Below are positions 1 through 64,000 of a stretch of DNA of 64,000 nt, piece by piece (positions within the stretch are counted from its first letter, which is position 1; each line of letters opens with the position of its first letter). Under the pieces are notes generated by a model, which saw only the letters and a program-made list of their open reading frames with translations, made no database searches and was not told where the DNA came from. Made by a program: the position numbers and the translations under genes. This stretch comes from Nitrospira sp. GTDB taxonomy: Bacteria > Nitrospirota > Nitrospiria > Nitrospirales > Nitrospiraceae. The DNA is taken from contig JABMDL010000015.1 in NCBI GenBank assembly GCA_015903945.1, positions 57,151 through 121,150 of the forward strand, given 5' to 3'.

Positions 1-1
1 G

Positions 2-640
2 AAGGAACTCGCCAGAGTCGGGGGGAACGGGGAGGCGGGCGGGCGCATCATCCTGGCCCATCTTGGAAACGGCGCGAGCATGGCGGCGGTCAAGGCCGGG
101 AAACCGATCGACACGACCATGGGATTCACCCCGACATCCGGCCTGCCGATGAGCCGACGATCGGGCGACCTTGATCCGGGGCTCGTTTCCTATCTGGAGC
201 GGACGGAAGGCATGAGCGCGGATCAGTTTCACAAGATGGTGAATGCGGAATCGGGCTTGCTCGGCATCTCGGAGATCAGTTCCGACATGCGGGACCTTCT
301 CAGGGAAGAACAGAACGATTCGAGGGCGGCGGAGGCGGTGTCGCTGTTTTGTTATCAGGCGAAAAAAACCGTTGGGGCGCTGGCCGCGGCTTTGGGTGGA
401 TTGGATACGCTGGTCTTTACGGCCGGCATCGGCGAACACTCGCCCGCCGTCCGCGCCCGCATCTGCGACGGTCTGGAATTCCTCGGCATCATGATCGATC
501 GCACGCGCAACCAGGCCGGTGCTCCGGTGATATCACAAGAGGGAAGCCCCGTGAGGGTTCGTGTGATGCATACGGATGAAGAACGTGAGATTGTGGAATC
601 GGTCGTGCGGTTGCTCGGAATCAACCCTACAATGGAGTGA
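2..640 (+). CDS. ackA: Acetate kinase, C-terminal part (5' truncated by window edge)
   Basis: Frame open from base 2: ...GGRIILAHLGNGASMAAVKAGKPIDTTMGFTPTSGLPMSRRSGDLDPG...FTAGIGEHSP, typical AckA. Confidence 0.95.
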   Translation, partial: KELARVGGNGEAGGRIILAHLGNGASMAAVKAGKPIDTTMGFTPTSGLPMSRRSGDLDPGLVSYLERTEGMSADQFHKMVNAESGLLGISEISSDMRDLLREEQNDSRAAEAVSLFCYQAKKTVGALAAALGGLDTLVFTAGIGEHSPAVRARICDGLEFLGIMIDRTRNQAGAPVISQEGSPVRVRVMHTDEEREIVESVVRLLGINPTME

Positions 641-646
641 GGATGT

Positions 647-3049
647 ATGGCACGGAAGATCCAAACATCGCTGAGCCCTGATCTCTTGAAGAAGATGGAC
701 GCCTATTGGCGGGCGGCCAATTATCTGTCGGTCGGCCAGATCTATCTCTACGATAATCCGCTGCTGAAACAACGGCTGACTCGCGCGCACATCAAGCCTC
801 GCCTGCTCGGCCATTGGGGCACGACGCCGGGGTTGAACTTCGTCTACGTCCATTTGAACCGCATCATCAAGGAACACGACCTCAATATGATCTATATCAC
901 CGGTCCCGGCCACGGGGGTCCCGGTCTCGTCGCGAACGCCTATCTCGAAGGCACTTACTGCGAAGTCTACACGAATGTTTCTCAGGACGAGCGAGGAATG
1001 AAGCGTCTGTTCAAGCAGTTTTCTTTCCCCGGCGGCATCCCCAGCCATGTAGCTCCGGAGACACCCGGCTCCATTCACGAAGGAGGTGAACTGGGGTATG
1101 CGCTCTCACATGCCTACGGAGCCGTCTTCGACAATCCGGATCTCATTGCGGCCTGCGTCATAGGTGACGGCGAAGCGGAGACCGGTCCGCTTGCCACCAG
1201 CTGGCACTCCAACAAGTTTCTCAATCCGGTCAACGACGGCGTCGTCCTGCCGATTCTCCATCTAAACGGTTACAAGATTGCGAATCCGACGGTGCTGGCT
1301 CGGATCAGTCACGACGAGCTGGATCACCTGATGCGCGGGTATGGCTACATCCCTTATTTCGTCGAGGGAAGCGATCCGTGGGAGATGCATCGACTCATGG
1401 CTGCGACGCTTGATTCCGTCGTGAGCGACATCGAGCGTATTAAGTCCACTGCCCGCCGGGGAGGCTCCATGCAGCGGCCGCTCTGGCCGATGATCGTGCT
1501 CCGCACGCCGAAAGGCTGGACCTGCCCGCCACAGATCGACGGCAAGCGGACAGAAGATTACTGGCGATCCCATCAAGTGCCGATGGGAGACATGGACAAG
1601 CCGGCGCATATCAAGATACTCGAACGATGGATGAAGAGCTACAAACCCCACGAGTTGTTCGACAAGACAGGAGCTCTTCAACCGGAACTGGCGGCGCTGG
1701 CGCCAAGAGGAAGCCGTCGTATGAGTGCGAATCCCCATGCGAACGGGGGCCTGTTGCTCAAAGATCTGCGTCTGCCGGATTTCCGTGAGTATGCCGTCAA
1801 GATTCCGGGACCCGGTGCCTTCGAAGCGGAATCCACTCGTGTGATGGGGGCCTTTTTGCGGGATACGATGAAGCTCAACATGGAGCAACGGAATTTCCGC
1901 CTCTTCAGTCCGGACGAAAACAACTCCAATCGCTGGCAAGATGTCTTGGACGTTACCAGCCGGGCTTGGATGGCGGACCGTCTTCCGTACGACGACCATC
2001 TGGCGCCGGACGGAAGGGTCATGGAGATGCTCAGTGAACACCAGTGCCAGGGGTGGCTAGAGGGGTATCTCCTGACCGGCCGGCACGGCTTCTTTTCCTG
2101 CTACGAGGCCTTCATCCACATCATTGACTCGATGTTCAATCAACACGCCAAATGGCTCAAGGTCTGCAACCATATCCCGTGGCGGCGACCGATCGCCTCG
2201 CTGAATTATCTGCTCTCTTCTCACGTCTGGAGGCAGGATCACAACGGCTTCAGTCATCAAGATCCCGGTTTTATCGATCACGTGGTCAACAAGAAAGCCG
2301 AGGTGATCCGCGTCTATCTGCCGCCCGACGCCAATACGCTCCTATCCGTTACCGACCATTGTCTGCGCAGTCGCAACCAGGTGAACGTCATCGTGGCGGG
2401 CAAACAACGGGCCCTTCAGTGGCTCACCATGGAGGAATCGATCACCCATTGCACGGCGGGCATCGGCATCTGGGAGTGGGCCAGTAACGACAAGGATAGC
2501 GAGCCGGATGTGGTGATGGCCTGTTGCGGCGATGTCCCCACCATGGAAACGCTGGCGGCCGTGTCCTTGATGCGGACCTATCTGCCGACGGTGAGAGTTC
2601 GCGTCATCAACGTGGTCGATCTGATGAAGCTGCAACCGACCACGGAGCATCCGAACGGTTTGTCGGACAGAGATTTCGATGCCTTGTTCACAACGGATAA
2701 GCCGATCATTTTCGCCTTCCATGGCTATCCCTGGCTGATTCACCGGCTGACCTACCGGCGGACCAATCACAGGAATCTCCATGTGCGAGGGTACAAGGAA
2801 GAAGGGACGACCACGACGCCGTTCGACATGGCGGTGATGAACGACCTCGACCGTTTCCATCTGGTTGCCGATGTCATCGATCGGATCCCCCTCCGCGGCT
2901 CCCGTGCCGACTATGCCAAGCAGGCTATCCGGGACAAACGGATCGAGCACAAACAGTACATCGCCGAATACGGCGAAGACATGCCGGAGATCAGCCAATG
3001 GAAGTGGAATAATCGAGGCAACGCTGCCAAAGGATCGCGGTCTCGTTGA
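647..3049 (+). CDS. xfp: Phosphoketolase (xylulose-5-P/fructose-6-P)
   Basis: 800 aa; [44 protein letters not shown] motifs; adjacent to ackA. Confidence 0.96.
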
Positions 3050-3179
3050 ATGTGACCGGCCGCCGGCTGAAACTTCCACCGAAGTGGGTGAATTTTCTCT
3101 CTGAAATGTGCTATCGAAGGAGGCTTTTCCATGGGAGATCCATGGCTGGGGATAGGCGCTGGTAAAGGGAGGGACGAGC

Positions 3180-4151
3180 ATGGGCCGGGTGGTGCCGTTC
3201 AATCGATGGGCGATTGGGATTGTGTGCAGCAGCGTTCTGCTGGCAGGGGGGGCGTATGCAGACGAAGTGGACGCACACAAGCAGGACGACAAGGACAAGA
3301 AGGTGGAAGCGCTCCTCGATTGCCGGTACGATCGCCCCGATGTTGGAGCAACGAGCGAGGCCTTTCCGTCCGACGATGTTTTTCGTCCACTCATTGCTGA
3401 TCCGAAGCAGCCGCAGTTCTTTGCTATCTGGCAACACGTCAATCCACGTAACGGTGGGGTATCCTATAACCTGGGATCGGTGGCCATCGGCGAAAACTTT
3501 GGCTTTTACACCAAGCGGCAGGGGTGCAACGGATGGCAAATAGGCTTGTTGACTGGCATCTTCGCGCAGTTCAACCTGGACACGAGCAACGCCGCGCTGA
3601 TCAACACCGATTTCAACGTGGGCATCCCGATCTCGTGGCGGGCAGGGAATTGGTCGGCGCGGCTCCGCTATTATCACCAAAGCAGCCACCTCGGCGATGA
3701 ATTCCTCATAAGCAATTTAAATAATCCCGGATTTAAACGATGGACTCTCAGTATTGAGGAAGTGGATGCCATATTGTCCTATGACTACCAGTGGATCCGT
3801 CTGTATGGAGGAGGCGGATATCTGGTGCACCGCGAACCGTCATTCCTCGATGCCGGACGCATCCAGTGGGGATTCGAAGCTCGGGCCCCCGCGATGCGTA
3901 CGCGAATCTTGGCGCCCTTCCTCGACCGGCTGGTCGTGACGCCCGTGCTCTCGGCGGATTTCAAGTCGATGGATCAACACGCCTGGCTCATCGATACCAA
4001 TGTGCTCGGCGGGTTTGAATGGTCTCGAACCGGTTCCCGTCGTCGTTTTCGGATCATGGCGACGTATTTTTATGGCCATAACCCCTATGGGCAATTCTTT
4101 ATCGATCAGAAGATCCAATCGATCGGCCTCGGAGCCTACTTCATGTTTTAA
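3180..4151 (+). CDS. Outer-membrane protein, DUF1207-like
   Basis: Signal peptide, beta-rich sequence ending in aromatic F; QFFAIWQHVNPRNGGVSYNLGSVAIGENFGFY. Confidence 0.7.
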   Translation: MGRVVPFNRWAIGIVCSSVLLAGGAYADEVDAHKQDDKDKKVEALLDCRYDRPDVGATSEAFPSDDVFRPLIADPKQPQFFAIWQHVNPRNGGVSYNLGSVAIGENFGFYTKRQGCNGWQIGLLTGIFAQFNLDTSNAALINTDFNVGIPISWRAGNWSARLRYYHQSSHLGDEFLISNLNNPGFKRWTLSIEEVDAILSYDYQWIRLYGGGGYLVHREPSFLDAGRIQWGFEARAPAMRTRILAPFLDRLVVTPVLSADFKSMDQHAWLIDTNVLGGFEWSRTGSRRRFRIMATYFYGHNPYGQFFIDQKIQSIGLGAYFMF

Positions 4152-4192
4152 CGAACCGCCGGCCGAGGGACTGTAAGGAGGTCGCGCGAGCG

Positions 4193-5995
4193 ATGGATAA
4201 AAAAGTTTCCTTTTCCCTAGGGTACGTGCTGCTCGCAATCATGGCCGTCGTTCTGGTGCATGACTTCATTCATGCTCTGAACCAAGTGGAAGAAGTCCCC
4301 TACAGCCAGTTCAAGAGCTGGGTCGCGGAAGGTAAAGTGGCGGAAGTGGCCGTGAGCAGCCAGCGACTGACCGGAAAGCTCAAGCCAGAAGGAGATTCCA
4401 AGACAGGGCAGTTGTTCGCGACGATCCGGGTCGAGGATCCCGATCTGGTCCGTGAGCTTCATGAGCGCGGCGTCGTGTTCGGCGGCGTGATCGAAAGCAC
4501 CTTTTGGCGTGATCTCCTCTCGTGGGTCCTGCCGGTGGCCCTGTTCGCCGGTGTCTGGATCTTCATTCTTCGCCGGATGGGGCAAGCTCAGGGCGGCTTC
4601 ATGCAAGTGGGGCAATCCAAAGCGAAGATCTATGTGGAGAAAGACATCAAGGTGACGTTTGCGGACGTGGCTGGGGTGGATGAGGCGAAAGAGGAACTGC
4701 GCGAGGTGATCGAGTTCCTCAAAACGCCGGAGAAATTCACCAAGCTGGGCGGCAAGATTCCCAAGGGCATTCTGTTGGTCGGCCCGCCGGGAACTGGGAA
4801 AACGCTGCTCGCCCGCGCGGTGGCCGGTGAGGCCGGTGTGACGTTCTTCAGCATCAGCGGTTCCGAGTTCGTCGAAATGTTCGTAGGGGTTGGGGCGGCC
4901 CGTGTGCGCGATTTGTTCGATCAGGCGAAGTTGAAGGCGCCATGCATCATTTTCATCGACGAGTTGGATGCGCTCGGAAAAGCGCGTGGCGTGGGACCTA
5001 TGGGCCATGAAGAGCGGGAACAAACGCTCAATCAGTTGCTGGTCGAGATGGATGGCTTCGATCCTCGCATCGGGGTCATCCTCATGGCAGCGACCAACCG
5101 CCCAGAAATTCTCGATCCTGCGTTGCTGCGGGCCGGCCGGTTCGATCGTCATGTGGTAGTGGACCGTCCGGACAAGGTCGGCCGCCTCGCGATTCTTCGT
5201 GTGCATGCCAGACAGGTGACGCTCGGTCCCGATGCCGATCTCGAAAACATCGCCGCTATGACTCCGGGATTTTCCGGCGCCGATTTGGCGAATATCATTA
5301 ACGAGGCGGCGTTGCTGGCGGTGCGCCGCGGCAAGGATCAGGTCGGTATTTCTGAACTACAGGAGGCGGTTGAGCGAGTCATCGCCGGGTTGGAAAAGAG
5401 GAATCGCGTCCTAAACAAGATGGAAAAGGAACGGGTCGCCTTTCATGAAACCGGCCATGCACTCGTCGCCATGTCGTTGCCGGGGATGGATCAGGTACAG
5501 AAGATTTCCATTATTCCTCGGGGCGTGGCGGCGCTCGGTTACACGCTCCAGCTTCCGACGGAAGACCGATTCTTGATGACAAAGTCCGAACTCGAGAACA
5601 AAGTCGCTGTATTACTCGGTGGCCGGATTGCGGAAGAGCTGACCTTCGGCGAGGCCTCGACGGGAGCGCAGAACGATCTGGTGAAGGCCACCGACATCGC
5701 GAAAAGTATGGTGAAGGCCTACGGGATGAGCGACAAATTGGGCACCATCACGCTCGAGCGGGAGCGGCAACCCCAGTTTCTCCAGCTGCCGATCGGGTCT
5801 GAAAAGGGCGATTATTCCGAAGAGACCGCACGGGAGATCGACTGCGAAGTGCGCCGGATCATCGACGAGCAGTATGGGCGGGTCCGACAGCTGTTGGAGG
5901 AGCGAAAAGCGGCGCTGCACCAAGGTGCCACGTTGCTCCTGGAACGAGAGGTGATCACCGGACCAGAGCTGAAAGCCATTATGGAACAGGTGTGA
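4193..5995 (+). CDS. ftsH: ATP-dependent zinc metalloprotease FtsH
   Basis: [18 protein letters not shown] Walker A, HETGHA zinc motif, N-terminal TM segments. Confidence 0.97.
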
Positions 5996-6002
5996 ACAAA
6001 GC

Positions 6003-7118
6003 ATGCCCGTGGAGCAACAGGCAAGCATCTCCGTGAACGGCAACGTCGTTCGTTGCGAAGGGGCCTGGACCCTTCCGAACTTGGACGAGTTGGAGCGCGA
6101 CAGTGAAAAACTTCGGTGGCCTGACGCGCCCGACGTGACGTATGAAGCCGGGGAGGTCACCGCGATGGATACCGGCGGTGCCGTGGTGCTGCAACAGAGC
6201 ATCAATAGTCTGCGCCGTGCCGGTCGAAGCGTGTCTCTCCGTGGGTTGAAACCAGAATTTGCCGAGCTGGTCCGTCTGATCGATGCCCGGTCCTCCCTCA
6301 ATCACGCGGCCGCTCTCCGGCGGGATGGCTGGCGGGAGCGGCTGGCTCGGAATCTCCAGCGACGAGAAGAAGCAATCCTTCACGGGCTCGCGTTTCTCGG
6401 AGAGACCACGGTTGCATTCGGTCGCTTGGTGATGCGGCCGCGATCCATCCGCTGGAAGGCCCTGATGCGGGTGGTGGAACTGGACGGCGTGCGCGCTTTG
6501 CCGATCACGGGTCTGCTGACGTTCCTCGTCGGCGTCGTCATCGCCTATCAGGGCGCAGAGCAGCTGCGCAAGTTCGGCACGAACATTTTCATCGTCGACT
6601 TGGTCGGGATTTCGCTGGTGCGCGAGATTGCCCCTTTGATCGTCGCGATTCTCATCGCGGGCCGGTCCGGGTCGGCCTACGCGGCGGAGATCGGCACCAT
6701 GAAGGTGACGGAGGAATTGGACGCGGTCCGGACGCTCGGCATCTCGCCCATCAATCTGCTCGTGCTTCCGAGAGCCCTGGCCCTCGTCGTCGCCTTACCA
6801 CTGCTGACGGTCTATGCGGATGTATTGGGTGTGTTCGGCGGCATGCTCATCGCGTCCAGCCAATTGAACGTGAGCTTCACCGAATTCGTGAGCCGGTTCG
6901 AAGAGGCGGTTGCGGTGCGGCATTTTCTGATCGGCCTCGCCAAGGCGCCGTTCTTTGCTATGATAATCGCGTTGGTCGGCTGTTACCAAGGGTTTCAGAT
7001 CAGGGGAGGCGTCGATGATGTGGGTCGGCATACGACCATCAGTGTCGTACAGAGCATTTTCCTGGTCATCGTGTTCGACGCGATTTGCAGCATTCTGACG
7101 AACTGGTGGGATTTGTGA
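6003..7118 (+). CDS. MlaE-type ABC permease with N-terminal STAS (MlaB-like) domain
   Basis: STAS-like N-terminus, then MlaE family core (GRSGSAYAAEIGTMKVTEELDAVRTLGI). Confidence 0.92.
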   Translation: MPVEQQASISVNGNVVRCEGAWTLPNLDELERDSEKLRWPDAPDVTYEAGEVTAMDTGGAVVLQQSINSLRRAGRSVSLRGLKPEFAELVRLIDARSSLNHAAALRRDGWRERLARNLQRREEAILHGLAFLGETTVAFGRLVMRPRSIRWKALMRVVELDGVRALPITGLLTFLVGVVIAYQGAEQLRKFGTNIFIVDLVGISLVREIAPLIVAILIAGRSGSAYAAEIGTMKVTEELDAVRTLGISPINLLVLPRALALVVALPLLTVYADVLGVFGGMLIASSQLNVSFTEFVSRFEEAVAVRHFLIGLAKAPFFAMIIALVGCYQGFQIRGGVDDVGRHTTISVVQSIFLVIVFDAICSILTNWWDL

Positions 7119-7120
7119 CG

Positions 7121-7183
7121 CGCGCGACAGGCGCGCGTCGCGGGACGGGTGGATCCGGTCTTCCATTTAACGCCTGTCGCGCG
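7121..7183. repeat. Perfect 13-bp inverted repeat, intergenic
   Basis: CGCGCGACAGGCG (7121-7133) / CGCCTGTCGCGCG (7171-7183). Confidence 0.8.
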
Positions 7184-7221
7184 TTTCTCGCACGTCTCGC
7201 TGGCGCAGGAGTGCAGACAAG

Positions 7222-8064
7222 ATGGGGACAAGGGGGCTGAGCGGCATTGAGTCACGAGGCGGCTCCGACGGCGTCCACGTGCCGGTGATCGAAGTCAGCC
7301 ACGTGTCGACGACGTTCGGACAGGCCGTCGTGCACGCGGACGTGAGTTTGGCTATCCATCAGGGGGAAGTCTTCGCGATCGCCGGAGGAAACGGCTGCGG
7401 CAAGTCCACGCTGCTGCGGGAGATCATCGGCCTGTTGACGCCATCGAGCGGAACGATCAGATTGTTCGGTGTGGACAGCCGGAACCTCGAGGAGAGCAAC
7501 GGTCGGCCGATCCACCGCCGGTTCGGTGTCATGTTCCAGCACGGCGCCCTCTTCAGCTCGCTCACGCTGGCGGAAAACGTGGCGGTCCCGTTGCGCGAAC
7601 ATACAGACTTGAATCCACGGTTGATTCGGGAGATCGTAGAGATCAAGATCGCGATGGTAGGGCTGCCGCCGGACAGCGCCGGGAAGTTTCCCAATGAACT
7701 CAGCGGTGGGATGCGGCGGAGGGCCGCACTGGCCCGTGCGATTGTGATGGACCCCGAGCTGATCTTTCTCGATGAACCGACGGCGGGCTTAGACCCGATG
7801 ATTGCGGCCGGATTCGACGAATTGGTCCTGTCGCTGAAAACGCTCTTGGGACTGACGGTGGTGATGGTGACGCACGATCTCGATTCGCTCTGGCGCATCG
7901 CGACCCGCGTGGCGGTGCTGGGAAACGGCAAGGTGTTGGGAGTCGGAACCATGCCGGAATTATCGCAGTCCAATGACCCCGTGATTCGCGAATACTTCCA
8001 CGGCTTGCGGGGCCGCGCGGCGCAGGAGCAGGCGGCGTGGAACGGAGAGAAGCGTGACGCATGA
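7222..8064 (+). CDS. MlaF-type ABC transporter ATPase
   Basis: GGNGCGKSTLLREI Walker A, LSGGMRRRAALARA signature, IFLDEPTAGLDP. Confidence 0.94.
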   Translation: MGTRGLSGIESRGGSDGVHVPVIEVSHVSTTFGQAVVHADVSLAIHQGEVFAIAGGNGCGKSTLLREIIGLLTPSSGTIRLFGVDSRNLEESNGRPIHRRFGVMFQHGALFSSLTLAENVAVPLREHTDLNPRLIREIVEIKIAMVGLPPDSAGKFPNELSGGMRRRAALARAIVMDPELIFLDEPTAGLDPMIAAGFDELVLSLKTLLGLTVVMVTHDLDSLWRIATRVAVLGNGKVLGVGTMPELSQSNDPVIREYFHGLRGRAAQEQAAWNGEKRDA

Positions 8065-8068
8065 AAGG

Positions 8069-8165
8069 AAGAGCATATAGCTTGTAGCGTATGGCCCGAA
8101 CAAGAGAGCTTCGTCCATATTTACTGTCCGAGGTTTTGACCATACGCCATAGGCCATAAGCTCTT
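8069..8165. repeat. Heptad-word hairpin element
   Basis: Arm AAGAGCATATAGCTTGTAGCGTATGGCC (8069-8096) pairs with GACCATACGCCATAGGCCATAAGCTCTT (8138-8165), about 22/28 positions. Confidence 0.8.
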
Positions 8166-8176
8166 AAGAGCGAGAG

Positions 8177-9142
8177 ATGGAACCCAAGGTCAACTACGTA
8201 CTCGTCGGTGCCTTCGTCGCGATCCTCGGCGCGGTAGTGTTGTTCGGCGTGCTGTGGCTGGGGAAGGCCGACTACCGGGGTATCTACGACCGCTACGAGG
8301 CGTATTTCCGGGAGTCGGTGGCAGGGCTGAGCGTCGATTCGACGGTGAAGTATCGCGGCGTTGATGTGGGCCGGGTGAAGGATATCGCCTTGCGCCCCGA
8401 TAATCCGGAAGAGGTGAAGTTGACACTGGATATCGCCCGGGGGACGCCGATCAAAACCGACACCGTCGCCGTTCTTCAGACTCAGGGGCTGACCGGTCTG
8501 GCCACGATCAATCTCACCGGAGGAAGCAAAGAAGCGGCGCCGCTTGTGGCTCTGGAGGGGGAATACTATCCTGTCATCAAGACCGGTCCGTCCCCTTCAT
8601 TTTTCCGGTCCGATGAAGCCATCTCGCGTTTGCTGTCCGATCAGTCGCTCCCCCATCTCTTGGCCAATCTGGACTCGCTGGCGAAGGGGGCGGCGGATAC
8701 CTTAGACGAGGAGAATCGCGCGAGGCTGAAACGAACGATCCGGGATCTGTCCGAGGTCGTGCATTCCGTCGCAGCACACCAGACTCAGATCGAGCAAAGC
8801 CTGAACGGCGCGGCCCGCAGTGCCGACAATCTCGTCAAGCTGACGGCGGCATTGAATGAGGAAGTCCCGGTCTTGCTGGCGAGGATCAACAAGAGCGCGA
8901 CCGCCTTGAACGCGATGACGGAAGACCTGGTGCAGACGAGCAAAACGGTGCGGTCGTTCGTAAGTGACAACCGGTCCGAGTTGGAACATTTCTCGCGGCA
9001 CACTTTGCCGGAAGCAGGGACATTGGTCGTCGAACTCAGGCAGCTGGCCGGAGTCTTGGGGCGTGTGGCAAGGGATGTGGAACGCGAGCCCAGTTCGCTC
9101 GTGTTCGGAAAACCCCCGCCTTCGCGCGGGCCGGGAGAGTAG
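8177..9142 (+). CDS. MCE/MlaD domain protein
   Basis: N-terminal TM, FRESVAGLSVDSTVKYRGVDVGRVKDIAL MCE motif. Confidence 0.92.
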   Translation: MEPKVNYVLVGAFVAILGAVVLFGVLWLGKADYRGIYDRYEAYFRESVAGLSVDSTVKYRGVDVGRVKDIALRPDNPEEVKLTLDIARGTPIKTDTVAVLQTQGLTGLATINLTGGSKEAAPLVALEGEYYPVIKTGPSPSFFRSDEAISRLLSDQSLPHLLANLDSLAKGAADTLDEENRARLKRTIRDLSEVVHSVAAHQTQIEQSLNGAARSADNLVKLTAALNEEVPVLLARINKSATALNAMTEDLVQTSKTVRSFVSDNRSELEHFSRHTLPEAGTLVVELRQLAGVLGRVARDVEREPSSLVFGKPPPSRGPGE

Positions 9143-9146
9143 GTGG

Positions 9147-9249
9147 CGTGAAACGTCACTCGTGACTCGTGAAGCGTGAAGCGCAGGATGGCACGGGAGC
9201 GGCTCTCAGCATTGTTTGCGAGATACGAGATACGCTTCACGTATGACGG
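9147..9249. repeat. Heptad-word element
   Basis: CGTGAAA CGTCACT CGTGACT CGTGAAG CGTGAAG ... CGAGATA CGAGATA CGCTTCA CGTATGA. Confidence 0.82.
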
Positions 9250-9261
9250 AAGAGATCGCAG

Positions 9262-9894
9262 ATGAAGAATTGGATTGCCCGGACGGTGTGTATGTTGTTG
9301 GCGCTGACGGTGTCGGGCTGTCTCCCGACCCGTCTGGAGTCTCCGCCCACCCATACATTTCGATTGAGTTTCGATCCGGTACGGACTGAGGCCCGCGTGG
9401 CCGATATCAACGGCCCGATTCTGTTGATCAGCGTGCCGCTGGCTGAGCCGGGGTATGAGACAACGAAGATGGTGTATCTCAAGCGGCCCTATGAGCTGGA
9501 GCCCTACGCTGTCAACCAATGGGCTGATACGCCGGCGCGCATGTTCGCCTCCTTGATGAACGAGACGCTGAGTCGGAACGGAACGTGGCGCGCCGTCGTT
9601 CCTTTGCCCAGCTCCATTCGCGGCGACTTCCGCCTCGATATGTACGGGTTTGCCCTACAACAGGAATTCGTGCAGGATCCAAGCTGTGTCCGGGTCTCGG
9701 TGCGTGCTCAACTGATCGATGTCAGAGAGTCGCGTGTCGTCGGGACCCGCGCGTTTGAAACGGTGGAGAATGCACCGAGCGGGGACGCGTACGGCGGCGT
9801 CGTGGCCGCCAACCGGGCGGTTGCCGTCTTGATCGACGACATGGCGTCGTGGCTTCAGGAATGTGTGCGGCGTTCACCGGAGTGCGGCCGTTGA
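9262..9894 (+). CDS. ABC-type transport auxiliary lipoprotein
   Basis: Lipobox LTVSGCL; position at end of mla operon; PqiC-like auxiliary component. Confidence 0.78.
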   Translation: MKNWIARTVCMLLALTVSGCLPTRLESPPTHTFRLSFDPVRTEARVADINGPILLISVPLAEPGYETTKMVYLKRPYELEPYAVNQWADTPARMFASLMNETLSRNGTWRAVVPLPSSIRGDFRLDMYGFALQQEFVQDPSCVRVSVRAQLIDVRESRVVGTRAFETVENAPSGDAYGGVVAANRAVAVLIDDMASWLQECVRRSPECGR

Positions 9895-9927
9895 GCGGAT
9901 CGTTTTGGTCGCAGAGAAAGGGCATCC

Positions 9928-10278
9928 ATGATGAGCCTCCGCCGGTGTGCCTTGTGCATCGTGACGGTGGCCTGTTCTCTGGCAATGTCCGCGATAGGAT
10001 CTGATGCAGGTGAACGGAACCTGTCGAGGGGCAAGACGCTCTACGAAAAATATTGCCTGGCCTGTCATGGTCCGAGGGGCCGAGGAGACGGAGCTGTGCG
10101 GTTCGATCCACCTGTCGCGGATCTCACGTCGAGTGAAGTACTCACCAAGCCGGACTCCCGCCTCTTACAGAGCATCCATGAGGGTCGGCCGAATACCGCC
10201 ATGGATACATGGAAGCGGGTCATGTCCGAAGAAGCGACTCGTGATGTGCTCGCCTATATCCTGACTTTTCCACGGTGA
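9928..10278 (+). CDS. Mono-heme c-type cytochrome
   Basis: Signal peptide, CLACHG, IHEGRPNTAMDTWK. Confidence 0.9.
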   Translation: MMSLRRCALCIVTVACSLAMSAIGSDAGERNLSRGKTLYEKYCLACHGPRGRGDGAVRFDPPVADLTSSEVLTKPDSRLLQSIHEGRPNTAMDTWKRVMSEEATRDVLAYILTFPR

Positions 10279-10296
10279 CGGAGCCGATGCCGCCTG

Positions 10297-10773
10297 ATGA
10301 AAGCATCCTGGAAAACCGGCCTGAGTTTTGGGCTGACCTCTGGCGTTATCACGACACTCGGATTGATGGTGGGTCTGCATGCAGGGACCCATTCGCAGGC
10401 CGTGGTGCTGGGCGGGATTCTGACGATCGCCGTGGCCGACGCCCTCTCGGATGCCATGGGCATTCATCTGGCAGAAGAATCGAAGAACAGCGGCCCCGCC
10501 AGTCACGTCTGGGAAGCCACGCTGGCCACGTTCGCCGCAAAGTTCATGATTGCGGGGACCTTTGTTGTGCCGGTGCTGACCCGTCCGCTGGATCAAGCAA
10601 TCGTGATCAGCATTGTCTGGGGGCTATCCCTGCTGACGGCCCTCAGTCTCTTCGTGGCGCGGGCCCAATCGATTGCTCCGTGGAAGGTGATCGGCGAACA
10701 TCTCTTGATCGCCCTGTGCGTGGTGGCGATCACACATGGTATCGGTGATTGGGTGCAAGGCTGGATGGAGTGA
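10297..10773 (+). CDS. VIT1/CCC1-like membrane protein
   Basis: GLTSGVITTLGLMVGLHAGT...ADALSDAMGIHLAEES resembles the VIT family; several TM helices. Confidence 0.65.
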   Translation: MKASWKTGLSFGLTSGVITTLGLMVGLHAGTHSQAVVLGGILTIAVADALSDAMGIHLAEESKNSGPASHVWEATLATFAAKFMIAGTFVVPVLTRPLDQAIVISIVWGLSLLTALSLFVARAQSIAPWKVIGEHLLIALCVVAITHGIGDWVQGWME

Positions 10774-10782
10774 GAAGCGGAG

Positions 10783-11223
10783 GTGAGTATGGACGTTCGG
10801 AGCAAGGTCTATCACTATCAAACGAAGGTCGTGTGGACTGAACAGCGCAGAGGCGCGATGTCTTGTGAAGGCAAGCCGGATGTGGAAGTGGCGACGCCAC
10901 CGGAATTCAAGGGGCATGAGGGGATCTGGTCGCCGGAGGATCTGTTTGTGGCGTCGGCGAACATCTGCCTGATGACGACATTCCTAGCCGTCGCCGAACG
11001 GGCCGGTCTTGCTTTCTCTGCGTACGAAAGTACGGCCGAGGGCCGGCTGGAGCTGGTGGAAGGAAAGTTTCAGTTCACCGCCATCGTGATCAAGCCGACG
11101 ATTACGCTGGAGTCGGAAACCGATGCTGCCAAGGCCAGAGAGCTGATCGAAAAGGCCGAAGCCCATTGCCTGATTTCCAACTCGATGAAAGCCACGGTGA
11201 CCTTGGAGCCGGTCATCCGGTGA
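10783..11223 (+). CDS. OsmC family protein
   Basis: WSPEDLFVASANICLMTTFLAVAERAGL. Confidence 0.88.
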   Translation: MSMDVRSKVYHYQTKVVWTEQRRGAMSCEGKPDVEVATPPEFKGHEGIWSPEDLFVASANICLMTTFLAVAERAGLAFSAYESTAEGRLELVEGKFQFTAIVIKPTITLESETDAAKARELIEKAEAHCLISNSMKATVTLEPVIR

Positions 11224-11238
11224 ACAAGCACAACAAGC

Positions 11239-11326
11239 GTCAATTGTTAGCCGTCAATAGGGTTGAAGGCCTGCCGGTTCCTAAAATCTTGTGATCACTT
11301 TTCGTTTGACGAATGACAGCTAACGG
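11239..11326. repeat. Heptad-word element
   Basis: GTCAATTGTTAGCCGTCAATAG ... GTTTGACGAATGACAGCTAACGG arms. Confidence 0.65.
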
Positions 11327-11532
11327 TCGTCCGCCCACGCTGTAGCATCTTGCGCCAGCGGTGAAATGAGCACTGGGGTGTTTCTCGCCAACGTCTTCTT
11401 CTCCTTATCCTGATTCCATATTCGTGATGGATAAGCCTGCGGCAGATTGAAGAGTTTCTCTCATCGACGACCTCAGACAATCTGAAAGAGTGGCATACCC
11501 CTCGCAATGTCGGATGCAGGGGGAGGTTACCT

Positions 11533-11916
11533 ATGCGCCTCACGAACATCGGGCTCGGCCTCGTTATCGCGATTGTGTCGGCCGGATTTGCCGGAGGGGT
11601 TGGTGTGAAGGACCTTTCAGCTGTGACCAAGGAGGGCGATTCGGTCAGCGGACGCGAAATCTATGCGAATACGTGCATCCGCTGTCATGGCATCGACGGC
11701 AAGGGGGCACAGGGAATCAAGCTCGTTCCTCCGCCGGCCGATCTCGGCTCCTCCGCCGTGCAGAACCGGCTCGATGGCACGCTCTTCAAACGCATTCATG
11801 AGGGCAAACCCAATACCGCCATGGGGGCATGGAAACACGCACTCTCCGACGATGAGATTTGGGACGTCCTGGCTTACGTGCGCACGCTCGGGGTCGGCTC
11901 CGAGGAGAAGCCGTGA
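11533..11916 (+). CDS. Mono-heme c-type cytochrome
   Basis: Signal peptide, CIRCHG, IHEGKPNTAMGAWK. Confidence 0.9.
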   Translation: MRLTNIGLGLVIAIVSAGFAGGVGVKDLSAVTKEGDSVSGREIYANTCIRCHGIDGKGAQGIKLVPPPADLGSSAVQNRLDGTLFKRIHEGKPNTAMGAWKHALSDDEIWDVLAYVRTLGVGSEEKP

Positions 11917-12008
11917 AGCTGAATCCATTTGCCGAGAGGTGTCTCTCATAGGCCGACAGCCAAAAGCAGAACGGGTGTTCTGCAAGAACCGATGGAGGAG
12001 GTAGAGTC

Positions 12009-12227
12009 ATGATTTGCAACGTGGGAGGATTCGAAAAGCCGATCCGCATCGTCGGGGGCCTGCTACTTATCGGCGTCGGAGCGTTTGGCGGGCTTTCCGG
12101 TGTTGGGATGGGCGTCGCGCTGACGCTGGGTGTTGTGTTTCTTGCCACCGGAGTGATCGGGTATTGCCCGCTCACGTCTCTGTTGGGCATCAACACGTGC
12201 CACTCGACTTCGGGCGGAAAGAAATGA
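12009..12227 (+). CDS. DUF2892/YgaP-like small membrane protein
   Basis: 72 aa; N-VGGFEKPIRIVGGLLLIG...TGVIGYCPLTSLLGINTC. Confidence 0.85.
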   Translation: MICNVGGFEKPIRIVGGLLLIGVGAFGGLSGVGMGVALTLGVVFLATGVIGYCPLTSLLGINTCHSTSGGKK

Positions 12228-12231
12228 GGTC

Positions 12232-13092
12232 TTGATCATGCGCGGATTGGGGATGGCCGGCATCGCAGCACTCTGTTTGTTCACCCTTGCTGCCGGATGT
12301 GTGCCGCCTCCGCGTGTGGCCGGACAACCGGAGCCGGCGGCCGGGGCTGAACGGGCGTCGGGCATTGATCCGTTGTTTTTGCCGCCTTCACCGGACACCA
12401 TTCCGGGCGACTTGCGGGGCGAAGCGATTCGCCTGGGGTACCTGATGGTGGTCGACACCCGAGCGTATGGCAAGCCCTATGTCGGGAACGCGCTCACCTG
12501 CACGAATTGCCACCTCGATGCGGGGCTGAATCCCAATACCGCGTCGTTCGTCGGTATCAGCCGTCTCTATCCGGAATACCGCGCCCGCGCCGGACGGAAG
12601 ATGAGTCTCACCGACCGGATCAACGAATGTGTCGAGCGGAGTATGAACGGCAAGGCGCTCCCGCCGGACAGTACGAAGCTGGCCGCCATCGTCGCCTACA
12701 TCGATTGGTTGTCGAAGAATGTGCCGTCGGGTAGCACCGTGCCATGGAGAGGAATTCCCCGCATTACGCCGGCCCGTCCTCCGGATCCTTCCCTCGGTAA
12801 GAACGTGTACGCGAAGAAATGTGTGTTCTGCCATGGGACCGAGGGGCAAGGGACAATGGCGGCGCCGCCGGTCTGGGGACCGCGCTCCTACACGATCGGT
12901 GCGGATATGGCGAGGGTCGGCATCGCGGCGTCATTCATCAAGGCGAATATGCCCCGTGGATGGGGATGGACGGTGACGGACGACGAAGCCTTCGATGCTG
13001 CGGCTTACATCAACAGTCAGCCCCGTCCTGACTTTCCGGGCAAGGTCAATGATTGGCCGAAAGGCGAGAAGCCTGCGGATGCGCCGTACTAG
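12232..13092 (+). CDS. TsdA-like diheme c-type cytochrome lipoprotein
   Basis: Lipobox LAAGC; CTNCHLDAGL...RINECVERSMNGKALP and CVFCHG. Confidence 0.82.
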   Translation: MIMRGLGMAGIAALCLFTLAAGCVPPPRVAGQPEPAAGAERASGIDPLFLPPSPDTIPGDLRGEAIRLGYLMVVDTRAYGKPYVGNALTCTNCHLDAGLNPNTASFVGISRLYPEYRARAGRKMSLTDRINECVERSMNGKALPPDSTKLAAIVAYIDWLSKNVPSGSTVPWRGIPRITPARPPDPSLGKNVYAKKCVFCHGTEGQGTMAAPPVWGPRSYTIGADMARVGIAASFIKANMPRGWGWTVTDDEAFDAAAYINSQPRPDFPGKVNDWPKGEKPADAPY

Positions 13093-13112
13093 CAGAAATG
13101 CACACAACTCCT

Positions 13113-13140
13113 CGTCTCTCGTGAAGCGTATCCCGCAGAC
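13113..13140. repeat. Heptad-word element, single arm
   Basis: CGTCTCT CGTGAAG CGTATCC CGCAGAC. Confidence 0.6.
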
Positions 13141-13152
13141 TATTTCGAACGA

Positions 13153-13620
13153 GTGTGGTGCAGGATGAAACTCACAGCGGCTTACCATGGCGGGACTCGC
13201 TTCGACATTACGAGCGGCAAACATCGCATCGTCACCGACCAGCCTGCGCGGGATGGAGGCCAGGATGCCGGAATGAATCCGGTTGAACTGTTCGTCGGCT
13301 CCGTGGCGAGCTGCGTGGCCTACTTCGTAGGCCAGTTTTGTGCGCGACACAATATTTCTCGTGAGGGCCTGAGGGTCGATGCGGATTGGGCAATGGCGGA
13401 GCACCCCCACCGTGTCGGCCGGATCAATCTTGCCGTCCATCTTCCCCATCGAATCACGGCGGAACAACGAGACCGGCTCTTGAAGGTCGCGCACGGCTGT
13501 ACGGTTCACCAATCTATTGCCGTCACGCCCGACATCGCTATCATATTGAACCCGCATTCGCATGAAAAGCCAGATAGGCCGCGAGAGACCAAAGGAGACG
13601 TCGCCTGTAAGTCTTCATGA
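13153..13620 (+). CDS. OsmC family protein
   Basis: GGQDAGMNPVELFVGSVASCVAYFVGQF... Confidence 0.85.
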   Translation: MWCRMKLTAAYHGGTRFDITSGKHRIVTDQPARDGGQDAGMNPVELFVGSVASCVAYFVGQFCARHNISREGLRVDADWAMAEHPHRVGRINLAVHLPHRITAEQRDRLLKVAHGCTVHQSIAVTPDIAIILNPHSHEKPDRPRETKGDVACKSS

Positions 13621-13703
13621 ACAGAAGCGTGGTCAGTTATGGATTGAGATGGAATGTGCGTGTGTGAAAGGAGGCGCCGGGGCAAAGCTAGTGAGGCAGT
13701 GAG

Positions 13704-14005
13704 GAGCATCGAGTAGGTCCGGCGCCATTGCAGCCGGAAAGACGCTCTTTCTCAAGACGGCGCAGCCCGTTGCCTGCGTGATGTGTCACGGCGAGCAGGG
13801 TGACGGAAAAGGTCTGATGGGCGCCGCGTTGGTCCCGCCGCCGCGCAACTTCACGTGCGGCGCGATGATGAAAGATATTCCTGATGGCCAGCTGTCCTGG
13901 ATCATCAAGAACAGCTCGCCAGGAACCGGTATGATGCCGTTTGCCGGTCTGCCTGATGAGCAAGTGTGGCAGTTGGTGCAGTACATCAGGAGTGTGGCGA
14001 AATAA
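13704..14005 (+). pseudogene. 5'-truncated mono-heme c-type cytochrome without signal peptide
   Basis: Frame reads GAIAAGKTLFLKTAQPVACVMCHGEQGDGKG...VQYIRSVAK but is closed upstream by an in-frame TGA, with no ATG/GTG/TTG before the heme motif region. Confidence 0.6.
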
Positions 14006-14035
14006 CACCAACGTGAAGGCTATCTTGTGGGTGAT

Positions 14036-14132
14036 GAGTTGCGAGTTCCGTGTTTCAGGTTTCGATAACGCGAAACTCGAAACTTGGAACTCGGAATCTT
14101 GATGCGAACGACGAGATACGAGAAATAAACCA
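14036..14132. repeat. Heptad-word hairpin element
   Basis: GAGTTCCGTGTTTCAGGTTTCG (14043-14064), 6-nt loop, CGAAACTCGAAACTTGGAACTC (14071-14092); then ACGAGATACGAGA. Confidence 0.8.
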
Positions 14133-14143
14133 AGGAGGCAGAA

Positions 14144-14503
14144 ATGTCGACATTCATCATTTCCGGCAGCCGAGGTACGGACGATCCGACGATGGCGACT
14201 TTGCCGTTCATGGCCGCGAAGGCGGCCAAGGAGCAAGGACACGACGTGGTGCTCTGGCTGTGGAACGAGGCGGTCACCTTGGGGCGGAAAAGCGGCGCGG
14301 ACCATGTGACGGGCGTCAACCTGACTCCGCTAAAAGACTTGCTCGCAGCGGTACAATCGGCCAGTATACCTATCTGGGTGTGCGGGGCCTGCGCGGTGGC
14401 GCGTCAGATCACATCGGCTGATCTGGTGGTCGGGGCCACAATCAAGGGCATGCCGGATTACATCAAGGCGGTCACCGAGCGGGAGCGCAGCGTCGCGTTT
14501 TAA
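14144..14503 (+). CDS. DsrE family protein
   Basis: TMATLPFMAAKAAKEQGHDVVLWLWNEAV...WVCGACAVAR. Confidence 0.85.
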   Translation: MSTFIISGSRGTDDPTMATLPFMAAKAAKEQGHDVVLWLWNEAVTLGRKSGADHVTGVNLTPLKDLLAAVQSASIPIWVCGACAVARQITSADLVVGATIKGMPDYIKAVTERERSVAF

Positions 14504-14517
14504 TCCGGAGCGAAAGG

Positions 14518-15585
14518 GTGGGTTCAATGGGCGCAGAGAACGAGCCGAGCGGCAAATCGAAGAAGAAGGATGAGCGCAGCGAGGTGGATACCAAGGCTAT
14601 GGTCGACAAGGACGGGCGCTTCCTGGCGGATGAATTGGAAACCATTCCAACCGCAATTCCACATCGGGGGGATGGGTATCGCCAGAGGCCCAAGAGCTTC
14701 GGAGAGGAGGTCGCGTATGCGATCGGGGTCGCCGGGCACGCGTTGACGGAAGAGGATCTGACGCGGATCAACACCCGCAAGGGGTTGCTCACGCTCCTGA
14801 AGAGTAAAGATATCGACCTCGAAGAAGTCCGGAAAACATTGCTCTACGAACAGGAGCTGCGCGCGCTCCAGGTCGAACTCGTCCGGCTGCAGCGCTGGGT
14901 ACAGGCGGAAGGACAACGCATCGCGATTCTCGTCGAAGGGCGTGATGCGGCCGGGAAGGGCGGGACGATCCGCCGTTTCACCGAGCATTTGAATCCTCGC
15001 GCCATGCGTGTTGTGGCGCTGCCGAAGCCCAGCGATGAAGAACGAGGCCAATGGTATTTCCAGCGGTATATCCGACAACTCCCGAACAAGGGGGAAATCG
15101 TGTTCTTCGACCGCAGTTGGTACAACCGTGCGGTGGTCGAGCCGGTGATGGGGTTTTGCTCGAAGAAAGACCATCAACGGTTCCTGCAGCAGGTCACGGA
15201 ATTCGAACACATGCTCTACGAAGACGGGGTGACGATCATCAAGTTCTGGTTTTCGATTTCGAAGGAAGAACAGGCCAAGCGATTCGAAGCGAGGCGTCAG
15301 AATCCGCTCAAGCAATGGAAAATCAGTCCGGTCGATGAGAAGGCGCAGGAGCTCTGGGATTCCTACACGCGATACAAAGAGGAAATGTTCAGCAAGACCC
15401 ATACGACGTTCAGTCCCTGGATTATCGTCAAGGCAAACGACAAGCAGGCGGCCCGGCTCGAGAGCTTGCGGTATGTCCTCAATCTGCTGCCGTACAAGGG
15501 GAAGGAAGATGCGGGTATTCGCCTGACCCCGGATCCGAATGTTATTACCCGATTCCACCGCAAGATGGTGGAACTGGATTTGTGA
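14518..15585 (+). CDS. ppk2: Polyphosphate kinase 2
   Basis: VEGRDAAGKGGTIRRFTEHLNPR, FFDRSWYNRAVVEPVMGFC. Confidence 0.95.
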   Translation: MGSMGAENEPSGKSKKKDERSEVDTKAMVDKDGRFLADELETIPTAIPHRGDGYRQRPKSFGEEVAYAIGVAGHALTEEDLTRINTRKGLLTLLKSKDIDLEEVRKTLLYEQELRALQVELVRLQRWVQAEGQRIAILVEGRDAAGKGGTIRRFTEHLNPRAMRVVALPKPSDEERGQWYFQRYIRQLPNKGEIVFFDRSWYNRAVVEPVMGFCSKKDHQRFLQQVTEFEHMLYEDGVTIIKFWFSISKEEQAKRFEARRQNPLKQWKISPVDEKAQELWDSYTRYKEEMFSKTHTTFSPWIIVKANDKQAARLESLRYVLNLLPYKGKEDAGIRLTPDPNVITRFHRKMVELDL

Positions 15586-15722
15586 CGGACGAGCAGCGAA
15601 CGCGTACACAATAGGGCGAATCCTTTTCAGTCCCTCTGTCTCTCACGATCCATCGAATGGAGAGGAAGTGTTTCTCCCCAGATAGGCTGGGTGAGCAACT
15701 TCTCCACCAAAGGAGGCTTGTT

Positions 15723-16244
15723 GTGATTAACAAAGGACTGGTTGCACTTATCTCGATCGCTGCCATCGGATGTAGCGGGGTCACACCCCAAACAGCAGTG
15801 AGCGGGGAACCGACGAGCCCAGCGGTCGGATACGACATTCATGTCCAGGCGCCTCACATGATGGCGGACGGGACGCCGGGCGGTCCGTTCCATCATTACT
15901 GCAAGGGGATTTCCGACAAGATTCTTCAATGTCTGTTGTTTGAATCCACCGATCCCAAGGCTCCGTTGGTCGGCGTCGAGTATTTTGTTGCCAAAGACCT
16001 GACGAGAAAGCTGCCCGCGATCCAGTGGCACCGACATTTCCACGACCACAAGGTCGAAATCGCGACCGGCCGAGTTCAAGTCCTCGATATGCCCGCTGAC
16101 CAAGCCGCGAAAGTGGCGGAGGTCGCAGCAGGAACGGACGGTGTGATCTATCATCTGTGGCAGCATGGGCAGGAATTTCCTGATGGCACGGTGAGCTTCC
16201 CGCAATCCCTCGGCCACAAATTCACCGGGTTTTCTGACAAGTAA
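15723..16244 (+). CDS. DUF1264/OBAP-like lipoprotein
   Basis: GTG start after AAAGGAGG gives lipobox IGCS; HMMADGTPGGPFHHYCKGISDKILQCLLFES; WHRHFHDHKVEIATGRVQV. Confidence 0.75.
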   Translation: MINKGLVALISIAAIGCSGVTPQTAVSGEPTSPAVGYDIHVQAPHMMADGTPGGPFHHYCKGISDKILQCLLFESTDPKAPLVGVEYFVAKDLTRKLPAIQWHRHFHDHKVEIATGRVQVLDMPADQAAKVAEVAAGTDGVIYHLWQHGQEFPDGTVSFPQSLGHKFTGFSDK

Positions 16245-16342
16245 GGTCATCGAAGGGGTGCCGGCTCAGTCTGCTATGGACCGGGCTTGCTCGTGTTCAT
16301 AGGCCAGTGTTCGCGAAATAGTGCAAACCGAGACGGATATCG

Positions 16343-16813
16343 ATGGGGATGTACTTCCTGATCACGGCGTTAGTGGCGGCAGTAATTGGCTCGATGGGAG
16401 CTCCGGTCTTTGGCGCCGACGAGGGCATACTGAGGCCGCGAGTGCCGCCCGACCAAATCGAGCACGTCAAAAGCTGGATGAATCCGCTTCCGGCGACGCA
16501 GGAGACTCTTGAGAAGGGGAAGATGCTGTTCCATGGGAAAGCCTTCTGTGTGACCTGCCACGGAAAAGACGGCAAGGGGTTTGGCGGCGATATCGAGCCG
16601 GGCACGCTCAAGGGTCCCTTGCCCCGAAACTTCACCGATAAGGAGTGGCAATCCGCTCGAACGGACGGGGAATTGTTCTGGATTCTAAAGAACGGCAGCA
16701 AGGGGACGGCGATGGCTCCCTTTGTGCCGCTGATCTTGACGGAGGAAGAGGCCTGGCAGGTGCTGCGCTATGTGCGATCATTCGCAAACGACGAACAAGG
16801 AGTACGACGATGA
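16343..16813 (+). CDS. Mono-heme c-type cytochrome
   Basis: Signal peptide, CVTCHG, WILKNGSKGTAMAPF. Confidence 0.9.
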   Translation: MGMYFLITALVAAVIGSMGAPVFGADEGILRPRVPPDQIEHVKSWMNPLPATQETLEKGKMLFHGKAFCVTCHGKDGKGFGGDIEPGTLKGPLPRNFTDKEWQSARTDGELFWILKNGSKGTAMAPFVPLILTEEEAWQVLRYVRSFANDEQGVRR

Positions 16814-17340
16814 AGCCCAGCGTATTCGCGTTACTCATCACAACGGTTGTGCTTGCCGGATCTCCGGTGGCTGCGGAACGGCACATGATGCAGCCGGTGG
16901 TGCCCGCCGACAAGCTGGCTGAAGCGCGCGCGCTCAAGAGCCCTTTGTCCGATTCCCCGCAAGTCGTCGAAAGAGGGAAGACCATCTATGACGGCAAGGG
17001 CGGTTGTTTCAATTGTCATGGGACGGACGGAGGCGGAAACGGGCCCGCGGCCGCCAAGATGAATCCCGCACCTCGTAATTTTCAACATCATGGATTCTGG
17101 CGCCATCGTACAGAAGGGGAAATTTTCTGGGCCATCAAGCACGGCTCGCCCGGCACGGCCATGATCGGATTCGGCCCGGTGTTGTCCGACGACGAGATCT
17201 GGAGTGTCATCCAGTATGAACGGACGTTCGCGGGCACACATGGACGGGGGAGAATGGGTCACAGGGAAGGGATGGGACCGATGATGGGTGGACGAGAAGG
17301 GATGGAACATCGCGGACGAAGAGGCGGCACAGGCGAGTGA
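16810..17340 (+). CDS. Mono-heme c-type cytochrome with Met/Gly/Arg/His-rich tail
   Basis: ATGA overlap with previous gene; CFNCHG; WAIKHGSPGTAMIGF; tail GRGRMGHREGMGPMMGGREGMEHRGRRGG. Confidence 0.9.
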   Translation: MKPSVFALLITTVVLAGSPVAAERHMMQPVVPADKLAEARALKSPLSDSPQVVERGKTIYDGKGGCFNCHGTDGGGNGPAAAKMNPAPRNFQHHGFWRHRTEGEIFWAIKHGSPGTAMIGFGPVLSDDEIWSVIQYERTFAGTHGRGRMGHREGMGPMMGGREGMEHRGRRGGTGE

Positions 17341-17414
17341 GGGGACGAAAAAGAATTTGAACCGGCCGACGGCGGAGGATATGATTGCAAACGAATCAAA
17401 TCAAGGAGGCCGGC

Positions 17415-17996
17415 ATGAACACATTCTCAATGATCGGAGCAGGGGTCGCCATCGGACTTATTCTGGGCGGCTGTTCGTCGTATCATACGGGCAAGCACGG
17501 GACGCCGCTGCATGCAAAAGCGACGATTACCGGAGCAGGAATTACAGGAGAGGCGTATCTCTACGAAGAATATGAAGGGCGTGTGCGGATCAAGCTGAAA
17601 GTGCAAGGCAGTCCTGACAGTAAACTCACGCCGGGATTGCACGGTATCCATATTCACGAAACGGGAAGCTGCGAACCTTTCGCCTCGGCCAAGGGCCATT
17701 ACGACGGCAACGTCGATGCCAATGTCAATCCGGAGGCGTCAGTTACGCCGGGGCTTGCGAATCACCCCTATCATCTCGGTGACTTGCAGAATCTGTATGT
17801 CGATGAGAGCCGGAACGGCTCGCTCTATACCATCACGAGCCGAGTCACGTTGGCCGATGGGCTGAATACGCTGTTCGACAAAGACGGCAGTGCCTTCATC
17901 ATCCATGAACTTCAAGATAAGTACTTGCCTGATCCACCGACCAAGGATGCGCCAGGCGGGCCCCGGATCGCCTGCGGCGTGATCGTCAAACAATAA
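17415..17996 (+). CDS. Cu/Zn superoxide dismutase-like lipoprotein
   Basis: Lipobox LGGCS; PGLHGIHIHETGSCEP...HPYHLGDL...GGPRIACGVI. Confidence 0.88.
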   Translation: MNTFSMIGAGVAIGLILGGCSSYHTGKHGTPLHAKATITGAGITGEAYLYEEYEGRVRIKLKVQGSPDSKLTPGLHGIHIHETGSCEPFASAKGHYDGNVDANVNPEASVTPGLANHPYHLGDLQNLYVDESRNGSLYTITSRVTLADGLNTLFDKDGSAFIIHELQDKYLPDPPTKDAPGGPRIACGVIVKQ

Positions 17997-18008
17997 CGCG
18001 AGATATCT

Positions 18009-18046
18009 GGGAGCCGGACGCGAATGATCGTTCGGCTCCCGGTTTT
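18009..18046 (+). terminator. Rho-independent-type terminator
   Basis: GGGAGCCGGACG...CGTTCGGCTCCC hairpin followed by GGTTTT, downstream of the SOD gene. Confidence 0.65.
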
Positions 18047-18055
18047 GGTGAGTGC

Positions 18056-18442
18056 ATGAAGCCCCTTCCAATGAAAGATGCTGAGTCGACCCTGTCTCAA
18101 TCGTCTCCAATGGAAGTGTTCGACGTCGGAACTCAGCTCGAATCCCTCCGACGGCAGGACCAGGCCGGACAGGATCGGACCATCATCCTATTGAAGACCG
18201 ACGATCTGCGTCTGATCTTCCGTGCCTTGAGCGCAGGCGCCACGCTCCCCACCCACAAGGCGCCAGGGCCGATCACGGTGCAGGTCTTGGAGGGCCACAT
18301 CGAATTCACCGCCGGGGAACAGACGAAGCCCGTTCGGAAGGGGGAAGTCTTGGCTCTGGATAACGGGGCCCCCCATTCAGTGAAGGCTGTGCAACATTCC
18401 GCCATTCTCATCACAGTCGCGGTCCGTCCGCAGAGTGCGTAA
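18056..18442 (+). CDS. Cupin domain protein
   Basis: AGATLPTHKAPGPITVQVLEGHIEFTAGEQTKPVRKGEVLALDNGAPHSVKA. Confidence 0.85.
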   Translation: MKPLPMKDAESTLSQSSPMEVFDVGTQLESLRRQDQAGQDRTIILLKTDDLRLIFRALSAGATLPTHKAPGPITVQVLEGHIEFTAGEQTKPVRKGEVLALDNGAPHSVKAVQHSAILITVAVRPQSA

Positions 18443-18697
18443 TCCCTCCTTCAGGAAACACCCGACCTTCGTCTGATTGCCCCGTTTTACCCCATCGACC
18501 GGGACGAGCCTGAGTATTCTTGCGTCACACCCCGATCGCATTTCTAAAGTCTTCCCGCCTCAAGTCTTTATTTCATCAAGTATTGCCCGGCGTTGTGAAC
18601 CGGTTCCGATGGCATCGGAATCGCACAGGACTTTTGTGAATCGGACTCATCGGATGTCAGGGAAGAGGTCTGATGATCGAGAAGGGAGGGAACAGTC

Positions 18698-19330
18698 ATG
18701 ACAAAGAGTCGATGGATGGTTGGTGCTGTTGCAGCCGCGTGTCTGGTTGGAGCGGCATCATTTGCCAGCCTGGCGGAGGCGTGCCATGGACACATGATGA
18801 TGCATGGCCAAGCGCAAGGCGCCCATGAGCAGGAGGACGCGGACGAGCATGCCGGGCATTACCTGAAACACCTGCTCAAACATGCCAAAGAGATCGGCCT
18901 GACGCCGGAGCAAATCGGCAAGCTCAAATCCGTGCAGCTGGATTTCAAGCGAGCTGAAGCCAAAATGGAAGGCGAGGTCAAGATTACCGGCCTCGAGCTG
19001 GAGGCGCTCTTGGACGATGAGAAGACCAACCTCTCTGCGATTGCCTCGAAAGTCGATCAGCTGAAAAAAGCGGAAGGGGCGCTTCTGCTCGCCGGCATTA
19101 AAAGCCAACGCGAGGCGATGGCCCTCCTGACGCCTGAGCAGCGGGAAAAAGACCGCGCACATCGTGAACACATGCAGCATGACGGGCAGGGACAGCACGG
19201 AGGCGGGATGGGTCACGGCGGGATGATGGGTGGTATGGGGGGCGGAGCAATGGGAGGTAGCGGGCATGGACAGAGTGGCGGTGATCATGGGAGTGGAGGG
19301 TCCGGTGGAGGACAGCCACACCAGCATTGA
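18698..19330 (+). CDS. Spy/CpxP-like periplasmic protein with Gly/His/Met-rich C-terminus
   Basis: Signal peptide; LTPEQIGKLKSVQLDFKRAEAKMEGEV; repetitive GGGMGHGGMMGGMGGG tail. Confidence 0.75.
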   Translation: MTKSRWMVGAVAAACLVGAASFASLAEACHGHMMMHGQAQGAHEQEDADEHAGHYLKHLLKHAKEIGLTPEQIGKLKSVQLDFKRAEAKMEGEVKITGLELEALLDDEKTNLSAIASKVDQLKKAEGALLLAGIKSQREAMALLTPEQREKDRAHREHMQHDGQGQHGGGMGHGGMMGGMGGGAMGGSGHGQSGGDHGSGGSGGGQPHQH

Positions 19331-19561
19331 AACCGTATACGGTCGTCTCTTGGGAAAAGCCGAGCAAGTATACCCGTTGCCTCTTATGACAGGGACTCAA
19401 TCACTCATGTCCCGGAATTCCCCAATAGTCTCATTTTTCCCCGAGCGCTCGTCCGTACGACTCTGTGAATAACAGCCAATCCTGAGCTCATTCACTCCAC
19501 CTCTCCGGCATGGACTTGGCTTGTACTTTTAGAAAACACTTTCATAACTGGAGGAGCTGAC

Positions 19562-19873
19562 ATGGATAATCAGAACAAAGAATGTTCGGGGCCGGCGATT
19601 GCCCTTGCGTTCCTCGGTGGCGCCATTGTGGGAGCCGTGGCGGGGATCCTGTTTGCGCCCAAGTCGGGGAAGGAAACTCGACGTGCGATCAAGAGTTATG
19701 CCGACCAGACTGAGGAAGAGATCATCGAGAAGGCCAAAGACGTGCGGGCGGCGCTTGATCAGACGATCGAGCGCGGCAAGCATTTCGTAGCCGAGAAGAA
19801 AGCGGATGTCGAAGCGGCGGTGAAAGCCGGCAAGGAAGCGATGAAGGAAAAGATGGAGCAGTGTTGTGGCTGA
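19562..19873 (+). CDS. YtxH domain protein
   Basis: AIALAFLGGAIVGAVAGILFAPKSGKETR. Confidence 0.88.
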   Translation: MDNQNKECSGPAIALAFLGGAIVGAVAGILFAPKSGKETRRAIKSYADQTEEEIIEKAKDVRAALDQTIERGKHFVAEKKADVEAAVKAGKEAMKEKMEQCCG

Positions 19874-19902
19874 AACGGCCATCATGAGGAGGGGGTAGAG
19901 CG

Positions 19903-20259
19903 ATGCTACGGGTCGACGCGATTCGAAAGAAATTGATTACCCAACGGCGCGAGTTGTTTCGGGAAGTGGCCAAGACGGAAGAGGATCTGCGCTGGCTCCA
20001 AAGCGATATCGAGAGCGAAGTGGAGGAGCGGGGGCAGGAGGAGACCATGGTTCGGCTGCTTGATCGCTTGGATGGACGCGCGAAGGCCGAGATCGAGGCG
20101 ATCGATCGGGCGCTCTTCAAGCTGGGGGCAGAACAGTACGGTCGATGCGAGCGATGTGGAAAGGCCATCCCCCAGTCCAGGCTAGAGGCGGTCCCCGCGG
20201 CAGCCATGTGTTTGGCTTGCGAGCAGGCAGAGGAAAATCAGGCGGCGCGGAGGAAATGA
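19903..20259 (+). CDS. TraR/DksA-type zinc finger protein
   Basis: YGRCERCGKAIPQSRLEAVPAAAMCLACEQ. Confidence 0.88.
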   Translation: MLRVDAIRKKLITQRRELFREVAKTEEDLRWLQSDIESEVEERGQEETMVRLLDRLDGRAKAEIEAIDRALFKLGAEQYGRCERCGKAIPQSRLEAVPAAAMCLACEQAEENQAARRK

Positions 20260-20262
20260 CTT

Positions 20263-21180
20263 ATGCGAGCCGTCCGTTTTCATGGTCGAGGGGGCCAGGG
20301 CGCGAAGACCGCCAGCCGTATTCTGGGAACCGCCGCCTTCCTGGAAGGGTTCGTGGCGCAGGACTCTCCGATCTATGGGGCCGAGCGGCGGGGCGCGCCG
20401 GTGGCTGCCTACACGCGCATTGCCAAGGAGCCGATCCTCGAGCGGGGTTTGATAATTCATCCCGACTTGGTGGTCGTGGCCGACGCGTCGCTCATCCACG
20501 ATCCAGCCGCTCGTGTGCTGGAGGGGATCGATGAGCGAACCGCGGTATTCGTGAACTCGCCGCTGACTGGAGAGCAGCTTCGTACGCAGACCTCTCTCCC
20601 TGGTCGTCTGACCACGCTGGATCTCACCGAGATTTCAGTGCGGGAGTTCGGCAAGCGAGGCGCGCTCAGCGCTCTGCTCGGCGCTGTTGCCGGACGCCTC
20701 GTCGGCCTTCGACAGGACTCTCTCGGCCAGGCGATCGCGCGAGAGCTTGCGGATCTGAGCCTCGCTGCGTCGGTGATTGAGCGCAATCAAGCCGTCGCGC
20801 TCAACTGCTATGATGCCGTTCGCCCGGTATCTGTGGAAGCCGGCGCGTCGCAGCCGATCCTTCCGGCGCAGCTGCAACCGCCGACGTATGAACCTCCGAC
20901 GCGAGGAACCGCCAGGATCAGCGCAGCAGCGAATTCGGTTCTGCGGGAAACCGGCGGCTGGCGGACCTTTCGGCCGGTCCTGGTGCCAGACAAGTGCAAC
21001 GGCTGCTGGCTCTGTTTTGTCTATTGCCCCGACGGAGTCATCTCGATGACCAAAGACGATAAGCCCCTGATCGATTATGATCATTGCAAGGGATGCCAGA
21101 TCTGCGTACATGAATGTCCGACCGATGCCCTGGTGGCTGAGCGGGAGAAAGAAGGAGGAGTGGCATGGCGGGCGAAATGA
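20263..21180 (+). CDS. 2-oxoacid:ferredoxin oxidoreductase, fused gamma-delta subunit
   Basis: Gamma domain FHGRGGQGAKTASRIL...YGAERRGAPVAAYTRI plus two 4Fe-4S motifs CNGCWLCFVYCPDG and CKGCQICVHECP. Confidence 0.92.
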   Translation: MRAVRFHGRGGQGAKTASRILGTAAFLEGFVAQDSPIYGAERRGAPVAAYTRIAKEPILERGLIIHPDLVVVADASLIHDPAARVLEGIDERTAVFVNSPLTGEQLRTQTSLPGRLTTLDLTEISVREFGKRGALSALLGAVAGRLVGLRQDSLGQAIARELADLSLAASVIERNQAVALNCYDAVRPVSVEAGASQPILPAQLQPPTYEPPTRGTARISAAANSVLRETGGWRTFRPVLVPDKCNGCWLCFVYCPDGVISMTKDDKPLIDYDHCKGCQICVHECPTDALVAEREKEGGVAWRAK

Positions 21181-22409
21181 TGACCGGCAATCTGGCGGCA
21201 GCGTGGGGTGCGCGGCTGGCCGGAGCGGATTACATTCCCGCGTTTCCCATCACGCCTCAGACGGAAATCGTGGAGGCGTTGGCCAAATGGTGCGAGAGCG
21301 GCGCGATGGCGGCGCGGTTTGTGACCATGGATTCCGAGCATTCCATGATGACGGCCGCGGGGGCTGCGGCGGCCACGGGGGCCCGGGTGTTCACTGCGAC
21401 GTCGAGTCAGGGTCTGTTGTACGCCATTGAAGTGCTCTATTCGATCTCCGGCTGGCGCGCGCCGCTGGTGCTGGTCAATGTCTCTCGGGCGCTGGCTGCC
21501 CCGATCACACTCGAACCGGATCACAACGACGTGTTGGCCGCGCGGGACTCCGGCTTTCTTCAAATCCACGCCGAGACCTGCCAGGAAGTGGTGGACTCGG
21601 TTCTCATGGCCTATCGGATTGCGGAGGATGAGCGGGTCATGTTGCCGGTCATCGTCAATCTGGACGGCTTCTACCTGTCCTTCACACGCGAGCCGGTGAT
21701 TCTGCCGACCCCGGAGCAAGTTGCGCAGTTCTTGCCGCCGTTTCGACCTGCCCACCTGGGTTTCAAAGCCTCAGCACCGCATGCGCTCGGTGTGGCGGTG
21801 CTCGGTGGGACACCATACTCCTATTTCCGGCATCAAATGCATCTGGCCGCCATGAACGCCTTGGAAGTGCATCGCGAAACGGCTGCGGCATTCGAACAAC
21901 TGTTTGGACGGCGATACGACGTGATTGAGGGGTATCGGCTTGACGATGCGGAAGATGTGCTCGTTATGAGCAACGCGTTTGCGAGCCGGGGCAAGGTTGC
22001 GGTTGATGCTGCCAGGGGGGAGGGCAGGCGTGTGGGCCTGCTCCGGCTCCGCATGATCCGTCCCTGGCCGGCCGACGCTATTCGTGAGGCGCTGCGAGGT
22101 CGGCGGGGCGTGGCAGTGTTGGATCAGAATCTCGCTCCTGGGCAAGGCGGGATCCTCTTCCAGGAGATTGCGGCTTGTCTCTACGGCGAAGCCGTGCAGC
22201 CACGGGCGCTCTGCTCGTTCATCGGCGGCCTGGGAGGAAAGAATCTCTCCGAAGGCGAGTTCAGGACGATCTTTGATCAGACGGCTGAAGCCGCAGCAAG
22301 AGAACAAGGGATCGGGCCCATCCTGCTCTACACTGAACCCGAGCACCGGGAGATGACGCAGCTCCAGATGTTGGCGACTACCCAGGGGGACGTGAAACGT
22401 GAACCGTGA
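21165..22409 (+). CDS. 2-oxoacid:ferredoxin oxidoreductase alpha subunit
   Basis: GNLAAAWGARLAGADYIPAFPITPQTEI, TATSSQGLLY. Confidence 0.93.
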   Translation: MAGEMMTGNLAAAWGARLAGADYIPAFPITPQTEIVEALAKWCESGAMAARFVTMDSEHSMMTAAGAAAATGARVFTATSSQGLLYAIEVLYSISGWRAPLVLVNVSRALAAPITLEPDHNDVLAARDSGFLQIHAETCQEVVDSVLMAYRIAEDERVMLPVIVNLDGFYLSFTREPVILPTPEQVAQFLPPFRPAHLGFKASAPHALGVAVLGGTPYSYFRHQMHLAAMNALEVHRETAAAFEQLFGRRYDVIEGYRLDDAEDVLVMSNAFASRGKVAVDAARGEGRRVGLLRLRMIRPWPADAIREALRGRRGVAVLDQNLAPGQGGILFQEIAACLYGEAVQPRALCSFIGGLGGKNLSEGEFRTIFDQTAEAAAREQGIGPILLYTEPEHREMTQLQMLATTQGDVKREP

Positions 22410-22456
22410 TTCGCAAGAATCGATTCACGTTGAACGAATAACGATTAACGAACGAC
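22391..22456. repeat. Heptad-word element overlapping the 3' end of the alpha-subunit gene
   Basis: CGTGAAA CGTGAAC CGTGATT CGCAAGAAT CGATTCA CGTTGAA CGAATAA CGATTAA CGAACGA. Confidence 0.8.
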
Positions 22457-22457
22457 C

Positions 22458-23405
22458 ATGACATGGCAACGCGAGACCTTCAAAAAGATCAAACAGATTC
22501 CCCGCGAAGAACATGTGCTGCCGGGAACATCGCTCTGTGCCGGCTGCGGAGGACTGGAATCGCTGCGGTTGGCTGCCAAGGTATTGGGCGACGATGTTGT
22601 CTATGTGAATGCCGCCGGGTGCTTTACCATGCTGGCGGTCTACCCCTTCACGCCGTTCAAAGGGTCATGGCTCTACACAACGATGGGGTCGGCGCCGGCC
22701 GGCGCACAGGGTGTGCGCGATGCCTTGGATGTGCTGATCGCCAAGGGGCGATTGCCGAAGAGTGAGAATCTGAAAGTGGTGGTCCTGGGAGGAGACGGCT
22801 CGACGTACGATATGGCACTTTCCTCGACATCTGGTGCCATCTACCGTGGGTTGGACTTCTACTACTTCTGTTATGACAATGAAGCCTACGGTAATACAGG
22901 CATGCAACTCTCTGCCGCAACACCCTATGGAGCACGGACCAGTACCTCGCCCTGCAGCCTGCAGCACCCCTTCGCCACGATGCAGGAAAAAAAGGATATT
23001 TTCGAGATCTGGCGGGCCCACAAACCGCCGTACATTGCGACAGTGGCACCGCGGTATCCTTTGGATCTGGAAGAAAAATTCGCACGTGCGGCCAAGGTTA
23101 CCGGGCCGAAACTTTTTCTCGCATTGTCCGCCTGTCCTACCGGCTGGTTGTACGATCCGGGAGAAACTCCGGAAGTCGCGAAACTGGCAGTGGAAACCGG
23201 ACTCTGGCCGCTCAAAGAAGCCATCAACGGCGTGGTCACGCACACCTATGTCCCGAAGTTGAGTCCGGTCGAAACCTATCTCAAACTCCAAGGCCGCTTC
23301 CGCCATCTCTTTGAGCCGACCCTGCAAAAGGAGGCCATCGCCCATATTCAGGGAAGCGTGAATGCCTACTGGGAGCGGGTCAATCTGGCAGAAAGAACAG
23401 GTTGA
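22458..23405 (+). CDS. 2-oxoacid:ferredoxin oxidoreductase beta subunit (TPP-binding)
   Basis: GTSLCAGCGGLESLRLAAKVLG; GGDGSTYDMALSSTSGAIYRGLDFYYFCYDNEAYGNTGMQ. Confidence 0.94.
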   Translation: MTWQRETFKKIKQIPREEHVLPGTSLCAGCGGLESLRLAAKVLGDDVVYVNAAGCFTMLAVYPFTPFKGSWLYTTMGSAPAGAQGVRDALDVLIAKGRLPKSENLKVVVLGGDGSTYDMALSSTSGAIYRGLDFYYFCYDNEAYGNTGMQLSAATPYGARTSTSPCSLQHPFATMQEKKDIFEIWRAHKPPYIATVAPRYPLDLEEKFARAAKVTGPKLFLALSACPTGWLYDPGETPEVAKLAVETGLWPLKEAINGVVTHTYVPKLSPVETYLKLQGRFRHLFEPTLQKEAIAHIQGSVNAYWERVNLAERTG

Positions 23406-23505
23406 CGAAATCGTTCGGTCGATTGTGGTAAAAGAGACGACTCATTCTCGTATGATTCAATCGCCATTTGAATGCAGGCTCATATCAAGGGGGAGATGAG
23501 GCGGC

Positions 23506-23985
23506 ATGAACGAACAGGCTACGATCACCACGTTCTATGAAAAAGATCACGATCGGCTGGATGAGCTGTTCAAGACGTTTCAACGATTGAAACGGTCCGA
23601 CTTTGCCAAGGCCAAGGCAGCGTTCCAGGAGTTCAAGGTTGGTCTCCAACGGCACATCGTGTGGGAGGAAGATCTGCTGTTCCCTCTGTGGGAAGTAAAG
23701 ACCGGCATCTCCCAAGGCGGGCCGACGATGGTGATGCGGAATGAGCATCGCCAGATCGGGCAACTGTTGGAGTCCCTCCACGAAAAAGTCACGGCTGATA
23801 ATCCGGAGACCGATCAGGAAGAGCAATGGCTGATGAGCATACTGGGATCGCACAACATGAAAGAAGAGCGGGTACTCTATCCCTCCATTGATAATGTAGC
23901 CAGCGTGGCGGAGCGGGAACAGGTCTTTCGAAACATGGAGACCATTCCCGAAGATCGCTACAACGCCTGTTGCAGCGGGCACTGA
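23506..23985 (+). CDS. Hemerythrin-domain protein
   Basis: EKDHDRLDELF, HIVWEEDLLFP, MRNEHRQI, HNMKEERVLYP. Confidence 0.88.
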   Translation: MNEQATITTFYEKDHDRLDELFKTFQRLKRSDFAKAKAAFQEFKVGLQRHIVWEEDLLFPLWEVKTGISQGGPTMVMRNEHRQIGQLLESLHEKVTADNPETDQEEQWLMSILGSHNMKEERVLYPSIDNVASVAEREQVFRNMETIPEDRYNACCSGH

Positions 23986-23995
23986 GGTAAGCCAA

Positions 23996-24520
23996 ATGGA
24001 ACAGCGCGATGTCGTCAGAGAACAGACTGAGGTCAAGGTTAAGGTTGAGGGAAGACGTCTCGCGGCGCCTCTAAACCTTCGCCTCAGCCTTGGCCTGATT
24101 CTCCTCGTGGGCTGGTTGGGGATAGTATTTTCGCCGGGCTTCGACCGAAATGTCTGGGCTGAGTCGTCCGTCTCACAACCGGGTGTGAAGCTCAAGGGGA
24201 ATGTTGAACGAGGCAGGAATATCTTCCACGGCAAAGGGGCCTGCCACTACTGCCATGGAATGGACGGCTATCTCGATCGATTGCCACAACTGAAAGAGGA
24301 CATCGCCGCGCTCATCGCGCGGCTGAATCCTCCCCCCACCGACCTACGCAATCCCGATGTGCTCCGTCTGAAGACGAACAAGGAACGGGCCCACGCCATC
24401 CGGGAAGGCCATCCCGGCACCGGCATGTTTCCCGATAGGACGATGACCAATCAGGACCTTGCCGACACGCTATTTTATTTGGCGTTCATCAGAAAAGATC
24501 CCAACCCGGAAAAAGACTGA
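23996..24520 (+). CDS. Mono-heme c-type cytochrome (N-terminus overlaps repeat)
   Basis: CHYCHGMDGYLDR; PGTGMFPDRTMTNQDLADTLFYLAFIRK. Confidence 0.85.
   Translation: MEQRDVVREQTEVKVKVEGRRLAAPLNLRLSLGLILLVGWLGIVFSPGFDRNVWAESSVSQPGVKLKGNVERGRNIFHGKGACHYCHGMDGYLDRLPQLKEDIAALIARLNPPPTDLRNPDVLRLKTNKERAHAIREGHPGTGMFPDRTMTNQDLADTLFYLAFIRKDPNPEKD
24030..24099. repeat. Hexad-word hairpin inside a cytochrome N-terminal coding region
   Basis: GGTCAA GGTTAA GGTTGA GG ... CCTAAA-like CCTTCG CCTCAG CCTTGG CCTGA. Confidence 0.75.
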
Positions 24521-24525
24521 TCGGA

Positions 24526-24887
24526 GTGGAGATGCAACTTCATATTGCTCTGTTGGCAGCCCTTATAGGAGTTTCCCCAGTTTTGAAAAGCTCCCTTGGT
24601 TGGGCCGGTGATGCCGGCGTGCCATCGTCGGGGAAGAACCACTCCGGTGACATCAGGCCAAAGCCTTCTACTGGGGATAGCAACCGTGGCGAGAAACTGT
24701 ACCAGGCGAGCTGCATCGTCTGCCATGGTCCCGGTGCGACCGGCGGCATTGGTCCTCGGCTGGCAGGCAATCCCGTGCATTTTGGACAGTTGTCTATGAA
24801 GGTCAGCACGCGATGCCGCCGCTCAACGGGGTCATCTCCAGCCAGCAGATGGCCGACATCCGCGCCTGGCTCCTGACGTTGCGGTGA
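24526..24887 (+). pseudogene. Mono-heme c-type cytochrome, frameshifted
   Basis: CIVCHG in frame 1 up to ~24785; the continuation VYEGQHAMPPLNGVISSQQMADIRAWLLTLR* is in frame 3 to 24887. Confidence 0.8.
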
Positions 24888-24991
24888 GGCGCCAGTTAGA
24901 CCCTCTTGGCGCGTCGACCGCGCGAGTCACTGAGATTGCCGACGAACGGTGCGGCATCACTGCGGGCACGGCGACACGGATATAGGCGCCA

Positions 24992-25747
24992 GTGCACCTT
25001 CATTTCGACCACGCAGATTTCATGGGAGGGCGCGTTACAAGAGATCGGTATTCGCGCTGCGGATGGCTGCTCATGTGTATACTGGCCTGGGGCTTTGCCA
25101 GTGGCGCCCCGTTAGTTGTTCACGCTCAATCAATACTCGATCATGATTTTCGGCTCTGGTCGCCCGTGTATCTCACCGTCCGGCTCCCTTCTTCATTTGT
25201 CGGAACCATGGAGGTGCACCCGCGATTTGGAGAGAATGTTTCGGAGTTGAACCAGCTGGTTGTTCGTCCCGTGCTGGGCTATAAGCTGACCGATCACTTG
25301 TCAATCTGGCAAGGGTATACCTGGGTCGGCACGTATCGGCCACGTTTTGCCGAGGAACACCACTCTATCCAGCAACTGATCTATCGTCGGCAGTTCTCTT
25401 CTTTCGAGCTTTTCAGCCGCTTCATGCTGGAAGAACGCGTGATTGGCCGCGCCGATGGCACGGGTGTGCGTGCGCGCACATTGATGCGGGTTGATATTCC
25501 TATTCCACAGGCTCCCGAGTGGGCATTTGTGCTCTACAATGAAATCTTGGTGAATGTGAATTCCGTGCGAAACGGTCCGCAGGAGGGGTTTGATGAGAAT
25601 CGATTTGTTGCCGCCATGAATCGCCAGGTGACGGACCAGATCTCCATGGATCTCGGGTATCAAATGCAGGCGCAAAATAAGGCGAACTCCGGTCTTGTCA
25701 ATCAGATGAACCACATTCTGCTTGTGCAGTTCTTTCTCAGTCTGTGA
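24992..25747 (+). CDS. DUF2490-like outer-membrane protein
   Basis: DFRLWSPVYLTVRLPSSF...EVHPRFGENVSELNQLVVRPVLGYKLTDHLSIWQGYTW; start uncertain. Confidence 0.75.
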   Translation: MHLHFDHADFMGGRVTRDRYSRCGWLLMCILAWGFASGAPLVVHAQSILDHDFRLWSPVYLTVRLPSSFVGTMEVHPRFGENVSELNQLVVRPVLGYKLTDHLSIWQGYTWVGTYRPRFAEEHHSIQQLIYRRQFSSFELFSRFMLEERVIGRADGTGVRARTLMRVDIPIPQAPEWAFVLYNEILVNVNSVRNGPQEGFDENRFVAAMNRQVTDQISMDLGYQMQAQNKANSGLVNQMNHILLVQFFLSL

Positions 25748-25978
25748 CTGGATGACCGGCGACAGAGGACCGCAACTTACGGTTGACTGAGGGAAAAGAA
25801 AGAGTTGGCAGGCAGGCGTGCTGGAGAGGGAGGAATAAGCGGTCCTCGCCCGTAACCTTGTTCAAAGTCTGGCCGTCGTACTTCTCGCTCAAGCGGCCAG
25901 AAAACAAAGCAGCGCGCGGCCGGACGCGTTTCGTTTAGGATATGTCTGCGCTATACTTAGTCCCAAGCAGGTGCTTAT

Positions 25979-26107
25979 ATGTCCGAACCAATCCCATCCC
26001 CGCCTCCAGGATTCGACGATCTGTCGGTTGACGAACGGATCGACTATGTGCAGTCGCTGTGGGACCGCATCCCGGCCACGCCCGAGCAGGTTCCTGTTCC
26101 TGAATGA
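25979..26107 (+). pseudogene. Truncated addiction-module antitoxin-like ORF (42 aa)
   Basis: MSEPIPSPPPGFDDLSVDERIDYVQSLWDRIPATPEQVPVPE* resembles the N-terminus of putative addiction-module (Unstab_antitox-like) proteins, stopping just after VPVPE. Confidence 0.55.
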
Positions 26108-26109
26108 CA

Positions 26110-26388
26110 TCAAAGAATCGTTCGGGAAAGACTCGAATCATATCGAGCAAACCCTGAGACAGGCCGACCTCGGGATGAGGTTCGTACAGGCATCGCGCAA
26201 AATCTGCGTGAGCGTTTATCGGACGGATGGCACAGCGGCTCGTCGTCCAGCCACAGTCGGACCTCGGATCCAAGCCGCAGCCTTGCGCAGTCTCGCGTGT
26301 CCGACCTCGTGCGCGGCAAGTGGGGCAAATTCGGTCTGGAAATGCTCATCACGCTGAAGGCGAGGATTGGGCGGAAAGTGCGTGTCTA
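26110..26388 (+). pseudogene. Degenerate XRE/HigA-like HTH antitoxin remnant
   Basis: Fragment LAQSRVSDLVRGKWGKFGLEMLITLKARIGRKVRV* resembles the HTH end of XRE antitoxins; no intact upstream frame. Confidence 0.45.
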
Positions 26389-26481
26389 GCTTACAAGGTG
26401 AAAACGGTTTCCTAAACTGCGGATCCTTTATCTTTAAATCCGGTTGCCCTAGTGTGCTGGAGTATTTATTAGGAAGATGGA

Positions 26482-27222
26482 ATGCCAGTTACAGTCACTC
26501 GATATTCTGAATTGACCCAAGCGTTCCGTCTCGGCACCGACGATATTAAAAAGCTGAGCGATATCCTCTCTCTGCTTGGCGATAAGTTTACTTGCAGAAA
26601 TTATTATACCGACGGTTTTGCGAGAGAATATCCAACGGATGAAGAGTTACTTGAGTATGAAAACCCTCCAACGAAAGCAATGCGAGCCCTTCAAATTCAA
26701 TCTAGGTCAGCAACCCACCAGGGATATGCATCATTGGATTTTCGCCACACGACGCGCGACAGCATAACAATCCATCCTGATGGACCAGAAGATATAATTT
26801 CAAAAGTTAACAGTAACCTCAACGACTTCTTCCCACGAATCAATAGGTGGTATGGGTTCATAGCAGTGAGGGACTACACCAATGTAATGTTCAATTTGCT
26901 ATTTGTGCTTCTGGCTGCAATTGTCATAGGGATCGCTGTTGGATTCATTCCAGCCAAAGAAGCTGAACCTCAAAAGGAATCGGCAGTTGAGAAAGTCCGA
27001 GGTTACCTCTTGGCTGGTTCAATTCCAATCAGCCTTTTCTTTATCGGATTTTCTACCAATCGGATCCGTGATTGGTTATTCCCTGTCGCTGAATTTGCAA
27101 TAGGCCAGGGCTTCAATCGAGATGCGCACCCCGAACGGCTAAGAGCCGGTGTTGTAGGTCTCATATTTGTACCTTCACTTCTTTCTGCTCTTGCTTACAT
27201 GATATCGAGAATTGCGGGCTAG
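26482..27222 (+). CDS. Hypothetical membrane protein (two TM hairpins)
   Basis: 246 aa ORF with hydrophobic segments VMFNLLFVLLAAIVIGIAVGFI, GYLLAGSIPISLFFIGF and VVGLIFVPSLLSALAYMI; visibly lower GC than neighbours. Confidence 0.6.
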   Translation: MPVTVTRYSELTQAFRLGTDDIKKLSDILSLLGDKFTCRNYYTDGFAREYPTDEELLEYENPPTKAMRALQIQSRSATHQGYASLDFRHTTRDSITIHPDGPEDIISKVNSNLNDFFPRINRWYGFIAVRDYTNVMFNLLFVLLAAIVIGIAVGFIPAKEAEPQKESAVEKVRGYLLAGSIPISLFFIGFSTNRIRDWLFPVAEFAIGQGFNRDAHPERLRAGVVGLIFVPSLLSALAYMISRIAG

Positions 27223-27342
27223 TCTGCTACCTGACTATTATCAAACAGGATAAATTGGTCCCATCTGCACCCATTGCGTAGTCCTTCTTCTTGGTGGTTT
27301 CTCGTGGAATTAGGTTGTCCGATGAAGGACTAGAGCCAGTTC

Positions 27343-29507
27343 CTAAACTTCGGGATGTGGTGATTCGATTCGCATTCTCGCATCCACGATCTTGCAGCCC
27401 TGGCCTTCCGGTAACGCAAAGATCGGATTCAGGTCGATCTCGGTGATTTCGGGAATGGCTTCGACAAGGTGAGAGATACGGAAGAGGATATCTTCGATCG
27501 CTTTTACGTCAACCGCCGGTTGGCCGCGGTAGCCGGTGAGTAACCGATAGCCCTTGATCGCTTTCACCATGTCGGCTGCGTCTCGGTCGGTCAACGGCGC
27601 CAGGCAAAATTGCACGTCGCCGAGGATTTCGACGTGAATGCCTCCCAGCCCGAAGGCGATCAAGGGGCCGAACAACGGATCGCGAGTCACGCCAATCATC
27701 ACTTCCACCCCGCCTGACAGCATCGGCTGAACGAGCACGCCTTCCATCGCATCCAACTTGTTTACATGTGCGAGCCTGGCTTGAATGGTGCTGAACGCCT
27801 CGCGCACCGCCTGCTCGTTAGCCAGGTTCAACCGCACCGCGCCAATTTCTGTCTTGTGTACAATCGTATGGGACGCCAGCTTCATCGCCACCGGGTAGCC
27901 GATCTGTTGTGCCAGTTTGGCCGCCTCCTCGGCGCCGGTGGCCACGGTTCCTTGCACAAGAGGCAGATTCATTGCGCCGAGGATGGCATGGGTTTCTTCC
28001 GCCGTCAGCCAGCCTGATCCGCGTTCCGATATGGCCTTTGCACAAATCGACTTCGCCATTGATAGGTCAATGTCGGAATCGCGTGGCGCCTGACTGATTG
28101 CCTGCTGCCGCCAGCCTTCATAGGCCAGGGCACGGCTGACGACGAGCGCCGGAATCTCAGGGTACCGATAGGTAGGGATGATTTCTCCGTCCACCGTGAA
28201 TGTCCGATCCAAATCTCCTTCCGCCATCCAGCAAATATAAACGGGTTTGTTCTTTCCGATCGTCTGGCGAGCCGCTTGGATCCCCCGAAGGATTCCCGCC
28301 GCCACGGGAGGATTGTCCTCCGTCCGGACCGAGACGTGAACAATGATGAGGGTGTCGATCTCGTCCGCCTTGAGCATGGTGGCAACGGCCCGGGCATGCT
28401 GATCCTCGCTTGCAAAACCGATTACATCGACAGGATTGTTCAGTGCCGCTGTGGGAGGAAGAAAGACGGCAAGCGCGGAGTGTGTCTCCTTCGACAATTC
28501 CGGCACCATGAGCCCTTCCGCTGCGCAACTGTCGGCGCAGAGAACGCCTGGCCCGCCGGAATTGGTCAAGATGCCGATCCGGCGACCAGAAGGGAGCCGT
28601 TGATTGGATACGCCAGTGGCGAGCGCGAGAAATTCTTCGAGGGTTTTCGCACGGATGACGCCGCACTGTGTGAATAATGCGGCTACCGCCGTTTCGTTCG
28701 TGGCCAGTGCCGCCGTGTGAGATCCGGCCGCTGATTGTCCAACCTGTGTCCGACCCGCTTTCATGACGACGACGGGTTTCTTTCTTCCCACGCGCTCGGC
28801 AATCAATCTGAACCGGTGAGGATCGACGATGGTTTCAAGATAGAGGAGAATCACGTCTGTCGCCTGGTCCTGCTCCCAGTACTCCAGAAGATCGTTCACC
28901 GTGACGTCGGCGTGCCGATGCTGACAAAGCTGGAGACACCCAGATTCAACCGCTGGGCTGCTGTGACCACGGCCAGTCCGAGTCCGCCGCTTTCGGAAGC
29001 GAGAGCCACACGACCGACCGGCGGAATGATCGGCGTGTAGGTGGCATTGAGGCGTGCGGAAGAATCGAGATTCATCAGTCCGAAGCAATTCGGTCCAATC
29101 AAGCGGAGTCCCTGTTGGCGGATTTTTTCGCGCAGGTGCTGTTCGAGCGAGACCCCCGCACCGTCTGTTTCGGCAAATCCTGCGGTGATGAGAATAACAG
29201 CCGGGACGTGTTTGGCGGCGCAATCGTCGATGACCGAAAGAACACACTCGGATGGCACGGCGATGACGGCGAGATCGACAGGGGTGAGAATTGCCGTCAG
29301 CGAAGGAAACGTCGGTAGGCCCGCAATCTCGGTTGCATGTGGGTTGACGGGAATGATGGGCCCGGTGAACCCTCCGCCCTGTAGAGACTCAAGCACCCGG
29401 CGTCCGATGCCGCCTTCCTGACGGGATACGCCGACGATTGCGACGGACCGAGGATGGAAGAACGGCTTCAGCGACTCGACAACGGAACGGTTATGTGGTG
29501 GCGACAT
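27343..29507 (-). pseudogene. ADP-forming acetate/acyl-CoA ligase (alpha-beta fused), frameshifted
   Basis: N-part MSPPHNRSVVESLKPFFHPRSVAIVGVSRQEGGIGRRVLESL...SSFVSIG (28896-29507) continues as DVTVNDLLEYWEQDQATDVILLYLETI... in another frame (27343-29247). Confidence 0.85.
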
Positions 29508-29531
29508 GACGAAGGCGTGGTCACCATTCCT

Positions 29532-29891
29532 CTAACTGACGACATCGGGCGGCGATATGAACCGGATATAAGACAGCACATCCAGCATCTGTTCATCCGT
29601 CAGCTTGCCGCGAAAGCTGTGCATGGGGCTGAATAGGACCCCGTTCGAAATCGCCACGAGCAATTCCCAGTCAGTCTTGGACCGGATGATAGCGGATCGG
29701 AGATCGGCAGGCCTCACGATCAAATCCCGGCTGTCCGGGCCGTTTCCATCCAAGTTGGCTCCGTGACAACGGAGACATTGCTGCCGATACGTGTCCTCTC
29801 CGGCCTTGGGATTGCCTCGCTGGACTTGGGCCGAAACCCAAGGCGCGGAGACGAGAACGAGGACAAGAACGACGGCCAGCAGTGTTTTCAT
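29532..29891 (-). CDS. Mono-heme c-type cytochrome
   Basis: Start MKTLLAVVLVLVLVSAPWVSAQ; CLRCHG; internal Met chosen from the 30041 ORF. Confidence 0.88.
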   Translation of the reverse strand: MKTLLAVVLVLVLVSAPWVSAQVQRGNPKAGEDTYRQQCLRCHGANLDGNGPDSRDLIVRPADLRSAIIRSKTDWELLVAISNGVLFSPMHSFRGKLTDEQMLDVLSYIRFISPPDVVS

Positions 29892-29904
29892 GATCGCATC
29901 CCTT

Positions 29905-30762
29905 TCACCGGACGACGAGCACCGGACAGGACACGTGATGGACAATGGCGTGGGACACACTCCCCAAAAGGAAGCGGTCGAGCCCTTTGCGTCCGTGCGA
30001 GGCGACGACCACAAGGTCTGCAGTTTCGGCGTGTTCTTCAACCATCGCTGCCGGATTGCCCACGGCCACCTTGGTGCTGACCGTATATTGTGAATCCAAG
30101 AGCTTGGCTGCGGTTTCTTTGACGAATTCCTCTGCGTAGCTCTCCGCGCCTTCCCACCAGGCCTTTGCGCCTAACGCATCGTAGGGGCTGTCCAATCCGA
30201 TGGGCACCACGACGTTGAGCACACACAGCTCGACGGGAGTGGCGAACCGGTGCCGCGTCAGCCATTGGAGGATCCGATCCGCATCGTCACGGCCTTCCAC
30301 AGCGACCAGTACATGCTGGATCGGGTGCGCATCCCCTTTCACGATCAACGTCGGGCGGGAGGTATGCGACAACACACGATGGGACACGCTGCCAAGCACG
30401 GCTTCAGCGACGCGGCTGCGGCCGCGCGCGCCGACAACGACGAGATCGGCCAAGACCGTTTGGGCACTGTCGAGAATGACTTGGGCGGGACTGCCGATCT
30501 CGTTGATCTTTCTTACCGTCTTCACATCGGACGGAATCATCGCGGCGGTGCGGTCGAGCAACTGGGCCCCTGCGTCCACCATCGCGGTGCGAAAGTCGTT
30601 GTATCCCTGCAAATTGGCCGCTTCGGCCACGAGCGGCTGCTCGAAAAATCCCAGATTGACTCCGTGCACCAGCGTGACGTCCGTTGGATGGTACAGATGG
30701 AACGTCTGGGTTACGGCGGTGAAGGCCTGGTCGGACCAATCGACACCAATGGCGATTCTCAT
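29905..30762 (-). CDS. Universal stress protein, tandem UspA domains
   Basis: VVGARGRSRVAEAVLGSVSHRVLSHTSRPTLIVKG and VVASHGRKGLDRFLLGSVSHAIVHHVSCPVLVV. Confidence 0.92.
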   Translation of the reverse strand: MRIAIGVDWSDQAFTAVTQTFHLYHPTDVTLVHGVNLGFFEQPLVAEAANLQGYNDFRTAMVDAGAQLLDRTAAMIPSDVKTVRKINEIGSPAQVILDSAQTVLADLVVVGARGRSRVAEAVLGSVSHRVLSHTSRPTLIVKGDAHPIQHVLVAVEGRDDADRILQWLTRHRFATPVELCVLNVVVPIGLDSPYDALGAKAWWEGAESYAEEFVKETAAKLLDSQYTVSTKVAVGNPAAMVEEHAETADLVVVASHGRKGLDRFLLGSVSHAIVHHVSCPVLVVR

Positions 30763-30775
30763 GCTGGTGCTCCCG

Positions 30776-31324
30776 TCAAAACAATGGATGGGGGGACGTG
30801 CCGAACGGAAGGACGCGCGGCGAGTCACCGAGATTGCCTCGGATACGCCACTCGCCTCCTTCAAGCCCAAGGTAATGCACTTCCTCATGCCAGCTGTCGA
30901 TGGGAACGTACAGGCCGCTGGTCTTGGACTGCGCCCACAGATGGCCGGTGCAGGTGACCTCCAGCACGGTCTGGGTTCCCGATCCGACTTTGGTGAACTT
31001 GGTCAGCAAATGGGTGCTGGCGATTTCCTGATACTCGTCGAACAAGTCCTTCCACACTTTACGGATGTCGTCTTTCTTGAGGCCGTGATAGTTGTAGTGG
31101 GAAGAATACGTCGCCATGACGGCATCGAGGTCACGGGCTTTCACCGCCTGTTCGGCCCGCTGAAACATGGCCACGACGGACTTGACGGTAGCGTCGTCCA
31201 CTTCAATGACGGAACTGCCTGGAACGACGATCTTGGCCCCTGCCCTGTCTAATCCGGCAAGAGCGCAGGTGAAAATCGTCAGTACAATCACCGCGGCGCG
31301 TATTCTCCGGCCTCGACCTGTCAT
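30776..31324 (-). CDS. Secreted SnoaL/NTF2-like protein
   Basis: Signal peptide; MATYSSHYNYHGLKKDDIRKVWKDLF; paralogue of 50770..51357. Confidence 0.65.
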   Translation of the reverse strand: MTGRGRRIRAAVIVLTIFTCALAGLDRAGAKIVVPGSSVIEVDDATVKSVVAMFQRAEQAVKARDLDAVMATYSSHYNYHGLKKDDIRKVWKDLFDEYQEIASTHLLTKFTKVGSGTQTVLEVTCTGHLWAQSKTSGLYVPIDSWHEEVHYLGLEGGEWRIRGNLGDSPRVLPFGTSPHPLF

Positions 31325-31369
31325 TTCTTCTCCCCCTCTGGTCTTACGAACTTCTGTCTTTCACTCGGC

Positions 31370-31870
31370 TTATCGCATCCAGGTCACGCGCACGAAATCT
31401 TCAGCCTTGTCGTAATGCAATTCCAGATTGCCGTGATACGCGTGCTTCAGGGCTTCGCCGATACGTCTGGGCAAATGGGTGTCGGTCGTGGAAATGACCA
31501 TGCCTTCAGGCTTGGCCTCAATCGACATAATGCGCGCGAGAGGATGCTCCTTTTTCTCGATCTCCTCCGTATTCTTCACCAAGCCGATGACTTGCTCATG
31601 TTGCTCGTCTTTGACCCCGCCTTTGATGGTGACCAAGCCTTTGGGATAGTTGTCTCGGATCCGCAGACATGCGGGGCAGACAATCTTATCAGGGTTCGCC
31701 GGTGCGGGGCCCCAGGTCCATCGACCCTTGTGAAATAGCGCTCCGCACTCGGAACAGACGGTCGGCTCCTTGAGCTTCCCGCGCAATTTATAGGTGTCGT
31801 GCTGATATTCCTGAACGGTTCGGTCGTGTCTGGCTCCCAGACTGGCCGGTGATTTAGTCTTTACGGTCAT
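31370..31870 (-). CDS. BCAM0308-family protein
   Basis: VCSECGALFHKGRWTWG...VCPACLRIRDNYPKGLVTIKG. Confidence 0.82.
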   Translation of the reverse strand: MTVKTKSPASLGARHDRTVQEYQHDTYKLRGKLKEPTVCSECGALFHKGRWTWGPAPANPDKIVCPACLRIRDNYPKGLVTIKGGVKDEQHEQVIGLVKNTEEIEKKEHPLARIMSIEAKPEGMVISTTDTHLPRRIGEALKHAYHGNLELHYDKAEDFVRVTWMR

Positions 31871-31902
31871 GACTGCTCCTTCATGAATTACTGAGTCCCG
31901 CT

Positions 31903-32574
31903 CTATGCTGAGGACGGCTGCACTCGTTCCCGCAGCGCCTCCTTGGCCAGGTTCAAATACTGGATGACCTCGCGATCGCCGACTTGCGCAAAATCGACGT
32001 AGTGATTTCCCACCGCCCAGAATGGGTCCGGAGTGGCCAGGACCACCAACTCATCCACGATCGCGCGGACTTCCCGGATGGTTTCTATGGGGCCGACCGG
32101 GATTGCTCCGATCAGACGGTGAGGCTTCAGGTGCCTGATGGATTGGACAGACGCAAAGAACGTGGAGCCGGTGGCAATGCCATCGTCGACGAGAATGACG
32201 GTGCGGCCGGTGAGCACGGGCAGCCGCCGGTCCTGCCGATAGAGAGCCTGTCGGCGAACGATCTCCTCCTGCTGCGCCTCCACAAGATGCTTGAGGTCCA
32301 CCCGCGAGAAATGAAATCCCGCCATCGCCTCCGGGTTCACATACACCGTTCCAGTCTCGCCCACCGCGCCCAAGGCGTATTCGGGATTATCCGGTGCGCC
32401 CAACTTGCGGACGATGAACACCTCCAGGGGAAGATGCAGTCCCAAACTCAACTGGTACCCGACCGCCACGCCGCCGCGAGGGAGCGCCAGGATGAGAGTC
32501 GCCGGACGTTCACGATAGTGGAGCAATTGTTCGACCAGCCGGCGGCCGGCATCTTCACGATCTTGAAACGTCAC
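31903..32574 (-). CDS. Phosphoribosyltransferase family protein
   Basis: ALPRGGVAVGYQLS; GRTVILVDDGIATGSTFFASV. Confidence 0.92.
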   Translation of the reverse strand: MTFQDREDAGRRLVEQLLHYRERPATLILALPRGGVAVGYQLSLGLHLPLEVFIVRKLGAPDNPEYALGAVGETGTVYVNPEAMAGFHFSRVDLKHLVEAQQEEIVRRQALYRQDRRLPVLTGRTVILVDDGIATGSTFFASVQSIRHLKPHRLIGAIPVGPIETIREVRAIVDELVVLATPDPFWAVGNHYVDFAQVGDREVIQYLNLAKEALRERVQPSSA

Positions 32575-32602
32575 CGGTTCTCCTTCATCCCGCTTCGCGC
32601 CG

Positions 32603-32758
32603 TTACATCACTCCGCTGGTCACTCCGACTCCGATCAAAAACATCGCCGCTCCCAGCAACAAGGCTATCAGCCACCACAAGTGGCGGTGAGGCTCCGACT
32701 TCACATGCTGCCAATGGACCTCCCAGGGGATCTGAAGATACTTGGGGTGGCGAAACAT
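32603..32758 (-). CDS. Small single-TM protein, 51 aa
   Basis: MFRHPKYLQIPWEVHWQHVKSEPHRHLWWLIALLLGAAMFLIGVGVTSGVM*; not in the ORF track; lies between hsp20 and PRTase genes on the same strand. Confidence 0.55.
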   Translation of the reverse strand: MFRHPKYLQIPWEVHWQHVKSEPHRHLWWLIALLLGAAMFLIGVGVTSGVM

Positions 32759-32774
32759 GGCCTCCTCCTTTCCC

Positions 32775-33248
32775 TTACGACACCTTCACCTCGATTGCTT
32801 TCGGCTTCGCCTTCTCCGACTTCGGCAGATGGAGTTTCAGCACGCCCTCCTTGTATTCGGCGTTGATCTTGGAGCCGTCAGCATCTTCTGGAAGCGTGAA
32901 GCTCCGCACGAAACTCCCATACGCCCGTTCGACCCGGTGATACTTCTTGCCCTTTTCTTCCTTCTCGTACTTGCGCTCGCCGCTGATCGAGAGCACGTCC
33001 TCATGCACGTTGATCTTGATCTCTTCTTTCTTCATCTCGGGCAGTTCCGCTTTGATGAGGTATTCCTTGTCGTCTTCCGTGATGTCAACAAGGGGCGACC
33101 ATTCGGCGACCGTGATGGCCTCCTTCTTGTCCCCGCTCGTTGCCACCGGGGCGCGCCCAAAAATCGTCGAGAGGCGTTTTTCCATCTCCTCAAGTTCCTT
33201 CAACGGGCTCCAACGTGCGAATGGCTCCCATCTGGTGAGTGACGACAT
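32775..33248 (-). CDS. Hsp20/alpha-crystallin small heat-shock protein
   Basis: MSSLTRWEPFARWSPLKELEEMEKRLSTIFG; VDITEDDKEYLIKAELPEMKKEEIKINV. Confidence 0.95.
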   Translation of the reverse strand: MSSLTRWEPFARWSPLKELEEMEKRLSTIFGRAPVATSGDKKEAITVAEWSPLVDITEDDKEYLIKAELPEMKKEEIKINVHEDVLSISGERKYEKEEKGKKYHRVERAYGSFVRSFTLPEDADGSKINAEYKEGVLKLHLPKSEKAKPKAIEVKVS

Positions 33249-33613
33249 GTGCCTACCCTCCTCTTCGTGAATGGCTCTCGTGACTGTTTGTCGGTTGTAC
33301 GGTGACTGCTGTCGAACAAGACTGCATCGGCGGTGCCACGAAATAGTGATACGGAAAATGTGCGCCTGGTTGCGCAGATTCAAATGGTTGGAGACTAGCT
33401 CAGGAGTAAGTCCTGCCCGGACGGCCGGCACGCTGTCGCATTACTGGGCAGGACTGTTTCCTGCACTGTGGAATCTTTCACCATTCGATGGCTCTTGACT
33501 GGTGGGCACGCAGGGAGTCTCCAGCCTCGTCAATGGGATGGGGCGGCGATGAATCCTTTTCCGAGATTCCAACTCATAGATAGTACGCCATGCCATAAGA
33601 AGGAGGTGTGTAT

Positions 33614-33898
33614 ATGGTCAAGGTTGCAAGAACAGCCGCCGTTCGGCACGAGGCGTCTACCGATCGCTGCCATCGCTGCGGCGGGTTGATGGTGTCGGAA
33701 GAAGTGTTCGAGCTTGGTTCGTTTGATTGGCGCTGCGTGAGCTGCGGCCAACGGGTCGATCCGGTGATCCTCGCTCATCGCGAGGCCCATCGTCTTAAAG
33801 GGTTTGCCGGGGAAGAGGCCGAAAAGCACTTCGAGGATAAGGCCAGAGCGAAGGAGGGTCTTGAGAGCGATTCTTCCACGCGGAGATGTATATATTGA
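33614..33898 (+). CDS. Small zinc-ribbon protein
   Basis: CHRCGGLMVSEEVFELGSFDWRCVSCGQRVDPVI; upstream AAGGAGGTG. Confidence 0.6.
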   Translation: MVKVARTAAVRHEASTDRCHRCGGLMVSEEVFELGSFDWRCVSCGQRVDPVILAHREAHRLKGFAGEEAEKHFEDKARAKEGLESDSSTRRCIY

Positions 33899-34108
33899 CA
33901 AGAACGAAAAGAGGAACTACAATTAAGCTTGTAGTCAACCTCCGAGGGATGTGATCGGCCGAACTGTTCAACCCATCGCGTGACGCTGCTAGGGTTCGCG
34001 ATGGCCGCCGGTTGCGTTTTGAGAAAGGAAGGCATTGGCCCCTCAGGCTTGCGGGGGTTGCATGGTACATCACTTCGTTGCGTAACGGTTCGAACGAAAG
34101 GAGTAGCC

Positions 34109-34186
34109 ATGGATACATTGGCGATGTTCATCGGTGTAATGCTGGTGATCTTGATCGGCGGGATCCTAGTTTACAAGATGACCTAG
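34109..34186 (+). CDS. 25-aa single-TM microprotein
   Basis: RBS GAAAGGAGT then MDTLAMFIGVMLVILIGGILVYKMT*; paralogue at 36574..36654. Confidence 0.65.
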   Translation: MDTLAMFIGVMLVILIGGILVYKMT

Positions 34187-34505
34187 TAAGTACCGGCCCC
34201 ATTCAGCAACCGGTTGTTCGGCGCACTACCAGTTGGCGTAATTCGTGGTGGTGTGTGTGATGAGACCCTCATTCGCGATACGCGGCGAAGAACGTGTAAG
34301 TCTGTCTCCTGATTGCGCACTCATTCCTCTCCGAATCTTTCTTTAACTTTCAGGCAGTCCGAAAAATAAACCGATGTAGGCCTCTCTGCGACCGGTTTTG
34401 AGGTGCCGAATTCGTCTCGGAAATCACCAATGGTGCGAGGGGGTTGGGCGAGAAGGCTCAGGGTAATTTGTGGAGTGCCGAAAAAGATCGCGCGGGTCGC
34501 TTAAC

Positions 34506-35480
34506 TTATTCTTGAATGGCCTTCGCCCGCTTCTGCAGGTAGGCATTGCGGACGGCGCTGTAGAGATCGACGGTGGATTCTTCGACGCCCTGGTACTTTT
34601 CGAGGTTCAGGGAACGGTCATTGACGACTTCGGTCACTTTTGCCGTGAACAGGATAAGAGACGTCGTCGTTCGGTTGTAATGAGGAACGGCTGAAGGAAT
34701 CGCATCGATTTCGATCACGGGTAGAGCCAGCCAATAAATAGGATTTAGAAAAATATCTCCGACATATCCGGCTAAGTCCCGAAGCGTAAACGGCTGATAG
34801 AGGGGGACCACAATATACGGCCCCGGCTTGACGCCGTAGAATCCGAGCGTTTGTCCCAAGTCCTCCTCGGGCGTCTTGAGGCCCATGTCGCTTGCCCAAT
34901 CGATGAATCCCGCCACGCCGGCCGTGGTATTCACGAGGAAACGGCCAGCCTCAATGCCGGCTCCACGGATTTTCCCCTGCAATACGTTGTTGACGAACCG
35001 GGGGACGAATCGTGCGTTATAGAAAAAGTTGCTGACGCCGATTTGGACCTGATTCGGCATGACAAAGTCATAGCCCTTTGCCACCGGTTTCAGGATCCAG
35101 CGATCGAGCTGACGGTTGAATTCGAATACCCTCGTGTTGAGCGGTTCCCAGGGATCGTATTCCTCGAGTTGAAGCTCACCCGTCTTCGCGAAGGGGTCAA
35201 AGGGTTCTTCCGCGGAGCTGTCGCCAACCGCCGTTGAGGGTGGAGCCGGAGCAGAGACCGCAACAATTGGTACCGATGCATTGAAGTCGCCGACGGGAAG
35301 GCCTGCAAGATCCCCTGAGAGAGCATGAGTAGGATAACCGGAAAATGTCAGCAGCGCAACAGTAAGAGCCAGCCCTCCTACTCGTCGATTGAACTGGATT
35401 GCCACCTCGTCTATCCCGGCCATCATTCCCCTTCGCTGTGCCCCTGTCCGCTCAACTCGTGGCGTTGAGCGAGTGCGCAC
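34506..35480 (-). CDS. MlaA/VacJ family protein
   Basis: YDPWEPLNTRVFEFNRQLDRWILKPVAKGYDFVMP...FYGVKPGPYIVVPL; true start probably internal. Confidence 0.9.
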   Translation of the reverse strand: MRTRSTPRVERTGAQRRGMMAGIDEVAIQFNRRVGGLALTVALLTFSGYPTHALSGDLAGLPVGDFNASVPIVAVSAPAPPSTAVGDSSAEEPFDPFAKTGELQLEEYDPWEPLNTRVFEFNRQLDRWILKPVAKGYDFVMPNQVQIGVSNFFYNARFVPRFVNNVLQGKIRGAGIEAGRFLVNTTAGVAGFIDWASDMGLKTPEEDLGQTLGFYGVKPGPYIVVPLYQPFTLRDLAGYVGDIFLNPIYWLALPVIEIDAIPSAVPHYNRTTTSLILFTAKVTEVVNDRSLNLEKYQGVEESTVDLYSAVRNAYLQKRAKAIQE

Positions 35481-35633
35481 TTTACCAAAAGGCCGGTCCC
35501 GTCGCCAACCATTTATTTCTGCCGGCTCGCATTCGCGACCCTTATTCTAGGAAAGCGGTCGGGCTTTCCGTAGGGAATGAACATTGCAGTGTCCCAACGC
35601 TTGATGGTGAATCTCTAACAAGGAGATGAGGCG

Positions 35634-36479
35634 ATGAAAGCGGTTGTCGGTATAGATGGATCGAAGTATGGAGAGTGGGCGCTCGAATGGCTCGTGAAAC
35701 TTCCGTTCCGGACTGTGCCGAGCGTCGTCGGGGTGCACGGGCTCGATCTCCAGTCTGAGCCAGCTCCGTTTTTAACGCATCCATCCATCAGCGGATTAGA
35801 GCCGGATGCGGGAGAGGCGGCGCATTTTTTGGAGTCTCGAGCGAAGCGCGTAGTGGCGGAGACACAGCAACGCCTAAAGGGACTCGGGCTCAAGGGTACT
35901 GTTCGCGTGGAACATGAAGCCATTGCGAATGCGCTGCTCAAGTATGCGGGACGGAACGGCCTGGTGGTCGTGGGTAGCCGTGGGCTGGGGACGTTGGATC
36001 GCTTGATGATGGGCAGCGTCTCCACTGCTGTGACGCTCCATGCCTCCTGTCCCGTGTTGGTGGTGAAGGAGGCGGCGAAGCCGATCAGACGGATCTTATT
36101 CGCAACGGACGGCTCTCCCGCATCGGAGAAGGCGCGGCAGTTCCTCATCAAGCAATTCCGAATCCAGCAGGACACCGACCCGGTCGTCATCCTGCTGGTA
36201 CATGTGATGCCGTATCTCCGTTATCCGGTCGTGAAGGAAGCAGGAGAGAAATTACTCGCGCAAGAAACGGCCAAACTTGAAAAGGCAGGGTATCGGGTCA
36301 GGGAGTTTCCACGGGTAGGTCCCGCTGGGGATGAGATTATGAAAGTAGTGGGTTGGGAACAACCGGATTTGATCGTCACCGGAGCAAAGGGGCGTAGCGC
36401 GGTAACGCGGTTCCTCCAGGGCAGCGTATCCATTAAGATTGTGCAGCGGAGCGACTGTTCCGTCTTGGTTGTACGGTAA
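35634..36479 (+). CDS. Universal stress protein, tandem UspA domains
   Basis: VVGSRGLGTLDRLMMGSVSTAVTLHASCPVLVVKE and VTGAKGRSAVTRFLQGSVSIKIVQRSDCSVLVV. Confidence 0.93.
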   Translation: MKAVVGIDGSKYGEWALEWLVKLPFRTVPSVVGVHGLDLQSEPAPFLTHPSISGLEPDAGEAAHFLESRAKRVVAETQQRLKGLGLKGTVRVEHEAIANALLKYAGRNGLVVVGSRGLGTLDRLMMGSVSTAVTLHASCPVLVVKEAAKPIRRILFATDGSPASEKARQFLIKQFRIQQDTDPVVILLVHVMPYLRYPVVKEAGEKLLAQETAKLEKAGYRVREFPRVGPAGDEIMKVVGWEQPDLIVTGAKGRSAVTRFLQGSVSIKIVQRSDCSVLVVR

Positions 36480-36516
36480 GGAGGGCGTAACCCTTGAGAG
36501 GCATCACAAGAAAAGT

Positions 36517-36552
36517 GACGGCCACACCCCTTTATCCAGGGTTATGGCCGTC
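36517..36552. terminator. Hairpin terminator between convergent genes
   Basis: AAAAGTGACGGCCACACCC...GGGTTATGGCCGTCGTTCTTTCTTTC, between usp (+) and the microprotein (-). Confidence 0.65.
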
Positions 36553-36573
36553 GTTCTTTCTTTCGACCGCAGC

Positions 36574-36654
36574 CTAGGCGAATTTCTTATAGACGACCAG
36601 GCCACCGACCAGAAGTATAAGCATCACACCAATAAACGTCCCAAGCATATCCAT
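36574..36654 (-). CDS. 26-aa single-TM microprotein
   Basis: RBS AAAAGGAGT then MDMLGTFIGVMLILLVGGLVVYKKFA*; similar to the 34109..34186 product. Confidence 0.65.
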   Translation of the reverse strand: MDMLGTFIGVMLILLVGGLVVYKKFA

Positions 36655-36862
36655 AAGATAACTCCTTTTGTTTGATGATGGCCTTCCCTGTACTTGTGTA
36701 GTGTGAGCAACTCTCATGCGCGTTCGTCGCGCGCCGGCAGCTCTACAAATAGGTCAGAATGAAGGGGTTTTTCAGATTGCCCGTGGAGGCGAACTTGACG
36801 AATGGGGAGAAGAGCCCCAAGGCTGTCCAGTTCTCTTGACAGCTTGAGGAGATCGGGACTGA

Positions 36863-37785
36863 CTATCCCAACCCCTCACGCCCATGAGCCGCGGTCAGAT
36901 CCTGGACCGGGCCAAGGGGGACGATGCCGGTGGGATTGATCTCGTGATGGGTGAGGTAATAGTGCCGCTTGATGTGATCGAAGTTCACGGTAGCGGCGAT
37001 GCCGTCGGTCTGATACAGATCTCTCAGATAGCCGAAGAGGTGCGGATAATCGACAATACGCCGGAGGTTGCATTTGAAATGGCCATGATACACGGCATCG
37101 AACCGGAGTCGGTCTCGACGAAGTCCGCACCGAAAAGATATCGCCGGGTCGCAAGACGCGCGTCGAGCTGATCCAGCGCCTCAAACAGCCGTAGGACCGC
37201 CCGTTCATAGGCCCGTTGCGATGTGGCGAATCCCGCGCGGTAGACTCCATCGTTCACGTTGTCGTAGATGAAGGTGTTGAGTTCATTGATCTCCTTGCGC
37301 AGCTTGCTCGGGCAGAGATCGAGCGCACTCTCCGTGAATCGATTGAACTCGCTGTTGAAGATGCGCATGAGGTCGTCATCGGAATTGGTAACGATGCGTT
37401 TGGTGAGGGTATCCCAAAGTACCGGAACAGTCACGCGTCCTCGATAGTGCGGGTCGGTGGCTCTGTAGGCCTCACTGAGAAAATGAAACCCGTTGATGGG
37501 GTCGAGTGAATGCCCACGGCCGTTGCGAAATGCCCAACCCTGTTCGTCGCGAATCGGGTCCACGACGGTCATGCCGATGACGCCTTCGAGCTGCTTGAGC
37601 TTCCGTACGATTATCGTGCGATGCGCCCAGGGGCAGGCCCACGAGACATACAAGTGATAGCGCCCGGCTCCCGCCGGATAGCCTGAACTGCCGTCCGCGG
37701 TGACCCACCCTCGAAACGCATCCGCTTGACGTGTGAACTCACCGGCAAGTGATTGCTCGTTGGGGAACTGCGCCCGGATTTCCAT
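36863..37785 (-). pseudogene. Glutathionyl-hydroquinone reductase/GST (YqjG/ECM4-like), frameshifted
   Basis: GRYHLYVSWACPWAHRTIIVRKLKQLEG...; after FVETD the conserved C-terminus (YHGHFKCNLRRIVDYPHLFGYLRDLYQ...GIVPLGP) is in another frame. Confidence 0.85.
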
Positions 37786-37942
37786 AGCCAATCCCTCCTC
37801 CAGTGCGCCAGTATCGCATATCGGTGATCGGGTAATTAAGCGTGCCGGATTGGTCTGTCGCATTCCACCACAGACGAAATTCGATGCCGTGGCAAAAAGC
37901 TACGAAAGTCCCGATGCCCATCAGTAAAACCGCCGAAATAAT

Positions 37943-39247
37943 GTGTCCTGCGAGGCACGTCACATGCTGAGGATACAGAGAAGGGGATGGTGTGCGCTGA
38001 TGACTGCACTGGAAGCCTGGAAAGCGGCGTTCACGGCCGGCATCTTGAAAAACCGCCACTCTAAAGCAATGCCGGGACGTTGGTTGTTGTTGGGTGCCGC
38101 TGTGTGCGCGATCGTCGCAGGGCTGATGGCCTGTGAGGACAAGGCCCGCCAAGTCTCCCCTCCCGAACCGGCGTCCCCTCCCGCTCAGTCTGGGCATATT
38201 CGCCTAACTCCGGAAGAGTCAGCCAGAATGGCGCTCCAACTTGTGCCGGTCAGGCAGGGACAACTGCTCACTCATCGTGAGTTTCCCGCAACAGTCCAGG
38301 CTAATGAAAACGAATTGGCCGAAGTCACGACGCTGATCCGCGGCCGTGTCGTGAAGGTCGCGGTGGATGTCGGCCAGGATGTGAAAAAGGGCGCCTTGCT
38401 GGCCACGCTCCACAGCACGGATCTCGGCCTAGCGGAAGGGGATTACCTGAAAGCTGCGGCAAGGCTGCACGAGGCGGAACTGGCGCATGTGCGGGCCAAG
38501 GAGCTGTACGACAACAAAGCCGTGAGCCTGGCGGAGCTGCTGCGCCGTGAAGCCGTCATGAAGACCGCGCAGGCCGAAGCACGCGAGACGAAGAGTCGCT
38601 TGGAACTGCTGGGCGTGCCACAGGACGAAATCGAGCGACTGGATCGGGAACATACGATCAAGGCCGATGTGCCATTGCGCGCGCCATTCAACGGCAGGGT
38701 CATCATGCGCAATATTACGCGAGGTGAGGTAGTCGAAACGCACCAGAAGTTCTTCACGGTGGCGAATCTGAAGGATGTATGGGTGGTCGGCAATGTGCCG
38801 GAGAAGGATGTGCAGTTCATCCGCAAGGAGCAAAAAGTCGATGTCCTCTTGGCCGCCTATCCTCACGCCATCTTTCAAGGAACGATCACCTATGTCGGGG
38901 ACGTGCTCGATCCTGCCACCCGCACGATGCGTCTGCGGGTGACGGTGCCGAATCCTGACCGGCTGTTAAAGCCGGAGATGTTCGCCATCATCCGTCTCTA
39001 CACGCCGTCAAATCCGGAAGAACTGAGCCTGCCGCTCGAGGCCGTCCAGAACGGCCCGGCCGGCAAGATGGTATTCGTGCAGCGCGGAACGGGCGAATTC
39101 GAGGCGCGGACCGTCAAGCTGGGGTCCGAACAAGGAGACGTCGTGCAGGTGCTGGACGGCGTGAGCGCTGGCGAGTTGGTCGTGACAAAGGGGTCCTTCG
39201 CTCTCAAATCCGAGACGGAACGGCACAAGATCGAGCCCACGCCATGA
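37943..39247 (+). CDS. RND efflux periplasmic adaptor (CzcB/CusB-like)
   Basis: GRVVKVAVDVGQDVKKGALLATLHSTDLGLAEGDYLKA; ATG of next gene overlaps; start uncertain. Confidence 0.9.
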   Translation: MSCEARHMLRIQRRGWCALMTALEAWKAAFTAGILKNRHSKAMPGRWLLLGAAVCAIVAGLMACEDKARQVSPPEPASPPAQSGHIRLTPEESARMALQLVPVRQGQLLTHREFPATVQANENELAEVTTLIRGRVVKVAVDVGQDVKKGALLATLHSTDLGLAEGDYLKAAARLHEAELAHVRAKELYDNKAVSLAELLRREAVMKTAQAEARETKSRLELLGVPQDEIERLDREHTIKADVPLRAPFNGRVIMRNITRGEVVETHQKFFTVANLKDVWVVGNVPEKDVQFIRKEQKVDVLLAAYPHAIFQGTITYVGDVLDPATRTMRLRVTVPNPDRLLKPEMFAIIRLYTPSNPEELSLPLEAVQNGPAGKMVFVQRGTGEFEARTVKLGSEQGDVVQVLDGVSAGELVVTKGSFALKSETERHKIEPTP

Positions 39248-42200
39248 TCGCTTCTCTACTGGAATTTTCGCTGCGGCAACGGATTCTGGTCATCGGCCTG
39301 GCGTGCCTCTTGTCCGTCGCCGGCCTCTTCGCCTTTCAGTCCATTCCGATCGACGCCTACCCCGACGTGACGAACATCCAAGTACAGGTACTGACCGAGG
39401 CGCCGGGGCTCTCGCCGGTTGAAGTCGAGCGGTTCATCACCTATCCGCTTGAACTTCAGCTAACGGGCCTGCCCGGGCTGGCGGAGATCCGCTCCCTCTC
39501 CAAATTTGCGCTCTCGCAGATCACGGTCGTTTTTGAAGACGATGTGGATGTGTATTTCGCCCGCCAGTTGGTGCTTGAGCGGATCATGGCGGCGAAGGAG
39601 CGGCTCCCGGGTGGACTAGAACCGGTGATGGCGCCGGTCACCACGGGGCTAGGGGAGGTGTATCACTATTACCTCGAAGGGCCCCATGCGACGGCGACCG
39701 ATCCGAAGATCGTCGAGACGGAGTTGACGGAGCAGCGCACCCTTCAAGATTGGGTCCTGCGGCCGCTGATCAAGCGTGTGCCGGGCGTCATCGACGTGAA
39801 CGGAATGGGCGGATTTGTGAAGCAGTATCAGGTTCTGGTCGATCCGGCCAAGCTGCGCAAGTTCGACTTGACGCTCCACCAGATCTACGATGCGGTGGTG
39901 AACAACAACGCCAACGTCGGCGGCAACGTGTTGGAGCGCCATGCCGAACGCTCGATCGTCCGGGGAATTGGGCTGATCAAGACCGTGGGCGACATCGAGT
40001 CCATCATCGTGAAGGAAGTTGGCGGCACGCCGGTGTTCGTGCGGGACGTCGCCGAAGTCCGCATCGGCCACGCCGTTCGCCACGGAGCAGTGGTGCTCAA
40101 TGGCGAGCGGGAGGTCGTGATCGGAACGGTCCTCATGCTTCGCGGCGGCAATGCCCGCCAGGTGGTCGAGGCGGTTAAGGACCAGGTGGAGGAGCTTCAA
40201 CAGAGCAACATCCTTCCGGCGGGGACGAGACTGGTGCCGTTCTACGACCGCATCGAGCTGGTGAACGCCGCTATTCACACGGTGCGCGATGCGTTGATCG
40301 AAGGGATCGTACTGGTGGTCTTCGTCTTCTTTTTCTTCCTGGGCCATGTCCGCAGCGCCGTCGTTGTCACGGTGACGCTGCTCGTCACTCCCCTCGTGAC
40401 CTTCATCCTCATGGAACGGTTCGGGCTGTCGGCCAACTTGATGACGCTCGGCGGGCTGGCCATTGCCATCGGCGAGATTGCGGACGGGTCGCTCGTCGTC
40501 GTGGAAAACGTCTACCGCCATCTCGCGGCGAACAACGGCGGCGCAGAGAAGGGCAAACTGGAGGTGATTCTGCGCGCCACCAAAGAAGTTGGCCGGCCGA
40601 TCCTCTTCGGAATTTTAATCATCAGCGTCGTCTTCTTGCCGCTCATGACGCTGCAAGGGATGGAAGGGAAGATGTTCGCCCCGCTGGCCTACACGCTGGT
40701 GATCGCGCTCCTGGCCTCGGTTGTGATCACACTGACCCTGTCGCCCGTGTTGGCGTCGCTGGTTTTGCGCGGAGACCATCCGGGGGAAACGCGCGTGACG
40801 CTCTGGATGAAGCAGCGCTACCTGCCGGTGCTGCGATGGGCTCTCCGGCACCGGGGCCTCGTCCTGACCAGTTCAACGGCCATCGTGCTGTGCAGCCTCG
40901 TCTTGGTGCCGTTCGTGGGGCGTGAATTCATTCCGCTCCTTGAGGAAGGGGCCCTGACGCCACAAGTCGTGCGGCTGCCGAGCGTCTCTCTGGCCGAGTC
41001 CATCGAATTGGAGAAGCAAACCCAGCGGGTCATGATGGAATTTCCCGAAGTGAATACGGCTGTGAGCCGGATCGGGCGGGCCGAAATTCCTTACCATCCG
41101 GAAGACCTGTATGAGAGCGACCCGATCGTGTCATTGCACGACCGGAGTACCTGGACGACGGCGAAGACTCAAGCAGGTTTGACCGATGCCATCCGCCGCA
41201 AGCTGGCGGAGATTCCGGGCATCTCCGTCCTCATGAGCCAGCCGATCCAGGAACGGGTGGACGAACTGATTTCCGGCATCAGGACGCAATGCGCCATCAA
41301 ACTGTTCGGGGACGATCTGGACGTGCTCCGTGACAAGGCGAAGGAGATCGCCGATTTGATCCAACAGATCGACGGCGTCAAAGACATCAAGGTCGAACAG
41401 GTCGCCGGACAACCCTATCTGATCATCGACATCGACCGGCAAAAGATCGCCCGGTTTGGCATCAACGTGGCCGACGTGCAGGAGATCATCACCACCGCGA
41501 TCGGCGGACAAGCGGCGACGCAGGTCTATGAAGGCGAGCGACGGTTTCAGCTCACCCTGCGATTTCCGGAGCCCTACCGGAACAGCGTCGGCGCCATCGG
41601 CGAGATCCGCGTGAAGTCCGCGTCCGGCGCGCTCATTCCCATGAGCGACCTGGCGAGGATCGAGATGCGCGAGGGGCCGGCCCGCATCAGCCGCGAGCAG
41701 GTGAAACGCCGCATCTACGTCGGCTTCAACGTCGTGGGCCGGGACATCGGCGGCGTCGTCGACGAAGGGCGGAAGAAATTGGCGGCGCAGATCCATCTGC
41801 CGGAGGGCTACACGGTCGTCTGGGGCGGCGCGTTCGAAAACATGGAGCGGGCCAACAAGCGGCTGATGATCGTCGTGCCGGTGACTTTGGGGTTGGTGTT
41901 CTTTCTTCTCTTCTGGGCGTTCCATTCGCTGCGGTACGCGACCCTGATCATCCTCAATCTGCCGTTCGCGTTGATCGGAGGCGTCGTGTCGCTGTGGTTG
42001 AGCGGACAGTACCTGAGCGTGCCGGCCTCCATCGGCTTCATCGAGCTGTTTGGCCTCGCGGTCGGAAACGGGATCGTGCTCGTGTCCTATATCAATCAGC
42101 TGCGCCATGAAGGGATGGCCTCGGACGAGGCGATCGTCACCGGCTGCAGCCTGCGGCTTCGGCCGGTCGTGATGACCATGATGACCACGCTGGTCGGTCT

Positions 42201-42375
42201 CTTGCCGCTGGTGCTGGCGCAGGGGATCGGCGCCGAAGTGCAGCGGCCGCTGGCCACCGTCGTCATCGGCGGACTTTTCAGCTCGACGGCGTTGACGCTG
42301 GTCGTGCTGCCGGTTCTCTATCGATGGCTGGCCGAACGGGAGGCGGGGAAGGAATATGCGCCGGAATGGGTGTGA
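39244..42375 (+). CDS. CzcA/CusA-type heavy-metal RND transporter
   Basis: 1043 aa; SIPIDAYPDVTNIQVQVLTEAPGLSPVEVERFITYPLE; HME-RND features. Confidence 0.94.
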   Translation: MIASLLEFSLRQRILVIGLACLLSVAGLFAFQSIPIDAYPDVTNIQVQVLTEAPGLSPVEVERFITYPLELQLTGLPGLAEIRSLSKFALSQITVVFEDDVDVYFARQLVLERIMAAKERLPGGLEPVMAPVTTGLGEVYHYYLEGPHATATDPKIVETELTEQRTLQDWVLRPLIKRVPGVIDVNGMGGFVKQYQVLVDPAKLRKFDLTLHQIYDAVVNNNANVGGNVLERHAERSIVRGIGLIKTVGDIESIIVKEVGGTPVFVRDVAEVRIGHAVRHGAVVLNGEREVVIGTVLMLRGGNARQVVEAVKDQVEELQQSNILPAGTRLVPFYDRIELVNAAIHTVRDALIEGIVLVVFVFFFFLGHVRSAVVVTVTLLVTPLVTFILMERFGLSANLMTLGGLAIAIGEIADGSLVVVENVYRHLAANNGGAEKGKLEVILRATKEVGRPILFGILIISVVFLPLMTLQGMEGKMFAPLAYTLVIALLASVVITLTLSPVLASLVLRGDHPGETRVTLWMKQRYLPVLRWALRHRGLVLTSSTAIVLCSLVLVPFVGREFIPLLEEGALTPQVVRLPSVSLAESIELEKQTQRVMMEFPEVNTAVSRIGRAEIPYHPEDLYESDPIVSLHDRSTWTTAKTQAGLTDAIRRKLAEIPGISVLMSQPIQERVDELISGIRTQCAIKLFGDDLDVLRDKAKEIADLIQQIDGVKDIKVEQVAGQPYLIIDIDRQKIARFGINVADVQEIITTAIGGQAATQVYEGERRFQLTLRFPEPYRNSVGAIGEIRVKSASGALIPMSDLARIEMREGPARISREQVKRRIYVGFNVVGRDIGGVVDEGRKKLAAQIHLPEGYTVVWGGAFENMERANKRLMIVVPVTLGLVFFLLFWAFHSLRYATLIILNLPFALIGGVVSLWLSGQYLSVPASIGFIELFGLAVGNGIVLVSYINQLRHEGMASDEAIVTGCSLRLRPVVMTMMTTLVGLLPLVLAQGIGAEVQRPLATVVIGGLFSSTALTLVVLPVLYRWLAEREAGKEYAPEWV

Positions 42376-42384
42376 GGAGGGGCA

Positions 42385-42581
42385 GCGCGAACGGGCAGGG
42401 GAACCTGTCATCAACGGCACAATGCGTCGATGATGTGTTGACCCATCGAACCGGTATGTTGGCGCTGCGTGCTCCTATGATGCTGCGCCGGGATGGCGCA
42501 ATGTCGTCGCACGCTGATGGTTATGCTGGTGAGCATGGGATCGCTGTGCCGCCGCTGACGGGTTCCCCTGCCCGTCTGCGC
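42385..42581. repeat. Long nested inverted repeat, structured intergenic element
   Basis: GCGCGAACGGGCAGGGGAACCTGTCATCAACGGCACA (42385-) pairs imperfectly with TGTGCCGCCGCTGACGGGTTCCCCTGCCCGTCTGCGC (-42581); internal TGCGCCGGGATGGCGCA hairpin. Confidence 0.65.
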
Positions 42582-42751
42582 GAGAAAGTGAAAGAAAAGA
42601 AGAGCTGAGGCCCCACATCGGAATGTGCTCCCTCGATACGCGCGGTCAGGGATCGATGACACCGCTCTTTTTAGTGGGGGAAGGGGAGAGAAGAGGCAAT
42701 GCAGTATGAGAGGGTGTTTGTTGTGCGTAACCACATGGAGGTGACAGGCTT

Positions 42752-43237
42752 ATGTTGAAGGAAGTCACAGGAGACATTTTGTTGACCAAGGCCGCGGCGG
42801 TGGCGCACGGGATTGCGCCCAACGACAATTTCGCCAGCGGGCTGGCGTTGTCGCTCCGGGAACAATGGCCGGCGATGTACAAGGATTTCCGGCACTATTG
42901 CCAGACCTTTACGCCGAAACCCGGTGAATTGTGGACCTGGGCTGGCGTCGGCGGCACGCGCATCGTCAATCTGTTTACCCAAGAGCCGCCGCCAGGCCAC
43001 GGAGCCAGGCCCGGCAAGGCCACGATCGAAAACGTCAATCACTGTCTCAAAGCGCTGGCCAAGGTCATCGAAACCGAGAAGGTCAAGAGCGTCGCGCTGC
43101 CTCGCTTGGCCACCGGGGTGGGCGGGCTGAAGTGGGAAGACGTGAAGCCGTTGATTGAGAAACACCTCGGCCACCTGCCCATTCCGGTCTATGTGTACAC
43201 GACCTTCCGGTCCGGTGTGCAGGCGAAGGAAGAGTAG
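42752..43237 (+). CDS. Macro domain protein
   Basis: EVTGDILLTKAAAVAHGIAPNDNFASGLALSLRE; ALPRLATGVGGLKW. Confidence 0.85.
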   Translation: MLKEVTGDILLTKAAAVAHGIAPNDNFASGLALSLREQWPAMYKDFRHYCQTFTPKPGELWTWAGVGGTRIVNLFTQEPPPGHGARPGKATIENVNHCLKALAKVIETEKVKSVALPRLATGVGGLKWEDVKPLIEKHLGHLPIPVYVYTTFRSGVQAKEE

Positions 43238-43276
43238 GAGGCTCACAAGACTTCAGGGAGGCAAAGGGGGAATCGC

Positions 43277-44458
43277 ATGGCACTGATCCGGCAAGATGTG
43301 TACGACCGAATTGTCTCGGTGCGGCGATGGCTGCATCGATATCCGGAGCTGAGCGGCAGGGAAACCAACACCGCCGCCGTCATCGCCGATTTTCTCCAAG
43401 GTATTGGCGTGCCGTATCGCGCCAGCGTCGCCGGCACCGGCGTGGTGGCGGATATTCCCGGAACGGCGGGAGTGCCCTGCGTCGTGCTACGGGCGGACAC
43501 AGACGCCTTGCCGATCCACGAAGAGACCGGCCTCGAATTCGCCTCCGTACATGCCGGCGTGATGCATGCCTGCGGCCACGACGGCCACACCGCGATGCTG
43601 CTCGGCGCGGCGGCGCTCTTGTCGGAGGAGAAAGATCTGCCGGCGCCCGTACGGTTGATTTTCCAGCCGGCGGAGGAAAAGGGCACCGGCGCGCAAGCGA
43701 TGATCCAGGCCGGCGCGTTGGACGGCGCCGGCCTGATCTTCGGCGGTCATCTCGACCGCCACTATCAGCCGGGGGCGATTGTGGTCGCGGAAGGGGCGGT
43801 CAATGCCTCGTCGGATAATTTCACGATCGAGATTATCGGGCAGGGTGCGCACGGCGCTCGTCCGCACGAAAGCATCGACGCGGTCGTAGTCGGGAGCCTC
43901 ATGATTATGGCGCTGCAAACCATCGTCTCGCGCGAGATCGATCCGGCCCGGCCGTCGGTCGTCTCTGTTGGACAATTTCAGGCGGGGACAGCTCCCAATG
44001 TCATTGCCGGTCAGGCTAAACTGAGCGGTACCGTGCGGGCCCAGGACGCGTCCGTGCGTCGGCAGCTGCTGTCCTCGATCCGCCGCATCGCCGAGTCAAT
44101 CGCCCAACTGCATGGGGCGAAGATCCACGTCACGGTGACCGAGGGCACGCCGCCGCTGATCAATCCGCCGGACATGGCCGACTTGGCGCGCCGCGCCGCC
44201 GTGGAAGCGGTCGGGGAGGCCAACGTCTTGCCGCTCAAGACGGCAAACATGGGCGCGGAGGATTTCAGTTACTACATGGAACACATCCCGGGGGCCTACG
44301 TCCGGTTCGGTGGGCAGGTACCGGGCAAGGAGGGATTCCCCGCCCATTCGAGTAAGTTTGATTTCGACGAGGAGGCGCTGGCCGTGGGCGCGGCGTACTA
44401 TCAAGCCGTCGCCAAGATTGCCGGCCAACGGTTGCGCGATCGGCAGGGCCGCTCCTGA
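43277..44458 (+). CDS. M20 family amidohydrolase/deacetylase
   Basis: RRWLHRYPELSGRE; LRADTDALPIHEETGLEFAS; MHACGHDGHTAMLLGAA. Confidence 0.94.
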   Translation: MALIRQDVYDRIVSVRRWLHRYPELSGRETNTAAVIADFLQGIGVPYRASVAGTGVVADIPGTAGVPCVVLRADTDALPIHEETGLEFASVHAGVMHACGHDGHTAMLLGAAALLSEEKDLPAPVRLIFQPAEEKGTGAQAMIQAGALDGAGLIFGGHLDRHYQPGAIVVAEGAVNASSDNFTIEIIGQGAHGARPHESIDAVVVGSLMIMALQTIVSREIDPARPSVVSVGQFQAGTAPNVIAGQAKLSGTVRAQDASVRRQLLSSIRRIAESIAQLHGAKIHVTVTEGTPPLINPPDMADLARRAAVEAVGEANVLPLKTANMGAEDFSYYMEHIPGAYVRFGGQVPGKEGFPAHSSKFDFDEEALAVGAAYYQAVAKIAGQRLRDRQGRS

Positions 44459-44475
44459 CCGTACACGAGGCCATC

Positions 44476-46068
44476 ATGATTCGAGTCCGAGAAGCCCGCG
44501 AGGAAGACGTCGGCCAGATCCGTGAGATCTTTCTGGCCGTCTACGGCACCGATTATCCGCACCGAGAGCTCTACGATGAATTGTGGCTCAAGCGGTCCGT
44601 CTTCACGGACGATGCGCTTATTCTCGTGGCCGAAGACACCGAGTCCGGACGGGTGGTGGGAACGGCGTCCGTCCTCTTCGACTTCGGTGCCCATTCCGAT
44701 CTCGTCGGCGAGTTCGGCCGGCTCGCCGTCCATCCGGACTATCGACGCCTGCAGGTCGGCAATCTGCTCATGGAGAAACGCCTCGAGGCCATACAGAATC
44801 GGCTGCACGTCGGGCTGGTGGTGGCGCGCACCGTGCATCCCTACGCCCAACGGATCAGTTTGTCCCATGGATTTATCGCGACCGGCTTTCTGCCGTTGAA
44901 ACATACGTTTCACCATCGTGAGAGTTTCGCGCTGCTCGCTCGGTATTTCGGCGATGCCCTGGCCTTACGCCGCAACAACCCCCGGATCATTCCCGAAGCC
45001 TATTCCCTGGCCGGCTGCGTCATGAGTCAACCCCCGCTCACGCCTGATTTCATCGTCGACGAAGACTCGGCGCCGTATCCCTCCGGAGGCGACTACACCA
45101 TTGAGCAACTGCAGGCCGAAGGCTATCCCGCCTTGCTGCGCATCGAGCGGGGGCGCGTGCGCAATCGGGAGGTCTTCGGACCCATCCGGCTGGACTATGG
45201 TTTCTTCAAGCTCCAGGCGCGTCAGACCAGCTATTTTCTGGCGCGCAGCGGCGGGCAGATCGTCGGCGCCGTCGGCTACACCATGGATCCGGTCGAACGC
45301 ACCGTGCGGGTATTTGAATTGATCTCCTTGGCCGACGACGTCGTGCGGTTTCTCTTGGCCGAATTGGAACGGAAGTGCCGGGAGGAACTGGGCATCGACT
45401 ATATCGAGATCGATGTCAGCGCCTATGCGCCCCGCATGCAGCGCACACTGCTCGAATTGAATTTCCTCCCTGTCGCCTATGTGCCGGCCATGGTGTTCTA
45501 TCAGGTGGAGCGGCTCGACATCGTCAAGATGGTGCGGCTGAACAAGCTGCAAGAGTTGGGCACGCTCGGCCTGACGGAGCCGGTGCAAGCCGTCGCGGAC
45601 ATCGTCATGCGGGGTTTTTCCACGTGCGTCATCGCTCCGCGCATGGCCCAGGCGATCAAGGAGATGCCGCTGTTCTACGGCATGAACAGCGAGCAGGCGG
45701 GGAGGTTGGCCGGCGCCTGCAGCGTGCGGGAGATCGAGGACGGGAAGCGGCTCTTCTCCCAGCATGAGCCAGCCGACCGGCTGTATTTGGTGCTCCAGGG
45801 CCAGGTAGCCATCACCGGCGGCAGCCCACCGGCGCCGATCGGCACGGTCCGTGCCGGCGAAACCTGCGGCGAAGTCTCGCTGCTCTCCGCGAGACCCCAT
45901 TCCGCCACCGCCACAACCGACGGGCCGGTCGAAGCGGCCGAGCTGTTGCAGCGCGACCTGGCCGATCTGATTCGACGCCGACCCGACATCGGCGTCATCA
46001 TCTACCGCAATCTGGCGGTCGGACTCGGAGACAAGCTCGCACGCGCCGCCGGTGAACGCGCGCGCTGA
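44476..46068 (+). CDS. GNAT acetyltransferase fused to C-terminal cyclic-nucleotide-binding domain
   Basis: N-terminal GNAT (EFGRLAVHPDYRRLQVGNLLME); C-terminal cNMP fold (GKRLFSQHEPADRLYLVLQGQVAI...AGETCGEVSLLSARPHSATA). Confidence 0.82.
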   Translation: MIRVREAREEDVGQIREIFLAVYGTDYPHRELYDELWLKRSVFTDDALILVAEDTESGRVVGTASVLFDFGAHSDLVGEFGRLAVHPDYRRLQVGNLLMEKRLEAIQNRLHVGLVVARTVHPYAQRISLSHGFIATGFLPLKHTFHHRESFALLARYFGDALALRRNNPRIIPEAYSLAGCVMSQPPLTPDFIVDEDSAPYPSGGDYTIEQLQAEGYPALLRIERGRVRNREVFGPIRLDYGFFKLQARQTSYFLARSGGQIVGAVGYTMDPVERTVRVFELISLADDVVRFLLAELERKCREELGIDYIEIDVSAYAPRMQRTLLELNFLPVAYVPAMVFYQVERLDIVKMVRLNKLQELGTLGLTEPVQAVADIVMRGFSTCVIAPRMAQAIKEMPLFYGMNSEQAGRLAGACSVREIEDGKRLFSQHEPADRLYLVLQGQVAITGGSPPAPIGTVRAGETCGEVSLLSARPHSATATTDGPVEAAELLQRDLADLIRRRPDIGVIIYRNLAVGLGDKLARAAGERAR

Positions 46069-46272
46069 TTGCGGCGGATCACAGCGTCAATGAGCAGGCC
46101 GCAGGGTGGCCTGGCGCGCCGGATTCCGGCACGCGGCTTCAGTTCACCGGACATTCCCATCGCGTGCAGCCGAAGGTGACGTTGTCACGGATGGCGCGTG
46201 GAGGCTGGTGCGAGGCAGAGGGGGTGAGAAACGTGGAGGAGAAAGCGTATAGTCCCGGAGGGACAACAGGGG

Positions 46273-47445
46273 ATGGACGGTACACAACGACGGTTCTTTG
46301 CGCCCTGCCCGCGCGGGCTGGAAGGAGTCCTCGAACAGGAGCTCCACGATCTCGGTGTGCCGGCCACGTCCAAGACCGACGGGGGCGTCGGGTTCACCGC
46401 GCCCTGGTCGACGATGTATTGGGTCAATCTCAAGAGTCACATCACCAGCCGCGTCCTGTGGGAAGTCGGCCACAGCATCTATAAGACGGAAGACGACGTC
46501 TATCGCGCGGCCTATGCGCTCCCCTGGCCCGACTGGTTTGCGCCCTCGCAGACGATCAAAGTCAAGGTAAGCGCGCGCCGCTGTCCACTGCCCAGTCTGG
46601 ATTTTCTCACCCTCCGGATCAAAGACGCCGTGTGCGACAAGTTCGTCACCACGCGCCAACGGCGCCCCAGCGTCGACACGGAACGGCCGCACATCAAGCT
46701 GGACGCCTTTCTCGATCAGAGCACCGTCACCTTTTATCTGGACACTTCAGGCGAGCCGCTCTTCAAACGGGGGTACCGGATTGCGTCCGTTGAAGCGCCG
46801 CTGCGGGAAAATCTGGCGGCGGGCATCTTGCGGCTTGCCGGCTGGACGCCGAAGGAGGTGCTGCTCGATCCCATGTGCGGCGGTGGGACCATTCCACTCG
46901 AAGCCGCCATGATGGCCCGCCGGATCCCTCCGGGCGTTTCACGGCACTTTGCCTTCGAGCGGTTGCTGATCCATGATGCCAAACTCTGGGGCCGTCTGCG
47001 CGAAGCGGCGCTCGCCAAACGCCTGGCAGACGTTCCCGCCGCTATCTATGCATCGGATCATGATCCCGCCATGGTGAAGATTGCCCAGCGGGCATTTCAA
47101 GGGGCCGGGGTGGTGGTCGATGTTCGGTTGAAGCAGAGCGATATTCTGGAGCTGGAGGCGCCGGCGGAGCAGGGCGTCATGGTCATCAATCCGCCCTATG
47201 GCGTGCGCTTGAGCCAAGCCGACGAACTGGCCGCGCTCTACCCGAAACTGGGTGATTGGCTGAAGCAGCGGTTCGCCGGATGGCGGGCCTATGTGCTCAC
47301 GGGCGATGCCCGCGTGCCGAAACTCATCGGCCTCACCCCGTCGAAACGCATTCCCCTTTTCAACGGCGATCTCGAATGCCGGCTCTACGAATTCGTCATC
47401 GTCCCAGGCGGCGCACGACGGCGGCTTGCACGGCAGCAGGCCTGA
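46273..47445 (+). CDS. THUMP-domain RNA methyltransferase (RlmL-N/Trm14-like)
   Basis: RRFFAPCPRGLEGVLEQEL; LLDPMCGGGTIPLEAAMMA; MVINPPYGVRL. Confidence 0.9.
   Translation: MDGTQRRFFAPCPRGLEGVLEQELHDLGVPATSKTDGGVGFTAPWSTMYWVNLKSHITSRVLWEVGHSIYKTEDDVYRAAYALPWPDWFAPSQTIKVKVSARRCPLPSLDFLTLRIKDAVCDKFVTTRQRRPSVDTERPHIKLDAFLDQSTVTFYLDTSGEPLFKRGYRIASVEAPLRENLAAGILRLAGWTPKEVLLDPMCGGGTIPLEAAMMARRIPPGVSRHFAFERLLIHDAKLWGRLREAALAKRLADVPAAIYASDHDPAMVKIAQRAFQGAGVVVDVRLKQSDILELEAPAEQGVMVINPPYGVRLSQADELAALYPKLGDWLKQRFAGWRAYVLTGDARVPKLIGLTPSKRIPLFNGDLECRLYEFVIVPGGARRRLARQQA
47303..47445 (+). repeat. 143-bp direct repeat copy A (native methyltransferase 3' end)
   Basis: Gapless similarity to 48261..48403, about 18 mismatches by eye. 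Confidence 0.88.
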
Positions 47446-47561
47446 CCCGCACGAGGCGTCACAGCTTATGGCGCAATCTCATGGACAGTTTTGTCTCAGA
47501 TGATGCGCATTGAGCAGCTTTACGTTGTTATGATACAGTAAAGCGCCTTGGAGGAAGCGCT

Positions 47562-47780
47562 ATGGCCGTCCAGAAGCTCAGCAGCAAAAATCAGATCGTG
47601 ATTCCCAAGGAAGCCCGGCAGGCGATGGGCGTCAAAGGTGGTGATGAACTGCTGGTCGTTGTGAAGGACGATCTCACTCTCATCATGCCCAAGCCCAAGC
47701 GGTATGCGCGTGCCTTGCAGGGGCTCGCCAAGGATGCCTATCCGCCTGGCTACCTGAAGCGGGAACGCCGGTCGTGGTAG
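47562..47780 (+). CDS. AbrB/SpoVT-fold antitoxin
   Basis: MAVQKLSSKNQIVIPKEARQAMGVKGGDELLVVVKDD. Confidence 0.9.
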   Translation: MAVQKLSSKNQIVIPKEARQAMGVKGGDELLVVVKDDLTLIMPKPKRYARALQGLAKDAYPPGYLKRERRSW

Positions 47781-48213
47781 CGGGTCTTCCCGGCGAGCGC
47801 GAGAGAATCGGCCTCGACACCAACTGTTCATCTATTTCCTCGAAGATCATCCGCGATACGGTGCCTGGTGCGCATCCTTGTTCGATCGGATCGAGCGGGG
47901 GCACAATGCGGCCGTGACCTCAACGGTGACGCTTCTCGAATTGCTGGTCCAACCCTATCGCGACCAGAAAGAAGAGCTTGCGCAGAAGATTTTCGCTCTT
48001 TCCAGCACCTATCCAAAGATCGAGTGGATGCCCGTCAGCCTGACTCTTGCGGATCGGGCCGCCGAACTACGCGCCCGCTATCGTCTGAGCACGCCCGATG
48101 CAATTCAACTCGCCACGGCGATTACCTGCAAGGCTACGCGCTTTTACGGGAATGATCGGAGCCTGCGGCGAGTAAAAGAGATCGAATGTTGCATCCTGGA
48201 CGATCTGATCTGA
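47774..48213 (+). pseudogene. PIN-domain toxin, frameshifted near the N-terminus
   Basis: GTG start overlapping the antitoxin stop; ...RIGLDTN then 1-nt shift to LFIYFLEDHPRYGAWCASLFDRIERG...ELLVQPY...LSTPDAIQLATAI. Confidence 0.8.
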
Positions 48214-48260
48214 CGGCGCTGCTTCTCTCTCTCCTGCTGTAAGTCTTGAGGGGTTCATCA

Positions 48261-48403
48261 GCGACGCCCGCGTGCCAAAACTCATTGGCCTCGCCCCGTC
48301 CAAACGTATTCCCCTCTTCAACGGCGACCTGGAATGCCGGCTGTACGAATTCGTCATCGTCCCAGGTGGCGCACGACGACGGCTCGGGACGCAGCAAGCC
48401 TGA
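48261..48403 (+). repeat. 143-bp direct repeat copy B (orphan methyltransferase 3' end)
   Basis: Encodes SDARVPKLIGLAPSKRIPLFNGDLECRLYEFVIVPGGARRRLGTQQA*, matching the C-terminus of 46273..47445. Confidence 0.88.
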
Positions 48404-48504
48404 TTCGCCGGATCGGACCTCTGCGGGATGAGACAGGCCACGGCACGGCGGCGAAGAGGATGAGACTCGCGGAGCGTGCGGCTCCGTAGCGGCCATGCCT
48501 CGAT

Positions 48505-49380
48505 TCACCCCTCGCAGGAATGAAAGAATCTCGTCATGTCGTCGACGACAGGCACCGAGCCAGGATTGAGCCAGGACAAGGCGATGAGCAGGCCGCTGTG
48601 CCCGACATCCGGATAAGTGATCGCCCTCACGCAACCCCCTTGTTCTGTGATGCGCTGCCGGAGCTTTTCCAGATTGTACGGCTTCACCCTCGTATCGGCC
48701 TCTCCGTACAATAAGAGCATCGGCGGCTGAGCGCCGTCGATAAACGTGGTGGCCTGCATGTTCGAATAGTTCGCCGGAGGGCCGAACATGTCTTGCAGAT
48801 CGGGGTCTTTCGGTGTGAACGCGTACGGGCCGGCCAGTCCGGCAAAATCGCGGATGACCACGGATCGATCTTTTCCCAGGTCGGCCATATAATGCGCATC
48901 GGCGGCGAGAAGCGCACCGATGTGAGCCCCGGCCGAATGCCCCGCGATATGAATCCGGCTGGGGTCCCCATGCGAGTCGGCGATGTGGTCATACACCCAA
49001 GCCACCGCTCTTGCCCCGTCTTCGACGAACGTCGGAAAGCGGACATCCGGATACTTCCGGTAGTCGGGAATGACGACGATATAACCCCGGTTTGCGAAGG
49101 TTGCGCCGACAAACCGATAATCGTCTTTGGTTCCATCGGTCCAGCGCCCCCCGTAGAAGAAGATGATCACCTCCCGCAGCTGTTTTACGGCATCGGCTGG
49201 AATGTAGATATCGAGGAGGTGTGATGGCACCGGTCCGTACGCCTGGTCGCGCACAACCTTCATTTCTTCAAAATGCGCGGGAACATTGGCCAGGGTGAAT
49301 GCCACTGACGAACAGGCTGTGGCTGTGAACGGACACGCGGCCAGCACAATCAGGCACACCCGTGAGGAGAGATCGTGCAT
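48505..49380 (-). CDS. Alpha/beta-hydrolase (carboxylesterase-like) lipoprotein
   Basis: VIIFFYGGRWTDGTKDDYRFVGATFANRGYIVVIPDYRKYP; IAGHSAGAHIGALLA. Confidence 0.88.
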   Translation of the reverse strand: MHDLSSRVCLIVLAACPFTATACSSVAFTLANVPAHFEEMKVVRDQAYGPVPSHLLDIYIPADAVKQLREVIIFFYGGRWTDGTKDDYRFVGATFANRGYIVVIPDYRKYPDVRFPTFVEDGARAVAWVYDHIADSHGDPSRIHIAGHSAGAHIGALLAADAHYMADLGKDRSVVIRDFAGLAGPYAFTPKDPDLQDMFGPPANYSNMQATTFIDGAQPPMLLLYGEADTRVKPYNLEKLRQRITEQGGCVRAITYPDVGHSGLLIALSWLNPGSVPVVDDMTRFFHSCEG

Positions 49381-49483
49381 CGGATCGTCTTGCCTCTGCT
49401 TCCTTCCGGACCTCACGCTTATAACATACGCACGATACCCTGCGCTCTCCGTGTGTAGCTCGAACCTATCCGTCCCCCATCTC

Positions 49484-49873
49484 TTACCGGCGTGAGACAA
49501 TCCATGGCATGGCGGCGAAGAGGAGGAGGCTCACGTAGTAGGCCGTCCCGGCAACCGGATCTCTATTCAGAATGACGCTTGAGGCGGTCATGCCGCGGAG
49601 TCCAATGCCGACGGCCAGCTCTCCCGCCAGCATCAAGCCCAGCGCAATGCCACCGATCGCCAATCGTGCCGCGTGATTGTGCGACTCAGCGAAACGCCGG
49701 GTGATCCATCGTGCCGCGAACACCGTCGCGATCAGCATCAGCGGCATCTCCAGGAGTTCGGCGGTTCTGTGCCCGACATGCGGGACGATCAGCAGCACAC
49801 GAACGGTGCCGAGGACGAATCCCGCCCCGAAGACCAGGAGAAAGTAGAGGATGCCGGGCTTCAGCACCCGCAT
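49484..49873 (-). CDS. Hypothetical membrane protein
   Basis: 129 aa, about four hydrophobic segments. Confidence 0.65.
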   Translation of the reverse strand: MRVLKPGILYFLLVFGAGFVLGTVRVLLIVPHVGHRTAELLEMPLMLIATVFAARWITRRFAESHNHAARLAIGGIALGLMLAGELAVGIGLRGMTASSVILNRDPVAGTAYYVSLLLFAAMPWIVSRR

Positions 49874-49879
49874 GCTGCC

Positions 49880-50335
49880 TCATATCCACCGATGCACTTG
49901 AGACATGTACTCAAGATACTCCCGTCCGAACCGGGCCGTCAGCGCCCGTTCCTCCGGTTGGATTTGGAAGCGATTCATATAGAGGATGAAGGCAGGCAGA
50001 ACGAGAAAGGTCAGGACATTCGCTAAATACAGCGCCCACCCGACGAGAATCAACAACATGCCAAGATACATCGGGTTGCGCGAGTGACGATAGATCCCTG
50101 ACGTCACCAAGGACGAGGCGGAGGATGGCTTCATGGGGTTCACAGTGGTATTCGCCTCCAAGAACGACAACATTGCCCACCCGATGATCGCAACGCCGAG
50201 GAGTCCCAACCCCACAGTCGCGACTCGCAGCGGTGCATAGGCGAATGCGGGCAGGCTGCGGGCGAGAAACCACATCCCTGCCGCGGTCACTGCACCGACG
50301 ACGGCTGGTGGAACTTTCAAGTCAAGACGATGCAT
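49880..50335 (-). CDS. Isoprenylcysteine methyltransferase-like (ICMT) membrane protein
   Basis: LVTSGIYRHSRNPMYLGMLLILVGWALYLAN; EERALTARFGREYLEYMSQVHRWI. Confidence 0.85.
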   Translation of the reverse strand: MHRLDLKVPPAVVGAVTAAGMWFLARSLPAFAYAPLRVATVGLGLLGVAIIGWAMLSFLEANTTVNPMKPSSASSLVTSGIYRHSRNPMYLGMLLILVGWALYLANVLTFLVLPAFILYMNRFQIQPEERALTARFGREYLEYMSQVHRWI

Positions 50336-50465
50336 GGCTTCCCTCATCCTGTAGGATACCGGGAAGACCGTCAAGAGGGAGTCCATGGCGTGGGACCCTT
50401 GCGACGGGACAACGGCCAACGTAGTTGCCTCCTCTGCGCTCAGCGGCTATAAGGTATCGGATACC

Positions 50466-50747
50466 ATGCTGAACAAACCACGACGTCATGCGGATTTGCC
50501 CAAAGCGGCAATTGAGGCGCTGTGGCAAGGCAACCTGATCGGAGCCATCACGGTCGTTCGTCAGGAACGGAATCTCGGCCTGAAAGAGGCGAAGGGGCAG
50601 GTCGAAGTGTATATCGCCTCTCAGCCGGCCCTCAAGAAAAAGATGGACAAGGTGCTCGCCACGGTGCAACAACGATTCATCCGTTGGGTGATCGGATTGC
50701 TGATTCTGGCTGCCGGCATCACGCTCCTCGTACTGTACGTGTTGTGA
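50466..50747 (+). CDS. Membrane-anchored ribosomal L7/L12-CTD-like small protein
   Basis: MLNKPRRHADLPKAAIEALWQGNLIGAITVVRQERNLGLKEAKGQVEVYIASQP...WVIGLLILAAGITLLVLYVL. Confidence 0.7.
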   Translation: MLNKPRRHADLPKAAIEALWQGNLIGAITVVRQERNLGLKEAKGQVEVYIASQPALKKKMDKVLATVQQRFIRWVIGLLILAAGITLLVLYVL

Positions 50748-50769
50748 AGCCGCCTGCGAGGGATTCTGT

Positions 50770-51357
50770 ATGAAGTGTGAATGTGAAAGAAAGCTGCCCG
50801 CCTTCCTTGTGCTGGGTGCGGTTTTATGCTGGGCATTCTCCCCCGTCGTGGCGATAGGTGCGGTGCAGGTGTTGCTCGAGACGGTCTTGAAGGTGGATGG
50901 AACAGAGGTGAAGGGACACAAGCGGGTGATCGGCCATCCGGCCGTGAAGGAACTGCTGGCGTCGTTTGGGCGGGCGGAAGCGGCCTTGAAGAAAGAGGAT
51001 CTGGACGCGCTGATGGCCTTCTACGCATCCACCTACAATTATCATGGGCTGAAAGAAACCGACGTGCGCCGGGTGTGGGGCGAGGTGTTCACGCACTACA
51101 AAGCCTTGGAGTCTGTCCACCTGTTTTCCGGCATCACGATCACGCAGACGGGCTCCCAGCTTCACGCGGAGGTCACCTGCACCGGCGGGCTCTACGGGAC
51201 CGAGGAGGGCACGGGCAAGCGGATGACACTCGACAGTTGGTTTCGCGAGGTGCACTACCTGGTCAAAGAAGAAGGCGGTTGGCGGTTCTTGGGAAATGCC
51301 GGGGAGGCGCCGAGTTCCGCCCCCTTTTCGTCGGCACCGCATCACCCGATGTTTTAA
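50770..51357 (+). CDS. Secreted SnoaL/NTF2-like protein (paralogue of 30776..31324)
   Basis: ASTYNYHGLKETDVRRVWGEVFTHY; EVTCTGGLYG; DSWFREVHYLVKEEGGWRFLGN. Confidence 0.65.
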   Translation: MKCECERKLPAFLVLGAVLCWAFSPVVAIGAVQVLLETVLKVDGTEVKGHKRVIGHPAVKELLASFGRAEAALKKEDLDALMAFYASTYNYHGLKETDVRRVWGEVFTHYKALESVHLFSGITITQTGSQLHAEVTCTGGLYGTEEGTGKRMTLDSWFREVHYLVKEEGGWRFLGNAGEAPSSAPFSSAPHHPMF

Positions 51358-51568
51358 CCATCCTGCGAGCTTGCCTGTGTCGGGCCGAGACTCTCCATGG
51401 TCGCGTTTCTCGAGCTGCAAAATTGCTTTTCCGCGGCCAATCCGATTGTCACCGCTCCGGCTATCGTGCGTGTGCGTGCTCTCTTGTAATCGGGTATATA
51501 TAGTGGTTGCAATGGATTCCAGGGGAAGGTGGTCGCGGACGATTCGTTGATCGACGTGCAACCTGTTC

Positions 51569-52423
51569 ATGAATCGAGGAGCTGAGATGAACGAGCATGG
51601 GGCTGGAGCCGTTAGAGATTTCATGCATCGCTACCTTGAGGTCATTTTGCAAGACACGACGGTTGCAGCCGCGGCTGAGCGGATGGATGCCAGGCGGATC
51701 GGCTGTCTATTGGTGGAATCGAATGATCCCAAGCGAGGGCCGGTCGGGATCGTGACGGAGGCGGATCTCGTTCGGAAAGTGCTGGCGAAGGGATTAGATC
51801 CCACGGTCACGATGGTGGATCGTGTGATGGTCAGTGCGATTTTGACAATCGCAGGGGACCGCTCCATGTTGGATGCCAGCCATATGATGGAAAACAATCA
51901 TGTACGCCACCTCTGTGTGGTGGAGGCCGGTGAGATTGTCGGGATCGTGTCGGTGCGGGACCTCGTGCGATCGTTTGTGGATGCGGAGAGCGGCCCCGTC
52001 TGCGAGCTGGATAAGGTATACCGCCCCTTAGGCGTCCTGATGGCGACCACGCTCGCGACGATCCATAGTGACGCGTCTCTTCTGGAGGCCGCTCGGCTGA
52101 TGGGCGAGAAGCGGATCGGATCCTTGCTGACGATCGAGGCCGGCGAGATCGTCGGCATCGTGACCGAACGCGATCTGGTCCGGAAAGGGCTGGCCACCAA
52201 CCGAGATGCAGGCGGCACTCGCGTGAGTGCCGTGATGAGTTCTCCGCTACTCAGCATCGATGTGAACCGCACGATACGTGACGCCAGTAAAGCCATGGCC
52301 GAACAAGGGGTGCGTCACTTGACCGTGACAGAGAACACCAAGATCGTCGGAGTGCTGTCCGTACGGGACTTAGTGAAAATGGTCTCCGTTCGGGATCGGC
52401 CCAGGTTTCTCGGCAAGACATAA
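51569..52423 (+). CDS. Protein with four CBS domains
   Basis: Repeated V.GIV(T/S).(A/R)DLVR and D.S.LDA..M units. Confidence 0.92.
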   Translation: MNRGAEMNEHGAGAVRDFMHRYLEVILQDTTVAAAAERMDARRIGCLLVESNDPKRGPVGIVTEADLVRKVLAKGLDPTVTMVDRVMVSAILTIAGDRSMLDASHMMENNHVRHLCVVEAGEIVGIVSVRDLVRSFVDAESGPVCELDKVYRPLGVLMATTLATIHSDASLLEAARLMGEKRIGSLLTIEAGEIVGIVTERDLVRKGLATNRDAGGTRVSAVMSSPLLSIDVNRTIRDASKAMAEQGVRHLTVTENTKIVGVLSVRDLVKMVSVRDRPRFLGKT

Positions 52424-52486
52424 GCTGGGTAGGGCGGTTGCCCCAACCAGTGGTTCAGGGATCTCTGCTCAGCCGCGTAAAATTGG

Positions 52487-53992
52487 TCACAGCCGCACGG
52501 TGACGGCTTTCACCTCGGTGTACAGTTCCAGCGCATCGTGGCCCATCTCGCGCCCCCAGCCCGATTGCTTGTAGCCACCGAAGGGTAGCGCCGCATCGAA
52601 GATGTTGTAACAGTTGATCCACACCGATCCTGCGCGCAGCTCGGCCGCGATACGGTGAGCCTTGCTGACATCCCTGGTCCAGACGGCCGCCGCCAGACCG
52701 TAGATGGAATCGTTTGCCGCCGGCAGCACGTCTTCCACATCCGTGAACGGTACGGCGCAGACGACCGGCCCGAAGATTTCTTCCTGCATGACCTTCATCT
52801 GTTGCGTGGTGTCAACCAGCACGGTCGGTTCCACGAAATAGCCTCTGTCGCCTAACTTGCGTCCGCCGACCACCGCCTTTGCTCCTTCGGAAAAGCCTGA
52901 CTCCAGGTACCCGAGAACCCGCCGTTGCTGCTCATCCGATACCAGCGGACCCATTTGGGTCGAGAGATCCATGCCCGGCCCGACTTTGATCTTCTTCGCG
53001 TCTGCCGCCACTCCTTCCACCACCTTGTCGAAGATGCCTTTCTCGACGAAGAGGCGGGATCCCGCGCAGCAACACTGGCCGTGGTTGAAAAAGATCGCGC
53101 TGGAGATCCCAGGGATGCTCGCCTCCACATCGGCGTCCTTGCAGACGATGTTGGGGGATTTCCCTCCGAGTTCGAGAGAGACTTTCTTGAGATTGCCCGC
53201 CGCTGCTCCAAGAATGAGCTTTCCAACTTCCGTCGAGCCGGTGAAGGCTGCCTTATCCACATCCGGATGCGCGGCTAACGCCGCGCCGGCGGTTTCTCCG
53301 TAACCGGGGACGATGTTGACGACACCATCAGGGAATCCCGCTTCGCAGATGAGCTCGCCGAGCCGCAGTGCTGATAGTGGTGTCTGTTCGGCCGGCTTCA
53401 AGACGATGGTGCAGCCGGCGGCGAGGGCCGGGCCCAGCTTCCAGGCTGCCATGAGCAGCGGAAAATTCCAGGGGATGATCTGGGCGACCACGCCGACTGG
53501 CTCTCGCAGCGTGTAGGCCAGATATTGAGCGCCGGGTGTATAGGGAACAGAAAGCGGGATGGTGGTGCCTTCGATTTTGGTGGCCCACCCGGCCATGTAA
53601 CGGAACAGGTCGACGGCCAGCGGCACATCCGCTGCACGGGCTACTCCCACCGGCTTTCCATTATCGAGCGACTCCAGTTGGGCGAATTCTTCCTGATGCG
53701 ATTCGAGCAGATCGGCCAGCTTCCAAATGAGCCGCCCGCGCTCCGAGGCCGTGAGTCTGCGCCACGGGCCGTTCTCGAAGGCGTGTCGCGCCGAGGCGAC
53801 AGCCCGATCAACATCGGCGTGGTCACCTTCGGCCACACGGGCCAGGACTTCGCCAGTGGCCGGATTGTAGGTCGGGAACGTTTTCCCTGAGGCAGAGTCA
53901 AGCCATTTGCCGCCGATCAGCATCTTCCGAGGAGCAGCGACAAACGATTGGACTTTCTGGTGCATGGGAATTTCCGTTGTGGCGGTGCTCAT
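52487..53992 (-). CDS. Aldehyde dehydrogenase
   Basis: FTGSTEVGKLI, VSLELGGKSPNIV, FFNHGQCCCAGSRLFV. Confidence 0.96.
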   Translation of the reverse strand: MSTATTEIPMHQKVQSFVAAPRKMLIGGKWLDSASGKTFPTYNPATGEVLARVAEGDHADVDRAVASARHAFENGPWRRLTASERGRLIWKLADLLESHQEEFAQLESLDNGKPVGVARAADVPLAVDLFRYMAGWATKIEGTTIPLSVPYTPGAQYLAYTLREPVGVVAQIIPWNFPLLMAAWKLGPALAAGCTIVLKPAEQTPLSALRLGELICEAGFPDGVVNIVPGYGETAGAALAAHPDVDKAAFTGSTEVGKLILGAAAGNLKKVSLELGGKSPNIVCKDADVEASIPGISSAIFFNHGQCCCAGSRLFVEKGIFDKVVEGVAADAKKIKVGPGMDLSTQMGPLVSDEQQRRVLGYLESGFSEGAKAVVGGRKLGDRGYFVEPTVLVDTTQQMKVMQEEIFGPVVCAVPFTDVEDVLPAANDSIYGLAAAVWTRDVSKAHRIAAELRAGSVWINCYNIFDAALPFGGYKQSGWGREMGHDALELYTEVKAVTVRL

Positions 53993-54136
53993 GGCGATTC
54001 TCCTTTCGGTTACGAATGGAGGACGGGGCTTCCATTATACAAGAATCGGGGTATGGTGCGGCGAGCTCCGCCCTCCATCCATTCGACGGAAGCCTTTGAC
54101 AGAGGCCTTCCACTTTCTGGTACACTCGGTCCCCAT

Positions 54137-54415
54137 ATGGCGAATTTTCTACAAGTCCCGGATCTTCCCCCGAACGTGTTGGATGCCCTTTCGCGCGGCG
54201 AACGGAGCGAAGCGATCGCGCTGCTCCAGGCTGCGCAGAATCTGAGTAGAGAGGACGCGAGAGAGCAGGTGGCCAGCTATATCATGTCCCAACCCGGACT
54301 TGGTCGGCGCATGAAAGATACCCAATCGAACGCGCCGTGGGGACTCTTACGCTGGCTATTTCTGGTCCAGGCCATCGCGGTCGCGATCGGGTACTACCTG
54401 CTCTTCAAGGAATAG
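54137..54415 (+). CDS. Membrane-anchored ribosomal L7/L12-CTD-like small protein
   Basis: PPNVLDALSRGERSEAIALLQAAQNLSREDAREQVASYIMSQPGLGRRM...LRWLFLVQAIAVAIGYYLLFKE. Confidence 0.68.
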   Translation: MANFLQVPDLPPNVLDALSRGERSEAIALLQAAQNLSREDAREQVASYIMSQPGLGRRMKDTQSNAPWGLLRWLFLVQAIAVAIGYYLLFKE

Positions 54416-54617
54416 TGGCGTTCCTGCCGCCGCGGAACGTTTCTGCCCGTATCCATTCTGCGGGTTACCCGTTCATACTTGTGTACTGAAGGATTCCGCC
54501 CGGGAGCCGGCGATGATCCTGTCCTGGCTGCTCTTCAGATCGTTCATCGGATCTCGCCTTGCATGAGGACGGAAGAGCCCGTACCATACGGCTGCCGGTC
54601 CGTTGGAGATCCGTGTC

Positions 54618-55757
54618 ATGGCCCCCGAAACTCGCGGCATCCTTCCATTAGCCGACCTTCAGCGGTTACTCGATACGTTACATATCAGAGGGTATCGAAT
54701 TGCCGGCCCCACCGTGCGTGATGGGGCGGTGATGTGGGAGACGATCAGTCAGATATCGGACCTGCCGATCGGCTGGCGCGATCATCAAGAGCCGGGGCGG
54801 TATCGGCTGGAACAAACCGGCTCAGCGGAAATCTTCGGCGTCGTCCACGGACCGCAATCGCTCAAACCCTTTGCCTTTGCGCCGCGTGAGCCGCTGCTCC
54901 AGATCAAACGGGCGCAGGGCGGATTTTCCGCCCATCCGGAGCTCCCCGAACCGGAAAAGGTGGCGGTCATCGGAGCACGGGCCTGCGATCTCGCCGGGCT
55001 GGCCATCCAGGACCAGATTTTTCTAAACAGCTCATACCAAGATCCCTACTACGCGGTTCGTCGCGAAGAGCTTTTCGTCATCGCGGTGAATTGCACCAGG
55101 GCGCTGCCGACTTGCTTTTGTGCATCGATGGACACGGGCCCGCGCGCCAAGAACGGCTTCGATCTTGCGCTGACCGAGATCGACAACCAGCTAGTGCTCG
55201 AAGCGGGGAGCGAGGCCGGGTCCGATCTTCTTTCCGCGCTCTCTCTGCCTCTTGCTTCACACAACGTAATCGGTGAGGCCGCGGCGCGTGTGGAGGCTTG
55301 CGCACGGAGCCAAGTCCGCAGACTAGACCACACTCGCTTGCCGCAAGCCCTGTATGATGCCTATGAGCATCCACGCTGGGACGACGTGGCGGCCAGGTGC
55401 CTGGCCTGTGCGAATTGCACAATGGTCTGCCCGACATGCTTTTGCCACACGGTCGAGGAAACCCCTGATCTCACCGGGCAGCAAACCGAACATGCCAGAT
55501 TGTGGGATTCCTGTTTTACCCAGGAACACGGCTACATTCACGGCAAGAACGTCCGCCCCACCATCAAGGATCGGTATCGCATGTGGATCACGCACAAGCT
55601 CGCATCATGGATCGATCAATTCGGGACGTCCGGCTGCGTCGGCTGCGGCCGCTGCATTACCTGGTGTCCGGTCGGCATTGATCTCACCGAAGAGTTGCCC
55701 GCCTTGCTGGCATCGGACGGCCGGCAGTCGGCGAAGAGCACTTCCGGGAACACATGA
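54618..55757 (+). CDS. hydB: Group 3b-like [NiFe] hydrogenase/sulfhydrogenase beta subunit (Fe-S)
   Basis: CLACANCTMVCPTCFC and CVGCGRCITWCPVGIDLT; operon context. Confidence 0.9.
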   Translation: MAPETRGILPLADLQRLLDTLHIRGYRIAGPTVRDGAVMWETISQISDLPIGWRDHQEPGRYRLEQTGSAEIFGVVHGPQSLKPFAFAPREPLLQIKRAQGGFSAHPELPEPEKVAVIGARACDLAGLAIQDQIFLNSSYQDPYYAVRREELFVIAVNCTRALPTCFCASMDTGPRAKNGFDLALTEIDNQLVLEAGSEAGSDLLSALSLPLASHNVIGEAAARVEACARSQVRRLDHTRLPQALYDAYEHPRWDDVAARCLACANCTMVCPTCFCHTVEETPDLTGQQTEHARLWDSCFTQEHGYIHGKNVRPTIKDRYRMWITHKLASWIDQFGTSGCVGCGRCITWCPVGIDLTEELPALLASDGRQSAKSTSGNT

Positions 55758-56587
55758 TCAATCCCTATCTCATTCATCCAGCCACCATCGTGGAGAAGAT
55801 CCAGGAGGCCGAAGACATCCACACGTATCGGCTGCGGCTTAATGACGAAGACGCACGGCGCAATTTTCGCTTCACCGCCGGCCAGTTCAACATGGTCTAT
55901 CTGTTCGGCGTCGGCGAGGTGGCGATTTCGATTGTCTCAGATCCGGATGAACCGGAGAGGCTGGACCATACCATCAGAGCGGTGGGGCGAGTGACCTCCG
56001 CGATCGGGCAGCTGCGAGCCGGCGATACCGTGGGCATCCGCGGTCCGTTTGGCCAGGGGTGGCCGCTGGAGGACGCGCACGGGCACGACATCGTCATTGC
56101 CACCGGCGGCCTGGGTTGCGCCCCGGTCGTGGGGGCGATCGAATATATCTTCCGGCGACGCCGAGAGTATGGCTCCGTCAAGATCATCCACGGGGTCAAG
56201 ACGCCGCGAGATCTGCTCTACCATGAGCGGTTCGAGACCTGGAGAAGACAGCCCGACACGGAAGTTCTGCTGGCCAGCGATCGGCCGGACGAGACCTGGC
56301 GCTATCACGTCGGCGTGGTGACAGAACTGTTCGAGCGCGTGCCGATCAATGCGGCGAAGACCCTGGTCCTGATGTGCGGGCCTGAGATCATGATGCGCCT
56401 GGGTGTGCCCATTCTCATGGGCCGGGGCATTCCGGCGACCGCCGTGTATGTGTCGCTGGAGCGGCATATGGAATGCGGGATCGGCCTCTGCGGCCACTGC
56501 CAGATGGGGCCGTATTTTCTGTGCAAAGATGGACCGGTGATGCGTTACGACCGGGTCGAGCCATGGCTGGGACGAACGGGAGTATAA
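55754..56587 (+). CDS. hydG: Sulfhydrogenase gamma subunit (FAD/NAD(P)-binding)
   Basis: FTAGQFNMVYLFGVGEVAISI; C-terminal ERHMECGIGLCGHCQMGPYFLCKDGP. Confidence 0.92.
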   Translation: MINPYLIHPATIVEKIQEAEDIHTYRLRLNDEDARRNFRFTAGQFNMVYLFGVGEVAISIVSDPDEPERLDHTIRAVGRVTSAIGQLRAGDTVGIRGPFGQGWPLEDAHGHDIVIATGGLGCAPVVGAIEYIFRRRREYGSVKIIHGVKTPRDLLYHERFETWRRQPDTEVLLASDRPDETWRYHVGVVTELFERVPINAAKTLVLMCGPEIMMRLGVPILMGRGIPATAVYVSLERHMECGIGLCGHCQMGPYFLCKDGPVMRYDRVEPWLGRTGV

Positions 56588-56700
56588 GCGTGAAGGGTCG
56601 TTCGTCGCTCGTATCTCGCAGCGGATCATAATCTTCGCTGAAAAATGAGCATGGACAATTTCTTCCGAGATACGAGATACGCTTCACGAGAGACGCGACC
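56588..56700. repeat. Heptad-word element
   Basis: GCGTGAA...CGTCGCT CGTATCT CGCAGCG ... CGAGATA CGAGATA CGCTTCA CGAGAGA CGCGACC. Confidence 0.82.
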
Positions 56701-56722
56701 GCAACGATTCTAAAGGGAGAGG

Positions 56723-57556
56723 ATGTTGGATCGATCGGAAGTGAACAAAGAGAGGCGGCGACCCAGGTTGGGCGTCTTCAAATTCGCCTCCTGCGACGGC
56801 TGCCAGCTCAGTATCTTGAATCTAGAGGACGACCTGCTCGCGTTGGGGCAGGCATTGGACATCGCCTACTTTCCTGAAGCGTCTAGCCGCATGGAGGCGG
56901 GACCGTACGACATCGCGTTGGTCGAGGGATCGATCACCACAGCGGAGGATGCGCATCGCATCCGGTCCGTGCGCGAGCAGGCCATAGTCTTGATGACCAT
57001 CGGTGCCTGCGCGACGGCTGGCGGAATTCAAGCCTTGCGCAACTGGGCCGATGTCGAATCATTCAAGCAGGTGGTCTATCCCAGCCCGCAGTATATCCAG
57101 AGCCTCAGCACGTCCACCCCGATTTCCGGACATGTCCGAGTGGACTTTGAACTATGGGGCTGCCCGATCGACAAGGGGCAATTGCTGCGGATTATCACCG
57201 ATCTATTGGCCGGGGTTCGGCCCCGACTTTCTGCAGACAGTGTCTGTATCGAGTGCAAGCGTCGCGGAAATGTTTGTGTGATGGTTGCCAAAGGCATTCC
57301 TTGTCTGGGACCAGTCACGAGAACCGGATGCGGCGCGATCTGTCCTTCTATGGGACGTGATTGCTACGGCTGCTTCGGGCCGACCGAGGGGGCGCGGACC
57401 GGGCCAGGCATGCCGCCTAATACGGCGTCGCTCGCACACCAGTTTCACCAGGGGCTCCAACTGATTCCGATCGAGGTGGTGCGGCGATTTCGCGGGATCA
57501 ACGGCGACACGGAGTCATTCAAGCGGGAAAGCGAGTCGTGGGAAAAGAAGATGTGA
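56723..57556 (+). CDS. hydD: [NiFe] hydrogenase small (delta) subunit
   Basis: FKFASCDGCQLSILNLEDD; EGSITTAED; GACATAGGIQALRN; CKRRGNVCVMVAKGIPCLGPVTRTGCGAICP. Confidence 0.94.
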   Translation: MLDRSEVNKERRRPRLGVFKFASCDGCQLSILNLEDDLLALGQALDIAYFPEASSRMEAGPYDIALVEGSITTAEDAHRIRSVREQAIVLMTIGACATAGGIQALRNWADVESFKQVVYPSPQYIQSLSTSTPISGHVRVDFELWGCPIDKGQLLRIITDLLAGVRPRLSADSVCIECKRRGNVCVMVAKGIPCLGPVTRTGCGAICPSMGRDCYGCFGPTEGARTGPGMPPNTASLAHQFHQGLQLIPIEVVRRFRGINGDTESFKRESESWEKKM

Positions 57557-57567
57557 AACGGAGGATG

Positions 57568-57590
57568 GCTGAGAGCTGACAGCTGATGGC
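57568..57590. repeat. Heptad-word element, single arm
   Basis: GCTGAGA GCTGACA GCTGATG GC. Confidence 0.55.
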
Positions 57591-57640
57591 CTGCTGCTGG
57601 ACCTTATCGGAATACAACCGGCGAGATCATCGAGTAGCCA

Positions 57641-58951
57641 ATGGGTGAAGAAACACCAAGAACAAGAACCATCGCCGTCGGCGCGATCGCGCGAGTCGAA
57701 GGTGAAGGTGCGCTCCGTGTCACGGTGAAAGATGGCGCTGTCCAGGACGTGGAGCTTCGGATCTTCGAGCCGCCCCGCTACTTCGAGGCGTTTCTGGTCG
57801 GCAGACATTACAGCGAAGTGCCGGATATCGTGGCGCGCATCTGCGGCATCTGCCCTGTCGCCTATCAGATGAGCGCCGTCCATGCGATCGAGCAGATTTT
57901 CGGCCTGCGCGTCGAGGGTGCGCTGCGGGATCTGAGGCGGCTGCTCTATTGCGGTGAGTGGATTGAGAGCCACGCGCTGCACGTCTATATGCTGCAGGCT
58001 CCGGACTTCCTCGGCTACGAGAGCGCCATCGCGATGGCGAAGGACCATCCCGCCCTGGTGACCCGTGGTTTGCGGATCAAGAAAGCCGGCAACGCGATCA
58101 TGACGTTGCTGGGGGGCCGCTCCGTCCATCCGGTGTCGGTCAAGGTCGGCGGATTCTCGCGGGTGCCCAGCCGCCGCGAGCTGGAAGGTCTGACAGCCGA
58201 ACTCTTATGGGCGCGCGATGCGGCGGCGGAGACTATCCGTTGGGCTGCCACGTTCGAGTATCCGGACTTCGCGCCTGACTACACCTACGTGGCATTGCAT
58301 CACCCCGACGAATATCCGTTCAATGAGGGGCGGCTGGAGACCAGCAACGGGCTGAGCATCTCCGTAGGAGAGTTCGAACAGCATTTCACTGAGCATCAGG
58401 TGGCCTATTCCAATGCCCTGCACTGCACGTTGCAGGGAGCGCCGTATTTGGTGGGGCCTCTGGCCCGTATCAACCTGAACCATGATCGTCTGCCTCCGTC
58501 CGTCAAGCAGGTGTTGGCCGGTACGGGCTTGTCGCTGCCGCTACGCAATCCGTTTCATGGGATTATTTCCCGCTCCATCGAGATGCTCTACGCACTGGAG
58601 GAATCGCTGCGGGTGATCGAACGGTACGAACCTCCGCCCGTGCCGGCGCTGGCGGTCACCGTCCGATCCGGCACAGGGACGGCCTGTACGGAAGCGCCGA
58701 GAGGGATTCTCTATCATCGATATCGAGTGGATGGGGATGGCGTGGTCCGCGAAGCCAAGATCGTGCCTCCGACCTCGCAGAACCAAGGCCGTATCGAACA
58801 GGACCTGCGCCAGTTTATGCCCCGTCTGTTGAATCTTTCCAATGACGATGCGGCGCTTGCCTGCGAGCGCGTCATCCGCTGCTACGATCCGTGCATTTCC
58901 TGCGCGACGCACTTCCTGAAGTTGGAGATCCAACGCGGAAGCGGTACGTGA
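57641..58951 (+). CDS. hydA: [NiFe] hydrogenase large (alpha) subunit
   Basis: L1 [20 protein letters not shown] and L2 [17 protein letters not shown]. Confidence 0.95.
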
Positions 58952-59445
58952 TGAATAGCGAGCGTGGCTCTTCTTCCATTCGAATCATCGGCCTCGGAAA
59001 TGAGTTCAGAGGCGACGACGCAATCGGCCTCTTAGCGGCCCGGCGGCTTATAGGGGTACTCGGCGACCGCGCCGAGGTGGTCGAGGCAGGCGTGGCTGGA
59101 GTGGAGTTGCTGGAGTTGATGAAAGGCGCGGGCACTGTCTTCCTCATCGATGCCGTTCGCAGCGGACAGGGTTTGGGCACAATCCACCGGTTCGATGTCT
59201 CGTCCGGTCCGATTGCGCCGGCACTGTTCCCGCGATCCACCCATGCCGTCGGGGTGGCTGAGGTGCTGGAATTGGCTCGCACGTTGGGTGTCCTTCCGAC
59301 CAAGGTGATCGCCTATGGGATCGAAGCAGGCGACACAGAAGTGGGGCATCCCCTGTCGCCCCAAGTCAGTCACGTGCTGAATGAAGTGGTCCAACTGATT
59401 CTGAAAGAGGTAGAGGCGTCGGCATGCACGAATTCCATCTCATGA
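58951..59445 (+). CDS. Hydrogenase maturation endopeptidase
   Basis: IIGLGNEFRGDDAIGLLAARRL; ATGA-type coupling to the large subunit. Confidence 0.92.
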   Translation: MNSERGSSSIRIIGLGNEFRGDDAIGLLAARRLIGVLGDRAEVVEAGVAGVELLELMKGAGTVFLIDAVRSGQGLGTIHRFDVSSGPIAPALFPRSTHAVGVAEVLELARTLGVLPTKVIAYGIEAGDTEVGHPLSPQVSHVLNEVVQLILKEVEASACTNSIS

Positions 59446-59777
59446 CGCAGGTCGTGAAGGCCGTGGAAACCGGGTTGCAAGGAGTCGCCCAGGCCAAATC
59501 CATCGTGGTGCGGGTGAAGATCCGGGCGTCGTCGCATCTGCTGGTGCAGGATTCCTCTATGCTGCACACCGCCTTTGCTCTGGCAGCTCACGGCACGAAG
59601 GCTGACGGTGCGACGCTGGAGATCATTCCCCTGCCCGGCGACGCCTGGTGTCCGCGGTGCAAGATGGATCTTGCAGCGATAGGCGTAGATGGTGTCTGTC
59701 CAACGTGCGGAGGGGTGATTCTTTCGGGACCGGACGCCCCGGAAATGGTGGTGCACGAATTGGTGGTGGAGGAATGA
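59424..59777 (+). CDS. hypA: Hydrogenase nickel-incorporation protein HypA
   Basis: MHEFHLMTQVV; zinc site CPRC...CPTCGG. Confidence 0.93.
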   Translation: MHEFHLMTQVVKAVETGLQGVAQAKSIVVRVKIRASSHLLVQDSSMLHTAFALAAHGTKADGATLEIIPLPGDAWCPRCKMDLAAIGVDGVCPTCGGVILSGPDAPEMVVHELVVEE

Positions 59778-62164
59778 CGCAGGCATCAGCCCAACGGGTC
59801 CAGATTGATATCGAGGGAACGGTGCAAGGTGTGGGGTTCCGCCCGTTCGTGTATCGGTTGGCGCGCGAATTGGAATTGTCCGGCTGGGTCCGCAATACGA
59901 TGGACGGCGTGCTGATCGAAGTGGAAGGGGCCGCCGAAACCGTCGACACGTTTCTCCAACGGCTGCGGGCCGACGCGCCGGCATCAGCCTGTGTCGAATC
60001 AATCCGACGGCATGTGGTCCCGGTACTGGATGACACAGGCTTTGCTATCCATCGAAGCACGGAGCCGGGCCGCTGCGCACTCGTGATCGCTCCCGATTTG
60101 GCCACCTGCGCCGATTGCCTGCGCGAACTCGCCGATCCATCCGATCGCCGGGTTCGCTATCCGTTTCTCACCTGCACCCAATGCGGCCCGCGTTTCAGTC
60201 TGCTCACCGAGATGCCCTACGAACGGTCCAATACGACCATGGGTGCATTCCCGCTCTGTCCCAATTGCGAGGCTGAGTATGAGACTGAAAGCGATCGCCG
60301 TTTTCACGCTGAACCGATTGCCTGCCCCGTCTGCGGACCGCACGTGCGATTATGGGATGAACAGGGTCGTGAAGAAGCAGATGGCGAAGAGGCCTTACAG
60401 CAAGCCGAGGAGTCGCTCCGGGCTGGTTCCATTGTCGCGGTCAAAGGGTTGGGTGGCTTTCAACTCTGGGTAGATGCCGGATCAGACGAAGCAGTCCGGC
60501 GACTTCGCACGAGGAAACAGAGGCCTGACAAACCCTTCGCCGTGCTGTTCTCGTCACTCGATGCGGTCCGAGTCCATTGTCTGCTGTCTTCGGACGAGGA
60601 GAGGATGCTGTGTTCTCCGCAAGCGCCGATCGTGCTGGCGCGTAAGCGACAAGTTCATCAGCTGGCTGAAGCCGTGGCGCCGGGCAATCCCTCTCTCGGT
60701 GTGATGTTGCCGGCGACGCCGCTGCAGCATCTTCTGATGCAGGATCTCCAACGGCCCATGGTGGCGACGAGCGGCAATCGGTCCGATGAGCCAATCGTGA
60801 CGGATGAACAGGAGGCCTTAGTTCGACTGAAGGGGATCGCCGACGCGTTCCTTGTGCATGACCGGCCAATTGCGAGACCAGTCGATGATTCGGTCGTGCG
60901 GGTGATGGGGAACGGATTCGATGCGAAGGGTTTCGAATCGGGAGACAGCCCGAAGGCGCGCGTGATGATTCTCAGACGCGCCCGAGGTTATGCGCCTCAG
61001 GCGATCCGTTTAAGGGACGGCCTCGCCCAGGGAGATGGGCAAGGTCCGGTGCTGGCCGTCGGGGGACATCTCAAAAACACGGTCGCATTGCTCCGAGAGG
61101 ATCGCGTCTGGCTCAGCCAGCACCTGGGCGAGCTGTCCACTCTGGAAGCGGACACGGCCTTCCGGCAGGCGGTCGGGGATCTGCAACGTTTGCTCCAGGC
61201 CGACCCGCGGCTCATTGCCTGTGATCTCCATCCCGATTACCGTTCGTCGGGCTTCGCGCGCGAATTGGCGTCGTCCCTGTCCGTACCGCTGGTTCCCGTG
61301 CAGCACCACCATGCGCATGTCGTGTCCTGCATGGCTGAGCATGGACTGGACGGCGAGGTGCTGGGGATCGCTTGGGACGGAGCCGGCTACGGAACGGATG
61401 GGCAAGTCTGGGGCGGGGAATTTCTGATTGCTGGAAATCGGCAATTCAGGCGGTTCGCACATCTCCGGCCTTTTCGATTGTTGGGTGGAGAAACGGCCAT
61501 GCGGGAACCGAGCAGGTCCGCCGCGGCCGTTCTGTGGGAGATGATGGGAGAACAGATGCCGGCGTATCGGCTGCCGTCCTGGGACGTGGCAGACGATCAG
61601 CGAGCGCGATTCGCCGCACTGCTCAGATCCGGCCTGGCCTCGCCCTGGACGACGAGCATGGGACGGCTCTTCGATGCCGTGGCGTCACTTACGGGCCTAT
61701 GTCGCCAGCCCTCCTTTGAAGGCCAAGCGGCGATGGCAGTCGAATTTGCCGCGGAGCGGGCGCAGGCGGATAGAAGGAGCTTCGCGTCGGGCTATTCCGT
61801 GGACGTGGCGGAACCAGATTCTTCTGGGGGAACGCGGGTCGTCGATTGGCGTCCGATGATGAGCGCCCTGCTGGATGATCTCCGCCGGGGTTGCAGCCCT
61901 GAGCAGATTGCGGCTCGGTTTCATGCGGGGCTGGCGGCCGGCATCGTGCGCGTGGCGCAAGCGGCCGGACTGCCTCGGGTGGTCTTGACCGGCGGCTGTT
62001 TTCAGAACGGGTTGCTGTTGTCACTGGCTCGGCGACGCTTGGAAGAGGACGGGTTCGCCGTCTATAGTCACAGCCTGGTTCCGCCTAACGATGGCGGGTT
62101 GTCGTTAGGCCAGGCGGTGGTCGCGGCGCACCACTATGCGTTAGTCAGGGAAGGGCGATCCTAG
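59774..62164 (+). CDS. hypF: Carbamoyltransferase HypF
   Basis: Acylphosphatase domain IDIEGTVQGVGFRPFVYRLA; zinc fingers; HHHAHVVSCMAEHG; ATG at 59774 overlaps hypA stop. Confidence 0.95.
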   Translation: MTQASAQRVQIDIEGTVQGVGFRPFVYRLARELELSGWVRNTMDGVLIEVEGAAETVDTFLQRLRADAPASACVESIRRHVVPVLDDTGFAIHRSTEPGRCALVIAPDLATCADCLRELADPSDRRVRYPFLTCTQCGPRFSLLTEMPYERSNTTMGAFPLCPNCEAEYETESDRRFHAEPIACPVCGPHVRLWDEQGREEADGEEALQQAEESLRAGSIVAVKGLGGFQLWVDAGSDEAVRRLRTRKQRPDKPFAVLFSSLDAVRVHCLLSSDEERMLCSPQAPIVLARKRQVHQLAEAVAPGNPSLGVMLPATPLQHLLMQDLQRPMVATSGNRSDEPIVTDEQEALVRLKGIADAFLVHDRPIARPVDDSVVRVMGNGFDAKGFESGDSPKARVMILRRARGYAPQAIRLRDGLAQGDGQGPVLAVGGHLKNTVALLREDRVWLSQHLGELSTLEADTAFRQAVGDLQRLLQADPRLIACDLHPDYRSSGFARELASSLSVPLVPVQHHHAHVVSCMAEHGLDGEVLGIAWDGAGYGTDGQVWGGEFLIAGNRQFRRFAHLRPFRLLGGETAMREPSRSAAAVLWEMMGEQMPAYRLPSWDVADDQRARFAALLRSGLASPWTTSMGRLFDAVASLTGLCRQPSFEGQAAMAVEFAAERAQADRRSFASGYSVDVAEPDSSGGTRVVDWRPMMSALLDDLRRGCSPEQIAARFHAGLAAGIVRVAQAAGLPRVVLTGGCFQNGLLLSLARRRLEEDGFAVYSHSLVPPNDGGLSLGQAVVAAHHYALVREGRS

Positions 62165-62165
62165 G

Positions 62166-62414
62166 ATGTGTCTTGCGGTTCCCGGACAAGTTCTAAGCAT
62201 CGAAGATGATCCGCTCCGCACCGCGACGGTGTCGTTCGGCGGCGTGACGAAATCCGTGTCGTTGGCGCTCGTGCCGGAAGCGAGAGTCGGCGACTACGTC
62301 ATCGTTCATGTCGGCTTTGCCATCAGCAAACTGGATGAGGAAGCCGCGCGACGAACGTTGGAGACATACGCCGACATGGCGGCCTCGGGAAAGCCTGATG
62401 CGACCGAGGGGTGA
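62166..62414 (+). CDS. hypC: Hydrogenase assembly chaperone HypC
   Basis: MCLAVPGQVLSIEDD...VGDYVIVHVGFAISKLDEEAA. Confidence 0.95.
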   Translation: MCLAVPGQVLSIEDDPLRTATVSFGGVTKSVSLALVPEARVGDYVIVHVGFAISKLDEEAARRTLETYADMAASGKPDATEG

Positions 62415-62519
62415 GTGCCGGGCAGGGCGTGTTATGCGGACAGAATCCCCAGGATTCAGCTCTTGTGCGGATCAGCCTAGACATTGTTGGACAGCCTACG
62501 CCCTCCCCAGGAGGTGACA

Positions 62520-63476
62520 GTGGGTGTGAATGACTGGAAAGAACAGGCGCGATCGATGATCGGCAGGGCTGTGCTCGCGCCATCGAGCCACAACACCCAG
62601 CCATGGTTCTTCCGATTGTCAGAGTCGGCCATAGATCTATGTGCTGACCGCACACGTGCGTTGCCAGTAAACGACCCTGAAGACCGAGAGCTTACCATTA
62701 GCTGCGGTTGCGCGCTTATGAACCTTCGTATCGCAGCCGCCAGCGCCGGCTTACATGTGCAGGTTCGGCTTCTTCCCAAGCCTGAAGAACTGGATCTTCT
62801 GGCCCGTGTCTCTCTCTCAAACCTGTCGGATGTGTCCGCTGAGGATGCTCAGCTTGCGGACTTCATCGAAACGCGCCGAACGTATCGGAAACGATTTGCG
62901 CCTCGTGAGGTGAGTGCGTCTGCCCTCGATCAGCTGAATGAGGCGACGAAACGAGAAGGCGCGCGCTTGGTACCGCTCTTGACCGAAGAAGTTAGGCAGA
63001 AGTTAGCTGCTCTCGTCGCCGAGGGCGATGCCGCGCAGTGGGGCAATCCAAGCTGGCGCCGGGAACTCGCCGCTTGGATGCATCCGCGACGCCGGGGTGA
63101 TGGATTGACAATGCCTGCCTTGGCAGTCCCGGTGGCCCAGCTTGTTGTTCGGACCTTCGATATGGGCGGAGGCGTCGGTGCGAAGGATCGTCAGCTCGCC
63201 GAGGCCTCACCGCTGATAGCGGTCCTGAGCACTGATAGCGACCATCCTCGTGACTGGTTGCTGGCTGGTCAGGCGCTTCAACGCACCCTGCTCATCGGCT
63301 GCAGGCACGGGCTGCAGGCCTCCTATCTCAATCAGCCGGTCCAGGTAGCGTCGTTACGGCCCAAGCTACAGAACTTGGTGAGTGCCGGCTTCCCACAGAT
63401 TCTTCTTCGCATTGGCTACCCTGTCGAAGAGATTCCGCCCGCACCAAGAAGAGCCCTGGATGATGTCATCGAGTAG
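62520..63476 (+). CDS. Acg-like nitroreductase family protein
   Basis: APSSHNTQPWFFRL; RELTISCGCALMNLRIAA; GTG start after CCAGGAGGTGACA. Confidence 0.82.
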   Translation: MGVNDWKEQARSMIGRAVLAPSSHNTQPWFFRLSESAIDLCADRTRALPVNDPEDRELTISCGCALMNLRIAAASAGLHVQVRLLPKPEELDLLARVSLSNLSDVSAEDAQLADFIETRRTYRKRFAPREVSASALDQLNEATKREGARLVPLLTEEVRQKLAALVAEGDAAQWGNPSWRRELAAWMHPRRRGDGLTMPALAVPVAQLVVRTFDMGGGVGAKDRQLAEASPLIAVLSTDSDHPRDWLLAGQALQRTLLIGCRHGLQASYLNQPVQVASLRPKLQNLVSAGFPQILLRIGYPVEEIPPAPRRALDDVIE

Positions 63477-63497
63477 AGAAAGACCGAAGTGGCGGCT

Positions 63498-63557
63498 GTC
63501 TAACAATCGGTTGCAAAGGTGGCCCCTGCGCACCGCCGCTGAACCGGGGCGTTAGCC
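63498..63557 (+). other. attC-like integron recombination site
   Basis: R''-like GTCTAAC(AA) ... L-box pair CGGTTGC/GCTGAACCG ... GCGTTAGCC; imperfect palindrome immediately downstream of the nitroreductase. Confidence 0.62.
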
Positions 63558-63586
63558 GCCATACTTCACGTGATGCCGGGACTGGA

Positions 63587-63826
63587 ATGTCAAAATCGAC
63601 GACAACCTACTGGAACCCTTTAGCTCCCGACCAACGAACCAGCTGGACTCCCATCAAAGGTCTGGAGGGGATAGCCGAGGAGATCACCCTGAGTATCGAT
63701 CCGGATACGGGTGAATACACCAGGCTGACCCGCTTCCTGCCGGGCGCTGATACGTCGGCGTTCGGGGGAAAGACCTATGCATATCCCGAGGAGGTATTTA
63801 TGGTCGCGGGCGGAAAGAGCAGGTAG
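63587..63826 (+). CDS. Short cupin (ChrR-like) protein, probably C-terminally truncated
   Basis: EEITLSIDPDTGEYTRLTRFLPGADTSAFGGKTYAYPEEVFMVAGGKSR*, ends where a cupin barrel would continue. Confidence 0.5.
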   Translation: MSKSTTTYWNPLAPDQRTSWTPIKGLEGIAEEITLSIDPDTGEYTRLTRFLPGADTSAFGGKTYAYPEEVFMVAGGKSR

Positions 63827-63919
63827 TAGGAAGGGACGTGGGGGCGCGGCCCAAACGGGCTGATTGTCCCGCTGAAATTGTTCTCTGACCCCTATTGGGC
63901 TTAAACGAGGAGGAAAGTT

Positions 63920-64000
63920 ATGGATGATAGCGACGGGATGTTGTTTGTAGCTCATTGGACGCACACGCCTGAGAATTGCCCGGGAAGAAGTAAAGAGGGA
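63920..64000 (+). CDS. Hypothetical protein, N-terminal part (truncated by window edge)
   Basis: GAGGAGGAAAG RBS then MDDSDGMLFVAHWTHTPENCPGRSKEG, open to window end. Confidence 0.55.
   Translation, partial: MDDSDGMLFVAHWTHTPENCPGRSKEG

Follow-up and report, generated by a model that had tools for sequence, protein, structure and literature searches.

Two paralogous predicted membrane microproteins belong to a previously unnamed small-protein family of Nitrospira

Comammox Nitrospira are central to nitrification and hard to manipulate genetically. The window analyzed here, a stretch of 64,000 nucleotides, comes from a genome that probably belongs to this group, since it carries an AMO (PF02461) gene. 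Two very short, hydrophobic reading frames lie on opposite strands of the window, which raises the question of whether they are genes at all and, if so, what their products might do.

Coding evidence for microproteins A and B

The first-pass annotation had claimed two paralogous ORFs of about 25 aa, each with a ribosome binding site, on opposite strands. Both were recovered as microprotein A (34109..34186, + strand, 25 aa, ATG to TAG, MDTLAMFIGVMLVILIGGILVYKMT) and microprotein B (36574..36654, - strand, 26 aa, ATG to TAG, MDMLGTFIGVMLILLVGGLVVYKKFA), which are 60% identical. The Shine-Dalgarno site AAAGGAGT, read from the sequence, precedes each start codon at a normal spacing (34097..34104, + strand, for A; 36661..36668, - strand, for B). 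In an all-against-all comparison of the window's short ATG ORFs (65,775 pairs), A and B formed the top pair once nested starts of the same pair were set aside, and the next unrelated pair reached only 45% identity, so their likeness is not due to chance. Among the short ORFs of the window that have a Shine-Dalgarno site, they are the two with the highest hydrophobicity (maximum 19-residue hydropathy 2.75 and 2.58 for the 25-aa and 26-aa peptides, respectively), and a single transmembrane (TM) stretch of about 20 residues within a total of fewer than 30 aa places both in the YohP size class. Another very hydrophobic short ORF, MDKVLATVQQRFIRWVIGLLILAAGITLLVLYVL, is located around position 50643 (+ strand) of the window and is not preceded by a clear ribosome site.

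Selection on A and B is purifying. With 30 genes in each set, pooled dN/dS values (Nei-Gojobori) were about 0.26 (A) and 0.24 (B), computed over pairs that are not independent of each other, and synonymous change exceeded non-synonymous change four-fold. Third codon positions were the most variable in both sets, and length differences among homologues corresponded to whole codons. GGAG- or AAGG-type sites accompanied every family match in a search by score alone, in which no ribosome site was demanded, and AAGGAG-like sites were also present on divergent members in a profile search run without this requirement; our list of 109 loci was partly chosen for the ribosome site and cannot show that every locus has one. 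Among 28 aligned A orthologues the AAAGGAG of the ribosome site was invariant. The earlier proposal of real, conserved single-TM microproteins is thus borne out by the presence of homologues in 63 of the 79 genus genomes, in-frame indels and a dN/dS of about 0.25; neither a lack of homologues nor frame-breaking indels nor non-synonymous drift was found.

A conserved 5' leader of about 180 nt (33924..34108, + strand; mean column identity 70% over 28 orthologues) precedes A and is almost as conserved as the ORF itself, as would be expected if A and B were chance reading frames in a conserved non-coding RNA or in regulatory DNA. However, the four-fold excess of synonymous change, the indels that keep the frame and the retention of start codon and ribosome site all speak against such an origin, as does the protein sequence that A, B and a third paralogue, C (MDSTLLMFTLVMLSILVGGIVVYKKTQ; other contig of the same genome, G000:C23:3055-3138), share in spite of having no leader in common. 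We consider chance frames hardly credible and are highly confident that A, B and their relatives are real genes forming a real family.

Family distribution, gene neighborhoods and control regions

A search with a 25-row profile identified family members in the 63 genomes mentioned above, with one to nine copies per genome, the maximum of nine being reached with a second profile built from divergent members. Among 396 genomes drawn across the phylum, convincing matches were confined to this genus, and the four others were weak and located inside long reading frames. When 84,980 species were scanned for close relatives, every record recovered was titled Nitrospira, Nitrospirae or Nitrospiraceae, rapid-sand-filter MAGs among them, except for one labeled uncultured Nitrosospira; the scan used one short motif, which distant relatives elsewhere could escape. 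Pfam, NCBIfam and PDB contained no match to the family beyond weak compositional ones of the LPXTG type. Many members weakly matched the NCBIfam LPXTG anchor and DLW-39 profiles (best E 0.005 and 0.01), with which they share a hydrophobic stretch followed by lysines, but they have no LPXTG motif and are not part of a larger protein; we read these matches as compositional and rejected both identities. A phage origin was likewise rejected, with no viral homologue and no viral contig carrying a member. The family is new, previously unnamed, restricted to Nitrospira in these searches and of a known general kind. The searched profile libraries do not contain it, most genomes of the group have several copies, and purifying selection on it is clear.

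Several loci depart from the usual arrangement. Two genomes (G057 and G366) exhibit an apparent expansion to up to nine copies, some with an internal TGA, and these few copies may be decaying. In one genome (L132, 6397-7008) two B-type genes are arranged in tandem, 531 bases apart. A divergent subfamily with the consensus MDTNLLTFAGVILxLxIxAVxIYKKGQQP (L124, 4520-5258, and relatives) is encoded about 110 nt downstream of a BON-domain gene.

In the window, A is convergent with a gene for an MlaA lipoprotein (34506..35480, - strand; Pfam PF04333, E 6.6e-68), and B is convergent with a tandem universal stress protein (USP) gene (35634..36479, + strand; Pfam PF00582, E 2.2e-43). Upstream of B and on the same strand lies a GST-like gene (36863..37785, - strand; Pfam PF13409) that is split by a frameshift in the assembly into an ORF (37024-37863) and a C-terminal piece (36863-37093); its relatives are single ORFs of about 314 aa, and the split is a sequencing error or a recent frameshift. 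The sequence separating the convergent usp gene from B contains an inverted repeat with a T-rich flank (GACGGCCA...TGGCCGTC, 36517..36552), which is likely a terminator shared by the two. Terminator-like sites were detected downstream at only 19 of the 109 family loci and are therefore not a general feature of the family. A small Cys-rich, zinc-ribbon-like ORF (CxxC...CxxC; 33608-33898, + strand) is located between Hsp20 and A and gave only sub-threshold Pfam matches.

The typical gene order across genomes is HK - RR - small gene - A> <mlaA usp> <B <GST - CzcB - CzcA. Orthologue groups can be separated by their neighbors, with A convergent with mlaA, B convergent with usp and a few hundred bases downstream of the GST gene, and C near proA. 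A hand count of profile-search matches revealed A and B as a convergent pair, separated by 1.6-2.8 kb, in 32 genomes, and none of the pairs counted faced outward. In one subclade (L034, L036 and L044) mlaA is inverted, and the mlaA-A and GST-B neighborhoods are retained. Since this synteny has been kept, the duplication that gave rise to A and B is probably older than the sampled diversity. The link to USP genes suggested by the first-pass annotation is only partial: B lies between usp and the GST gene, A adjoins mlaA, and the neighbors of other copies are proA, a gene with a BON domain or regulators of the LuxR type. Taken over all copies, the neighbors include MlaA, USP, GST, BON-domain, MsrB, proA and HK/RR two-component genes, and the presence of MlaA, USP, GST, BON, MsrB and two-component genes is suggestive, if weakly so, of an envelope or stress setting.

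The control regions of A and B were distinct. A predicted sigma-70 promoter (TTGACA-17-TACAAT, 33895..33923, + strand) upstream of A matches the consensus at 11 of 12 positions, and TTGACA-17-TAAATT or a similar sequence was present 148-191 nt upstream of the start in most A orthologues; a promoter-like site in sense orientation occurred in 23 of 30, compared to about 7.6 expected. This near-consensus housekeeping promoter suggests steady rather than stress-only expression. Directly before the ribosome site of A, the leader contains a possible hairpin (UUCGU/ACGAA). An Rfam search of the A locus gave no match, RNAalifold found a single compensated pair in the leader, and a hand-drawn four-helix structure was 90.5% paired with covariation no better than in shuffles. 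A covariance model of the leader recovered further A leaders but neither those of the window's own lineage nor those of B or C, and a structured leader is therefore no more than a possibility.

No promoter of the A type was found upstream of B, which instead has the element GCATGAGAGTTGCTC (36705..36719, - strand; consensus AGCAC-AAGAG-TTGCTC), usually some 50 nt ahead of its start codon. Exact sites of the element numbered zero to two per genome in eight genomes. In the genome of the window, the second match (L152; G000:C24 near 27416) belongs to a partial duplicate comprising the 3' end of the GST gene and the upstream element of B, without a B ORF. The element resembles a -24/-12 promoter but has no -24 GG, and control of B by sigma-54 is not supported for that reason. 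Shared regulation of A and B was rejected. With a sigma-70 promoter for A and a distinct, near-unique element for B, the two genes seem to be controlled differently.

The long conserved leader of A, the size, hydrophobicity and copy number of the peptides and the tandem copies in one genome are also features of the hydrophobic toxins of type I toxin-antitoxin systems, such as TisB and DinQ, which are silenced by an antisense RNA and depolarize the membrane when released. On the other hand, an antisense promoter of the sigma-70 type is not conserved (5 of 30 A loci compared to 7.6 expected), B and C have no leader of the A type, and it would be unusual for such toxins to keep a stable synteny and to occur in most genomes of a genus; no viral contig carries a member, and purifying selection also makes a toxin less likely. 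A toxin role is distinctly unlikely.

Predicted topology and possible functions

Family members are 25-31 aa long and follow the consensus MDxxxLxxFxxVMLxLLIGGIxVYKKSx, in which a start of MD or ME is followed by about 20 hydrophobic residues, Y-K-K and usually two or three further residues. According to the positive-inside rule the positively charged end of a membrane helix is cytoplasmic, and the acidic N-terminus and YKK C-terminus thus predict a single helix in N-out/C-in orientation. When 87 distinct peptides were aligned on the tyrosine, the conserved positions were F-15, V-12, M-11, L/I-8, G-5, G-4, V-1 and Y0, with the glycines at -5 and -4 retained in 82% and 93% of peptides. Of the angles tried, 100 degrees gave the highest conservation moment (column-shuffle P 0.007, in which the columns are not independent evidence, the peptides being related). 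This pattern looks like that of a helix packing by one face against a partner, and the conserved face would suit a dimer and a hetero-partner equally well.

Our best reading, a tentative one drawn by analogy, is that of a small membrane protein resembling YohP of E. coli that dimerizes or binds a partner and tunes the membrane under stress. Each microprotein would be translated from its own strong Shine-Dalgarno site as an apparently separately regulated gene and would insert into the inner membrane as one TM helix, with the acidic N-terminus outside and YKK inside. The conserved face (F, V/M, L/I, GG, V/Y) may then pack on a partner, the simplest candidate being a second copy of the same peptide, and the microprotein might tune the state or energization of the membrane under stress in the manner of YohP.

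The single conserved face and the nearly invariant YKK end would also fit a small protein dedicated to a single inner-membrane complex as its subunit or regulator, with the paralogues serving alternative forms of that complex. The retention of several paralogues under purifying selection fits such a role, as does the restriction to one genus-level clade with enrichment in AMO-positive (comammox) genomes: 48 of 63 genomes with the family were AMO-positive compared to 1 of 16 without it (Fisher P 4e-7), a count that is drawn from related genomes, is no test of function and may reflect only phylogeny. However, with the exception of the CzcAB efflux genes beyond GST, no studied copy adjoins an operon for an oxidase, Kdp or another inner-membrane complex, and the contexts of the paralogues differ. 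Neither Pfam nor NCBIfam yielded a match to CydX, KdpF or FixQ at permissive thresholds, although HMMER filters weaken such profile negatives (CydX, KdpF, CcoQ/FixQ) for 25-aa queries, and PDB gave no match. A subunit role is a possibility nearly as likely as the YohP-like one, and the type I toxin is less likely than either. A further reading, in which the family has spread into up to nine separately regulated copies that help comammox Nitrospira and close relatives to manage their energized membranes, for example as exchangeable accessory subunits of an ammonia- or nitrite-oxidizing respiratory complex that was overlooked because its members are too short to annotate, is rather unlikely.

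Existing Nitrospira proteomes and RNA-seq data can be searched for the family immediately, and the predicted interaction face offers a concrete handle for finding the partner.

Comparison with known small membrane proteins

CydX of cytochrome bd, KdpF of Kdp and CcoQ of the cbb3 oxidase are single-TM small proteins of similar or somewhat larger size than A and B, and AcrZ is the corresponding partner of AcrB. Unlike CydX, KdpF and CcoQ, the family described here is encoded outside the operons of those enzymes and has no profile match to them. Toxic peptides of the DinQ/TisB type are tiny and contain a single TM (PMC3567139). A and B share these properties, and A has a long leader; they differ in that no antisense promoter (sigma-70 type, A loci) was found and in their stable syntenic retention across the genus.

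YohP of E. coli comprises 27 aa and is oriented mainly N-out/C-in (PMC7549839, PMC12719787). It dimerizes via a glycine motif, is induced by stress, lowers the membrane potential and aids survival (PMC12719787). A and B resemble YohP in length, in the single helix with short tails, in the predicted N-out/C-in orientation, in the glycine motif within the helix and in being encoded by genes of their own. In contrast to YohP, their family carries the pattern MD...F..VM...GG..VYKK, is multi-copy and was found only in Nitrospira. The resemblance is drawn from descriptions in the literature, and we do not claim membership of the YohP family; by analogy, YohP would represent the nearest described behavior.
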